NCBI GenBank assembly: GCA_017478965.1
Contig: JAFVCV010000038.1
Span: forward strand, 87,977-132,806
Reading direction: 5' to 3'
Length of the DNA stretch: 44,830 nucleotides
Origin: Ruminococcus sp.
GTDB taxonomy: Bacteria; Bacillota; Clostridia; Oscillospirales; Ruminococcaceae
How positions within the stretch are numbered: position 1 is the stretch's first letter; each line of letters begins with the position of its first letter. The notes below the pieces were generated by a model. That model had not been told where the DNA came from and made no database searches. It saw only the letters and a program-made list of their open reading frames with translations. This document shows positions 1-44,830 of this stretch, piece by piece. The position numbers and the translations under genes are program-made.

Positions 1-1049
1 AATGGCGGCAGAGGGTATGCGACGGCGTTGTGATACTCGGGGCGCTCAATGCGGTGGTGGCCTTTTTGCAGGCTATACCCGCAACGGCTGACCTTACTCA
101 TAATTTCTTCACCAGGCTGTTTTTAAGGATAGCCATGGACCCGGACGAGAGCGCAGGGGAGTATTTCTATGAGGGCGGTATAAACTACCTGCTGGGCGTT
201 TATAAGGACGCAAGGGCCGCTACGGGATTTATGATAAGCCCCCACGCCCTTGCGGTGCTGATGACGGTAGGGTATGTTCTGGCGCTGTCCGGGTCGGCCT
301 TTGCGGAGTCGGTGAAAAGAAAGGTGCTTTACTCTGCGGCGGCAGTGGCCATGGCGGCGGCGGCTTGTCTGACGCTGACGGTGACGGGCGTGGTCGGCAT
401 TGCAGCCGGCGGGGCCACCGTCTTTGTAATGGCCACGGTGAAGTTCGCAAAGGGCAGTAAGGGTGCTGCCGCTGCGGCAATACCTCTGCTGCTGTCGGCG
501 GCGGTGATGATAGTGATGATGATGAACGGATCTGAGAGACAGGACGAGGCCATCATCTTTACCGACGGATATATCGTCCGCTCCACCACTATGTACGGCA
601 GGATGTCCGGTGACATGGAGGAGGAGATATACAGTTTTCTGCGGCATGACGGCGCTTTTGTCACCGGTGAGAAGTGGCTTGGCGGCATGGGTCCTGACAA
701 CGGGTTCAGCTATATAAGCACCTATCAGCTAAGTACCGACAGGTTTTTCAATATCTTCCTTGACCACAGCGCTCAGCTGGGAATACCCGGGGCGGTGCTC
801 TGGGGGCTGTTCCTGCTTGTGACGCTCATCAAGGGCTTTAAAGCCTTTGCGGGCTTTATTGCCGGCAGGGAAGACTATGCGGCGGCAGGCGCCTGCGCTG
901 CGCTTATCGCTTATCTTGCACAGGGCTGGTTCAACACCACCTGGGCTACCACGGAATATATCGTTTATATCCTCATCGGAGTTGTCTGGAGCGTGACTAT
1001 CCTCGGGCCCCGCTCCGAAGAGCAGGACGAAGATAAACAAGCGGCATAA
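1..1049 (+). CDS. Membrane protein, O-antigen ligase/polymerase-like, partial (5' end missing)
   Basis: The reading frame is open from the first bases of the window to the TAA at 1047-1049, so the GTG at 30 is probably internal and the gene starts upstream of the window. About 349 residues remain. They hold several hydrophobic segments (an alanine/valine-rich block around residues 80-170 and two or three helices near the C-terminus) separated by a long polar loop containing WLGGMGPDNGFSYIS and FNIFLDHSAQLGIPGAVLW. A large extracytoplasmic loop followed by a 'H-N-x-F-L-x-x-x-x-x-G-I-P-G' type segment is typical of the Wzy/WaaL (O-antigen ligase) superfamily, which polymerises or transfers surface polysaccharide. 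The family call is inference from this layout; the substrate is unknown. The C-terminal tail is acidic and cytoplasmic-looking. Confidence 0.6.
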   Translation, partial: WRQRVCDGVVILGALNAVVAFLQAIPATADLTHNFFTRLFLRIAMDPDESAGEYFYEGGINYLLGVYKDARAATGFMISPHALAVLMTVGYVLALSGSAFAESVKRKVLYSAAAVAMAAAACLTLTVTGVVGIAAGGATVFVMATVKFAKGSKGAAAAAIPLLLSAAVMIVMMMNGSERQDEAIIFTDGYIVRSTTMYGRMSGDMEEEIYSFLRHDGAFVTGEKWLGGMGPDNGFSYISTYQLSTDRFFNIFLDHSAQLGIPGAVLWGLFLLVTLIKGFKAFAGFIAGREDYAAAGACAALIAYLAQGWFNTTWATTEYIVYILIGVVWSVTILGPRSEEQDEDKQAA

Positions 1050-1051
1050 CA

Positions 1052-1081
1052 AATGTCCCCCTGCCAAAGCAGGGGGACATT
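1052..1081. terminator. Bidirectional intrinsic terminator between convergent genes
   Basis: A perfect 13-bp stem (AATGTCCCCCTGC, loop CAAA, GCAGGGGGACATT) starts 3 bases after the stop of the membrane gene and lies 25 bases from the stop of ridA, which runs toward it. On the + strand it is followed by TCTATTTA, a weak U tract. Its place between two convergent stops suggests it ends transcription from both sides. Confidence 0.75.
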
Positions 1082-1105
1082 CTATTTACATAAGCTCATT
1101 GCTCA

Positions 1106-1480
1106 TCAAAGCTCTGCCACTACCTCGACCTCGACCAAAACGTCCTTAGGCAGCTCCTTGACAGCTACACAGGACCTGGCGGGCTTTGAGGTGAAGTACT
1201 GACCGTAGATCCCGTTAAAGGCGGCAAAGTCAGACATATTCTTCAAAAAGCATACGGTCTTCACAGCTTTGTCCAGGGAAGAACCTGCCTCCTCCAGGAC
1301 GGCCTTCAGATTTTTGCACACCTGATGGGTCTGCTCCTCGATAGTCGTGGCCTCTACATTGCCGCTTTCCGGCACGATAGCTATCTGACCGGATGTGAAT
1401 ACCAGCCCGCCGACCTTTACTGCCTGTGAATAAGGCCCGATAGCGTCGGGGGCGCTTTTTGTGTAAACTTTTTCTGCCAT
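1106..1480 (-). CDS. ridA: RidA family enamine/imine deaminase
   Basis: A 124-residue protein of the RidA/YjgF/UK114 family, the normal length for this trimeric enzyme. RidA hydrolyses reactive 2-aminoacrylate and related imines released by PLP enzymes such as serine/threonine dehydratase, protecting other PLP enzymes. Visible family marks are the N-terminal AIGPYSQAV, FTSGQIAI, and the C-terminal PARSCVAVKELPKDVLVEVE, which carries the catalytic arginine and the conserved glutamate. The start is preceded by AAAGGAG at good spacing. It is the last gene of the yqeG operon; a short inverted repeat (1505-1520) precedes its ribosome binding site. Substrate range cannot be told from sequence. Confidence 0.93.
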   Translation of the reverse strand: MAEKVYTKSAPDAIGPYSQAVKVGGLVFTSGQIAIVPESGNVEATTIEEQTHQVCKNLKAVLEEAGSSLDKAVKTVCFLKNMSDFAAFNGIYGQYFTSKPARSCVAVKELPKDVLVEVEVVAEL

Positions 1481-1530
1481 TTAAAACAACTCCTTTATTA
1501 TTTCAGGGCTTTGCGGCCCTTTTATTATTG

Positions 1531-2076
1531 TTAAGAGTACCGCAGGTACTTCATATCCTCAAAATAATTCTCCGGCTCCTTGACAAAGAACATCTTCTCC
1601 CTGGCTTTGTCCGGTCCCGTCACAAGGAAATTGAACACGGTCAGCACGTAATACCATTTTCCGTCGTCCTCATAGGTCCTTCGTTCGTTATATACTATGC
1701 GTCCGTAGTCCCCCGGGGACAGGCTGAATTTTTTTACATACCACTGCTGCCCCTTATGACAAAGGTACCCTATCCCGTAGCACTCGCCGGCTTTGGAGAC
1801 TGTCACTCTTCCCCCAAGATCGGGGTAATAGCCTTTCCCGTTATAGAGCTTATCCTTTGTGAGCATTTTCACGCCCTCGCTGTAGTGGGCCATTCTTTCC
1901 TTGCTTTGCTCATAGAGATGTGAGGAAAAATATACCTCACAGTCACTGTCAGGATCTTTCGCAGATCTTTCCGGCAGGTCTTCCTTACAGAATCTCAGGG
2001 CAGCCCTCTGAGCGGCGTAGTCCGGATACCTTACGTCCTTATGGTAGACTATGCTGATGCGCTGAATGAATATCAT
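1531..2076 (-). CDS. Hypothetical protein
   Basis: About 181 residues, not recognised. The chosen ATG (2074-2076) overlaps the stop of the upstream peptidase as ATGA, the same coupling used between the two genes before it; an in-frame TTG six bases further upstream (2080-2082) is an alternative, and AAAGGAG at about 2089-2095 could serve either. The protein is rich in Tyr, Lys and Asp, with no signal peptide or membrane helix. The second half (GGRVTVSKAGECYGIGYLCHKGQQWYVKKFSL ... GKWYYVLTVFNFLV, split by a loop) looks like alternating beta strands. No catalytic motif is seen. Position in a housekeeping operon is the only hint of function. Confidence 0.7.
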   Translation of the reverse strand: MIFIQRISIVYHKDVRYPDYAAQRAALRFCKEDLPERSAKDPDSDCEVYFSSHLYEQSKERMAHYSEGVKMLTKDKLYNGKGYYPDLGGRVTVSKAGECYGIGYLCHKGQQWYVKKFSLSPGDYGRIVYNERRTYEDDGKWYYVLTVFNFLVTGPDKAREKMFFVKEPENYFEDMKYLRYS

Positions 2077-3152
2077 AGACAAATAAGCTCCTTTGGCGCT
2101 AAGGTCAGGTTTTTGCAGCCGTCCTTTTCCACCACTGCAAAGTCCTCTATCCTTACGCCGAACCTGCCCTCCAGATAAATGCCCGGCTCGATAGTCTCCA
2201 CCGCACCCTCCGGCAGGGGCTGGGGATTTCTTGGGGTCCCGTATGGCTCCTCGTGTATCTCCATACCCACACCGTGGCCAAGGGAATGACCGAAACAGTC
2301 ACCGTAGCCTTCTGCCTCGATGATGTTCCTGGCGATAGCGTCGAAATTAGCTCCGGTGATGCCGGCCTTCAGTCCGGCGATGGCGGCCTCCTGTGCTCTC
2401 AGAACTATCTCATAGACCTTTTTCATCTCGTCGCTGGGTCTTCCCACGCAGACCGTTCTAGTCATGTCGCTGTGATAGCCTTCCACCACGGCGCCGAAGT
2501 CCATGAGAACGAACTCGCCGCTCTCCACCCTCTTGTCTCCCGGTACTCCATGGGGCAGTGAGGTGTTGCTGCCCGCACGGGCTATGGTGTCAAAGCTCAG
2601 GGCCTCTGCTCCGTGGCTTAGCATATAGTAGTCCAGCTCCAGCTGTATTTCCTTTTCGGTCCTTCCGGGCCGGATAAATCCCATCATATGTTCAAGCCCC
2701 GCCTCGGCCACACGCTGCGCCCTTATCATCTTTTCGATCTCATCGGCAGTCTTGACCGAGCGTATCTCCCTGATGAGCTTGCCGAAACGGCTGTCGGCCA
2801 CAGGCTTTCGCTCTCCCAGGGCTTTCTTGTAGGTCTTGAAATTCTCCAGGGTACAGGTAAAGTCATCCAGGGCATAGCTCTTCGCACCGTGCCTGTCCAT
2901 AAGCTCCGCCACCGTTTTGCAGGTGCCGGCAGTGCCGCTGTTGTTGAGCATCACCTCGCAGTCCTTCACGGTGCTGCGGGCCTTTTCGATGTACCTGAAA
3001 TCAATGAGCAGATAGCTCTTCTCAGGGAACACCACCAGGGTCCCGGCGCTTGACTTCATGCCGGTGAAATAGCGCCTGTTGATATCGTCCTCTATTATCC
3101 CGCAGTCAGCGATACCGCTGAGCCTGCTCTGCAAGATCTCCAGCTTGTTCAT
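2073..3152 (-). CDS. M24 family Xaa-Pro aminopeptidase
   Basis: 359 residues, the usual length of the short Firmicutes Xaa-Pro peptidases (YpdF/YqhT type). It has an N-terminal creatinase-like domain (about 1-125) and a C-terminal pita-bread metallopeptidase domain. The metal ligands can be placed: the aspartates in LMDFGAVVEGYHSDMTRT, the histidine in GHSLGHGVGMEIHEEPY, and the glutamates in VETIEPGIY and GVRIEDFAVV. It removes N-terminal residues preceding proline from peptides in the cytoplasm, using two Mn or Co ions. The start overlaps the aroQ stop by 4 bases (ATGA). In Bacillus yqhT likewise sits beside yqhS (a type II dehydroquinase) upstream of efp, so the pairing with aroQ is conserved; efp itself is absent here. 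Confidence 0.92.
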   Translation of the reverse strand: MNKLEILQSRLSGIADCGIIEDDINRRYFTGMKSSAGTLVVFPEKSYLLIDFRYIEKARSTVKDCEVMLNNSGTAGTCKTVAELMDRHGAKSYALDDFTCTLENFKTYKKALGERKPVADSRFGKLIREIRSVKTADEIEKMIRAQRVAEAGLEHMMGFIRPGRTEKEIQLELDYYMLSHGAEALSFDTIARAGSNTSLPHGVPGDKRVESGEFVLMDFGAVVEGYHSDMTRTVCVGRPSDEMKKVYEIVLRAQEAAIAGLKAGITGANFDAIARNIIEAEGYGDCFGHSLGHGVGMEIHEEPYGTPRNPQPLPEGAVETIEPGIYLEGRFGVRIEDFAVVEKDGCKNLTLAPKELICL

Positions 3153-3610
3153 TGCCCGTCACCGTCTTCCCTGTCAGCGCTGAGGATATAGCTCATAGCG
3201 TCCAGCGCAGCAAGGTAGGAATACTTCCCGAACCCTGCGATCTGCCCTCTGCAAACGGGCGCAATGACGCTCTTGCTGCGAAATTCGTCCCTGGCGTGGA
3301 TATTGCTCAGATGTACCTCTATGACAGGTATCTTTATGGCGGCGATAGCGTCCCTTATGGCATAGCTGTAGTGAGTATAGGCTCCGGCGTTGAGAATAAC
3401 GCCGTCGTATTTTTTCCTTGCGATATGCAGCTCGTCGATAAGCTCGCCCTCATGGTTCGACTGGAACACCTCGCAGTGCATACCGTGCTCCATGCCGTGG
3501 GCAATTATCTCATTGTTTATCGACTCAAAGCTGTCGCTGCCGTAGACCCCCGGCTCCCTTTCACCTAAAAGGTTCAGGTTGGGTCCGTGCATGATAAGTA
3601 TCTTCTTCAT
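3149..3610 (-). CDS. aroQ: Type II 3-dehydroquinate dehydratase
   Basis: A 153-residue type II dehydroquinase, which converts 3-dehydroquinate to 3-dehydroshikimate in the shikimate pathway. Family marks in order: HGPNLNLLGEREPGVYG with the catalytic Arg and Tyr of the flexible lid, FQSNHEGELID, ILNAGAYTHYSYAIRDA, and EVHLSNIHARDEFR with the active-site His and the lid-closing Arg. Length fits the dodecameric family (about 145-155), with a short polar tail (ADREDGDGQ). The stop overlaps the downstream peptidase start as ATGA. No other aro gene is in the window, so the pathway must be encoded elsewhere. Confidence 0.96.
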   Translation of the reverse strand: MKKILIMHGPNLNLLGEREPGVYGSDSFESINNEIIAHGMEHGMHCEVFQSNHEGELIDELHIARKKYDGVILNAGAYTHYSYAIRDAIAAIKIPVIEVHLSNIHARDEFRSKSVIAPVCRGQIAGFGKYSYLAALDAMSYILSADREDGDGQ

Positions 3611-3646
3611 AGTATCAAGCCTTTCTATTGCACCCTTTCCGGCGTT

Positions 3647-4606
3647 TCAGCAGATGAAAATGGTGCTGCATCTGCCGGAGGGGTCTTTTTCAAAATCGCA
3701 CCTCAGGCAGGCGTTTTCAATATCATGGTCATAATACCAGGTGGGGCAGTAAAAGTGGTTGGGTGTGATGAACCTGTCAGGGTTCCCCTTTGCCTTCTGC
3801 ATCTCCAGCCTGGTCAGCCCTATCTTAGCTCCGCATACCGCCAGATCAAAGGGAGCGTCGAACCTTATGGTATACAGTCTGCCGGTATCGGGCTTGAAAA
3901 ACAGCCATACCCCGGCCTCAGTGAGCCTCACATGACGGTATGAGTGCCCGTTCTCGCTGTAGTCCCTGATATCAAGGTCGATACCCATAAGCCGGTGTAC
4001 GGTGCCCTCGTCCATACCAAGCTCCAGCCTGAGGGCCCTTCTTCTGAGCTTTTGTATCTCTGTATCCGTATCGTAGCCCTCGATGTCGTTGCCGTGGGTG
4101 AGCTTGAAGGTCTTCATGACCGTATGGGGGTCGCACCTTATAAGCGACACAGAAACGAAGTCTATGTCGAAAGGGACAAAGCTCTTCGTCAGCAGGTCGA
4201 AATAGGCTGTGCCCTGCTCTCTGTCCTCCTCATAGCCTAAAGAAACGTGGGGTATCCAGTTCTGCGGGCGATAATTGCCCAGACCCCCCAGGTCATAATG
4301 CCTGGAGAGCACCGTGTAGGTCTTATAGAAATCATCGTTCAGCGCATTGTTCAGCTCCGCCTCCGCAAATGGGACGCTGCCGTTGAAACAGCCCACGCTT
4401 TTCATCCGTGTCCTGACCGGTTCCAGATAACCTTGCAGGACCTCAAAATAGGTCATGAAAACGTCGTCGCCGTCATCGCACTGAAAAACGCCCAGCTTTA
4501 AATGTGGCCTTATGCCGTTCTCTATCAGATAGCTCCCGCACATAAGGTCCAGCAGCTTTATGGTCCCGGCGCCGTCGGCATTCAGCGCTATAGCGTATTC
4601 TGCCAT
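3647..4606 (-). CDS. 2H phosphoesterase-like protein with extra C-terminal domain
   Basis: 319 residues. The N-terminal ~180 residues look like the 2H phosphoesterase / 2'-5' RNA ligase fold: two histidine motifs about 85 residues apart, H35-L-K in GIRPHLKLGVF and H120-V-S in NWIPHVSLGYE. The second fits the family HxS/T consensus; in the first the S/T is a lysine, so catalysis by the classic mechanism is doubtful. The C-terminal ~130 residues are unrecognised and hold a possible metal-binding set near the end (HFYCPTWYYDHD, CLRCDF). No signal peptide or membrane helix. Start chosen at ATG with GAGGA six bases upstream. Family call is my inference from the motifs. Confidence 0.62.
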   Translation of the reverse strand: MAEYAIALNADGAGTIKLLDLMCGSYLIENGIRPHLKLGVFQCDDGDDVFMTYFEVLQGYLEPVRTRMKSVGCFNGSVPFAEAELNNALNDDFYKTYTVLSRHYDLGGLGNYRPQNWIPHVSLGYEEDREQGTAYFDLLTKSFVPFDIDFVSVSLIRCDPHTVMKTFKLTHGNDIEGYDTDTEIQKLRRRALRLELGMDEGTVHRLMGIDLDIRDYSENGHSYRHVRLTEAGVWLFFKPDTGRLYTIRFDAPFDLAVCGAKIGLTRLEMQKAKGNPDRFITPNHFYCPTWYYDHDIENACLRCDFEKDPSGRCSTIFIC

Positions 4607-4633
4607 ATCTGTCCTCTTTTCCTCGGCAGGGGA

Positions 4634-4819
4634 TCACTCATCTATCTTGGCCACCTGCACAGAGATCACATGGCGAAGGTTAAGGTAGATGGTCTCGGTA
4701 TCCTTCTCTATGGCCACCCAGTCGCTGGAAACGTCCACCAGGGTATAATCGCTGAACGTACCCTCTTTTGTAACGAAATTACACTTTACATTGATAAGCT
4801 CTCTGAAAAAATCACTCAT
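4634..4819 (-). CDS. Small Sm-like/SH3-barrel-like protein
   Basis: 61 residues from the ATG at 4817-4819; an upstream in-frame GTG at 4828 lies against the AAAGGA ribosome binding site, which suits the ATG better. After a short helix (SDFFRELINV) the sequence alternates hydrophobic beta strands: KCNFVTKEGTFSDYTLVDVSSDWVAI and TIYLNLRHVISVQVAKI (given here as two pieces). This strand pattern, ending in a 'hhhxHhhSh' strand, resembles the Sm fold of Hfq-like proteins, but no diagnostic motif is certain. It sits between yqeG and the 2H-like gene in one operon. Function unknown. Confidence 0.65.
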   Translation of the reverse strand: MSDFFRELINVKCNFVTKEGTFSDYTLVDVSSDWVAIEKDTETIYLNLRHVISVQVAKIDE

Positions 4820-4856
4820 TCTTCTCACGTCCTTTAAATATTATTAACTGTCGTTT

Positions 4857-5363
4857 TTACCTGCCGCTGCTCACAGCGCTGTCTCTGCGTGGCAGGAATG
4901 GCTTTTCGCAGGCCCTCTTGAACCTGAACGGCAGGCTCTCTTCGGGCTTTATCGGGAACACGAACAGGGACCTTATGCCCTTGAGGTTCGACCCTAGGAT
5001 ATCCGTGAATATCTGGTCCCCCACGGCTGCGGCCTCCCGTTTTTCAAGACCCATTTTTTTCAGCGCTTTGCTGTAGCCTATGGTCAGCGGCTTTGCTCCC
5101 TCGCAGACGAAACCGATACCCAGCTTCCGGGCGAAAGGCTCCACCCGGGGTGCGTGGTTGTTGGAGACTATCATTAGCTCTATCCCCGCCGCCTTCATCT
5201 CGTTTATCCACCTGAGACTGCTTTCCGGGACCACCGGGTCGTTATGGGTGGTAAGGGTGTTGTCAAGGTCAAGCAGCAGTCCCCTGATGTGTTTCTTCTT
5301 CAAAAACTCCGGCGTGATATCGTTCACCTTATCAAATACATAAGTTGGTCTGAAAAAAAACAT
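4857..5363 (-). CDS. yqeG: YqeG family HAD IIIA-type phosphatase
   Basis: 168 residues. HAD motifs are clear: motif I GLLLDLDNTLT (nucleophile and general acid aspartates), motif II LMIVSNN, and motif IV AAVGDQIFTDILGSN. This pattern and length match the YqeG family, found across Firmicutes, usually near yqeH/aroE or in translation-related operons; its substrate is not established. Start chosen at the ATG 5361-5363 because GGAGG stands five bases upstream; an in-frame ATG 24 bases earlier would lie upstream of that site. It is the first gene after the promoter at 5402-5430 and so probably leads the operon down to ridA. Confidence 0.9.
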   Translation of the reverse strand: MFFFRPTYVFDKVNDITPEFLKKKHIRGLLLDLDNTLTTHNDPVVPESSLRWINEMKAAGIELMIVSNNHAPRVEPFARKLGIGFVCEGAKPLTIGYSKALKKMGLEKREAAAVGDQIFTDILGSNLKGIRSLFVFPIKPEESLPFRFKRACEKPFLPRRDSAVSSGR

Positions 5364-5401
5364 ACTACCTCCAAAGCAACAAAGCAAGAACCGTTTACCT
5401 A

Positions 5402-5430
5402 ATTATAACATAATCTGCCCCTAAAGTAAA
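5402..5430 (-). promoter_or_regulatory. Sigma-A promoter of the yqeG operon
   Basis: Reading the minus strand: TTTACT, 17-bp spacer, TATAAT, with TGT before the -10 (extended -10). The predicted start lies about 30 bases before the yqeG start codon. It lies just downstream of the rpsU terminator, so the yqeG operon is separated from rpsU. Confidence 0.85.
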
Positions 5431-5452
5431 GCCCCCGCAGGCTCAAAAGGGC

Positions 5453-5481
5453 AAAAAAGGCGGACACCCAAAATGCCCGCC
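5453..5481 (-). terminator. Intrinsic terminator downstream of rpsU
   Basis: On the minus strand GGCGGGCA and TGTCCGCC form an 8-bp stem (one G-U pair) around a 7-base loop, followed at once by six T. It lies 67 bases after the rpsU stop. A second small hairpin (CCTGAT-GAG-ATCAGG, 5525-5539) lies between the stop and this terminator. Confidence 0.88.
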
Positions 5482-5548
5482 CTTGTGGATAACTTTTTTA
5501 ACGCTCAAAAAGCCGCAGTCACCGCCTGATCTCATCAGGGGTCCCGCA

Positions 5549-5722
5549 TCAATACTTGCGCTTACGTGCAGCTTCGGACTTCTTCTTGCGCTTTACCGAA
5601 GGCTTTTCGTAATGCTCTCTCTTACGGACCTCAGCGATAACGCCGTCTCTTGCGCAAGATCTCTTGAAGCGCTTGAGAGCCGTGTCCAGAGTTTCGTTTT
5701 TGCCAACACGAATTTCTGCCAA
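5549..5722 (-). CDS. rpsU: 30S ribosomal protein S21
   Basis: A 57-residue gene read directly from the bases. It begins [19 protein letters not shown] and ends SEAARKRKY, the standard S21 sequence: a short N-terminal strand, the KRFKR helix, and a very basic C-terminal helix. S21 binds the 30S platform near the 3' end of 16S rRNA and aids initiation. The start codon is TTG (5720-5722) with GGGAGGG seven bases upstream; no in-frame ATG or GTG is available nearby. It is monocistronic, with its own promoter (5894-5922), a leader of about 165 nt, and a strong terminator. Confidence 0.97.
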
Positions 5723-5887
5723 AATTATTCCCTCCCTTTGCCACCTGTGACAGAGGCAGTCATCCGACCGTGATACCGTCAGCGGCGGTCCAAGGGTGAT
5801 AGTGAAGGTCTGCCAAGTGCAAACTTGTAAACGCTGTAACGTTCCCTCTGTCTCTATCCGCCGATAACTTCGGTCAACATAACTACA
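5723..5887 (-). promoter_or_regulatory. Long 5' leader of rpsU
   Basis: The stretch from the predicted transcription start (about 5887) to the rpsU start codon is about 165 nt, long for a 57-codon gene. It has short inverted repeats, such as GGTATCACGGTCGGATGACTG near 5755-5780 read on the minus strand, but no terminator-like hairpin. I recognise no known riboswitch or r-protein leader here. Whether it is regulatory is inference from length alone. Confidence 0.35.
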
Positions 5888-5893
5888 GATTAT

Positions 5894-5922
5894 ATTATAC
5901 TATATAATCTTCCAAAAGTCAA
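5894..5922 (-). promoter_or_regulatory. Sigma-A promoter of rpsU
   Basis: Minus strand: TTGACT, 17-bp spacer, TATAAT, in an AT-rich stretch. It lies between the leuS stop and rpsU, so rpsU is not dependent on leuS transcription. Confidence 0.87.
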
Positions 5923-6005
5923 TACCGCCGGCGGCTTTTTTGAAATTTTTATGAAAATATTTTCGACCTTTTTTTGGTCATTTTGCCAAAGTCCTTCAGC
6001 TTTTC

Positions 6006-8414
6006 TCAGCGTACCACGATGTTCAGCAGCTTATTGGGGACATAGATCTCCTTGACCACGGTCTTGCCCTCCATGAGCTTTGCCACATTCTCGTCGGCCT
6101 TTGCCTTTGCTATGACGGACTCCTTGTCCTCATCGAAGGCAATGTTCAGCTTGGCCTTGACCTTGCCGTTTATCTGGCAAACGATCTCCACGGTCTTGTC
6201 CACCGTCAGGCTCTCGTCAAAGCTTACCCATTCCTGCTCATCGAGGACGCCCTCACAGCCGATGAGCTGATAAAGCTCCTCAGAGATATGGGGTGCGAAA
6301 GGATAAAGCAGGATAAGGAAGTCCCTGAACTCCTTCTTCGTGATCGAACCGGCGTCATAGATATCGTTGAGCAGGGTCATCATAGCGGCTATTGCAGTGT
6401 TGTACTTCATGGCCTCGATGTCCTCGCTGACCTTCTTGATGGTCTTGTGCATAGAGGAGGTGAGCTTTTCGCTGTAGCTCATACTGTCGGTCACCTTGTC
6501 CTGCAAAGCCCAGATCCTGTCAACGAACCTCTTGCAGCCCTTTACGGAGCTGTCGCTCCAGGGAGCGGCCTTCTCATAGTCACCCATGAACAGCACGTAG
6601 AGTCTCAGCACATCAGCGCCGTACTCCTTTACCACATCGTTGGGGTCGATGACGTTGCCCCTTGACTTTGACATCTTCTCACCGTCTGGTCCAAGGATAA
6701 GTCCCTGAGCGGTCCTCTTTGCATAAGGCTCAGAGGTAGGCACCAGACCGAGGTCATAGAGGAACTTATGCCAGAAACGGCTGTAGATCATATGCCTTGT
6801 GACGTGCTCCATGCCGCCGTTGTACCAGTCTACAGGCATCCAGTATTTAAGCGCCTCAGCCGATGCGAACTCCTTGTCGTTCTTAGGGTCGCAGTAGCGC
6901 AGGAAGTACCAGGAGGAGCCTGCCCACTGGGGCATGGTGTCCGTCTCTCTCTTGGCAGCACCGCCGCACTTGGGGCACTTGCAGCTGACAAAGCTGTCTA
7001 TCTTGGCAAGAGGGCTCTCGCCGTCGGTGCCCGGCTCGAAGTTCTCCACCGGCGGCAGTCTCAGAGGCAGCTCCTCATAGGGAACGGCCACTATCCCGCA
7101 CTTCGGGCAGTGAACAAGTGGTATAGGCTCGCCCCAGTACCTCTGCCTGTTGAAGGCCCAGTCCTTCATCTTATACTGAACGCCGGCCTCACCGCAGCCC
7201 AGCTCTTCCAGCTGCTGCAGCATTCTGGCTATAGCGTCCTTCTTGTTGGTAATGCCGTTGAGCACACCGGAATTGACCATCTCGCCGTCTCCGGTGTAGG
7301 CTTCCTTGCTGATGTCGCCGCCCTTGATGACCTCGATTATATCTATTGAGAACTTCTTAGCGAACTCATAGTCTCTTGTATCATGGGCAGGCACTGCCAT
7401 GATAGCGCCTGTGCCGTAGCCCATCATAACGTAGTCGGATATGTAAATGGGTATCTCCTTGCCGGTGATGGGGTTTATGGCGCTAAGGCCGTCTATCCTT
7501 ACGCCGGTCTTGTCCTTTACCAGCTGTGTCCTCTCGAACTCGCTCTTCTTGGCACACTCGGCCTTATAGGCGTCAAGCTCTGCGATATTTGCGATGCTGT
7601 CTCTGTATTTCTGGATCATAGGGTGCTCCGGGGCCATTACCATAAAGGTCACGCCGTAGAGGGTGTCGGGCCTCGTGGTATATATTCTCAGCTCCTCGTC
7701 CTGCTGTTTGATCCTGAAGTTTACGAAAGCACCGGTAGACTTGCCTATCCAGTTCTGCTGCTGGAGCTTTACGTTAGGCAGATAGTCTACCTCCTCCAGG
7801 CCCTGCAAAAGCTTGTCGGCATACTCGGTTATCCTCAGATACCAGACCTCCTTGGTCTTCTGAACGATATCGCTGTGGCAGACGTCGCACTTGCCCCCCT
7901 GGCTGTCCTCGTTGGAAAGGACCACCTTACAGCTGGGGCAGTAGTTTACCAGAGTCTTATCCCTGAACACCAGGCCATTTTCAAACATTTTGAGGAATAT
8001 CCACTGTGTCCACTTATAGTAGCCCTCGTCGGTGGTGTCTACTACTCTTGACCAGTCGAAAGAAAAGCCCACTTTTTTGAGCTGTCCGGTGAACTTCTCG
8101 ATATTGCGGTCAGTCACAACTCTTGGGTGGATATTCTCCTTTATGGCGGTGTTCTCAGTAGGCAGTCCGTATGCGTCAAAGCCTATAGGGAACAGCACGT
8201 TATAGCCCTCCAGCCTTCTTTTCCTGCTGACTACCTCCAGGCCGGAGTATGCCTTTATATGGCCTACGTGCATACCGTGGCCGGAGGGGTAGGGGAATTC
8301 TACCAGGGCATAGAACTTCTTCTTACTGTGGTCGCCGCTTGCCTTGAAGGTATCGTGCTCGTCCCAGTACTTCTGCCATTTGCTTTCAACGGCTCCAAAA
8401 TCGTAACTCTTCAT
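6006..8414 (-). CDS. leuS: Leucyl-tRNA synthetase
   Basis: 802 residues, class I aminoacyl-tRNA synthetase that charges tRNA-Leu. Marks in order: PYPSGHGMHVGH (HIGH motif, residues 49-52), zinc-knuckle cysteines CPSC and CDVC, the CP1 editing domain with TTRPDTLYGVTF and the conserved GTGAIMAVPAHD, a second zinc set CPKC/CKCPKC, WAGSSWYFLRY, GEKMSKSRGN (KMSKS loop), then the anticodon-binding domain and the C-terminal tRNA-binding domain ending LLNIVVR. Start chosen at ATG 8412-8414 because AAGGA stands nine bases upstream; in-frame starts further upstream lack this. No T-box leader is visible upstream; instead there is a tandem repeat array. Confidence 0.97.
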   Translation of the reverse strand: MKSYDFGAVESKWQKYWDEHDTFKASGDHSKKKFYALVEFPYPSGHGMHVGHIKAYSGLEVVSRKRRLEGYNVLFPIGFDAYGLPTENTAIKENIHPRVVTDRNIEKFTGQLKKVGFSFDWSRVVDTTDEGYYKWTQWIFLKMFENGLVFRDKTLVNYCPSCKVVLSNEDSQGGKCDVCHSDIVQKTKEVWYLRITEYADKLLQGLEEVDYLPNVKLQQQNWIGKSTGAFVNFRIKQQDEELRIYTTRPDTLYGVTFMVMAPEHPMIQKYRDSIANIAELDAYKAECAKKSEFERTQLVKDKTGVRIDGLSAINPITGKEIPIYISDYVMMGYGTGAIMAVPAHDTRDYEFAKKFSIDIIEVIKGGDISKEAYTGDGEMVNSGVLNGITNKKDAIARMLQQLEELGCGEAGVQYKMKDWAFNRQRYWGEPIPLVHCPKCGIVAVPYEELPLRLPPVENFEPGTDGESPLAKIDSFVSCKCPKCGGAAKRETDTMPQWAGSSWYFLRYCDPKNDKEFASAEALKYWMPVDWYNGGMEHVTRHMIYSRFWHKFLYDLGLVPTSEPYAKRTAQGLILGPDGEKMSKSRGNVIDPNDVVKEYGADVLRLYVLFMGDYEKAAPWSDSSVKGCKRFVDRIWALQDKVTDSMSYSEKLTSSMHKTIKKVSEDIEAMKYNTAIAAMMTLLNDIYDAGSITKKEFRDFLILLYPFAPHISEELYQLIGCEGVLDEQEWVSFDESLTVDKTVEIVCQINGKVKAKLNIAFDEDKESVIAKAKADENVAKLMEGKTVVKEIYVPNKLLNIVVR

Positions 8415-8546
8415 TTCTATCATTCCTTTTCGTATATTGGCTTTGCTTGGACCGTGGCCTCGCAAAGACTTGTTTTTTCTATCCTGCTTTTTCGGTCACT
8501 CTGTTTATCTGTGGAAGGACCTAAAAAGTTCTCTGTTATGTGAGGT
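8415..8546 (-). other. leuS upstream region without recognised promoter or T-box
   Basis: These 132 bases, with the repeats at 8547-8908, form a 494-bp gap without a gene. I find no sigma-A promoter with a 17-bp spacer and no T-box core (GGTGGNACCGC) on the leuS strand. leuS may be transcribed from within the repeats or by read-through from the ftsY operon. Confidence 0.5.
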
Positions 8547-8873
8547 GATACCGTCTCGTCACAGCGTAAAGCGCCGCCGTTAAAGACACCTCTTGTTCAT
8601 ATCTTTCCGATAATAGGCGGACTTGCCAGCTAAAAGCTTTTTATTATGGCCGTTAACCGGGTCTGAGAAGATACCATCTCGTCACAGCGTAAAGCGCCGC
8701 CGTTAAACACACCTCTTCTTAATATCTTTCCGATAATAGGCGGACTTGCCAGCTAAAAGCTTTTTATTATGGCTGTTAACCGGGTCTGAGAAGATACCGT
8801 CTCGTCACAGCGTAAAGCGCCGCCGTTAAACACACCTCTTCTTAATATCTTTCCAATAATAGGCGGACTGGCC
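8547..8873. repeat. Tandem array of a 123-bp repeat, 2.66 copies
   Basis: Copies start at 8547, 8670 and 8793, each with GATACC; the period is exactly 123 bp twice. The third copy stops after 81 bp. Copies differ at only a few positions (for example ACCGTC/ACCATC, AAAGACACC/AAACACACC, GGCCGTT/GGCTGTT, CCGATAAT/CCAATAAT). Stops occur in all frames, so the unit is not a repeated protein domain. Read on either strand the last third can fold: outer stem ATAATA/TATTAT (8610-8615 with 8642-8647) enclosing GGC-GGACTT-GCC and AGCT-AAA-AGCT hairpins, a three-way-junction layout. It lies in the leuS upstream region. Confidence 0.93.
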
Positions 8874-8878
8874 GGCCC

Positions 8879-8908
8879 GGCCGAGGGCGGCCGAGGGCGG
8901 CCGAGGGC
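8879..8908. repeat. Three perfect copies of a 10-bp GC-rich repeat
   Basis: GGCCGAGGGC is repeated three times without change and directly follows the truncated third copy of the 123-bp repeat, through a GGCCGGCCC stretch. It ends on the base before the TAG of the upstream membrane gene (8909-8911). It may have grown by slippage. Confidence 0.9.
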
Positions 8909-9394
8909 CTACCGTTTTCTTGATGAATTCTTTCTTCTGAAAAAGTCGTCAACGTTCTTGTTGAACCACATCATGTAAATGTATAGGAGCGGCCCTGCTA
9001 TTCCCATCGCACACGCAAAGTAGATGAACCCGTGGGAGCTTTCCGCTGCCACAGCCGCCGACCTTACCGCTGAAAAAAGTACCCCGGACCTGACTATCGT
9101 CACCGCTGCGGAGAACATGAACAGCACCCTGGCCCACCTGTGACCGTAGATAAGGTTCACCGCTATCAGACACTGTATGCCCACCATTATCAGCCTTATG
9201 TAAAGAGGCTTCGTCCCTGCAAAAAGATATAGCATCGAGGTCAGCACATCGAAGGCTATGACGCCGATGACTCTTATCTTTCCCGTCCTGGCAGAGCGTT
9301 TCTGCTCCTGCTCATAGGCCCGCTGATCTTCCTTGGTGATGTCCCTGTCTCTCACGCTGACGCCCCCTATGCCATTCACAGTCAGACAGCTCAC
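8909..9394 (-). CDS. Hypothetical four-helix membrane protein
   Basis: 161 residues, not recognised. A polar, basic N-terminus (about 1-38, with KEDQRAYEQEQKRSARTGK) is followed by four hydrophobic segments: VIGVIAFDVLTSMLYLF, LIMVGIQCLIAVNLIY, a segment from VLFMFSAAVTIVRSGVLF, and FIYFACAMGIAGPLLYIYMMW. The C-terminus is basic (FFRRKNSSRKR). The start overlaps the stop of the preceding membrane gene as ATGA, so the two are translationally coupled and probably work together. Last gene of the ftsY operon; its stop abuts the 10-bp repeats. Confidence 0.75.
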   Translation of the reverse strand: MSCLTVNGIGGVSVRDRDITKEDQRAYEQEQKRSARTGKIRVIGVIAFDVLTSMLYLFAGTKPLYIRLIMVGIQCLIAVNLIYGHRWARVLFMFSAAVTIVRSGVLFSAVRSAAVAAESSHGFIYFACAMGIAGPLLYIYMMWFNKNVDDFFRRKNSSRKR

Positions 9395-9942
9395 AGCAGC
9401 TGCCCTTTCTTGTTTTTAAGATACAGCTCCGTCTTCCTGCTCTCAAAAAGGGTCACATAATCCACCAGCCTGTCCTTCACAAAGGCGCTTACGAACAGCC
9501 CCGCCGCTATGAGCTTGAAAAGAAGAAAGACTACGTTGCAGGCCACACTCAGCATCCAGGATATGGTAGCTACGCTGACCTTTACATTATCGTCCAGTGC
9601 GCCGAACCCCTGCCATATGACTGCCCACACCAGGCTCCCCACCATGGGAAAGGCGCCGAACAGAAGATAGAACCCGTAAAGCCCCCGCATATGGACCGAC
9701 CGGAACATTATCATCGCCCCCGCAATGACCCCGATGGCCGTCCCCGTCAGGAAAATGATGCTCTGGACCTTCATATGAAAGTACAGCCACAGCAGCCCGA
9801 ACCCGGCGGCGGCGTAAATAAGGTTCCATATGACCAGGGAACGCCCGGTGGAGGTTATATCCCTCCGGGCTTCTTTTATGAGCTCCTCGGTCTTGGGCGG
9901 GTCCGGTTCAAGGCCCGGGACCTTATTCTCCCTGATCTCCAC
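9391..9942 (-). CDS. Hypothetical four-helix membrane protein
   Basis: 183 residues with a GTG start (9940-9942) lying inside the 3' end of rsfS, an overlap of 20 bases. A soluble N-terminus of about 35 residues precedes four hydrophobic segments: LVIWNLIYAAAGFGLLWLYF, IIFLTGTAIGVIAGAMIMF, LYGFYLLFGAFPMVGSLVWAVIW, and a last one starting at MLSVACNVVFLLFKL. The same layout (polar head, four helices, basic tail) recurs in the next gene, but the sequences are not obviously alike. Function unknown. Confidence 0.75.
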   Translation of the reverse strand: MEIRENKVPGLEPDPPKTEELIKEARRDITSTGRSLVIWNLIYAAAGFGLLWLYFHMKVQSIIFLTGTAIGVIAGAMIMFRSVHMRGLYGFYLLFGAFPMVGSLVWAVIWQGFGALDDNVKVSVATISWMLSVACNVVFLLFKLIAAGLFVSAFVKDRLVDYVTLFESRKTELYLKNKKGQLL

Positions 9943-10315
9943 TGTCTAAAAACCTTGAAACGTCCACAGGCGTCCCGTCGCTCCAGAGCCTTTCCAGCTT
10001 GTACTGGTCCCTGGTGTCCTTAAAGAAAACGTGTACGACGATGTCCCTGTAGTCCAGCACTATCCAGTTGTTCGGCCCGTAGCCCTCGGTGTGGTGAGGC
10101 TCTATGCCCATCTGCGACAGTCTGAACTCGACCTCCTCCGCCAGTGCCTTGGTCTGCACTCCGGAGGAACCGTTGGCGATGACGAAATAGTCTGCCAGTA
10201 TTGTCAGATCCCCTATGCCTATGACCTGTATGTCCTCGGCCCTCTTGCTGTCAAGGGCCTTGACTATGGTCCTGAGCTTGTTCTCGGTTATCTCGCTGAT
10301 ATTCTCTTTGCTCAT
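9923..10315 (-). CDS. rsfS: Ribosomal silencing factor RsfS
   Basis: 130 residues of the RsfS/Iojap family. The family core is plain: ADYFVIANGSSGVQTKALAEEVE, then EGYGPNNWIVLDYRDIVVHVF and RDQYKLERLWSDG. RsfS binds L14 on the 50S subunit and blocks joining to the 30S, slowing translation in poor conditions. It follows yqeK by 13 bases, the usual nadD-yqeK-rsfS order of Firmicutes. The last 20 bases overlap the GTG start of the next gene. Confidence 0.96.
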   Translation of the reverse strand: MSKENISEITENKLRTIVKALDSKRAEDIQVIGIGDLTILADYFVIANGSSGVQTKALAEEVEFRLSQMGIEPHHTEGYGPNNWIVLDYRDIVVHVFFKDTRDQYKLERLWSDGTPVDVSRFLDSGDQGE

Positions 10316-10328
10316 AAACTTAATGACC

Positions 10329-10907
10329 TCATTTCTTGAACTTTATGTATTCGTTGTAAGCCTCAAGAGTGGAAAGGGGAATGGTGTTGCCCTTGGCCAC
10401 TGAGTCGCTTATGGAAAATCTCAGCGCCTCGCACATAGCCCTCTCCAGATTTTTGTCCGCAAGTTTCCTCATTCTTGCTACGTCCTTATAGTCCCTGTCC
10501 TCCGAGATAAGGTCCGCCATATATATGATGACGGAGAGCTTTGACATCCCGCCGCAGGCCACCGTATGGTAGCGTATGGCCTTTATTATCTCCATATCCC
10601 TTATGCCGAAAAGCTCCTGCACCAGCTCTGCTCCGGCTATGGCGTGAAATAGCGGTACGGCCGCAGTTTCCACCTCGCATACGTCAAGGGACGATCTCTT
10701 CACTATAGCGAGCTGTTCTTGTGCCGGCATCTCCTTTGCGATATCGTGCAGAAGTCCGGCAGTGTAGGCCTTGTCGGCATCTCCGCCGTATTTTTTTGCC
10801 AGCATAACTGCCGCATTGGCCACATTCAGGGAATGGTTGTACCTCTTCTTCGACAGATGCTCTTTCAGATAAGCCTTGTATATCCCTATCTGCTTGTTAT
10901 CCTTCAT
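10329..10907 (-). CDS. yqeK: YqeK family HD-domain Ap4A hydrolase
   Basis: 192 residues with an HD phosphohydrolase domain: R-Y-N-H-S-L-N-V-A at the N-terminus, AGLLHDIAKE (the HD pair), a downstream histidine in AIRYHTVACGGMS, and the aspartate of YMADLISEDRDY. This is the YqeK pattern, whose members split diadenosine tetraphosphate symmetrically into two ADP using iron. The place between nadD and rsfS is the conserved one. GGAG stands six bases before the ATG. Confidence 0.94.
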   Translation of the reverse strand: MKDNKQIGIYKAYLKEHLSKKRYNHSLNVANAAVMLAKKYGGDADKAYTAGLLHDIAKEMPAQEQLAIVKRSSLDVCEVETAAVPLFHAIAGAELVQELFGIRDMEIIKAIRYHTVACGGMSKLSVIIYMADLISEDRDYKDVARMRKLADKNLERAMCEALRFSISDSVAKGNTIPLSTLEAYNEYIKFKK

Positions 10908-10934
10908 TGGTCGCTCCGATCTATCCTAAGTCTT

Positions 10935-11543
10935 TTACTGTGAAACAGTCCCGTAAAGTCCATGGGACTTTATATACTCCGTTACCTCCGGGTCCAGCAG
11001 ACCTTTGCAGTCTCTGCCCTCAGTGAGCCGCTCCCTTATCTCCGTAGAAGAAAGCTCCAGAGGCTCTGTCCTCGCTATGATGACCTCGCCGCCCAGCTCT
11101 CTCAGTGCATTCGCACAGTCCACGATATCTCTGCTGTCCTCCCTGCTCCTTGAAACGCAGATAAGCCCGGAAAGCTGTAGGATCTCCTCGAACCGGTACC
11201 AATGGTGAAAGCTTTTGAGCATATCGCTGCCCATTATAAAAAAGAGCCTGTCAAGGGGGTAAAGCTCATGAAAATGCCTGAGGGTAAGTACCGAATAGCT
11301 CTTGCCTTCCTGCCTTAGCTCCCAGTCGCATATCTCAGTATTTTTGCAGTCTCTGAAAGCGATCCTGCACATCTGCGCCCTGTCCTCTCCCGGGGTCAGG
11401 TACCTTGCCTCCTTGTGGGGAGGGATACGATCCGGCAGGACAAGGGTCCGATCAAGTCCGCAGCTGTCTGTGACCGCCTTTAACATTCTCACATGGCCGG
11501 CGTGGACGGGGTCGAAGGTGCCGCCGTAGATCCCCAGTCTCAT
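10935..11543 (-). CDS. nadD: Nicotinate-nucleotide adenylyltransferase
   Basis: 202 residues, normal for NadD, which joins ATP and nicotinate mononucleotide to give deamido-NAD. The nucleotidyltransferase signature GGTFDPVHAGH (residues 7-17), the FIMGSDMLKSFHHW segment that binds the nicotinate ring region, and the C-terminal SSTEIRERL with the family ISST-x-x-R pattern are present. The start overlaps the yhbY stop as ATGA. Part of the ftsY operon. Confidence 0.96.
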   Translation of the reverse strand: MRLGIYGGTFDPVHAGHVRMLKAVTDSCGLDRTLVLPDRIPPHKEARYLTPGEDRAQMCRIAFRDCKNTEICDWELRQEGKSYSVLTLRHFHELYPLDRLFFIMGSDMLKSFHHWYRFEEILQLSGLICVSRSREDSRDIVDCANALRELGGEVIIARTEPLELSSTEIRERLTEGRDCKGLLDPEVTEYIKSHGLYGTVSQ

Positions 11544-11836
11544 TTCGCTCTGAGCCTTATGACAGGCTCCTTCTCGTTGCGCTTATAAAGCACCGCATTG
11601 GAGCCTATGACCTGCACTACCTCTGCGCCGGTCTTCCCGGCTATCTCGATAGAGGCCTCCTTAGCGCTGTAAAGCGAATTGTCCAGCACCTTTATCTTCA
11701 CCAGCTCATGGACCCTGAGGTAGTCCTCGATCTGGTCTATCTGGGCGTTGTTCACTCCGCCCTTTCCCACCTGGAAGGCGGGCTTTATGTTAACAGCCAG
11801 GCTTTTCAGCTCGGCTCTCTGTTTTGCACTTATCAT
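11540..11836 (-). CDS. yhbY: YhbY family CRM-domain RNA-binding protein
   Basis: 98 residues spanning one CRM domain: QRAELKSLA, the RNA-binding loop QVGKGG (GxxG), and the final strand VLYKRN. Family members associate with pre-50S particles and are thought to help ribosome assembly. It is translationally coupled to nadD by a 4-base overlap and follows rdgB by 13 bases, a gene pair common in Firmicutes. Confidence 0.93.
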   Translation of the reverse strand: MISAKQRAELKSLAVNIKPAFQVGKGGVNNAQIDQIEDYLRVHELVKIKVLDNSLYSAKEASIEIAGKTGAEVVQVIGSNAVLYKRNEKEPVIRLRAK

Positions 11837-11849
11837 TGATCTGCTCCTG

Positions 11850-12428
11850 TTATTTTTCTGTCAGCTTTTTCATCAGTTCGTCAAGGGCATTTTTCCGGTG
11901 AGAAACGGCGTTCTTCTCTTCGGCTCCTATCTCTGCAAAGCTTTTCCCGTCACGCATGAATACCGGGTCATAGCCAAAACCGTTTCCGCCCCTGGGCTCA
12001 TACCCTATCTCGCCGTAAACTCTTCCCTCGGCGGCAGTCTCTCTGCCGTTTTCGTCTATGAAATGCACCGTGCAGATAAAGTAAGCCCTGCGCTTGTCCT
12101 TAGGCACGTCCTTCATCTTTTCAAGAAGATATCTGCACCTTGCCTCATCGGTGTCAAGTCCGCCGTATCTGGCCGAATACACCCCCGGCTCGCCCCCAAG
12201 GGCCTCCACCGCCAGGCCGCTGTCGTCAGCCAGCACCGCACAGCCCAGCTGCTCATAGGCCGCCCTGGCTTTCAGCGCCGAATTCTCTGCAAAGGTAGTG
12301 CCGGTCTCCTCGACCTCCAGCGTCAGCCCCGCCTCGCTCTGGGACATGACCTCATAGCCTAACGGTGCGAAAAGCTCCCTGTACTCTCTTATCTTGCCCT
12401 TATTATTGCTCGCTATCACAAGTTTCAT
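11850..12428 (-). CDS. rdgB: XTP/dITP pyrophosphatase
   Basis: 192 residues. The Ham1/RdgB signature is visible: IASNNKGKIREYRELF at the N-terminus (SxNxxK loop), ADDSGLAVEALGGEPGVYSARYGG with the catalytic acid residues, GFGYDPVF, and the C-terminal SHRKNALDEL. The enzyme hydrolyses ITP, dITP and XTP to monophosphates, keeping damaged purines out of nucleic acids. ATG at 12426-12428 is preferred over an in-frame GTG nine bases earlier because GGGTG lies at a better distance. Confidence 0.95.
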   Translation of the reverse strand: MKLVIASNNKGKIREYRELFAPLGYEVMSQSEAGLTLEVEETGTTFAENSALKARAAYEQLGCAVLADDSGLAVEALGGEPGVYSARYGGLDTDEARCRYLLEKMKDVPKDKRRAYFICTVHFIDENGRETAAEGRVYGEIGYEPRGGNGFGYDPVFMRDGKSFAEIGAEEKNAVSHRKNALDELMKKLTEK

Positions 12429-12451
12429 TCTTCTCACCCGCCAGTCAGATC

Positions 12452-13357
12452 TCAGTCAAACAGGGCGTCCACAAAATCCTTGGCAATAAATGGCTGTATA
12501 TCGTCGATGCCCTCGCCTACGGTGATGAGCTTTACGGGTATTTTCAGATCGTCCGTTATGGTGATGACGATGCCGCCCTTGGCGGTGCCGTCCAGCTTTG
12601 TCAGGATTATCCCTGTGATGGGCGCAGCCTCGTTAAATAGCATGGCCTGGTTGACGGCGTTCTGTCCGGTGGTAGCGTCCAGTGCAAGCAGCACCTCCAG
12701 AGCGCAGCCCTCGGCGTTCTGGTGGACTATCCTGGATATCTTCTCCAGTTCCTTCATAAGGTTTTTCTTATTGTGGAGCCTTCCTGCGGTGTCGCAGATA
12801 AGCACGTCCGCATTACGGGACTTCGCAGCCTGCAAAGCGTCGTAGACCACAGCCGCCGGATCGCTGCCCTCGTTATGCTTTATAAGGTCTACCCCCGCAC
12901 GGTCCGTCCATACCTCAAGCTGGTCGATGGCGGCGGCCCTGAAGGTGTCCGCTGCCGCAACGATGACGTTCTTGCCCTCGTTATGCAGCTGATAGGCCAG
13001 CTTGCCGATGGTGGTGGTCTTTCCCACGCCGTTGACGCCGATGACCAGTATCACCGACGGGACGGTGGAAAGGTCCAGAGGTTCCTCCTCCCCCAGCATC
13101 TCGGTTATGACGTCCTTCAGTACATCCTTTATCATCTCAGGGTCAGTGATGCCCTTCTGCTTGACGTAGTCCCTGACCCTGTCGCAGATCTTAACAGAGG
13201 TATTGACGCCGATATCTGAAACTATCAGCGTTTCCTCCAGCTCTTCAAAAAGGTCTTCATCTATCTTGGTGAAGGAATGGAGGAGCCTTTCTATCCTGCT
13301 CATCATTGAGGCCTTAGTCTTTTTCAGGCCGTTTTTCAGTTTCTCAAAAAATCCCAT
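12452..13357 (-). CDS. ftsY: Signal recognition particle receptor FtsY
   Basis: 301 residues: a short NG-type FtsY without the long acidic A domain. The N domain (about 1-85) precedes the GTPase domain with [15 protein letters not shown] (P-loop), [26 protein letters not shown], and the closing [10 protein letters not shown]. It docks the SRP-ribosome complex at the membrane. It is the first gene after the promoter at 13442-13470 and heads the operon ftsY-rdgB-yhbY-nadD-yqeK-rsfS. It stands close to smc, as in many Firmicutes. Confidence 0.97.
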
Positions 13358-13441
13358 TTAGCTGCCCCTTTCAGGTCAAAAAGTATTTCCCGCCCAAGGC
13401 AGGACAAAGCAGAGCTTTGCTCTGTACACGGCTACGGTCTT

Positions 13442-13470
13442 ATTATACCACAATTCTCTTCAAATGCCAA
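13442..13470 (-). promoter_or_regulatory. Sigma-A promoter of the ftsY operon
   Basis: Minus strand: TTGGCA, 17-bp spacer, TATAAT with TGG before it (extended -10). The leader to the ftsY start is about 80 bases and holds a CAGAGC-AAA-GCTCTG hairpin (13411-13425) without a U tract. Confidence 0.88.
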
Positions 13471-13498
13471 GTACTTTGAACTATTTTTTCAAGCCTTT

Positions 13499-13948
13499 TT
13501 AAAGCGGCCTGGGTCTGCCGCATTCGCCGCAGAACTTTCCGCCTTTCATGGCGCTGCCGCAGGCCGGGCAGGTCCACTCCTCAGGCCTTTTCATGTTCAT
13601 AGAGAAAAACCCGTTGCCCTGTATGCCCATAGTTAGATCCCTCTGCTGCTCAAAGTACCAGTCCGGTCCGTCTGTATGGTAGTTTTCGTTACGCAGTATC
13701 TTTCCCCAGAAAAGATAATTGATGCTGCTGCAAAGGTCTTCGTCATCTACCCTTGTGAGCATTTGCTTTTCCCTGTTGTAAAGATAGACAGCCGCTTGGT
13801 TATGTACGTCCCGCTTCCCCTCCCAGATGAGGTAGTATTCCTTGTCCTCATCGGTGTATGAGGCGCTCGTATTCTCCAGAGGCTGCCCCTCCTTGTTTGT
13901 TATCACGTCCTTAGGGCCGCCGGTCCGTATAAAGAGGATATCCTCCAC
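13499..13948 (-). CDS. Hypothetical protein with C-terminal zinc ribbon
   Basis: About 149 residues. The body (about 1-120) is soluble and unrecognised, with strands such as EYYLIWEGKRDVHNQAAVYLY. The C-terminus is a zinc ribbon, CPACGSAMKGGKFCGECGRP (two CxxC pairs, 12 residues between). Start choice is uncertain: a GTG at 13955-13957 sits against AAAGGA, while the GTG at 13946-13948 lies ten bases from it and is used here. It follows smc by 15 bases, so it is probably the last gene of that operon. No function can be assigned. Confidence 0.75.
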   Translation of the reverse strand: MEDILFIRTGGPKDVITNKEGQPLENTSASYTDEDKEYYLIWEGKRDVHNQAAVYLYNREKQMLTRVDDEDLCSSINYLFWGKILRNENYHTDGPDWYFEQQRDLTMGIQGNGFFSMNMKRPEEWTCPACGSAMKGGKFCGECGRPRPL

Positions 13949-13963
13949 GGTATTCACTTCCTT

Positions 13964-16900
13964 TCAGCTGTTTAAGGTGAACGCAGTGGTAAGGTCCATT
14001 TTCAGCATCTTCGATATGCCCTTCTCCTGCATGGTGACTCCGTACAGCACATCGGCCTCCTCCATGGTGCCTCGCCTGTGGGTGATGGTGATGAACTGGG
14101 TCCTGTCAGTAAGCTTGTGGAGGTACTGGGCGTATCTCACGACGTTCACATCGTCCAGGGCCGCCTCTATCTCGTCCAGGAGACAGAAGGGCGAGGGGGA
14201 ATTTTTAAGTATGGCAAAATAAATAGCTATTGCCGCCAGAGCCTGCTCTCCGCCCGAAAGGGACATCAGGCTGGTGATGACCTTGCCCGGGGGCTGAACG
14301 GTCACGTCTATTCCGCACTCCAGCACGTCCTCCGGGTCCGAAAGGACCAGCTCTCCCTTTCCGCCGCCGAAAAGCTCGGCGAAGATGTGCCGGAAATTGT
14401 TGTTTATTGCATCGAACTTCTGGATGAACATGGTCTTCATATTGTTCGTCAGTGAGTCTATCATCTCCAGCAGCTCTTTCTTGGAGGTCGTCACGTCTCT
14501 TAGCTGTGAGGTGAGAAAATCGTATTTCTCCCTCAGCTCCGCATATTCCTCTATGGCCCCCAGGTTCACGCTGCCAAGGGCCTTTATCTTGTTCTTCAGT
14601 TCGCTGAGCCGCTTTTCGGCTTCCTGCATATCGTGTATCTCCACGGCTCTTTCGCCCGCAGTGGACCTGGTCAGCTCATACTCGTCCCAGAGCTTTGCGG
14701 CCAGGGCGTCAAAGTCCCCGGAGACTGCGTTGCAGCGCTCCTCGCCCCTGGTTATCCGGGTACTGAGTTCTTCCTTCTCGTTAAGCTTGATACGCTGCTC
14801 GCTCCTGATCTTACCCGCCTGGTCCTCGTGGTCCGAATACCTCTGTCTGGCCTCCTCCGCAAGCTTTGTCAGCTCCTCTATCCTGCTGCCGGTGCCGTTT
14901 ATCCTCAGGGTGACGGACTCTATCTGGGCCTGTTTGTCGGCGATCTTCTTCTCCTCGGCGGCTATCTCCAGGGTGAACCTGCCGCTGTCTCCGTCGCTGC
15001 TCTCTATGGACTCCCTGAGCTGCTCTATGGAGCTTTTGCAGGCCTCTATATCCTTCATCAGCTCTGCGTTCTCTATCCTTATGGCTGAAAGCTCCTCGCT
15101 CATAGCCTGACGCTGCTGCTTGAAGCTGTTCTGCCTGTCTATGGTGTTCACCAGAGCGTCTTCCATGGCGGATATGTCCCCAAGGATCTTTTCAAGCTCC
15201 TCTGCGGCCTGCGCCTTTTCTTTTTCGGCTTGCGCCGTCTTTTCAGCATAGCGCCTGCGGGCCTCCTCGCCCTGTTCAAGGTCCTTCTCGTAGGCAGCCA
15301 TGAACTCGCTGACTCTCTTTATCTCCATATCCAGCCTTATCTGTTCGGCGCAAAGGCTGCTGATAGTCTCCCTTACGCCCTCGCAGTCAGCGCTGAGCTT
15401 TGCAGTTTCGTTTTTATACTTCTCTCTGTCGGCGCAAAGCCCTGCCTTCTCGGCGTCAAGCTCTCCCTGCCTTTTCGTCAGGGACTCTATCTCGTTTTTT
15501 CTTGTAAGTATACCTGTGCTTTTTGAAACGCTGCCGCCTGTGAAGGAGCCGCCTGCGTTTACCACCTGGCCGTCTAAGGTCACTATCCTGGTGCGGAAAC
15601 CGGTCTTTTTCGCTATCTTAGCAGCGGCGTCTATGTCCTCCGCTATGCAGACCCTTCCCAGAAGACTGCCGAATATCCCGCTGTAGCGGTCTTCAAAGCT
15701 GACTATATCAACGCCCATAGCCACATAGCCCTCCATGCCCTCGAAGGTGCTGCTGTCGGCTCTGCTGCCCTTTACCGAAGTCAGGGGCAGGAAAGTGGCC
15801 CTGCCACGGCCTGTCTCTTTAAGGAGCTTAATGCCCCTCTTGGCTATGTCCTCGTTTTCTGTGACTATGTTCTGCAAAGCTCCCCCCAGGGCAGTCTCCA
15901 CCGCCACCAGATACTTTGGCTCGGCGCTTATGAGCTGCGCCACCGTCCCGCAGACCCCGCTCAGCCTGCCCTGCCTTGCGGCGTTCATGACGGTCTTGAC
16001 GCTGGCCCCGAAGCCCTCCATAGACCTTTCCAGGTCGTTGAGTATTTGCAGCCTTCCGCTGATGGTCCTCAGCTCGTTCTCCGTTTCTCCGAGCCGTCTT
16101 TCGGTGTCCTCCAGCTTTTTCGTCCTGCTCTCCAGCAGCTTGGTAAGGCCCCCGATACGGTTCTCGTTCTCCTCACGGCTCTCCTGGTTCTTAGCCCTGT
16201 CCTTTTCGAGCCTTTGCAGATCGCTGCGGGCCAGTTTCAGATTTTGTCCGGCCTCTCTGCTGTCCTTTTCAAGAAGCGAGAGCTGCTCACTGACTTCGGC
16301 TATGGTCTTTGCGGCTGACTCACAGCGAAAGCTCAGGTCGCTTTTCCTGATGTAAGCCGCACTGATATCGGCGTTGGCCTTTGCCACCGCCTTGTCGCTC
16401 TCCTCCGAGTCGCTCATCAGACGTGTTAGCTCATCCTCCTTGGCTGAGGCCCTTTCGTCCCCGGCGTCCCTGCTTTCTCTGAGCCTTTCCAGCTCCTCCT
16501 GTCTTTCTTTCAGCTCGCTCTCTAAGAAAAACTTGTCCGCCTTGGACCGTTCCGCCTGTTCCCGTATGGAGACTATCTTTTCCTTTATGTGCTCGATATC
16601 GTTTTTGCAGACCGCTATCTCGGCCTCGCCGCTGCGCTCCTGCATCTCGGTATCGTGTATCTCCTGTTTCAGCCTGTCGGATTCCTCCAGTGCCCTAGCA
16701 CTTTCCATCAGCTCATCTGCTATGGCCTTCTCGGTATCCTCCAGCTCTGCCGAAAGCGCCCTGTGCTGGACCTTCAGCAGCTTTATCTTCTCTTCGTAAT
16801 CTGCCAGGGTCCTTCTGTACTGCTCCAGCCTGCTGAGCCAGACCGAGATCTCCAGGCTGCTCTTCTCGTCGTCAAGGACCTTGAACTTCCTGGCCTTCTC

Positions 16901-17527
16901 GCACTGCTTTTCCAGTGCCGGCAGCCTTGCCTCGTGCTCGGACAATATATCGTTGACCCTTGTGAGCTTGTCCTCGGTCTCGGCAAGCTTTTTCTCCGCC
17001 TGTACCTTTTTGTATCTAAGCTTGGCGATGCCGGCGGCTTCCTCTAAGATCTCACGTCTGTCGGTACCCTTGCCGCTGACTATCTCCGCTATCCTGCCCT
17101 GGCCGATGATGGAATAGCCGTCCTTGCCAAGGCCGGTGTCCATGAAAAGCTCGTTGACTTCTTTCAGCCTGACAGAGGAGCCGTTTATCATATACTCGCT
17201 GTCGCCGTTTTTATAAAGCTTTCTCGACACCGCCACCAGGTCCTCGTCTATCCCCAGGGCCCGGTCGCTGTTGTCTATCGTTAACGTGACCTGCGAAAAA
17301 GGGGACTCTTTCCTGGTCTCACAGCCGTGGAAGATGACCCCCGACATTTTTTCGCCCCTCAGCGCCTTTGAGGACTGCTCGCCCATCACCCAGCGCATGG
17401 CGTCGGAGATATTGCTCTTGCCTGACCCGTTAGGACCCACCACTGCGGTTATGCCCTTGGTGAAATCAAGTCTTGTCTTGTCCGGAAAGGACTTGAACCC
17501 CTGCATTTCCAGCGACCTGAGATACAT
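13964..17527 (-). CDS. smc: Chromosome partition protein SMC
   Basis: 1187 residues, full length. Head: GPNGSGKSN (Walker A, residues 31-39) with a Q-loop in MRWVMGEQSSKALRG. Two long coiled coils flank a hinge near the middle (about 520-680; FGASVKTVM at its start and GGSFTGGSVSKSTG at its end). C-terminal head: LSGGEQALAA (signature) and PFCLLDEIEAALDD (Walker B). SMC with ScpA/ScpB compacts and resolves sister chromosomes. AAAGGAGG lies ten bases before the ATG. It follows the radical-SAM gene by 21 bases, with the zinc-ribbon gene and then ftsY downstream. Confidence 0.97.
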   Translation of the reverse strand: MYLRSLEMQGFKSFPDKTRLDFTKGITAVVGPNGSGKSNISDAMRWVMGEQSSKALRGEKMSGVIFHGCETRKESPFSQVTLTIDNSDRALGIDEDLVAVSRKLYKNGDSEYMINGSSVRLKEVNELFMDTGLGKDGYSIIGQGRIAEIVSGKGTDRREILEEAAGIAKLRYKKVQAEKKLAETEDKLTRVNDILSEHEARLPALEKQCEKARKFKVLDDEKSSLEISVWLSRLEQYRRTLADYEEKIKLLKVQHRALSAELEDTEKAIADELMESARALEESDRLKQEIHDTEMQERSGEAEIAVCKNDIEHIKEKIVSIREQAERSKADKFFLESELKERQEELERLRESRDAGDERASAKEDELTRLMSDSEESDKAVAKANADISAAYIRKSDLSFRCESAAKTIAEVSEQLSLLEKDSREAGQNLKLARSDLQRLEKDRAKNQESREENENRIGGLTKLLESRTKKLEDTERRLGETENELRTISGRLQILNDLERSMEGFGASVKTVMNAARQGRLSGVCGTVAQLISAEPKYLVAVETALGGALQNIVTENEDIAKRGIKLLKETGRGRATFLPLTSVKGSRADSSTFEGMEGYVAMGVDIVSFEDRYSGIFGSLLGRVCIAEDIDAAAKIAKKTGFRTRIVTLDGQVVNAGGSFTGGSVSKSTGILTRKNEIESLTKRQGELDAEKAGLCADREKYKNETAKLSADCEGVRETISSLCAEQIRLDMEIKRVSEFMAAYEKDLEQGEEARRRYAEKTAQAEKEKAQAAEELEKILGDISAMEDALVNTIDRQNSFKQQRQAMSEELSAIRIENAELMKDIEACKSSIEQLRESIESSDGDSGRFTLEIAAEEKKIADKQAQIESVTLRINGTGSRIEELTKLAEEARQRYSDHEDQAGKIRSEQRIKLNEKEELSTRITRGEERCNAVSGDFDALAAKLWDEYELTRSTAGERAVEIHDMQEAEKRLSELKNKIKALGSVNLGAIEEYAELREKYDFLTSQLRDVTTSKKELLEMIDSLTNNMKTMFIQKFDAINNNFRHIFAELFGGGKGELVLSDPEDVLECGIDVTVQPPGKVITSLMSLSGGEQALAAIAIYFAILKNSPSPFCLLDEIEAALDDVNVVRYAQYLHKLTDRTQFITITHRRGTMEEADVLYGVTMQEKGISKMLKMDLTTAFTLNS

Positions 17528-17548
17528 GGTCCGCCGGCCTCCTTTCTC

Positions 17549-18556
17549 TTAACCGTTTCCTGTCCTTATCAGACAGCTGTATTTCCTTACGCCCCCGGAT
17601 GCCCTGACTTTTATCCCGATGCCCCGGCGTGCGAAATATTCTGTGTTTGCTTTTTTCTGACCCACGGCCTTGCTCACAGACCCCGGCTCCACCAGGACCT
17701 CCGCCCTGCCGCCGGTGATGCCTGCCTTATCCAGGGCCTTTTCTATCTCTCTGCGGTAGATGAGCCCCTCGCACAGCTCTCTGAAAGCCGGGTGGTAGTA
17801 GCCCCCTGCCATGTCCCTTTCGACGAACTCGCTGGCGTGGAGGCCGCATTTTATCACCCTTGTCCCACGTTCCTCGGCGGTCCTTAAAAATCCGGCGCAA
17901 AGCCCCACCGCATAGTCAAGTCCCTTGGTCCTGTAAACGCCCTTCTCAAAAAGCTCAGCGAGCCTGGTGCCCTTTATCACCACCGTCGGGTAAAGTCTCA
18001 GCGTGTCAGGCCCAAGCTCCATAAGAGCGTCAAAAGTCTCCTGCTCGTCCTGTTCTTCGCTCTCATAAAGCCCTATCATCATTTGCAGGCCCAGTTCAAG
18101 TCCTGCGGCCCTGATGAGCTTTGCGGCCCTTATGACGTCCCCGGCAGTGTGGCCCCTCTCGTTGGCCCTCAGTACCTTTTCCGACATGGACTGCGCCCCC
18201 AGCTCCACCGCCACGGTCCCGCAGTCTTTCAGTATCCCCAGGACCTCTTCGTCTATGTAGTCCGGTCTGGTGGAAACTCTTATCCCTCTGAAAAGCCCCG
18301 GTCCTACGAACTTCCCTGCGGCGCCTAAAAGCTCCGTCATATAGTCCCTGGGTATTGCAGTAAAGCTGCCGCCGAAAAAGGCTATCTCCGTGTCGGCAGG
18401 GGAGGGGACCTCTCTGAGAGCTTTTTCGCAGACCGCCCTTACGTCCTCCCCGTGGGGAAGGCTCTGCTCCCCGGTGATGGTCCGCTGGTCGCAGAAGGCA
18501 CACTTGTGGGGACACCCGACGTGGGGAACGAATATAGAGATATTGCTGTGTTTCAT
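17549..18556 (-). CDS. Radical SAM protein, Elp3-like
   Basis: 335 residues. The iron-sulphur motif is CPHKCAFC (C-x3-C-x2-C) at about residues 15-22, followed by FFGGSFTAI (SAM-binding GGS-like), RVSTRPDYID, VELGAQSMSEKVLRANERGH and LGLQMMIGLYESEEQDEQET. These are marks of the bacterial Elp3-like/YhcC-related group. Unlike eukaryotic Elp3 it lacks the C-terminal acetyltransferase domain. Substrate is unknown; a tRNA or ribosome modification role is only a guess from relatives. It is commonly found just upstream of smc in Clostridia. GAGGTAAG stands before the ATG. Confidence 0.88.
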   Translation of the reverse strand: MKHSNISIFVPHVGCPHKCAFCDQRTITGEQSLPHGEDVRAVCEKALREVPSPADTEIAFFGGSFTAIPRDYMTELLGAAGKFVGPGLFRGIRVSTRPDYIDEEVLGILKDCGTVAVELGAQSMSEKVLRANERGHTAGDVIRAAKLIRAAGLELGLQMMIGLYESEEQDEQETFDALMELGPDTLRLYPTVVIKGTRLAELFEKGVYRTKGLDYAVGLCAGFLRTAEERGTRVIKCGLHASEFVERDMAGGYYHPAFRELCEGLIYRREIEKALDKAGITGGRAEVLVEPGSVSKAVGQKKANTEYFARRGIGIKVRASGGVRKYSCLIRTGNG

Positions 18557-18580
18557 CTTACCTCACGTCCTTATCAGTTA

Positions 18581-19909
18581 TCATAGCCCCAGTTCTTTTA
18601 TCATCATGTCCAGGTCCTCCAGGCCCCTTTCGGAAAGTCTGGCGTATTTGAGCTTTTTGTCCCGTATCCTCTCTCCCAGGTCCGGCAGTATGCCCATATT
18701 GCAGCCCATGGGCTGGAAGTTCTCCGTATAGGGGCTGCTTATATACTTGCTCAGCGCCCCCAGCATCGTCGTGTTAGGCAGGACCATCGGAGGTTTCCCA
18801 TCTATGAGCCTTACCGTGTTTATCCCCGCTGCTATCCCGCTGGCGGCAGACTCGATATAGCCCTCCACCCCGGTGATCTGCCCGGCGAAGAAAAGCTCCG
18901 GCCTTGTTCTCATATTGAACTGCTCGTTCAAAAGCCTGGGTGAGTCTATAAAGGTGTTGCGGTGCATCACGCCGAAACGCATGAACTCCGCATTCTCAAG
19001 TCCCGGTATCAGTGAGAAGACCCTCTTCTGCTCACCGAATTTAAGATTTGTCTGGAACCCCACCAGGTTGTACATGGACCCCTGTGTGTTCTCGGCTCTC
19101 AGCTGAACCACCGCATAGGGCCTTTTGCCGGACCGTGGGTCCGTCAGCCCTACCGGTTTCAGCGGCCCGAACCTGAGAGTGTCCTCCCCACGCTTTGCCA
19201 GGACCTCCACCGGCATACAGCCCTCATAGACCTTAAAGCCGTCCTTTGAGAAATGCTCCCGGTCGTGTTCTTTCAGCGGCGCACTTTCCGCCGAGATAAG
19301 GGCATTGTAAAAGCGCAGATACTCTTCCTTATCCATAGGGCAGTTGATATAATCCGCCTCGCCTCTGCCGTAGCGTGAGGCGAAAAATGCCTTTTCCATA
19401 TCAAGGCTCTCGAAGGTCACGATAGGTGCGGCGGCGTCGTGAAAATATAGATACTCCCCGCAAAGCTCCTTTATGCTCTCTGCCAGGCCCTCCGAGGTCA
19501 GCGGCCCGGTGGCGATGATGACATTCCCCTGGGGTATTTCCGTGACCTCTTCTTCGATGACAGTGATGTTCTCAAAGCCCCTTATCTTCTGCGTCACCAG
19601 GTCTGAGAACCTTTCCCTGTCAACGGCCAGAGCGCCGCCGGCGGAGACTCTCGCCTTCTCGGCACACTCCATCGTCACGGAACCTAACCTTCTCATTTCT
19701 TCTTTGAGCATACCTGCGGCGCTGTCGGGTCTGTCGGCCTTCAGCGAATTTGAGCAGACCAGCTCCGCAAAGCCCTTGTACTTGTGGGCGGGGGTGAACT
19801 TCTTTGGTTTCATCTCATAAAGCTCGACCGAAAGCCCGGCCTTTGCACACTGTGCCGCCGCCTCGCAGCCTGCCAGGCCGGCGCCTATTATAATGACTTT
19901 TCTATCCAT
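18581..19909 (-). CDS. trmFO: TrmFO, folate-dependent tRNA (m5U54) methyltransferase
   Basis: 442 residues, full length. N-terminal FAD-binding IIIGAGLAGCEAAAQ, then the family mark ELVCSNSLKAD, and later ITGVEGYIESAASG close to the second nucleotide-binding part. TrmFO uses methylenetetrahydrofolate and FADH2 to methylate U54 in the T-loop of tRNAs. The order dprA-topA-trmFO is conserved in Firmicutes. Its ATG shares one base with the stop of the upstream histidine phosphatase remnant (TGATG), so it was once coupled to that gene. Confidence 0.96.
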   Translation of the reverse strand: MDRKVIIIGAGLAGCEAAAQCAKAGLSVELYEMKPKKFTPAHKYKGFAELVCSNSLKADRPDSAAGMLKEEMRRLGSVTMECAEKARVSAGGALAVDRERFSDLVTQKIRGFENITVIEEEVTEIPQGNVIIATGPLTSEGLAESIKELCGEYLYFHDAAAPIVTFESLDMEKAFFASRYGRGEADYINCPMDKEEYLRFYNALISAESAPLKEHDREHFSKDGFKVYEGCMPVEVLAKRGEDTLRFGPLKPVGLTDPRSGKRPYAVVQLRAENTQGSMYNLVGFQTNLKFGEQKRVFSLIPGLENAEFMRFGVMHRNTFIDSPRLLNEQFNMRTRPELFFAGQITGVEGYIESAASGIAAGINTVRLIDGKPPMVLPNTTMLGALSKYISSPYTENFQPMGCNMGILPDLGERIRDKKLKYARLSERGLEDLDMMIKELGL

Positions 19910-20356
19910 CAGCTTTTAAATCCCTTTTCGACGTGCCCAAGCTCCTGAAAACTCAGCGCCCTCAGACCCTCGCCCTCAGGTATAAGCTCTATCTTTATGA
20001 TATATGGCATCCAGTCTATTATCCTCATAAGATCCTCCAGTCCGAACTCAGGCCGGAAGTAGTTTATCACCGAGCTGAGAGCGGTGCCGTGGGTGGCCAC
20101 GATGACCGAACGGCCTTCATTCTCACAAACGATATCGTATATTGCGGCGATGTTCCGTCTCCGCCGTGGTCCTGACGGTGTCCATGCTGCGCTTGTAGGG
20201 ACTGCTGTAGATGCGGGAAATGTCCCTGTCTTTCAGCGTTTCAAGGACCAGCACAGTATCCCTCACGCCCTCCTCGGTAAGGGGCCGGGTCCTGTCGTTC
20301 TCATGGCTGTACAAAGGCTGTGCGTGTCTGACAAAATACACCGTGGTCTTTTCCAT
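19909..20356 (-). pseudogene. Histidine phosphatase family protein, broken by internal deletion and frameshift
   Basis: The N-terminal half (from ATG 20354-20356) reads TTVYFVRHAQPLYSHENDRT with the catalytic RH, then SSPYKRSMDTVRTTAE, and runs into a stop at 20123. The C-terminal half continues in another frame as RNIAAIYDIVCENEGRSVIVATHG, with the second catalytic histidine, to a normal end (HVEKGFKS) at 19909. The two halves abut at about 20160-20175. Joined, they give about 155 residues against the family's usual 190-210, so roughly 40-60 residues of the substrate-covering region are gone and the frame is shifted. Both catalytic motifs survive but cannot be in one polypeptide. It was coupled to trmFO by a TGATG junction. 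Confidence 0.85.
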
Positions 20357-20377
20357 ATCAGTTTTCTTTCTCAGTAT

Positions 20378-22477
20378 CTATTTATCTTCGCTGTCCGCAG
20401 ACAGGCTCCTCTGATAGCCGCAGTCGGGCTTGTGACAGATGAGTATACCGCTTTTGCCGCCTTTCTGGAACAGGGTGCTCTGACATTTAGGACACTTTTC
20501 CTCAGTGGGTATGTCCCAGGTCATGAAGCTGCACTCCGGGTTGTTCTCGCAGCCGTAGTACTTCTTGCCCTTCTTTGATTTTTTCAGCAGCACTCTCTTT
20601 CCGCAGAACGGGCAGTCTCCTCCGGTCTCCTGTACTATCCTCCTGGTATTCGTGCAGTCCGGGAACCCTGAGCAGGCCATGAACTTGCCATAGCGGCCGA
20701 TCTTTATGACCATAGGCTTTCCGCACAGCTCGCAGACCTCATCGGTGGCCTCGTCAGGGACCTTGACCCTCTTGCCCTCCATGTCCTCCTCGGCCTTGGT
20801 CAGTTCTCCGTCGAAGTCCGCATAGAATTCTTTAAGGGTCTTTACCCAGTCCGTTTCTCCGCTCTCTATCTTGTCCAGGTCCGACTCCATATTGGCGGTG
20901 AACTTTATATCGACTATCTTGTCAAAATGCTCCTTCATGAGCTGGTTGGTGACCTCTCCTAAAGAGGTGGGCCTGAGCTGCTTGCCGTCCCTTTCCACAT
21001 AATTTCGGTTGAGTATGGTGGTGACGGTGGTGACATAAGTGGATGGCCTGCCGATGCCGGTCTCCTCAAAGGCCTTTACCAGTGTGGCCTCGGTATATCT
21101 CGGAGGCGGCTGGGTGAAGTGCTGGTTGCCTGCTATCTCAGCGGCAGTGAGCCTGTCGCCCTTGGTTATGGCCGGCAGCACGTTCTTTTTCTCCTCCTCC
21201 TCGTCCTTGCTCTCCTCATAAAGGACGGTAAAGCCATCGAATTTCACTGAATAGCCCGTGGCCTTGAACATAACGCCGTTGGCTCCGATATCCACCGACA
21301 TTGTGTCCATAAGGCAGTTGGCCATCTGTGAGGCGATGAATCTTTCCCAGATGATCTTATAGAGCTTGTACTGGTCTGAGGTCACTCCGCTCTTCTTCAC
21401 CAGCTCCGGGGTTATCTCGGGGTTGGTTGGCCTTATGGCCTCGTGGGCGTCCTGTGCGTTGCCCTTGGTCTTGTATATGCGGGGCTTGTCAGGTATATAG
21501 GCTTCGCCGTACTTGTTTTTTATGAATTCATAGGCGGCTGCTCTTGCTTCGTCAGAGATACGCAGGCTGTCCGTTCTCATATAGGTTATAAGGCCCGTGG
21601 CGCCCATGCCGTTTATCTCAAGGCCCTCATAAAGCTCCTGGGCGGCCTTCATGGTCCGCCTGCCCTGGAAGCCCAGTCTTCTGGAGGCCTCCTGCTGTAA
21701 GGTCGAGGTCGTGAAGGGTGCGGCGGGGTTCTTTTTCCTTATGCTCTTTCTGACCTTGTCGATAACGAACTGCGCCCCCTCCAGCCTGGAGAGCACTGCG
21801 TCCGCATCGGCCTTGGTCTTCAGCTCAGGCTTGGCGCCGTCCACCGTGTCCACCTTGGCTGAAAAGGGCTTGTCGCTGCCCTCTGCTAAGAACTTTCCGT
21901 CGATGGACCAGTATTCCTGCGAAACGAAGGCCCTTATCTCGTCCTCCCTGTCGCAGATCATCTTCACCGCCACGCTCTGCACTCTCCCGGCGGAAAGACC
22001 TCTCCTTATCTTCCTCCAGAGAAAGGGCGAGAGCTTGTATCCCACTATCCTGTCAAGTATCCTTCTGGCCTGCTGTGCATTCACCAGGTTGAGGTCTATG
22101 GTCCTCGGGGCCTTCATTCCTGCGTCGATGCCGCTTTTGGTGATCTCGTTGAAGGTCACTCTGTTCCTGTCGTTGAGGTCCAGTCCTAAAAGCTGCGCCA
22201 AGTGCCAGGAAATGGCTTCCCCCTCACGGTCCGGGTCTCCTGCCAGATAGACGTGGTCGGCCTGCTTGGCCTTTTTCTTTATGTCCTTGATAAGGCTCTC
22301 CTTATCCTTGATGTTTATATACTGCGGCGCAAAGTCGTTTTCCAGATCGACCCCCAGCTTTGATTTCGGCAGGTCCCTCAGGTGGCACATGGAGGCCACG
22401 ACCTCATAATCGCCGCTCAGATATCTCTTTACCGTTTTCGCCTTGTGAGGCGACTCTACTATTACCAGATCTGACAT
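20378..22477 (-). CDS. topA: DNA topoisomerase I
   Basis: 699 residues, type IA topoisomerase that relaxes negative supercoils. The Toprim domain opens with VIVESPHKAKTVKRYL and AGDPDREGEAI; the RRILDRIVGYKLSPFLW and GLSAGRVQSVAV segments follow; the active-site tyrosine is in ATGLITYMRTDSLRIS near residue 300. The C-terminus has three zinc ribbons: CELC...CSGFPDC, CPFC...CENNPEC and CPKC...CHKPDC. It follows dprA by 113 bases; that gap holds a 20-bp dyad (22561-22580) but no clear promoter. Confidence 0.97.
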   Translation of the reverse strand: MSDLVIVESPHKAKTVKRYLSGDYEVVASMCHLRDLPKSKLGVDLENDFAPQYINIKDKESLIKDIKKKAKQADHVYLAGDPDREGEAISWHLAQLLGLDLNDRNRVTFNEITKSGIDAGMKAPRTIDLNLVNAQQARRILDRIVGYKLSPFLWRKIRRGLSAGRVQSVAVKMICDREDEIRAFVSQEYWSIDGKFLAEGSDKPFSAKVDTVDGAKPELKTKADADAVLSRLEGAQFVIDKVRKSIRKKNPAAPFTTSTLQQEASRRLGFQGRRTMKAAQELYEGLEINGMGATGLITYMRTDSLRISDEARAAAYEFIKNKYGEAYIPDKPRIYKTKGNAQDAHEAIRPTNPEITPELVKKSGVTSDQYKLYKIIWERFIASQMANCLMDTMSVDIGANGVMFKATGYSVKFDGFTVLYEESKDEEEEKKNVLPAITKGDRLTAAEIAGNQHFTQPPPRYTEATLVKAFEETGIGRPSTYVTTVTTILNRNYVERDGKQLRPTSLGEVTNQLMKEHFDKIVDIKFTANMESDLDKIESGETDWVKTLKEFYADFDGELTKAEEDMEGKRVKVPDEATDEVCELCGKPMVIKIGRYGKFMACSGFPDCTNTRRIVQETGGDCPFCGKRVLLKKSKKGKKYYGCENNPECSFMTWDIPTEEKCPKCQSTLFQKGGKSGILICHKPDCGYQRSLSADSEDK

Positions 22478-22590
22478 CAGTCTTACTCTCCTTGTCCGTT
22501 TTGTATAGATATGTCTTACTGCCCTCTGCCCTGTATCTTTCTGATCTTCACGGCAAAGCGCAGCAGGATATATCCCGCTGTCCGTATCAT

Positions 22591-23769
22591 TCAGTCCGCC
22601 GCATACCTCTTCCCCGGCAGTGACCTGACTGTCCCTGAAAGCTCCATCATCATCAGCTGTGAAAGCACCGTGGTTATATCCAGTCCTGCGGCCCCGGCTA
22701 TCTCGTCCACCGTCAGGGTCCTGCCCTTCAGTATGTCATATATCTGTCCTTGTATGCCCCCGGGCCTTTGGACAGTCTTTCCTGCGGGCTTTTCCGTAAG
22801 CTCAGGGCGCACCTCTGCCCGGGCGTTTTTCTTCTCTCCGGCCCGCCTGGGTATCCTTACCCTGCCGCTCTCCCTTACCGGCGCTGCGGTCTTTATACCG
22901 CCCTCTAAGGCTGCCGCTATGGATGCCGTTCCCGTGACCGCCATGGCCCTGCCGCTCTCTATCATCATGGCCTGCCCGGAATACCTTTCGTCGAAGATAT
23001 CATGTGGCGGCACGGCGAACACCGGCCTTTTGTACTCCATAGCCTTGTTGAGATTGTCAAGGCCCCGGCTCTCCTTCGAGCACTCTATGAAGAGCACCCC
23101 CGCCGCTATCCCCACGGCTATGCGGTTGCGGGCCTTGAAATTGTTCGGCGCCGGCCGGCAGCCCGGATAGTACTCGCTGATGACCAGGCCCTTGCGGGCG
23201 ATCTCCTCTTTCAGCTCCATGGTCCCCTTAGGACTGTCAACGCTGAAAGGATAGGCAGTCACCGCCACAGTAGGCTGACCGCTTTTCACCGCCAGCTCGC
23301 AGACCGTCCTGTCGATGCCCTCAGCAAAGCCGCTGGAGGGGACCATGCCCCTTTCAAACATCCCGCCGCAAAAGGCTTCTGCGGTCTGAACTGAGTAGGA
23401 AGACGGGTCCCTGGTACCTGTGATGTGTATGACCGTCCTGTCAAGAAGACCGGCGTCCCCCTTGAAGTAGAGCATGGCAGGGGGATCCTTTACATATCTG
23501 AGCCTTTCGGGATACCCGGGGTCATCAAAGCACATATACTCCAGGCCCTCGTTTTTGCAGCCCTTCAGTATGTCCCCGCACTCCTTCAGCCCATACCGCT
23601 CTATCCTGTCCCTTTCTCCCTCGGTCAGCCCATCGACGGCTCCGCCTACCAGGGCCTCGGTGAATTCTTCTACGGTGTCAAATCCCTCGGCCTTTTCCCA
23701 GAGCCTGCTGCTGCCGGGACCGAATACCGTCACTGCCAGCTGCCAGAATACAGCCTTGTCTATCCCCAT
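22591..23769 (-). CDS. dprA: DNA-processing protein DprA (divergent)
   Basis: 392 residues from the ATG at 23767-23769; an in-frame start 63 bases upstream would overlap the methyltransferase gene and adds a non-family N-terminus. A helical N-terminal part is followed by a Rossmann-like domain (ITGTRDPSSYSVQTAEAF, SSGFAEGID, FKARNRIAVGIAAGVLFIE) and a C-terminal winged helix (IYDILKGRTLTVDEIAGAAGLD). DprA loads RecA onto incoming single strands in transformation. Several normally strong motifs are altered: the SGxAxGID-AH run reads SSGFAEGIDRTVCELA, and the usual PG...SxGxNxLI reads PPHDIFDERYSGQAMMI. Synteny before topA supports the call. Confidence 0.88.
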   Translation of the reverse strand: MGIDKAVFWQLAVTVFGPGSSRLWEKAEGFDTVEEFTEALVGGAVDGLTEGERDRIERYGLKECGDILKGCKNEGLEYMCFDDPGYPERLRYVKDPPAMLYFKGDAGLLDRTVIHITGTRDPSSYSVQTAEAFCGGMFERGMVPSSGFAEGIDRTVCELAVKSGQPTVAVTAYPFSVDSPKGTMELKEEIARKGLVISEYYPGCRPAPNNFKARNRIAVGIAAGVLFIECSKESRGLDNLNKAMEYKRPVFAVPPHDIFDERYSGQAMMIESGRAMAVTGTASIAAALEGGIKTAAPVRESGRVRIPRRAGEKKNARAEVRPELTEKPAGKTVQRPGGIQGQIYDILKGRTLTVDEIAGAAGLDITTVLSQLMMMELSGTVRSLPGKRYAAD

Positions 23770-23804
23770 AGTTCTCACCGCTTTCCTGTCATACTGCGCA
23801 GCTT

Positions 23805-24695
23805 TCAGCTGTCTGCCCCCGACATCTCCCACATTATTATCGCCGCCGCTGTGGCTGCGTTCAGGGAATCAATGTGACCGTTCATCTTTATGGTCACGCT
23901 GTCGCTGCAAAGGGCAACGTGATCGTGGGCAAGGCCCCGGCCCTCGTTGCCGATGACCACGGCGCACCCCCCGGAAAAATCAAAGCTTCGCACGTCTGTA
24001 CCGCCGCTGACCACCGCAGCGGCAGTCCTTATGCCCTTTTCAGCGAAAAGCTCCGTTACCCGCCGAAAGTCCCTCTCAATGAAGATGTCCACCCTCGGCA
24101 TACTTCCCACCGCCGACCTTACGGTCTTGGGATTGTAAAGGTCAACGCAGTCCCCCGCCAGGACCACTCCCGAAAGTCCCACTGCGTCCGCAGTCCTTAT
24201 CATTGTGCCTAAATTCCCCGGGTCCTGCAGACCGTCTAATATCAGGTATTTCCCCCCAGCCTTCAATGCCCGGGCCGAAAGGGGCTCATCAAGTACCTTC
24301 GCCGTTACGAACACTCCCTGTGAGGTGCCTGTGTCGCTGACTTTTGTGGCTATCTCAGGGGTGATGACGAAGCGCCTGCTCTCCGGCAGCCGGCTCAGTA
24401 CTGCCGGGAACCCGTCCAGGTCCTCAAAGGCCTGTTCAGTATAAAAAATTTCCTCTACCTTTATAAGCCCTCCGTGCTCCACATCGTCAAGCACCGCATC
24501 AGCGCAGCCCCTTACGCCTTCGATGACGAAAAGTCCGGCCTCACGGCGGTATTTCCTGCTTGAATAAAGCTTGCAGAGTTGTTTTATCTTAGGATTGTCC
24601 TTCGATGTGATGACCAGCGCCTTCGCCCCCTTCTGCCGGGCTGCCCCTTCTGAGGACAGCAGCTTTTGATTATCCTGCCTTAATAAATATTTCAC
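23805..24695 (-). CDS. TrmH/SpoU family RNA methyltransferase
   Basis: 296 residues with a GTG start (24693-24695) and a weak AAGGG site. A substrate-binding N-terminal domain (SKDNPKIKQLCKLYSSRKYRREAGLFVIEG) precedes the SPOUT domain with its three motifs: DGLQDPGNLGTMIRTADAVG, VVIGNEGRGL, and IKMNGHIDSLNAATAAAII. These proteins 2'-O-methylate ribose in rRNA or tRNA. The motif-3 usual 'IPM' reads IKM. The first 28 residues look poorly conserved, so translation may begin later. It is first in the block leading to dprA and topA. Confidence 0.9.
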   Translation of the reverse strand: MKYLLRQDNQKLLSSEGAARQKGAKALVITSKDNPKIKQLCKLYSSRKYRREAGLFVIEGVRGCADAVLDDVEHGGLIKVEEIFYTEQAFEDLDGFPAVLSRLPESRRFVITPEIATKVSDTGTSQGVFVTAKVLDEPLSARALKAGGKYLILDGLQDPGNLGTMIRTADAVGLSGVVLAGDCVDLYNPKTVRSAVGSMPRVDIFIERDFRRVTELFAEKGIRTAAAVVSGGTDVRSFDFSGGCAVVIGNEGRGLAHDHVALCSDSVTIKMNGHIDSLNAATAAAIIMWEMSGADS

Positions 24696-24767
24696 AAACC
24701 ACAGCCCTTTTCAACAAAGGCTGCCCCGGTTTGTCTATCTGACACAAAGTCTATATCTACCTATAAT

Positions 24768-24802
24768 AAGACAAAACACGCAAGGCCGTTAGACCTGCGT
24801 GT
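24768..24802 (-). terminator. Intrinsic terminator after rplT
   Basis: On the minus strand ACACGCAGG and CCTTGCGTGT pair (one bulged T) around TCTAACGG, followed by TTTGTCTT. It lies 12 bases after the rplT stop and ends the infC-rpmI-rplT transcript. Confidence 0.82.
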
Positions 24803-24813
24803 TCGTTTTTTCA

Positions 24814-25167
24814 TCAAAGAGCAGCCTTAGCCTTCTCAACGATCGCAGTGAAACCTGCGGGGTCGTTGATGGCGATCTCAGAAAGCATCTTTCTGTTCAG
24901 ATCGATACCGGCCTTGCTGACGCCGTTCATGAATGTAGAATAGTTGATGCCGTTGATCTTGCAGGCAGCGGAGATCCTGGTGATCCAGAGCCTTCTGAAA
25001 TCTCTCTTCCTCTGCTTTCTGCCGATGTATGCGTACTGGCCAGACTTCATCACGGCCTGCTTGGCCATCTTGAAGTGCTTGCTCTTGGCGCCGAAATAGC
25101 CCTTTGCAAGCTTCAGCGTCTTGTTTCTTCTCTTACGAGTCATCATTGCTCCCTTAACACGAGCCAT
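24814..25167 (-). CDS. rplT: 50S ribosomal protein L20
   Basis: 117 residues, the standard length: basic N-terminal extension [26 protein letters not shown] (given as one known start, shown partly), then SKQ-type helix segments and the globular part [21 protein letters not shown]20 is essential in early 50S assembly and in Firmicutes represses its own operon by binding the leader RNA. Last gene of infC-rpmI-rplT. Its ribosome binding site is GGGAGG. Confidence 0.97.
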
Positions 25168-25216
25168 AGTTATTACCTCCCAGAATTATTTCTAAATCAT
25201 TCTTCCCTACAACTCG

Positions 25217-25417
25217 TTACTTCTTGTAAGGGATAAGAGCCTTTACGTTTGCTATGTTGGTCTCGTCAGCATAGGCTGCGTTCCTGAGGATCCTCTTGCG
25301 CTTGTGGTCCTTCTGATTGAGTCTGTGTCTCTTGTTGGTGTGCTGGAACTTGACCTTGCCAGTGCCTGTTACCTTGAAACGCTTCTTAGCGCCGGAATGT
25401 GTCTGGATCTTTGGCAT
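25217..25417 (-). CDS. rpmI: 50S ribosomal protein L35
   Basis: 66 residues, the usual size. The L35 signature KIQTHSGAKKRFKVTGTGKV stands at the N-terminus, with a very basic middle (KRHRLNQKDHKRKRILR). It binds 23S rRNA. Conserved middle gene of infC-rpmI-rplT; AAAGGAGG precedes the ATG. Confidence 0.98.
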   Translation of the reverse strand: MPKIQTHSGAKKRFKVTGTGKVKFQHTNKRHRLNQKDHKRKRILRNAAYADETNIANVKALIPYKK

Positions 25418-25436
25418 TTGATTTATCCTCCTTTAT

Positions 25437-25955
25437 TTACTTACTGCTTTTGGGAGAAACGAACATTACCAGGCTTCGTCCCTCCATCTTGGACGGCTTA
25501 TCAACAACTCCGACCTCAGATACAGCTTCCTTGAACTTTTTCAGCAGCTCTTCACCGAACTGCGGATGTGCGACAGTACGCTTGCGGAACCTTACAGAGA
25601 CCTTCAGCTTGTCGCCCCCCTTGAGGAACTTCACTGCCTGGTTCACCTTCGTCTCAAAATCATGAGTGTCGATGGTGGAAGACATCCTTATCTCCTTGAT
25701 CTCTATGACCTTCTGGTTCTTTTTAGCCTCTTTCTCCCTCTTCGACTGTTCAAAAAGGAACTTGCCGTAATCCATGATCCTGCAAACGGGCGGCGTGGCC
25801 TGGGGAGCTATCTTGACTAAGTCGAGCTCCTTTTCAAATGCGATCTTCAGAGCTTCGTCAGCGCTGAGTATGCCAAGCTGTGTCCCGTCAACGTCGATGA
25901 CCCTGAGCTCCCTGTCACGGATCTCCTCGTTGATCTGATGTTCTTTGTTGCTAAT
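25437..25955 (-). CDS. infC: Translation initiation factor IF-3, with ATT start codon
   Basis: Read from the bases, the protein is 172 residues: it opens (M)SNKEHQINEEIRDRELRVID, continues GTQLGILSADEALKIA, APQATPPVCRIMDYGKFLFE, and ends with the IF3-C domain GDKLKVSVRFRKRTVAHPQFG. This is the full family length. The frame has no ATG, GTG or TTG between an upstream in-frame TAG and the internal ATG at 25775, which would remove the whole N domain. The ATT at 25953-25955 lies nine bases after GGAGG and aligns with the usual N-terminus. IF-3 itself discriminates against such starts, allowing autoregulation as in E. coli. Confidence 0.95.
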   Translation of the reverse strand: MSNKEHQINEEIRDRELRVIDVDGTQLGILSADEALKIAFEKELDLVKIAPQATPPVCRIMDYGKFLFEQSKREKEAKKNQKVIEIKEIRMSSTIDTHDFETKVNQAVKFLKGGDKLKVSVRFRKRTVAHPQFGEELLKKFKEAVSEVGVVDKPSKMEGRSLVMFVSPKSSK

Positions 25956-25975
25956 GATGCAGCACCTCCAATACT

Positions 25976-26012
25976 AAAAATAAAACGGGAGCAGATATGT
26001 CACCCGCACCCG
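25976..26012 (-). terminator. Attenuator hairpin in the infC leader
   Basis: On the minus strand CGGGTGCGG pairs with CTGCTCCCG (a U-U mismatch and a G-U pair inside) and is followed by TTTTATTTTT. It ends 20 bases before the infC start, so it can stop transcription ahead of the operon. Confidence 0.78.
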
Positions 26013-26121
26013 AAAGAAATGAGCCACGGCCCGAAGGCCTGCCCGGTATTTCCTTATTGACCTCTTCGCTGCCCTGCGGCGCCCAAGGTGAGAACGGAAG
26101 ATATGTTCTGCTTTGTTTACC
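25976..26121 (-). ncRNA. Probable ribosomal protein L20 leader
   Basis: About 145 nt between the promoter and infC. It contains GGTCAATAAGG, a GGCC-TTCG-GGCC hairpin, GTGGCTCATTTCTTTCGGG, and the attenuator hairpin. This order matches my memory of the Firmicutes L20 leader, in which L20 binds a mimic of its 23S site and favours termination. The family match rests on recall of consensus segments and position, not on a model search. Confidence 0.75.
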
Positions 26122-26126
26122 ATGAT

Positions 26127-26155
26127 ATTATACACCATGCGTCCCCGTTTGTCAA
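26127..26155 (-). promoter_or_regulatory. Sigma-A promoter of infC-rpmI-rplT
   Basis: Minus strand: TTGACA, 17-bp spacer, TATAAT, a full consensus match. It lies 17 bases past the stop of the M50 protease gene. Confidence 0.93.
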
Positions 26156-26171
26156 GGGGTATTTCAAAATT

Positions 26172-26810
26172 TTAGTCGATACTGCCCCAAACCTGCCCCT
26201 TGCCGGGGCCGTTTCTGAGCGATACGCACAGTTTTCCTGCATTTTCAGGCCCTCTTATGCTCTCCAGCTCATAGGCGCAGGCGAAAAGCAGGGTCAGCGA
26301 AAGACTGAGATTTCCCGCACCTCTGACGCTGCCCCACAGCAGTCCCATACTGCAAGCGAGCAGGAAGCCTGCCCTTACCGCTCTGGCAGCAGCTCCGCCG
26401 AAAAGACAGCACAGGAGCCTTCCGCCGTCGAAATAGCTCATGGGCAGCAGATTAAGGACGCCCAGGGCCATGTTGTAATAGGCCAGCTCGCCGAGCCCCG
26501 TCGCTCCTGCCGCCGCCGCTGCCAGAAGATTGGCCCCCGGCCCGGCCAGAAGTATGAGTATGTCTTCTCTGCTACCTCCCACGGCCTGCCCACGGGGCCT
26601 TATGCTTATGCCTCCGGCGTAGAAGGTCACTGTCCCCACAGGCCTCCCGAAAGCCCTCATCATCGCCAGATGCCCGCCCTCATGGACCAGACAGCAGCAT
26701 AAGGCCCCCATCACCGCCGCACTGCGCCCCGAAAGGCTCAGCAGCGCTATGAGGGCCAGAAAGCCGAAATCTGCCCTAAGAAGGGTCTTTCCTATCCTTA
26801 CCGTATACAT
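26172..26810 (-). CDS. M50 family site-2 protease-like membrane metallopeptidase
   Basis: 212 residues from the ATG at 26808-26810 (GGGTG five bases upstream; a TTG at 26840 is the alternative). The zinc motif HEGGH is at residues 43-47, inside the second hydrophobic stretch, and the third ligand is in NLLPMSYFDGGRLL about 75 residues later, the N-x-x-P-x(4)-D-G-G pattern of the SpoIVFB/S2P group. Several further hydrophobic segments follow. These proteases cut membrane helices of tethered regulators such as pro-sigma factors. It lies 47 bases after a VanW gene and two genes from a membrane-tethered sigma factor, a likely substrate (inference). GC-rich, small and without PDZ domain. Confidence 0.9.
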   Translation of the reverse strand: MYTVRIGKTLLRADFGFLALIALLSLSGRSAAVMGALCCCLVHEGGHLAMMRAFGRPVGTVTFYAGGISIRPRGQAVGGSREDILILLAGPGANLLAAAAAGATGLGELAYYNMALGVLNLLPMSYFDGGRLLCCLFGGAAARAVRAGFLLACSMGLLWGSVRGAGNLSLSLTLLFACAYELESIRGPENAGKLCVSLRNGPGKGQVWGSID

Positions 26811-26857
26811 GGCCTCACCCTGTATATCATATGCGGGCAAGGCAGTGTTAATTCTTA

Positions 26858-27697
26858 TCAGGCACCCTTGCTCATCATATCCACGATGTCAAGGTCACTG
26901 GTGTCGTAGCAGACTCTGGCATGGTTCTTTCTTATGAGCTTTTTCTCCACATGGTCTCCGGTGCGGCGGTCTACCTTGTCTCTGTAGACAAGACCGTTGC
27001 GGTATACCACCCCGTCCTCTTCCCTGGAGAAATACACGTCCTCGGCGGTGATGTGATATTTGTAGGGCTGCCTTTTGTCTGCCCTCAGCTCTCCGCAGAG
27101 GTACTCATCAGTGGTGTAGATGATGAGCTGATAGGTAAGGTCGGTGGTATTTTTGAACCTGTAGTCAAGATAGTTATACATTATCGAGGTGCCTGTGCCG
27201 AAGGGTATGGTGCGGTTGAAATCAGGGAAAAGGTCTATCTGGTCATGGTGGTGGTGCTCGGTTATCTCCATGTCGGAATGGAGTATCATCCAGTGGATAA
27301 GATTGGTCATCTGGCACATACCGCCGCCCAGGCCTGAGGAGGGGTGGTCGGAGAATATAGTCAGCCCTTCCCTGTATCCGGCCTTTTCCGTAAGGCTCCC
27401 CACCAGGTTCCAGAACGAGAAGGTCTCCCCGGGCCTGATTATGACGTGGTCGATCTTAGGCGCCGCCAGGGAAAGGTTCACGGCCTTGTTCTCCTGAAGT
27501 CTCATATCCACGTTCCCCAGCCGGCGGCGAATGAGAGAATTGTGTCTGTAGATCACATAGGGCAGCTCACCGCTGATCTTCTGTGAGGCAAAATGCCTTC
27601 TGTCAAAGAGATCTTTCAGCACCCTGAGGTACTCGCACTTCTTTTCAGATATCTTGTATGTCAGCGGGCAGAGCTCGCAAAAAAGCTTTCGTTTCAT
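26858..27697 (-). CDS. VanW family protein
   Basis: 279 residues from the ATG at 27695-27697; an ATG nine bases upstream lies only one or two bases from AAAGGA and is less likely. The VanW domain is plain from about residue 60: KIDHVIIRPGETFSFWNLVG, GYREGLTI, SSGLGGGMCQMTNLIHWM and a His-rich ITEHHHHD. The cysteine after GGGMC is family-typical. VanW genes occur in vancomycin-resistance clusters and widely in Clostridia, with unknown biochemistry but linked to the cell envelope. No signal peptide is visible and the N-terminus KRKLFCELCPLTYKIS looks cytoplasmic. It stands between the tethered sigma factor and the M50 protease; no other van gene is here. Confidence 0.9.
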   Translation of the reverse strand: MKRKLFCELCPLTYKISEKKCEYLRVLKDLFDRRHFASQKISGELPYVIYRHNSLIRRRLGNVDMRLQENKAVNLSLAAPKIDHVIIRPGETFSFWNLVGSLTEKAGYREGLTIFSDHPSSGLGGGMCQMTNLIHWMILHSDMEITEHHHHDQIDLFPDFNRTIPFGTGTSIMYNYLDYRFKNTTDLTYQLIIYTTDEYLCGELRADKRQPYKYHITAEDVYFSREEDGVVYRNGLVYRDKVDRRTGDHVEKKLIRKNHARVCYDTSDLDIVDMMSKGA

Positions 27698-27755
27698 TTT
27701 CTTCATTTCCTTTCATCGTTCTTCTCTCGTTTTCTAATATGTCACATATCCGTGG

Positions 27756-29465
27756 CTATCCCATGGCTCTTTCGGAAATATAGTTCCATTCGGCCACATA
27801 TTCCGGTGTCTTCCAGGACTGGTCGTAGAATCTTTCGTATTCGCTTTCGTCTGCGAACCATATCATCATCTCTGAGGTGAGATCAAGGTCTGAGATGTCC
27901 AGAGGCTCCTGCTCGGAAAGGTCGCCGCCCTCCTCCGGGGGATAGAGTCCCTCGTTTATCAGTCTGTGCCTGCTCTCGATCTCATCGATATCTTCCTGTT
28001 CCATATAATAGAATATGAGCCATCTCCTGCCGTCTATGATAACATCCGAGATGAAGTCGTAAATATACGGACTGGTCATTCCCCAGCTGGTGTTGCCGTT
28101 GCCGGCAGTGGCCCTTACCACCACTCTCCTGCCTAAGGCGCCGGCCAGCTCCCGGTTGGTCATTCCTACCCGGATATCATCGGAGATACTGCCGCTGTAG
28201 GTCATTGTGATGGAGTCCACATAGCCGTCGGTCACTCTTACGGAGCAGTCGGGGTCGTTGTCGAAATTTAGCACCAGCGCATCGTCATAGAACCTGTTGT
28301 AGACCTCTGAGATCGAATACCTGTCTCCGGCAACAGCGATAATGTCGTCCATGCTCGCCCCGGCCAGCTCGTCAATGGTAAACAGTGCGGGCAGCTCATC
28401 ATATTCTTCTGACCCGGCCTCTGAAGAGCTGCTCTGAGCTATGCTCACCGTGGCCTCGGCGGCCAGGCTGGAGTATTTCTCCTCGCCCAGCTTTATGACT
28501 GTGACCTGTGAAGAAGTCTCGCTTTCGCTCTCGGAAGAAGTATCATCGGTCTGCGAGGAGCTGTCCTCCGGCACGGTCATTTCATCGCCGCCGAAAAGCT
28601 CGGCCTCAGGTATGCTCTCTGCTGAGGAGCTTTCGTTCACTATCCTGTGAATGGCGCTGCTGTTGGGCCTTATGTCGCCCTTAGGGTCGCCGCCTTCCTT
28701 GTCAAGCATCCCCAGCCCTACGGGTACCCCCACAGCCATGACTGCTGCGGCGCAGACGCCTGCGGTTTTGACGGCAAAGGCCGAGACGGCTGCGGAGCTG
28801 CCTGTGATGACCCTTGCGCCGGCGGCATATTTCGGGCTGACTGTCCGCCTGAGCATTGTTCCCACTGGCACTGCCGACATGACCGCACCGCCCTTTGTGA
28901 GCTTGTCGATGCCCGCCTTCAGCTTTTTGCGGGCCTGGAAAAGCTTCTGCTTTGCGGCATTCTCGTTCATGCCCAGTGACTTTGCCACCTCCGCCACGCT
29001 CAGGTCATCGTAATAATAAAGTATGACCGCAGCTCTCATATCGGGCTTCAGTCCGTCTATAAGGGCCTTTAGCTTTTTTGCCACGTCCTTGTTCTCTGCA
29101 AAATCGTCCGGCAGCATCACTGGCTTGTTCAGGTTCACAAGCTCCATGGCCTGCTCCTGTTCTTCCTCGCTGTCAAAATAGCTGCTGCGTTTTTCCTGCC
29201 TGAAAAGATCGGCACATTTATGGTAGGCTATGCTGTGCAGCCAGGTCACGTAAGTCTCCGGCTTCTCCAGCTTCCTTATGCTCTCCATGGATTGCAGAAA
29301 AGCCTCCTGGGTTATGTCCTCGGCGGCGTCCTTTTTGCCCACGTTCTTTAAAACGAAGAAATAGAGCCTCTCGTAGTATTCACTGTAAAGCTTTTCAAAG
29401 GCTGCTCTGTTGCCGTGTTTTGCCCGCTCGACCGTGTGGATAAGTTCGTCAGTTTTCATCTTCAC
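27756..29465 (-). CDS. ECF-type sigma factor fused to a membrane helix and extracytoplasmic domain
   Basis: 569 residues, three times the normal ECF length. Residues 1-93 form sigma region 2 (AFEKLYSEYYERLYFFVL ... DAAEDITQEAFL), 125-188 region 4 (LKPDMRAAVILYYYDDLS, then VAKSLGMNENAAKQKLFQAR). A single hydrophobic helix at about 229-254 (SAFAVKTAGVCAAAVMAV, then GVPVGLGML) is followed by a Ser/Glu-rich linker and a globular part (about 350-569). That part has two segments reading like BLIP/SmpA-type repeats (LFTIDELAGASMDDIIAVAG; DDIRVGMTNRELAGALGRR). Topology would place the sigma domains inside and the tail outside. No separate anti-sigma gene is present. Start overlaps a small ORF by 17 bases. 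Confidence 0.85.
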   Translation of the reverse strand: MKMKTDELIHTVERAKHGNRAAFEKLYSEYYERLYFFVLKNVGKKDAAEDITQEAFLQSMESIRKLEKPETYVTWLHSIAYHKCADLFRQEKRSSYFDSEEEQEQAMELVNLNKPVMLPDDFAENKDVAKKLKALIDGLKPDMRAAVILYYYDDLSVAEVAKSLGMNENAAKQKLFQARKKLKAGIDKLTKGGAVMSAVPVGTMLRRTVSPKYAAGARVITGSSAAVSAFAVKTAGVCAAAVMAVGVPVGLGMLDKEGGDPKGDIRPNSSAIHRIVNESSSAESIPEAELFGGDEMTVPEDSSSQTDDTSSESESETSSQVTVIKLGEEKYSSLAAEATVSIAQSSSSEAGSEEYDELPALFTIDELAGASMDDIIAVAGDRYSISEVYNRFYDDALVLNFDNDPDCSVRVTDGYVDSITMTYSGSISDDIRVGMTNRELAGALGRRVVVRATAGNGNTSWGMTSPYIYDFISDVIIDGRRWLIFYYMEQEDIDEIESRHRLINEGLYPPEEGGDLSEQEPLDISDLDLTSEMMIWFADESEYERFYDQSWKTPEYVAEWNYISERAMG

Positions 29466-29592
29466 CGGCCTCCGTCTTCCATTTTTCTTCCAGTTTCTTC
29501 ATGGTTTCTTCCAGCTCCCCTGGCGTCAAGGCTGTCTCTTGCTGCATTTTCATCAATATCAGTTTTATAAGCTCGTCAAGTAAGATCTCCAT
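29449..29592 (-). CDS. Small 47-residue protein upstream of the tethered sigma factor
   Basis: Read from ATG 29590-29592, which has AGGA five bases upstream; a further in-frame ATG at 29646 lacks a ribosome binding site and would sit at the predicted transcript start. The peptide has an N-terminal amphipathic helix (MEILLDELIKLILMKMQQE) and a charged C-terminal helix (ELEETMKKLEEKWKTE), suggesting a helical hairpin or coiled coil. It overlaps the sigma gene start by 17 bases, so the pair is probably translationally coupled. It could bind the sigma domains, but that is a guess. Confidence 0.6.
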   Translation of the reverse strand: MEILLDELIKLILMKMQQETALTPGELEETMKKLEEKWKTEAGEDEN

Positions 29593-29654
29593 ATCTATCC
29601 TGCTTTCTTTATTTTCCTGCCGACCCGATAGCTGATACTTCTCCATTTGCTTAT

Positions 29655-29682
29655 TAGTCGCAGAACTTCCCGTTCCGGTTAT
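29655..29682 (-). promoter_or_regulatory. Candidate ECF-type promoter of the sigma factor operon
   Basis: Minus strand: ATAACC (in AAAAAGTTATAACC), 16 bases, CGACTA. An AAC-containing -35 with a CG-starting -10 at 16 bases is the ECF sigma pattern (compare TGAAAC-N16-CGTATA of Bacillus sigma-W/X). No sigma-A promoter with 17-bp spacer is seen here. This suggests the sigma factor drives its own operon. Confidence 0.5.
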
Positions 29683-29712
29683 AACTTTTTCAAAAAAATT
29701 TTACTGCTCTGA

Positions 29713-29752
29713 GAAAAGACAGTCTTCCCCCGATGTTTTCGGAGAAAGACTG
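29713..29752 (-). terminator. Intrinsic terminator after the Hsp90-like gene
   Basis: On the minus strand CAGTCTT pairs with AAGACTG, with an inner CCGA/TCGG stem, followed by TCTTTTCTC. It lies 22 bases after the stop. Confidence 0.8.
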
Positions 29753-29773
29753 GATCCGGACCGGGTCTGCCGT

Positions 29774-31522
29774 TCAGTACATCAGCAGGTCGATGAGGTT
29801 GTCGTTCATGATATTCAGTTCCCTTGCCCCCACGGGGAAGGAACCTGAGATAAGGGCCTGCACATAGAGTATCAGTCCGTAGGTCCTGAGCTTTTCCTCG
29901 CTTTCTTCGCAGCTGAGCTTTTTTATCAGCTCGTTCTCGGTGTTGAGATAGAGCACCGCACCGGAGACCTCCTTGTATTCCTCCTCGAAGGCCTTGAGCA
30001 TATCCGTGAAAAGCTCCGGGCTTTCCGACAGTGAATGCTCGATATCCTTCTTTATCATGCCGTCCCGGCTTATACTGTAAAGGGTGGCCAGCTGAGGGGG
30101 TGAAAAGCTTTTTAGCTGCACCCGGCAGCCCTCCTCCTCCAGGGCAGCCGAGAACGCTTTCAGCATTTTCTCAAAGGCCGAGGGGTCCGAGGGGTCGTTC
30201 AGCATCCCCTCCACCATGTTCTCGTCCAGGGCAGTGACCTCACGGCTGTCAAGGGCGCCAAGCTTTTCCACCAGGGCCTTTTCGTGTACATACCCCACGT
30301 TTATCAGAAGCTCGCCCTGCTCGGCAAATACCGGCCTAAGCTGCCTGAAAATATCTATGTCAGGGGTGTATACCAGGCTCCCCTCATAGTTCCTGAGCTG
30401 CGCCCCGGTCAGCCCTCCCAGGCTGGTCTCAAAATCAAAATATGGCATGAAAATGTCGAAGAGCTTGTCGTTTTCCGCCGCCACCGATCTGAGCGCCACG
30501 CCATGGAGCCTTACTATCTTCTGCAAAAGCTCCGGATGCCTGAGGGCGGTCTGCTCCAGATAGTCCGATATGCACTCTGTAAGCTCCTCCCTGGCCTCGC
30601 TGAGCGCCTCGTCCTTGTAGAAGTCCTCCCTGGAGGCCGTAGGCCTGAGGATATCAGTGTTTATGTAGCACTGCATGAAAAAGGCCCATTCCGGCAGAAG
30701 ACTGCTGCCGTCCTCGGTCAGGAGCATATTTTTGAGATATATCCTGTGGCGGTTCTTCACGGCCGCTGATACCGTGTAGGGCAGTATGTATGCGATGCCG
30801 CTGAAATAGCCTTTCCCGCTTTCCAGCCTGAAGCAGTCCAGATGATCCGTATCGGTGCCGAAGACAGCCTTGCCGGCTCTGAGCATACCCTCCCTGGTGC
30901 CGTCGTTTTCCAGAAGCTCCGCATTGGCCATGAGCTTTATTCCCCCGCCGCTGCCTACAAAGACGGGATAGGGGATAGCGAGGCCGTAATAGCGAAGGCA
31001 TTTCAGGACCTCTCCGGCGGTGAAAAGTTCCTCATGGCCCGGGCAGCATTTTATGAAGATCTCGGTGCCGATATCCATTTCGCAGTCTATGCGGGAAACT
31101 CTGTAGCTGCCGTCGGAAAAGCCGTGCCATTCGTGGACAAGGTCCGGGGTCTTTACGGACCTGCTGCGAAGTATTATCTCATCGGTGACGATAAAGCAGG
31201 ACAAAAGCCCTATGCCGAACCGCCCGATAAAGCTCCCGCCGGCCCCTCTTTTCGAGGACTCTCCTATGACGGAGATGAATTTGTGTATCTCCTCCTCTGT
31301 AAGCCCGCTGCCGTTGTCCGTGAAGGTCAGCGACTCTCTGTCCCTGACCGTAACGTTCACCTGAGGGTCCGAAAATCCCTGCTGGAGCTCCTTCCTCATG
31401 CTAACGGCGTCAACACCGTTTTGCAGCAGCTCCCTCAGAAAGACCTTGGGTGTACTGTAAAGGTGATTGGAGAGAATGTCTATCATTCCCCCCAGGTTGA
31501 CGCTGAATTTATAGTCGCTCAT
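29774..31522 (-). CDS. HSP90 family protein, non-canonical HtpG-like
   Basis: 582 residues, somewhat shorter than HtpG (about 624). The GHKL ATPase domain is intact: LRELLQNGVDA (residues 29-39; catalytic Glu31 and Asn35), TFTDNGSGL (Asp69), IGRFGIGLLSCF (lid glycines), and a conserved-type arginine in TASREDF of the middle domain. The C-terminal third is divergent and lacks an MEEVD-type tail. This belongs to a separate, shorter bacterial Hsp90 group rather than true HtpG, judging from the N-terminus DYKFSVNLGGMIDILSNHLYS (split description). It has its own promoter and terminator and so stands alone. Clients are unknown. Confidence 0.88.
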   Translation of the reverse strand: MSDYKFSVNLGGMIDILSNHLYSTPKVFLRELLQNGVDAVSMRKELQQGFSDPQVNVTVRDRESLTFTDNGSGLTEEEIHKFISVIGESSKRGAGGSFIGRFGIGLLSCFIVTDEIILRSRSVKTPDLVHEWHGFSDGSYRVSRIDCEMDIGTEIFIKCCPGHEELFTAGEVLKCLRYYGLAIPYPVFVGSGGGIKLMANAELLENDGTREGMLRAGKAVFGTDTDHLDCFRLESGKGYFSGIAYILPYTVSAAVKNRHRIYLKNMLLTEDGSSLLPEWAFFMQCYINTDILRPTASREDFYKDEALSEAREELTECISDYLEQTALRHPELLQKIVRLHGVALRSVAAENDKLFDIFMPYFDFETSLGGLTGAQLRNYEGSLVYTPDIDIFRQLRPVFAEQGELLINVGYVHEKALVEKLGALDSREVTALDENMVEGMLNDPSDPSAFEKMLKAFSAALEEEGCRVQLKSFSPPQLATLYSISRDGMIKKDIEHSLSESPELFTDMLKAFEEEYKEVSGAVLYLNTENELIKKLSCEESEEKLRTYGLILYVQALISGSFPVGARELNIMNDNLIDLLMY

Positions 31523-31561
31523 ATTTTTACCTCTTTCCTTTGCTGTGTTCCTTTTTTTGAT

Positions 31562-31590
31562 ATTATACCACGGTCTGTCAAGGATTGCAA
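31562..31590 (-). promoter_or_regulatory. Sigma-A promoter of the Hsp90-like gene
   Basis: Minus strand: TTGCAA, 17-bp spacer, TATAAT with TGG before it. A better -35 word (TTGACA) lies only 8 bases from the -10 and cannot serve it. No CIRCE or other heat-shock operator is visible. Confidence 0.78.
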
Positions 31591-31608
31591 TATTTCCCGG
31601 CGATAAGA

Positions 31609-31637
31609 CAAAAAAAGTCCCCCGCTGCCGGGGGACT
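31609..31637 (-). terminator. Intrinsic terminator after asnA
   Basis: On the minus strand AGTCCCCC pairs perfectly with GGGGGACT around a 6-base loop, followed by seven T. It lies 12 bases after the asnA stop. Confidence 0.93.
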
Positions 31638-31649
31638 CTGATATCCGTT

Positions 31650-32660
31650 TTACAGGAGCACTATGCCCCTTTCTGCGCACTTGTCGATCATTTCCTGCGG
31701 CCAGATAGAGCTTTGCACCTCGCCGATGTGGGCCTTTTCCAGCAGCAGCATACAAAGTCTCGACTGACCGATGCCGCCGCCGACGGTCAGCGGAAGCGTG
31801 CCGTTGGCTATCATCTTGTGATAGTCATACTGCATCCTGTCCTCGGCTCCTGCCTCCTTGAGCTGGGACTCTAAGGACTTCTCATCGACCCTTACGCCCA
31901 TGGAGCTTATCTCGATGGCGTTGTCAAGGACCTCGTCCCAGAAGAAGATATCTCCGTTAAGGGACCAGTCGTCATAGTCAGGCGCACGGCCGTCGTGCTT
32001 TTCTCCGCTTTTCAGCTTTCCGCCGATCTGCATGATGAACACGGTCTTCTTCTCCTTGGTGATGAGTCTCTCCCTCTCCTTGGAGCTCTTGTCCGGATAC
32101 ATATCCTCCAGCTCCTGGGTGGTGATAAAGAACACCTCATCGCTGACGGAGTTTTTCAGAGCCGGATATCTCAGGCTGACCTTGCGCTTGGTGTAGACTA
32201 TGGCCTTCACCACGCTCTTGACAGTCTCTTTAAGAAATTCCTCCGTCCTCTGTTCACGCCTGATGACCTTTTCCCAGTCCCACTGGTCCACGAAGATCGA
32301 GTGCAGGTTGTCTGTGTCGTCGTCCCTGCGGATAGCGTTCATATCAGTATAGATCCCCTCGCCGGGCTGATAGCCGTAGCGGTAAAGGGCCATTCTCTTC
32401 CATTTCGCAAGGCTCTGCACTACCTCTGCTTCGCCGTCGATCTCCTTTATAGTGAAATCCACCTTGCGCTCAACGCCGTTAAGGTCGTCGTTTATGCCGC
32501 TGCCTTTCCTGACTATGAGCGGCGCAGATACCCGGTCAAGCATGAGCTGGATCGACAGCGCCTGCTGGAAAACGTCCTTGATGTACTTGATGGCGTGCTG
32601 AGTCTCTCTCAGTGTCAGCGCTGAGCTGTAGCCCTCAGGCAGATAAAGTGATTTTGACAT
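31650..32660 (-). CDS. asnA: Aspartate--ammonia ligase (asparagine synthetase A)
   Basis: 336 residues, normal for AsnA, which makes asparagine from aspartate, ammonia and ATP and is related to class II tRNA synthetases. Marks: TQHAIKYIKDVFQ, the LNGVERKVDF segment, FVDQWDWEKVI, DDWSLNGDIFFWDEVL, and the C-terminal GGGIGQSRLCMLLL motif 3. It has its own promoter (32746-32774) and a strong leader hairpin, and lies downstream of T-box-controlled asnS, so the window gathers synthesis and charging of asparagine. AAGGGACG precedes the ATG. Confidence 0.97.
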   Translation of the reverse strand: MSKSLYLPEGYSSALTLRETQHAIKYIKDVFQQALSIQLMLDRVSAPLIVRKGSGINDDLNGVERKVDFTIKEIDGEAEVVQSLAKWKRMALYRYGYQPGEGIYTDMNAIRRDDDTDNLHSIFVDQWDWEKVIRREQRTEEFLKETVKSVVKAIVYTKRKVSLRYPALKNSVSDEVFFITTQELEDMYPDKSSKERERLITKEKKTVFIMQIGGKLKSGEKHDGRAPDYDDWSLNGDIFFWDEVLDNAIEISSMGVRVDEKSLESQLKEAGAEDRMQYDYHKMIANGTLPLTVGGGIGQSRLCMLLLEKAHIGEVQSSIWPQEMIDKCAERGIVLL

Positions 32661-32686
32661 AAAACATCGTCCCTTCTTAAATAAAT

Positions 32687-32725
32687 AAGGACATTCCGAC
32701 CATTGACAACAGTCGGAACGTCCTT
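32687..32725 (-). terminator. Leader hairpin (possible attenuator) ahead of asnA
   Basis: On the minus strand AAGGACGTTCCGAC pairs with GTCGGAATGTCCTT (14 bp, one G-U) around 11 bases and is followed by ATTTATTTAAG. It lies between the asnA promoter and the asnA start codon, so it could attenuate asnA or protect its mRNA. The U tract is broken by A, so termination would be partial. Confidence 0.65.
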
Positions 32726-32745
32726 GTTCCTTACTCTATGCAATT

Positions 32746-32774
32746 ATTATACCACCGAATTGCATTTTTGTCAA
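32746..32774 (-). promoter_or_regulatory. Sigma-A promoter of asnA
   Basis: Minus strand: TTGACA, 17-bp spacer, TATAAT, with TGG before the -10; a full consensus match in the 190-bp gap between asnS and asnA. Confidence 0.93.
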
Positions 32775-32850
32775 GAGAAAAAATATATTTTTTTGAAAAA
32801 AATGATCGCTCCTGCAAAACTGCCTGCCGGGCTGTCCATACGACAGACCG

Positions 32851-34224
32851 TTATCTTATCGAGCCTACTGTCCTTGGGAACAGTATAACGTCCCTGATGT
32901 TCTGTACGCCGGTCACGTACATCACCAGACGCTCAAAGCCCAGGCCGAAACCGCCGTGAGGTACTGAGCCGTATTTCCTCAGGTCAAGATAGTCGCTGTA
33001 AAGGTCCAGGTTCATGTTCCTCTCCTTCATGGCGGTGATGAGCTTGTCATAGTCGTACTCCCTTTCACTGCCGCCGATTATCTCACCTACTCCGGGCACC
33101 AGAAGATCCACCGCAGCCACAGTCTTTCCGTCCGGGTTCTGCTTCATGTAGAAGGACTTTATCTCCTTGGGGTAGTCGGTGACGAAGACAGCCTTCTTGA
33201 ACACCTTCTCTGCGATATACCTTTCGTGCTCGGTCTGAAGATCGCAGCCCCACTCTACGGGGTAAACGAATTTCTCGCCGGAGTTTTTGAGCAGCTCGAT
33301 GGCTTCGGTGTAGGAAACTATGCCGAAATCGTGGGAGATGAGTTCCTCCAGCCTTGCGATCAGCCCCTTCTCAAAATGTGCGTCAAAGAATGCCATCTCG
33401 TCCGGGCAGGTGTCAAGGACGGTCCTGATGACGTGCTTTATCATGTCCTCAGCGATCTCGATAACGTCCGGCAGTTCGGCAAAAGCCACCTCCGGCTCGA
33501 TGTGCCAGAATTCAGCCAGGTGCTTGGGAGTATTGCTGTTCTCGGCCCTGAATGACGGCCCGAACGTGTATATCTTACCCATCGCCATAGCCGCCATCTC
33601 GCCCTCAAGCTGTCCTGAAACGCTCAGTCCTGCCCTCTTGCCGAAAAAGTCGGCCGCATAGTATTCCTCCTCGGACTTGTAGTCCTGGGAGTATCCTATG
33701 GTGGTCACCTGGAACATCTCTCCGGCGCCCTCGCAGTCGCTGCCGGTGATGAGGGGAGTGTTGACGTAAACGTAGTTTCTTTCCCTGAAATAGTTGTGCA
33801 GGGCCTGTGCCAGTACGGACCTTACCCTCAGCACTGCGTTGAAGGTGTTGGTCCTGCCCCTGAGGTGGGGCATGGTCCGCAGGAATTCCAGGGTGTGGCC
33901 CTTTTTCTGCAAGGGATAATCCTGAGGGCATTCGCCAAGAACTGTGATGTCGGCGGGGGTAACGCCTATCTCGGCGGCACTGCGGCCCTCTACTGCCTTG
34001 CCTGTGACCCTGAGAGAGGTGCCCACCCTGGGTATGTCCTTATAATCCGGGTCGCCGCTCTTATCAACGACTATCTGAACGTTTTTGAGCGAGGTTCCGT
34101 CATTGAGCTCGATAAAGGCCACGTTCTTTGAGTTCCTCGAGGTCCTTACCCAGCCGCAGACAGTGACCTCCTGCCCTATAAGCTCCTTGTTTGTCAGTAC
34201 TTCTTTGATGTCAGTGTGTTTCAT
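32851..34224 (-). CDS. asnS: Asparaginyl-tRNA synthetase
   Basis: 457 residues, class IIb synthetase. An N-terminal OB-fold anticodon-binding domain (VTVCGWVRTSRNSKNVAFIEL) precedes the catalytic domain with NTPLITGSDCEGAGEMFQVT, motif 2 in FGPSFRAENSNTPKHLAEFW, and motif 3 in GGFGLGFERLVMYVTG. The segment choice and the CEGAGE marks fit AsnRS rather than AspRS. It is transcribed after the T-box leader and the zinc-ribbon gene, from which it is separated by 21 bases. Confidence 0.97.
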   Translation of the reverse strand: MKHTDIKEVLTNKELIGQEVTVCGWVRTSRNSKNVAFIELNDGTSLKNVQIVVDKSGDPDYKDIPRVGTSLRVTGKAVEGRSAAEIGVTPADITVLGECPQDYPLQKKGHTLEFLRTMPHLRGRTNTFNAVLRVRSVLAQALHNYFRERNYVYVNTPLITGSDCEGAGEMFQVTTIGYSQDYKSEEEYYAADFFGKRAGLSVSGQLEGEMAAMAMGKIYTFGPSFRAENSNTPKHLAEFWHIEPEVAFAELPDVIEIAEDMIKHVIRTVLDTCPDEMAFFDAHFEKGLIARLEELISHDFGIVSYTEAIELLKNSGEKFVYPVEWGCDLQTEHERYIAEKVFKKAVFVTDYPKEIKSFYMKQNPDGKTVAAVDLLVPGVGEIIGGSEREYDYDKLITAMKERNMNLDLYSDYLDLRKYGSVPHGGFGLGFERLVMYVTGVQNIRDVILFPRTVGSIR

Positions 34225-34245
34225 ATCTACCGTTCCTTTCAGCGA

Positions 34246-34485
34246 TCATTTCTCAGTTCTGAATCTCAGTTCCTGCGGTTCTCTTGCGTAGAACTTCACA
34301 AGTCCGCAGCCAAGGCAGACATAGCAGTCCGCCGCTGTATGTGTCTGTGCGGAAAGTGCTCCTTTGCGGGATCTTCTCAGCTCAGGATACCCGCCGGCGA
34401 CTCCGCTCACGAACTGTGCCGTCACCATGAGCTGTCCGCAGTCCGTGCATTTTATCTCCCTGTTATTGCCGTTGTCATCGCTCAT
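34246..34485 (-). CDS. Small zinc-ribbon protein between the T-box and asnS
   Basis: 79 residues from ATG 34483-34485, with GGAGGTGAGG just upstream; a longer frame would run into the T-box terminator and is not real. Two cysteine pairs are visible, CTDC near residue 13 and CYVCLGC near 54-60, a zinc-ribbon arrangement with about 40 residues between. The middle (FVSGVAGGYPELRRSRKG) is glycine- and arginine-rich. It shares the Asn T-box with asnS. Role unknown; a nucleic-acid or metal-related role would be a guess. Confidence 0.75.
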   Translation of the reverse strand: MSDDNGNNREIKCTDCGQLMVTAQFVSGVAGGYPELRRSRKGALSAQTHTAADCYVCLGCGLVKFYAREPQELRFRTEK

Positions 34486-34500
34486 GTCCTCACCTCCGAC

Positions 34501-34769
34501 TGAAATAAAAAAGCCCTCGTCCCGAAAACAGGACGAAAGCTTGTTCGACTTCCGTGGTACCACCTGAATTGCCAAAGGCTCACAGCCCATGACCCCTCAT
34601 ACCCTTTAACGCAGGTAAAACGCCGCCCCTACTAAGCAGTATGCCGCCTTTGGGCTTGGTGCTCGTGAGTGTTGTTCGCAGTACCTCTGATATGCGGCTC
34701 CCACCTTCCCCGCACTCTCTGTGAACGAACTGTGCTGTTACTTCTCTCAGTCATAGCATTTGAAATATT
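34501..34769 (-). ncRNA. T-box leader, asparagine type
   Basis: About 265 nt of leader. On the minus strand, in order: GAGAGAAGTAAC, CAGAGAG and GGTGGGAGCC (stem I conserved parts), CGAACAACACTCACGAGC (specifier loop region with an AAC Asn codon), then AGGTGGTACCACGG, the T-box core that pairs with the tRNA 3' end, and a terminator. Uncharged tRNA-Asn would favour antitermination and expression of the zinc-ribbon gene and asnS. The T-box identity is firm; the AAC specifier is inferred from position and the downstream gene. Confidence 0.93.
34504..34540 (-). terminator. T-box terminator hairpin
   Basis: On the minus strand AAGCTTTCGTCC and GGGACGAGGGCTT fold around TGTTTTC, then TTTTTATTT follows. 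Part of the T-box; the competing antiterminator uses the T-box core sequence just upstream. Confidence 0.9.
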
Positions 34770-34775
34770 TACCCT

Positions 34776-34804
34776 ATTATACCACCCGCCGCCCGGTTTG
34801 TCAA
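34776..34804 (-). promoter_or_regulatory. Sigma-A promoter of the Asn T-box operon
   Basis: Minus strand: TTGACA, 17-bp GC-rich spacer, TATAAT with TGG before it. It is divergent from the + strand promoter 88 bases away. Confidence 0.94.
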
Positions 34805-34891
34805 GGGGTGCTAAGGGCTTTTGGACTGAGACTGTTTTCAAAGCTCTCTCCGCATAGGGAAATTCTGCCCCATGGAGCCTGAACGGCGGAC

Positions 34892-34920
34892 TTTACATTT
34901 TAGAACAGTTATGGTATAAT
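34892..34920 (+). promoter_or_regulatory. Sigma-A promoter of the recD2 operon
   Basis: TTTACA, 17-bp spacer, TATAAT with TGG before it. The predicted start at about 34927 gives a leader of about 85 bases before the first gene. Confidence 0.88.
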
Positions 34921-35010
34921 AAAATGATGTCTTTTACAGCTGCTGCTGTCATATGGCCGCTTCGGCGCATATTATAAGTCATGAAAAAATGACGGCAGGG
35001 GGGCGGCGTT

Positions 35011-35397
35011 ATGGCGGCAGTTTTAGCGGCGGCGGTCGCAGCGGCAGCGCTGGCAGTGTGTGCGGCGGTGCTGCTGACGGGAAAAAGTAAAAGGGACCCC
35101 AGGTCACTGGTGGTCATACCGTTTGTTTCGGAGAAGGACCTAAAAAGGTGCCTGTCGGAGTGCTTCTGGGAGGAGCTTTTCCGCAGGGAGGGACGGCGGG
35201 ATACAGTCATACTTTGCAGGCCTGAGGACGTCGGCAAGGCAAGGCTGGCTGCAAAGGGCTATGAAGGAGTTCGGGTCATGCCGCCCGGTGAGCTGGGGGA
35301 GCTTATCCTGAACAGTGCCGCAGGGCAGGCAAAGAACGGGGATAGAAATGAAAGAATACGAAAAGATACAGGGTCAGGTAGATTCGCTGATCTTTAA
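35011..35397 (+). CDS. Hypothetical protein with one N-terminal membrane helix
   Basis: 128 residues, not recognised. A single hydrophobic helix of alanine and valine (residues 2-23) is followed by a basic stop-transfer (GKSKRDPR) and a soluble domain with the strand-like pieces SLVVIPFV and DTVILCRP. It would be anchored with the domain in the cytoplasm. The frame overlaps the recD2 start by 50 bases, more than usual, so the real end may be functional overlap or the ORF may be weakly supported. It is the first frame after the promoter, with a G-rich stretch (GGGGGGCGG) before the ATG. Confidence 0.55.
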   Translation: MAAVLAAAVAAAALAVCAAVLLTGKSKRDPRSLVVIPFVSEKDLKRCLSECFWEELFRREGRRDTVILCRPEDVGKARLAAKGYEGVRVMPPGELGELILNSAAGQAKNGDRNERIRKDTGSGRFADL

Positions 35398-37579
35398 AAA
35401 TGAAGATACGGGCTTTTGCGTGCTCATGCTTGACTATGAGGGGGACCCGCTGTGCGTGGTGGGGGATATGGGCGACGTTGAGGAGGGGGAGGAGCTGACC
35501 CTGACCGGTGAGTTCACCTCACACCCTCGTTATGGCGAGCAGTTCAAGGTAAAGGCCTTTGAGCGCAGCCTTCCCACAGACTCTGCGGCGATCTTCAAAT
35601 ACCTGGCTTCCGGCGCAGTAAGCGAGATAGGCGCCGTGACGGCCAGAAAGCTGGTGAATAAGTTCGGGGACCGGACCCTGGAGATAATAGAGAAAGAGCC
35701 GGAGAGACTGACGGAGATAAGGGGCATAACGGAGAAAAAAGCTAAGAAGATAAACGAGGAATTCATGGCGGGCTTTGCTATGAGGACCCTTGTGGCTTAT
35801 CTTGACAGCTTTGAGATACCCACTGCGGTGAGCATACGTGCCTGGAAACGCTGGGGGGACAGCGCCCGCAGCAGCATAATGCACAACCCTTATATCCTTT
35901 GCAGGGAAGGTCTGGACCTTTCCTTTGCCAAGGCTGATGAGATAGCTGCCAGGGAGCAGCTGCCGTTTGACAGTTCACAGAGGGTGGCCGCAGGGATAAG
36001 CTGTGTTCTGAAAGAATTTGCCGACAGCGGCAATACCTGTGTGCCGGAGGAGGTGCTCAGGAGCAGGACCGCCGAGCTTTTAGGCATTGGCGAGGGGATA
36101 TACAGCACCACCCTCACGGACCTTCTGGAGGATGAGGAGCTGTTCTGTTACCCCATGGACGGGAAAGACTACATAATGCTCAGGTGTTATTATAAGGCTG
36201 AGGACTACATAGCCCGCCGCCTTGATATCATGAAGGGCATAACCTACGATAACAATATCGACTTCTCCCCGGTCATCGACCTGGAGGAGGAGGAGAGCGG
36301 CATACACTATGAGGAGCTGCAAAGAAAGGCCATAAACAAGGCCCTTTCCGAGGGCTTTCTTATCCTGACCGGCGGGCCGGGCACGGGCAAGACCACCACC
36401 CTCAACGCCATGATATCTCTTTTCGGCCAGCAGGGCCTGAACGTTATGATAGCCGCACCCACAGGCCGGGCCGCAAAGCGCATCTCAGAGCTTACGGGCT
36501 GCGAGGCCAAGACCATTCACAGGCTCCTGGAGGTGAAGTTCGGCAGCGATGATACCCTGAGCTTTGTCCACGACGAGAACGATCTTTTAGACTGCGACGT
36601 GCTGGTGGTGGACGAGATGTCCATGGTGGACAGCTGTCTTTTTGAGGCCCTTCTCAGAGCTATAAGCGTCACCTGCAAGCTGGTGCTGGTGGGCGACAGC
36701 GACCAGCTGCCGTCCGTAGGCCCCGGCAACGTGCTGAGAGATATAATCGACAGCGGGGTCATGTCCGTCATAGAACTGAAAGAGATCTTCCGTCAGGCCC
36801 AGGAGAGCGATATAGTGGTCAACGCCCACAGGATAGTCCGGGGGGAGCTTATAGATCTCAAAAAGAAGGACAAGGACTTCTTTTTCCTCCAGCGCCTGCG
36901 ATACCGGGAGATACAGGATCTGGTAGGGGACCTTTACAAGGAACGCCTGCCCAGAGCCTACGGCTTTTCGCCCATGGAGAATATCCAGGTGCTTTCGCCT
37001 TCGAGAAAAGGTCCCGTGGGTACCAATGAGCTAAACAGGATATTGCAGGAAAGGCTCAATCCTCTGAAAAGCGGTCAGTCTGAGGTGAAGATACTGGGCT
37101 GCTCCTTCCGGGTGGGGGACAAGGTCATGCAGACCAGGAACAATTACGACATCGAGTGGAGCCGTACCGACAGCAGCGGCAAGACCGAGAAAGGCACAGG
37201 CGTCTTCAACGGAGACATCGGCGTGGTCACAAAGGCCAATTCGGTCCTCAGGTCACTTACGGTGGACTTCGACGGCAGGACCGCTGTGATAAGCGGCGAG
37301 ATGCTGAGCGACCTGGAGCTTGCCTATGCAGTGACGGTCCACAAGAGCCAGGGCAGCGAGTTCGATGCGGTCATACTGACAGTGTTCTGGGGCTATGACA
37401 GGCTCTATTACCGAAATCTGCTCTACACTGCCGTCACAAGGGCGAAAAAACTTCTGATAATAGTAGGCTCCGGCGCAAGGCTGGAGTTCATGATAAAAAA
37501 CGACCGGCGCAGCGAGAGATGGACGGCTCTGAAGTCCATGCTGCTGAAGGAAACGGGAATGGAGCTGAAAGGAGAATGA
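35348..37579 (+). CDS. recD2: RecD2-type ATP-dependent DNA helicase
   Basis: 743 residues from the ATG at 35348 (GGGGA five bases upstream; an ATG 33 bases earlier is less supported). An N-terminal OB/HhH region (RGITEKKAKKINEEF) precedes a superfamily 1B helicase: LTGGPGTGKTTTLNAM (Walker A), VLVVDEMSMVD (Walker B), LVGDSDQLPSVGPG (motif III), then NGDIGVV, LAYAVTVHKSQGSEFDAVI and LLYTAVTRAK (motifs V and VI). The extended N-terminus marks RecD2, which acts without RecBC as a 5'-3' helicase in repair. Its end overlaps the region of the mscS ribosome binding site. Confidence 0.95.
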   Translation: MKEYEKIQGQVDSLIFKNEDTGFCVLMLDYEGDPLCVVGDMGDVEEGEELTLTGEFTSHPRYGEQFKVKAFERSLPTDSAAIFKYLASGAVSEIGAVTARKLVNKFGDRTLEIIEKEPERLTEIRGITEKKAKKINEEFMAGFAMRTLVAYLDSFEIPTAVSIRAWKRWGDSARSSIMHNPYILCREGLDLSFAKADEIAAREQLPFDSSQRVAAGISCVLKEFADSGNTCVPEEVLRSRTAELLGIGEGIYSTTLTDLLEDEELFCYPMDGKDYIMLRCYYKAEDYIARRLDIMKGITYDNNIDFSPVIDLEEEESGIHYEELQRKAINKALSEGFLILTGGPGTGKTTTLNAMISLFGQQGLNVMIAAPTGRAAKRISELTGCEAKTIHRLLEVKFGSDDTLSFVHDENDLLDCDVLVVDEMSMVDSCLFEALLRAISVTCKLVLVGDSDQLPSVGPGNVLRDIIDSGVMSVIELKEIFRQAQESDIVVNAHRIVRGELIDLKKKDKDFFFLQRLRYREIQDLVGDLYKERLPRAYGFSPMENIQVLSPSRKGPVGTNELNRILQERLNPLKSGQSEVKILGCSFRVGDKVMQTRNNYDIEWSRTDSSGKTEKGTGVFNGDIGVVTKANSVLRSLTVDFDGRTAVISGEMLSDLELAYAVTVHKSQGSEFDAVILTVFWGYDRLYYRNLLYTAVTRAKKLLIIVGSGARLEFMIKNDRRSERWTALKSMLLKETGMELKGE

Positions 37580-37581
37580 AT

Positions 37582-38436
37582 ATGGACAGACTGTCAGACC
37601 GCTGCCAGGTCCTGGCTGACAGCGCACCGGAAAGACTGTTAGAAAGGCTGGAGGACATGATCCCTAACCTTATCATGGCTGCCCTCATAATCCTCGTGGG
37701 CCATATCGTGAGCCGTATCACCCTGAAGATCATGGCAAGGGGCCTCAATGTCAAGCACGTTGACCCTACTATACATAAGTTCTCAATGTCCTTAGTGAGG
37801 GTGACCATCACCGTGATGGTGACGGTCATGGCCCTTTCGGCGCTGAACGTCCCCATGTCTTCCATTATCGCCGCCATCGGCACCGCCGGACTTGCTATCG
37901 GCCTTGCCCTGCAGGACAGCCTTTCAAACGTGGCCGGCGGTTTTATCATACTGTTCTCAAAGCCATTCAAATGCGGTGACTACATAGTCTGCGGCAGCGA
38001 GGAGGGCACGGTGGAGATGATAACGATCCTCTACACCAAGCTGCTGACTATCGACAACCGTGGTGTGTTCATTCCGAACAGGACCCTGGCAAATTCCACG
38101 GTCATAAACATCACCGGCGAAAAACAGCGGAGACTGGAGCTAAGGTTCAATGTGAGCTACAGTGACGATATCGCAAAGGTCAGAGAGGTGATACTGGAGA
38201 CTGTAAAGGCTGACAGCCGTATCCACGACAAGCCTGACGAGCCGCTGGTAGCCGTGGCCGAGCATGGCAGCAGCGCAGTGGTGATCCTCCTGAGGGCATG
38301 GGTGGATACAAAGGATTACTGGGGCGTCAGGTTCAGTCTGATGGAAAAGGTGAAGAACGCCTTCGATGAAAACGGGATCACTATCCCCTTTGACCAGCTG
38401 GATATCCACATGGACAGGATCCATGGGGATAAATAA
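37582..38436 (+). CDS. mscS: MscS family mechanosensitive channel
   Basis: 284 residues starting at ATG 37582, seven bases after AAAGGAG; an ATG at 37576 overlaps the recD2 stop and is too close to that site. Three membrane helices are seen ([35 protein letters not shown]; and the pore helix), with the pore-lining glycine/alanine pattern in [20 protein letters not shown] and the family [15 protein letters not shown] after it. The C-terminus is the beta domain and mixed cage. It opens under membrane tension to release solutes. Two bases separate it from recD2. Confidence 0.95.
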
Positions 38437-38452
38437 CAGGACGGTGGAAAAA

Positions 38453-38941
38453 ATGAGAGTACAGGGCCTTATGGGCGAGGACAGCGTGACCTGCCGCTTT
38501 ATAGGCGAGGAGGGCTGTCTGTGTGTCACAGAGAGCCGGAGGATAAAAAACGGTCCTTCCACTGCGGTCAGGCTGAAAATGACCCTGGGGGAGGAGCTTT
38601 ATGAGTGCAGATATTTGCTGGGTCAGGACGGAGTGCTCCCCGAAAAGCTCACAGCATCGGGGACCGGGGGCAGCTTTGAGATAGAATGTCATGAGCAGGG
38701 GCAGGTCCTGAGAGCCGGAGAGCTTTCTCTGGATATCCGCAGCGAGCGCTTTTGTATATCCTTCTTCCACCGTGGCAGAGGGATAGCCGAGATCTGGCGG
38801 TGGGAAGAGGGGACGCTGACGGAATACGTGGGCAGCAGGAGATACGATGTGCGCTATTCCGGGGAGCTGAGCGGAGAGCTTGCCCCTGCTGTCAAGGGGC
38901 TGATCTGCGCCGCCGCCGTCATGCTCAGTCAGGACAGGTGA
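38453..38941 (+). CDS. Hypothetical beta-rich protein
   Basis: 162 residues from the ATG at 38453, with GGTGG five bases upstream; a start at 38423 would overlap mscS and is less likely. The sequence is a run of short strands ([76 protein letters not shown]) ending in a helix with small residues ([15 protein letters not shown]). The strand-rich body with a final hydrophobic helix vaguely recalls the Tubby/LURP-one (LOR) fold, but I cannot confirm it. No signal peptide. It lies between mscS and uvrA, same strand, short gaps. Confidence 0.7.
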
Positions 38942-38975
38942 AAAACAGTTACAAAAACGTAAGGAAGTGGGTAAA

Positions 38976-41798
38976 ATGATAGACAAGATAGTTATAAAGG
39001 GCGCCAAGGAGCACAACCTGAAAAACATAGACATAACTCTGCCAAGGGACAAGCTGGTGGTAATGACAGGACTGTCCGGTTCCGGCAAGTCTTCCCTGGC
39101 CTTTGACACGATATATGCGGACGGACAGCGGAGGTATGTGGAGTCTCTGTCCTCCTATGCGAGAATGTTTTTAGGACAGATGGACAAACCGGACGTGGAG
39201 AGCATAGAGGGCCTTTCACCTGCGATCTCCATAGACCAGAAGACCACCTCCAAGAACCCCCGCTCGACGGTGGGAACAGTGACGGAGATATATGATTATC
39301 TCAGGCTGCTCTATGCCAGGATAGGCGTACCTCACTGTCCGGTCTGCGGAAGGGAGATAAGACAGCAGACCGTAGACCAGATAGTGGACCAGCTCATGGC
39401 ACTGGGTGAGGGGACGAAGATAATTCTCCTGGCTCCGGTGGTAAGGGGCAGGAAGGGTACCCAGGCCAAGGAGCTGGAGGCCGCCAGGAAGGCCGGCTAC
39501 GTAAGAGTAAGAGCTGACGGGATCATTTATGACCTATCTGAGGAGATAGTGCTTGAAAAGAACAAAAAACACACTCTGGAGATAGTGGTGGACCGTCTGG
39601 TCATCAAGGAGGGGATAAAGTCCCGGCTTACCGACAGCATAGAGACTGTGTCGTCCCTGACCGGGGGCCTGCTGACCGTCAGCATACCCGGCGGGGAGGA
39701 GCTGATGTTCTCACAGAATTACGCCTGTCCGGAGCACGGAGTCTCCATCGAGGATCTGTCGCCAAGAATGTTCTCCTTCAACAATCCTTTCGGGGCCTGT
39801 GAGAAATGTATGGGCCTGGGCGTGTTCCGCAAGATCGACCCGGACCTCATCATACCCAACAAGGACCTCTCCATAGCCGACGGCGCCATAAAGGCCAGCG
39901 GCTGGAACACCAAGGACGAAGACTCGGTGGCAATGATGTACTTCAGAGCCATCTCCGAGCAGTATGATATACCCCTGGACGTGCCGGTGAAAAAGCTTTC
40001 AAAGGATGCTATAGACGTTTTCCTCTACGGCACCCAGGGACAGAAGCTGAAACTCAGCCGTGGCTCAAAATTCTATAAGGCCGAATACGAGACTGCCTTC
40101 GAGGGCGTGATCCCTAATCTTGAACGGCGCTACAACGAGACTTCCAGCGACTGGGCCAAGGCCGATATCGAGAGCTGCATGAGCGAGGAAGCCTGTCCTG
40201 CGTGCAGGGGCAGAAGGCTGAAACAGGCCAGCCTGAGCGTCACCGTAGGAGGGCTGGACATCTCACAGCTCTGCGACCTTTCCGTGACTTCGGCTCTGGA
40301 GCATTTTGAGAAAATGGAGCTGTCAAAGCGGGACATGATGATAGGCGAGCGCATCATCAAGGAGATAAAGGCAAGGCTGGGATTTCTCAGAAGCGTGGGC
40401 CTTGAATACCTGACCCTGTCCCGGTCCGCAGGCACCCTTTCCGGCGGCGAGAGCCAGCGCATAAGGCTCGCCACCCAGATAGGCTCCTCCCTGGTGGGGG
40501 TGCTGTATATCCTGGACGAACCTTCTATAGGCCTTCACCAGCGTGACAATGAAAAGCTCATAAACACCCTGCGAAGGCTGCGTGATCTGGGCAATACCCT
40601 TATCGTGGTGGAGCATGACGAGGACACTATGTTCGCCGCTGACCATATTGTCGATATAGGACCGGGCGCAGGCATACACGGGGGCCATGTGGTGGCACAG
40701 GGAACTGTCGATGACATCATGGCCTGCAAGGGATCTGTCACCGGTCAGTATCTGAGCGGGGCGAGAAAGATACCCGTGCCGGAAAAGAGACGAAAGGGCA
40801 GCGGGAAATTCCTCACCGTCCGTGGGGCAAGTCAGAACAATCTGAAAAACGTCACAGCAAGTATCCCCCTGGGGACCTTCACCTGCGTCACCGGGGTATC
40901 GGGTTCCGGCAAGTCATCTTTGGTCAACGAGGTCATATATAAGCACCTGGCAGGCTGTCTCAACAGGGCCAAGATAAGGGCCGGACAGTTCGAGACGATG
41001 GAGGGAACGGAGTTTCTCGACAAGGTCATCGACATCGACCAGAGCCCGATCGGCAGGACCCCACGCTCAAACCCTGCCACCTATACAGGGGTATTCAACG
41101 ATATCCGTGAGCTTTTCGCCCAGACCCAGGACGCCAAAATGAAAGGCTACAATGCAGGCCGGTTCAGCTTTAATGTCAAGGGCGGCCGCTGCGAGGCCTG
41201 CGAGGGCGACGGCATACTGAAAATAGAGATGCACTTCCTGCCGGACGTTTATGTCCCCTGCGAGGTCTGCGGAGGAATGAGGTACAACCGTGAGACTCTG
41301 GAGGTCAGGTATAAGGGAAAGAACATCTACGACGTTCTGGAAATGACCGTTGAGGAGGGAGTGGGATTTTTTGCCAACCACCCCAAGATACAGCGCAAGC
41401 TCCAGACTCTTTATGAAGTAGGCTTAGGTTATGTGAAGATAGGCCAGCCTGCCACTACACTTTCCGGCGGCGAGGCCCAGAGAGTGAAGCTGGCGGCGGA
41501 GCTTTCCAAGCGCAGCACCGGAAAGACCATATATATCCTTGACGAGCCGACCACAGGACTTCATACTGCCGACGTCCATAAGCTCATCGAGGTGCTGCAG
41601 CGCCTTGCAGACGGCGGCAACACGGTGCTGGTCATCGAGCACAACCTTGACGTTATAAAGACAGCGGACCACATCATCGACCTTGGTCCCGAGGGGGGCG
41701 ATAAGGGCGGCACGGTGATAGCGACCGGCACACCGGAGGAGATCGCAGAAAACGAAAGCTCCTATACCGGCCAGTACCTGAAACAAAAGCTGTCCTGA
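38976..41798 (+). CDS. uvrA: Excinuclease ABC subunit A
   Basis: 940 residues, full length, damage sensor of nucleotide excision repair. Two ABC ATPase units: GLSGSGKSS and [12 protein letters not shown] with [10 protein letters not shown], then GVSGSGKSS and [12 protein letters not shown] with LDEPTTGLH. Zinc fingers: CPVC and CEHG-type knuckle in the first unit, CPACRGRRL, and CEACEGDG...CEVCGG in the second. Start chosen at ATG 38976, eight bases after AAGGAAG, rather than the GTG at 38967. Usually paired with uvrB; uvrB is not in the window. Confidence 0.98.
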
Positions 41799-41863
41799 CA
41801 CCGGTCTGTCCGTCAGTTATCAATTGCGCTGAATTCATATCAAACGAAAAACGAGGTAAGAAA

Positions 41864-43072
41864 ATGAATAAAAAGGAAATTGCAGAGATAAAGAAAAACT
41901 TCAAGGAGGACTGCGGCTTTTTTACCGTCAACAGAGTGGTGACAGCCTTTGTTGACAGTGAGAAGAATATAAAGTGTAAGACCAACAGGCTCTATAACAT
42001 CATTCCCCAGGAGGACAGCGAGCTTATCGCTGCCAACCTGAAAAAAGTCCTCAGCGGCAGGATAGGGGCCAACCTTTTAGAGTATGCCTTTCCCAAGGAC
42101 GCCTATCTGGAGGGCGGCGCACAGCAGCTGCTGTATAACACCATGAAGGGCGGCTTCGGGGACGATGAGAGCACTGACGCTTTTCTCAACGCCATAGTCG
42201 AGAAGTGCGAGTATGTTTCCACCTACACCATCTTCTCTGCACACTGTACCTATGCGGTCCTCAATAAGAATAAGATGGGCGAGCTGGAGGAGGAGAGCGA
42301 CACCAACTATAATTTCATCATAACCGCTCTCTGCCCCGTGAACCTCAGGATAGACGGCCTGGTCTACAACGAGGCCGAGAACGCTATCGCCAAGAAGGAA
42401 AGCTCGGATAGGATAGTGGAGGCCCCTACTGACGGATTTCTGTTCCCGCTGTTCAATGAGAGGATGGCCGATGTCAACGGTGTGCTCTATTATACTAAGA
42501 ACGCCAAAAAGCCTAACACCACCGTCATCGAGGACTTCCTTGGCTGCGAGTTCACCATGACCGGTCAGAGTGAGAAGGAGGTCTTTCATTCGATACTTGG
42601 CAATGTGGTGGGGGACGAGCTGGACTACGACCTTATCACTACCGTCAATGATAAGATACAGACCTACATAGACCAGACCGCCCATGAGACGGAAGTCACT
42701 ACCATCGACAGCCATAAGCTCAATTCTATCCTCTGGGAGGCCGGCGTCAGCCACGAAAAGCTGGAAAATCTTGATAAGGTCTACGAGAACGCCTTAGGTT
42801 CAAAGCCGATGACCGCTGTGAACCTGGTGGAGAAAAAGACCGTGGTATCTGTGCCAAGCATAACAGTCAATATCGGCAAGGACGCTGTGGATAAGGTCAA
42901 GACCCGTGTCATCGACGGCAGAAAATGTCTGGTCATCGCCCTTGACGACCCGGAGATCTCCATAAACGGCCTGGAAATGCAGCTTGCTCCGGCCCGTGAG
43001 ACATCGGCTGCTCCTACAGAAAATAACACTGCTTCCCCCGACAACGGTGAGGACGGCGGCGTGCCGTTCTGA
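41864..43072 (+). CDS. DUF4317 family protein
   Basis: 402 residues. The N-terminus MNKKEIAEIKKNFKEDCGFF followed by NRVVTAFVDSEKNI and the mid-protein CEYVSTYTIFSAHCTYAVL fit the DUF4317 family known from Clostridia, whose function is undescribed. Soluble, no membrane helix; the last 30 residues are low-complexity (AAPTENNTASPDNGEDGG). GAGG lies eight bases before the ATG. It follows uvrA by 65 bases on the same strand, and the next promoter lies beyond it, so it may share the uvrA transcript. Confidence 0.88.
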   Translation: MNKKEIAEIKKNFKEDCGFFTVNRVVTAFVDSEKNIKCKTNRLYNIIPQEDSELIAANLKKVLSGRIGANLLEYAFPKDAYLEGGAQQLLYNTMKGGFGDDESTDAFLNAIVEKCEYVSTYTIFSAHCTYAVLNKNKMGELEEESDTNYNFIITALCPVNLRIDGLVYNEAENAIAKKESSDRIVEAPTDGFLFPLFNERMADVNGVLYYTKNAKKPNTTVIEDFLGCEFTMTGQSEKEVFHSILGNVVGDELDYDLITTVNDKIQTYIDQTAHETEVTTIDSHKLNSILWEAGVSHEKLENLDKVYENALGSKPMTAVNLVEKKTVVSVPSITVNIGKDAVDKVKTRVIDGRKCLVIALDDPEISINGLEMQLAPARETSAAPTENNTASPDNGEDGGVPF

Positions 43073-43109
43073 CGGCAAAAGCATATTCTGGAAAATTTCT
43101 GTTAGGGGC

Positions 43110-43138
43110 TTTACAAAAATACGAAAATATGTTATAAT
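43110..43138 (+). promoter_or_regulatory. Sigma-A promoter of prmA
   Basis: TTTACA, 17-bp AT-rich spacer, TATAAT with TGT before it. About 93 bases of leader precede the prmA TTG. Confidence 0.88.
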
Positions 43139-43237
43139 GTTAGTTAATAATTTCAATGCAATTTTATAATAAAACACTAAATAATGCCCGCCCGTTAACT
43201 TTAAACCGAAGACGGCGGCATGGAAGGAGCATAGACA

Positions 43238-44209
43238 TTGAACTGGGTCGAGATAGATATTTTTACCGCCACCGAGGGCATCGAGGCCGTCACAGGCAGC
43301 CTGCTGGGCCTTGGGGTCAACGGTTTCGTTATCAAGGACGCTGCGGACTTCGAGGAATTTCTCAGCGATAAAAGTGTAAACTGGGACTACATAGACGACG
43401 ACCTTATGGGCCTTAAAAACTGCGAGACTACCGTCACAGCCTATCTGCCCGAAAACGCCCAGGGAGTTGACTACCTGGAGGGCATAAAGGCCGAGCTTAG
43501 AGCACTGAAGGAAAGAGATACCGAGGGCGCCTTCGGCAGGCTGGAGTATGAGCTGAAAAACGTCCGTGAGGAGGACTGGGCAAATAACTGGAAACAGTAT
43601 TTCAAGCCTTTGAAAATAGGCGAAAAACTGCTGATAAAGCCCAGCTGGGAAAAAGCTGACGACGGCGAGACACGAAAGGTCTTAGAGATCGACCCCGCCT
43701 CAAGTTTCGGGACAGGACAGCATAACACCACGCAGCTGTGCCTGGAGCTGGTGGAAAAATATCTGCCTGACAACGGCAGGGTACTGGACCTTGGCTGCGG
43801 CAGCGGCATACTATCCATCGGCGCTGTGCTGCTGGGCGCAAGCGAGTGTACAGCAGTGGATATCGACGAGAATTCGGTGAAGATCGCAGCCGAGAATGCC
43901 GAAAAAAACGGTATACCGCAGGACAGATATACCGCCCTCTGCGGCAACGTTACTGAGGACAGGGCACTGTGCGAAAGGATAGGCGGTGACTTCGATATGG
44001 TCTGCGCCAATATCGTGGCAGACGTGCTCATAAGCATGAGCGGCATCTTCGGCAGCTTTTTAAGACCCGGCGGCAGGCTTGTCATATCGGGGATAATCGA
44101 CATGAGAAAGGACGAGGTCCTTGACGCTGTAAAGGCGGAGGGCTTTGTACTGGACGAGATCCGCAGCAAGGAGGACTGGGTGGCAGCCGCTTTCAGAAAA
44201 GAGAACTGA
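43238..44209 (+). CDS. prmA: Ribosomal protein L11 methyltransferase
   Basis: 323 residues with a TTG start (43238) and AAGGAG seven to nine bases upstream. The N-terminal substrate domain (WVEIDIFTATEGIEAVTGSLL) precedes the SAM-binding Rossmann domain: GTGQHNTTQLCLEL, VLDLGCGSGILSIGAV (motif I), TAVDIDENSVKIAAENAE, and the NIVADVLI motif with the N-[IL]-x-x-[ED]-like site of the PrmA family. It trimethylates lysines of L11. Length is normal (about 290-325). It heads the last transcript in the window. Confidence 0.96.
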   Translation: MNWVEIDIFTATEGIEAVTGSLLGLGVNGFVIKDAADFEEFLSDKSVNWDYIDDDLMGLKNCETTVTAYLPENAQGVDYLEGIKAELRALKERDTEGAFGRLEYELKNVREEDWANNWKQYFKPLKIGEKLLIKPSWEKADDGETRKVLEIDPASSFGTGQHNTTQLCLELVEKYLPDNGRVLDLGCGSGILSIGAVLLGASECTAVDIDENSVKIAAENAEKNGIPQDRYTALCGNVTEDRALCERIGGDFDMVCANIVADVLISMSGIFGSFLRPGGRLVISGIIDMRKDEVLDAVKAEGFVLDEIRSKEDWVAAAFRKEN

Positions 44210-44221
44210 AAAAGGGAAATT

Positions 44222-44244
44222 AGGCAAGGATCAATTGATCGCCT
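44222..44244. promoter_or_regulatory. Palindrome GATCAATTGATC with flanking AGGC/GCCT
   Basis: A perfect 12-bp palindrome (44229-44240) flanked by AGGC (44222-44225) and GCCT (44241-44244) lies between prmA and the PII-like gene. No U tract follows, so it is not a plain terminator. An operator or RNA processing hairpin are both possible. Confidence 0.4.
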
Positions 44245-44254
44245 GAAAAGTTTT

Positions 44255-44347
44255 ATGAGGAAAAAGATAATAGTTCACAGGACACAGGGGACCAACCAAC
44301 TGATAGCATTTAAGACCGACGCCGGGGACGGCACGAAAGGAGAATAA
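44255..44347 (+). CDS. Possible 30-residue small ORF
   Basis: An ATG at 44255 opens a 30-codon frame reading MRKKIIVHRTQGTNQLIAF and ending GDGTKGE, stop TAA at 44345-44347. It ends three bases before the PII-like start, and its last codons contain the AAAGGAG that serves that gene. The sequence before the ATG has no good ribosome binding site (AAAAGTTTT). It could be a leader peptide coupled to the PII-like gene or chance. The basic start and short strand-like KIIVH make no known family. Confidence 0.3.
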   Translation: MRKKIIVHRTQGTNQLIAFKTDAGDGTKGE

Positions 44348-44350
44348 CAA

Positions 44351-44689
44351 ATGCAGTTATTATTTTTAGTCATCAAAAGAACAGAGCTGGTGGACGACGT
44401 CATGAAGGCCCTGGCAGCAGCCGGCATAAAGGGCGGCACCTGCATAGACAGCGTGGGAATGGCAAAGTCTATCTCAGATATGGATAATCTGCCTATGATA
44501 GGCGTCCTCAGGGCAATGCTCAACGGCGTTGACGAGGCTCAGAAAGGAAAGACCATCTTCGTGGCCGTTCATGACGACCAGGTGAAGACCGCCAGGGACG
44601 CCATAGTCAGCGTCACCGGGGATCTGACAAAGCCTAACGCCGGAGTGCTGTTCGGTGTGCCGATAACTTTTGCAGAGGGCGTGAATTAG
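44351..44689 (+). CDS. PII-like (GlnB superfamily) small protein
   Basis: 112 residues. The ferredoxin-like PII fold is suggested by LLFLVIKRTELVDDVMKALAAAG (strand-helix), GGTCIDSVGMAK, then IFVAVHDDQVKTARDAI (second strand-helix) and the final GVLFGVPI strand. The region where PII has its long T-loop with the modified tyrosine is short and reads DMDNLPMIGVLRAML instead, so this is not a standard GlnB/GlnK. Related PII-like proteins sense nucleotides or bicarbonate; no amtB or glnA is near. AAAGGAG lies eight bases before the ATG. Confidence 0.72.
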   Translation: MQLLFLVIKRTELVDDVMKALAAAGIKGGTCIDSVGMAKSISDMDNLPMIGVLRAMLNGVDEAQKGKTIFVAVHDDQVKTARDAIVSVTGDLTKPNAGVLFGVPITFAEGVN

Positions 44690-44734
44690 TGCAGAGTGTT
44701 TTATCCTGTCAGAGACCGGGAAATAACGTTTCTT

Positions 44735-44770
44735 ACTTAGGCTGAACACAAAACTTAGGCTGAACACAAA
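44735..44770. repeat. Perfect tandem duplication of an 18-bp unit
   Basis: ACTTAGGCTGAACACAAA occurs twice in a row without change, followed by a decayed AACAGGCTAAAA. The stretch 44690-44830 otherwise shows no gene, promoter or terminator that I can support. Confidence 0.9.
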
Positions 44771-44830
44771 AACAGGCTAAAACAGCGAAAGTATGCGGGG
44801 GAAGAAAAAAACTGTCAAAGCTCTGTGATA

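Follow-up and report, generated by a model that had tools for sequence, protein, structure and literature searches.

Introduction

Many members of the ECF sigma family are kept in check by an anti-sigma factor, a separate protein in the membrane. The general idea of a one-piece ECF sigma factor with an extension is already known: ECF262 is listed in Table 2, in the group 'Others', with the model protein SFB89493.1 of Ruminococcus albus (PMC8999054). IutY of Pseudomonas putida (ECF243) combines a sigma factor and a transmembrane extension in one protein and is freed by Prc and RseP (PMC8999054). In ECF52 (SCO4117, Streptomyces coelicolor), the sigma factor is followed by a transmembrane region, a low-complexity linker, and an extracellular domain, and autoregulation has been suggested (PMC5826349).

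Here, we describe a locus in which sensing, anchoring, and transcription appear to share one chain. It is located in a 44,830-nt window (the whole stretch of DNA analysed) from Ruminococcus sp. (GCA_017478965.1, contig JAFVCV010000038.1, positions 87,977-132,806 of the forward strand), whose genus is noted for degrading fibre. The one well-conserved neighbour of the fused sigma gene encodes a micro-protein, P47, which makes this a small system for studying how a tethered sigma factor is silenced and activated. With somewhat better than even confidence, we propose a one-component, membrane-anchored, autoregulated ECF sigma factor for the cell envelope that is held off by P47 and released by an RseP-type protease.

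Results

The locus encodes P47, the fused sigma factor, a VanW-family protein, and an M50 protease (Table 1). All four genes are on the minus strand at the positions given in a preliminary description, which had correctly placed them in close order and had listed the 47-residue reading frame with no role. The GTG start of the sigma gene affords 569 residues; an ATG at 29459 affords 567 and agrees with the start in relatives. The M50 gene has a TTG start, with an in-frame ATG 30 bases inside.

Table 1. Features of the locus, in window coordinates.
Feature	Position	Strand	Basis or remark
ECF-type promoter TAACC-N16-CGACTAA, upstream of P47-sigma	29654..29681	-	Motif match; putative autoregulation
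P47, 47-aa micro-protein, overlaps sigma start	29449..29592	-	Family linkage and purifying selection
Fused ECF sigma factor, 569 aa	27756..29465	-	Pfam, hydropathy, alignment
C-terminal tail domain 'GMTxxxLxxxLG ... DGRxW'	27759..28385	-	Alignment A5; profile matches in non-sigma proteins L230, L232, L066
VanW-family protein, 282 aa, starts 49 bases past sigma stop	26858..27706	-	PF04294
M50 protease, 222 aa, 17 bases past VanW	26172..26840	-	PF02163; neighbour, not conserved partner
Sigma-A-type promoter TTGACA-N17-TATAAT, after M50, pointing at infC	26127..26155	-	12/12 consensus positions

By its domain content, the window protein classes as an ECF sigma factor. Pfam finds regions 2 (residues 26-93; PF04542, 8e-11) and 4 (residues 131-182; PF08281, 2e-14), bearing out the earlier report that both are intact, and lists no region 3 family in its scan of the protein; TIGR02937 scores 90.5 bits against an NCBIfam cut-off of 42.9. 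These regions are followed by a helix (residues ∼234-254), a Ser/Glu-rich linker, and a C-terminal domain (residues ∼361-569). The stretch 236-254 is hydrophobic, with a mean Kyte-Doolittle value of 2.05 over 19 residues. On an approximated insertion scale, the best segment of the window protein (234-254), which contains an internal Pro and Gly, is marginal at +0.66, whereas 48 of the 61 family members have scores of zero or less; for 7 of the 48, which are FtsX fusions, the segment scored is the first helix of the permease itself. Because the order sigma-helix-tail recurs in 60 other fused sigma proteins, two of them from the window's own genome, it is not mere chance. The membrane helix (∼229-254) and tail proposed earlier hold up as a probable anchor and outside tail, judged by hydropathy and by the presence of the tail domain on lipoprotein-like proteins, while the marginal score of the window segment counts against a membrane span.

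A profile search identified the tail domain on three lipoprotein-like, non-sigma proteins of relatives. The homology is visible only in a near-relative alignment and its profile; with the last 220 residues as query, one weak other match was obtained in 100 relatives, because the tails diverge fast. Extracellular-type domains (Big_2, LRR_5, and CAP) occur in related fused proteins, each in one of the 61 members. Derivation of the tail from a canonical anti-sigma factor was discarded, as no similarity was detected at E 1e-3 (blastp) or 1e-4 (phmmer). A BamE/SmpA-like fold is a lead that did not reach significance: of 16 PDB profile matches, 12 were to BamE and 2 to 'Small protein A', all 14 with E values of 1.2-1.8, and the best match was to another protein (E 0.33). 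Pfam scans of the window sigma factor and the 61 members at E 0.001 yielded no zinc-finger family, and no FecR-type or other anti-sigma family is among the 16 families matched by the 61 members at this threshold.

The best-conserved neighbour of the fused sigma factor is P47. A member of its family is encoded immediately upstream for 39 of the 61 fused sigma genes, and a search of 12,464 small ORFs yielded the family at no other place. Within one supported Ruminococcus sigma clade, 38 of 42 rows have P47 in this position, versus 0 of 18 in the other. This second clade in its entirety accounts for 18 of the 22 fused sigma proteins (of 61) for which P47 was undetected, so P47 is not required for the layout as such. 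The P47 and sigma frames overlap, often by 14 bases. Where pN/pS is defined (13 of 16 pairs), it ranges from 0.00 to 0.66 and is ≤0.28 in 10 of the 13, which indicates that the amino acids of P47 matter; to judge from these ratios, purifying selection acts on the micro-protein.

The window P47 matches no Pfam or NCBIfam family. Alignment by hhalign with the N-terminal parts of Ruminococcus anti-sigma-like proteins (22 sequences, two of them identical) produced nothing significant (probability 2.7%, P 0.017), and NCBIfam RsiV matched 1 of 20 P47 members at E 0.09, with unrelated families scoring better (best 0.0014); these comparisons gave no significant match to a known anti-sigma domain. In size and helical character, P47 can be set beside NepR of the NepR-EcfG pair, whose gene lies directly upstream of ecfG, as well as CnrY and other short two-helix anti-sigma factors; in those systems, however, the sigma factor is untethered or else its anti-sigma factor is the partner that sits in the membrane. 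Its linkage and conservation make P47 a probable detached regulator of the sigma factor.

The pattern TAACCN{14,16}CGWCTAA has three exact matches in the 2.69 Mb genome, one of them upstream of P47-sigma, and its reversed control has none. It precedes 12 of 43 sigma genes of the P47 clade and none of the 18 in the other clade. Of 371 control ORFs, 1 has it upstream, and this single ORF encodes a lipoprotein that bears the domain of the sigma tail; at that strictness, 31 of the 43 genes are without it. The looser TAACCN{14,17}CGWC occurs three times in the window against 1.4 expected and hence proves nothing alone. Although the ECF-type motif is present at the locus, the strict pattern was rejected as a genus-wide regulon finder, as it gave 41 matches in 29 genomes against 37 for the reversed control and is not enriched; reliance is consequently placed only on the positional test and on two genomes (14 vs 0 and 3 vs 0). 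The motif suggests positive autoregulation of a P47-sigma-VanW operon. Predicted targets in one relative (G014) include a VanY-dockerin protein, an L,D-transpeptidase, and lipoprotein-like proteins. The predicted targets are cell-surface proteins, pointing to wall and surface remodelling, and the cell-envelope role put forward earlier is supported.

The gene next to sigma encodes, by its profile matches, a VanW-family protein (PF04294, 4e-37) that falls below the NCBIfam cut-off for the glycopeptide-resistance VanW equivalog (205.9 vs 365 bits). Its earlier assignment to the set survives in part. VanW is beside the fused sigma gene at 0 of 60 related sigma loci, but it adjoins the sigma gene in L190 as well (1 of 12 named Ruminococcus loci), and at 2 of the 8 close VanW loci its neighbour is a lipoprotein carrying the tail domain. 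In two R. albus genomes, such a lipoprotein is encoded ahead of VanW.

The M50 protease (PF02163 Peptidase_M50, 3.5e-9, 36.8 bits against a Pfam cut-off of 27.2) retains the catalytic motifs HEGGH and NLLPMSYFDGG. No M50 gene was found in the fetched stretch around the 60 related sigma genes (50 with at least 2 kb downstream) or at the 12 named Ruminococcus fused-sigma loci, 6 of which overlap the set of 60. Conversely, none of 40 fetched M50 loci contains a fused sigma or VanW gene; a looser M50 motif, run as a control, was found in 38 of these 40 and in none of the fused-sigma loci. One M50 copy is present in 78 of 100 relatives at E 1e-6, including some without a fused sigma match at E 1e-20 (e.g., G003 and G007), and its regular neighbours are a gene read as radical-SAM (18/40), a gene read as uvrA (13/40), and the infC operon (3/40). 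M50 adjoins VanW but is not part of a conserved set, and the dedicated protease envisaged in the preliminary description is rejected on linkage. Two of the outcomes that this description had itself named as refuting the idea are observed: fusion homologues that regularly lack an M50 gene nearby, and M50 genes that regularly adjoin other genes.

Discussion

From the observed layout, the linkage and selection of P47, the promoter motif, and the tail domain on lipoprotein-like proteins, we infer a topology, an action of P47, proteolysis, a signal, and targets as follows. Sigma regions 2 and 4 would lie inside the cell, with one helix (∼234-254) through the membrane and the Ser/Glu-rich linker and tail domain outside. 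The sigma factor may drive the P47-sigma-VanW operon from its own ECF-type promoter. P47, translated just ahead of sigma from the overlapping frame, most likely binds the cytoplasmic sigma part and would block its activity until the outer domain detects its signal. The active sigma factor would probably then be freed by regulated intramembrane proteolysis through the general RseP-type protease of the genome, as for IutY, and not through the neighbouring M50 enzyme. Its putative targets, surface proteins, include in one relative a lipoprotein with the same outer domain, a possible feedback.

It is very unlikely that segment 234-254 does not span the membrane and that the tail is cytoplasmic. 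The marginal helix score and the Pro and Gly within the segment would fit such a topology, as would the FtsX fusions, in which, given the usual FtsX topology, the corresponding segment would not be expected to make a single crossing. Against it stand the tail domain on three proteins with lipoprotein-type N termini, the Big_2, LRR_5, and CAP domains of related proteins, and the insertion scores at or below zero of most members. We also consider it improbable, though less so, that the neighbouring M50 enzyme is dedicated to cutting the sigma helix, as the M50 protease SpoIVFB cuts pro-sigma-K. The enzyme has intact motifs and a size similar to SpoIVFB, the radical-SAM-like gene at many M50 loci recalls a spoIVFB-type neighbourhood, and its place on the same strand just past VanW means that it may be cotranscribed with its neighbours here; being widespread among relatives, it could cut sigma in trans wherever encoded. 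Unlike a dedicated partner, however, it lacks linkage to the fused sigma gene in either direction and occurs also in relatives that yield no fused sigma match at E 1e-20.

Two further alternatives deserve more weight, although we doubt each. P47 could be an activator or co-sigma factor, the type of partner that RsoA is to SigO, or its conserved role could be mainly translational coupling. Either would agree with the overlapping frames and the lack of similarity to known anti-sigma domains, but the low pN/pS values in most informative pairs argue against coupling alone. It is similarly possible that no proteolysis occurs, and that the tethered sigma factor is active when a signal alters its conformation or the hold of P47. 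The FtsX-fused relatives favour this alternative, as they bear sigma and P47 on a multi-span transporter, for which a single cut would be a less natural switch, and ECF41 and CorE are described as acting by conformation (PMC8999054). The same source favours the proteolysis that we propose, with the release of IutY by Prc and RseP and an expected proteolytic release of ECF52 (PMC8999054).

Among the described systems, ECF262 is likely the same family as the fused sigma factor: its listed model comes from the same genus, and it couples an ECF sigma factor to a regulatory extension and lacks a known anti-sigma factor. Its table entry mentions neither a small partner encoded upstream nor a promoter, sensor domain, or mechanism (PMC8999054). 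IutY shares the single-protein arrangement (PMC8999054), but its extension is a fused iron-starvation anti-sigma factor, whereas the window protein has no FecR-type or other anti-sigma match. ECF52 has the same one-chain order of parts (PMC5826349) but also contains an anti-sigma domain of the zinc-finger type and a carbohydrate-binding module; neither was found in the window sigma factor. The literature searched, which did not extend to the founding ECF classification, described neither P47 nor the shared sensor domain nor the sigma-FtsX fusions of relatives.

Tentatively, the locus may represent a split anti-sigma system, in which the membrane and sensor half has been fused to sigma and the sigma-binding half survives as P47. 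The module would be joined to differing outer parts: the window protein has a lipoprotein-like sensor domain, and related genes encode an entire FtsX-type ABC permease with its ATPase next in line, which would make sigma a direct flux sensor. ABC transporters of the BceAB or MacB type are flux sensors that signal through a kinase; the sigma-FtsX operons of relatives similarly encode an FtsX-type permease and then an ATPase, but here the permease is fused to sigma. If these relatives are true to appearance, they would join transporter activity to transcription without an intervening kinase.

The window operon and the fused sigma factor family

Features of the window locus and the basis of their assignment
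Feature	Position	Strand	Basis
P47 (47-aa micro-protein)	29449-29592	-	ORF
ECF sigma factor, 569 aa, with long C-terminal extension	27756-29465	-	Pfam and NCBIfam (sigma regions 2 and 4)
VanW	26858-27706	-	Pfam and NCBIfam
M50 protease	26172-26840	-	Pfam and NCBIfam

The fusion of an ECF sigma factor to a hydrophobic helix and a long tail, claimed in the preliminary description, is real in sequence. With residues 1-260 as the query, 31 of 100 related genomes matched at a threshold of E 1e-20, weaker matches being left out. Four of the 65 resulting rows (window included) were dropped as ordinary sigma factors with open frames of 209-218 aa, and the 61 proteins kept, the window's among them, span 343 to 1201 aa, some of the shortest being broken or cut by contig ends. 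The family trait is a hydrophobic stretch after sigma region 4, which the short member L112 lacks at that place. On our own approximation of an insertion scale, the window helix scores +0.66 and 48 of the 61 members score at or below zero, seven of these 48 having been scored on an FtsX permease's own first helix. Two further fused sigma proteins, a divergent pair on a separate contig, are encoded in the same genome (2.69 Mb, 55 contigs), with both M50 and VanW absent from the 15 kb around them. A named collection yielded 13 related loci, 12 of them titled Ruminococcus (R. albus among them) and one a Hydrogenedentota sigma factor. A midpoint-rooted tree was built from 60 sigma domains, that of L112 being too short; it has some long branches and separates a clade of 42 rows, every one of them from this genus, from a second clade of 18 (support 100/95).

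Downstream of M50, the ORFs read by us as infC, rpmI, rplT, an RNA methyltransferase, dprA and topA follow, and the interval between M50 and infC holds a perfect TTGACA-N17-TATAAT promoter. An Hsp90-family protein (NCBIfam PRK14083, above cut-off) adjoins the operon at 29774-31522.

P47 is a conserved neighbor of the fused sigma factor

Among 12,464 small ORFs, of which 7,281 came from fused-sigma loci and 5,183 from the M50 loci and the window, an iterative P47 profile retrieved 39 with E <0.05, each of them immediately upstream of a fused sigma gene; a narrower distance rule counts 8 of them as off-site because the first start of the sigma ORF is further upstream. P47 occurs in 38 of the 42 rows of one sigma clade and in 0 of the 18 rows of the other, and two of the four exceptions (L095 and L101) have P47 matches in a genome-wide search, one with an internal stop. 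That search found 45 places in the window's own genome and 21 of the 100 relatives, all of this genus: 39 at fused sigma genes, one before a sigma gene cut by a contig end, one before a 60-aa sigma fragment, three where no sigma gene was found, and one weak. P47 is likewise upstream in 11 of the 12 named Ruminococcus loci. Thirteen of 16 P47 pairs gave pN/pS values of 0.00-0.66, 0.28 or less in 10 of them; the other three have one non-synonymous and no synonymous change. P47 is thus a conserved neighbor of the fused sigma factor. In one relative (L203; G019, C54), the P47 start continues in frame into a different domain behind a sigma-type promoter, and this frame may be a deletion remnant.

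The weak match (E 0.004) lies N-terminally in a canonical anti-sigma-like protein, whose gene follows an ordinary sigma gene, and suggested kinship with anti-sigma domains; in a profile comparison of P47 with 22 anti-sigma-like N-terminal parts, the similarity was not significant. The protein concerned (L208:3636-5767, G027) belongs to a family of R. albus sigma and anti-sigma-like pairs, with a short N-terminal part, where the match sits, a helix and a long outer domain. PMC8103513 describes soluble anti-sigma factors that arose when an anti-sigma domain parted from its membrane helices, an account that would agree with P47 as a detached domain. How P47 acts and how the sigma factor is freed we can only infer.

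Seven relatives from five genomes (L081, L082, L083, L085, L086, L088 and L089; 1117-1201 aa) have the sigma part followed by an FtsX permease; among the 61 members, Pfam detects FtsX in these 7 and MacB_PCD in 3. A gene reading as an ABC ATPase comes next in L081, L082, L083 and L085, with a 4-base overlap in three and 91 bases off in L083; L086 and L089 are followed by no such gene, and the contig of L088 is too short to show whether one follows. The N terminus of FtsX proteins is cytoplasmic, and therefore the segment equivalent to the window helix probably does not cross the membrane in these fusions. P47 precedes all seven genes and, with this segment probably not crossing in them, seems tied to the sigma part and not to the anchor.

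The M50 protease is not regularly linked to the fused sigma factor

The preliminary description cast the window M50 as a dedicated protease that releases the sigma factor, a proposal left unsupported by its distribution. Homologues of M50, of the genome's second M50, of its RseP-type protease (our own naming) and of VanW were all absent at E 1e-4 from the stretches around 60 other fused sigma genes, at least 2 kb of downstream sequence being available in 50 and at least 4 kb in 45; a motif scan for M50 also found none in these 60 loci. M50 is in none of the 12 named Ruminococcus loci (6 of which are also among the 60), and VanW is in one (L190). Conversely, a single M50 homologue occurs in 78 of the 100 relatives (E 1e-6), and inspection of 40 of these loci, out to ~7 kb from M50 where the contig allows, revealed neither a fused sigma gene nor VanW; an ordinary sigma gene lies ~4 kb away in one. 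M50 is regularly tied to other genes instead, the commonest neighbors, by our own reading, being a B12-binding radical-SAM protein (18/40) and uvrA (13/40), and it stands ahead of the infC operon, as in the window, in 3 of the 40. The window M50, which we take to be perhaps of the SpoIVFB kind, looks like a housekeeping protease. A more natural candidate for cutting the helix is the other long M50 protein of this genome, the strongest Peptidase_M50 match encoded there (2e-62).

The tail domain recurs on lipoprotein-like proteins and beside VanW

The C-terminal domain of ~190 residues is common to near relatives, with two copies in L190, and its profile also matches non-sigma proteins. It follows a lipoprotein-type N terminus in L230 and L232, one in each of two R. 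albus genomes (E about 1e-70), and in a G014 protein (L066, 5e-21); a weak match in G037 (5e-5) has an N-terminal helix and no lipobox. Two more are a fragment derived from the window and an ORF immediately downstream of the one for the 343-aa sigma factor of G017 (L073 and L040, C155), a pair that looks like one fused sigma gene broken in two. The two R. albus lipoprotein genes each end 13 bases before VanW, an arrangement found in 2 of 8 close VanW orthologues; no tail domain adjoins the remaining 6, nor any of 12 more distant VanW loci. L190 repeats the window order of P47, sigma and VanW, with an overlap of 4 bases at each junction. With two lipoprotein-VanW and two sigma-VanW loci, the tail domain and VanW therefore occur together in four loci. 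The window VanW scores 205.9 bits, below the 365 cut-off of the NCBIfam resistance equivalog.

The best evidence that the tail would lie outside the cell, as the preliminary description supposed, is the presence of its domain on lipoprotein-like proteins, together with the Big_2, LRR_5 and CAP domains, each carried by one other member of the family. The tail diverges much faster than the sigma part: 12 of 13 relatives at 60-71% sigma identity have no blastp tail match (1e-5).

At L066 and L071, both in G014, the sigma domains are 93% identical and the tails 47% alike over 150 residues; P47 was not detected at L071. In R. albus KH2T6 (L286; G027, C15), a tail-domain lipoprotein, VanW, an ordinary ECF sigma factor and a probable anti-sigma gene lie in a row.

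Relation to described sigma factors

The fused layout is of a known kind, little studied. PMC8999054 treats IutY, ECF48, ECF52 and ECF53 and places ECF262, represented by an R. albus model, under 'Others' among sigma factors with regulatory extensions; the ECF52 protein SCO4117 is described in PMC5826349, whereas PMC10766802 yielded nothing on the subject. A search that did not cover the founding classification showed no like system in titles and abstracts on sigma factors that are fused or tethered, on fusions of sigma with FtsX, or on the sigma and anti-sigma factors of Ruminococcus. New here are the P47 micro-protein, the sigma-FtsX-ATPase variant, and the tail domain, a putative sensor domain that lipoproteins also carry and that has a link to VanW.

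A candidate promoter and its predicted targets

The pattern TAACC-N15/16-CGWCTAA lies upstream of P47 in many relatives. Relaxed to end in CGWCNAA and sought within 400 bases upstream of the gene, it marks 12 of the 43 sigma genes in the P47 clade and none of the 18 in the clade without P47. Of 371 other ORFs at these loci it marks one, that for the G014 tail-domain lipoprotein. The strict pattern occurs three times in the window's own genome (reversed control, 0): one copy belongs to the window operon, and a tandem pair precedes a gene whose 384-aa product has a single hydrophobic helix at its N terminus. By eye, the helix of this protein (L244:6942-8096, C30), TAVIVTAGVPTGIFLM, looks like that of the sigma factor, AAVMAVGVPVGLGML.

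Across 29 genomes of the genus there were 41 matches against 37 for the reversed pattern, so that the pattern by itself cannot serve to find a regulon; 20 of the 41 matches are placed upstream of fused sigma genes. G014 has 14 matches against 0 reversed. Sigma genes aside, the ORFs after its sites encode an L,D-transpeptidase with a peptidoglycan-binding domain, two dockerin proteins, one of them a VanY carboxypeptidase, and, besides the tail-domain lipoprotein, two lipoprotein-like proteins; two sites near a contig end have no ORF there. Matches in other genomes precede, by our own reading, an ABC-type ATPase, a transposase, an XRE-type regulator, an NADH-dehydrogenase subunit and small ORFs; chance may account for these matches. 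Five tandem copies of the promoter, ~66 bases apart, lie upstream of the L070 sigma gene of R. albus KH2T6 (G027, C10:306389-306679), and two or three copies are present in G005, G011 and G002.
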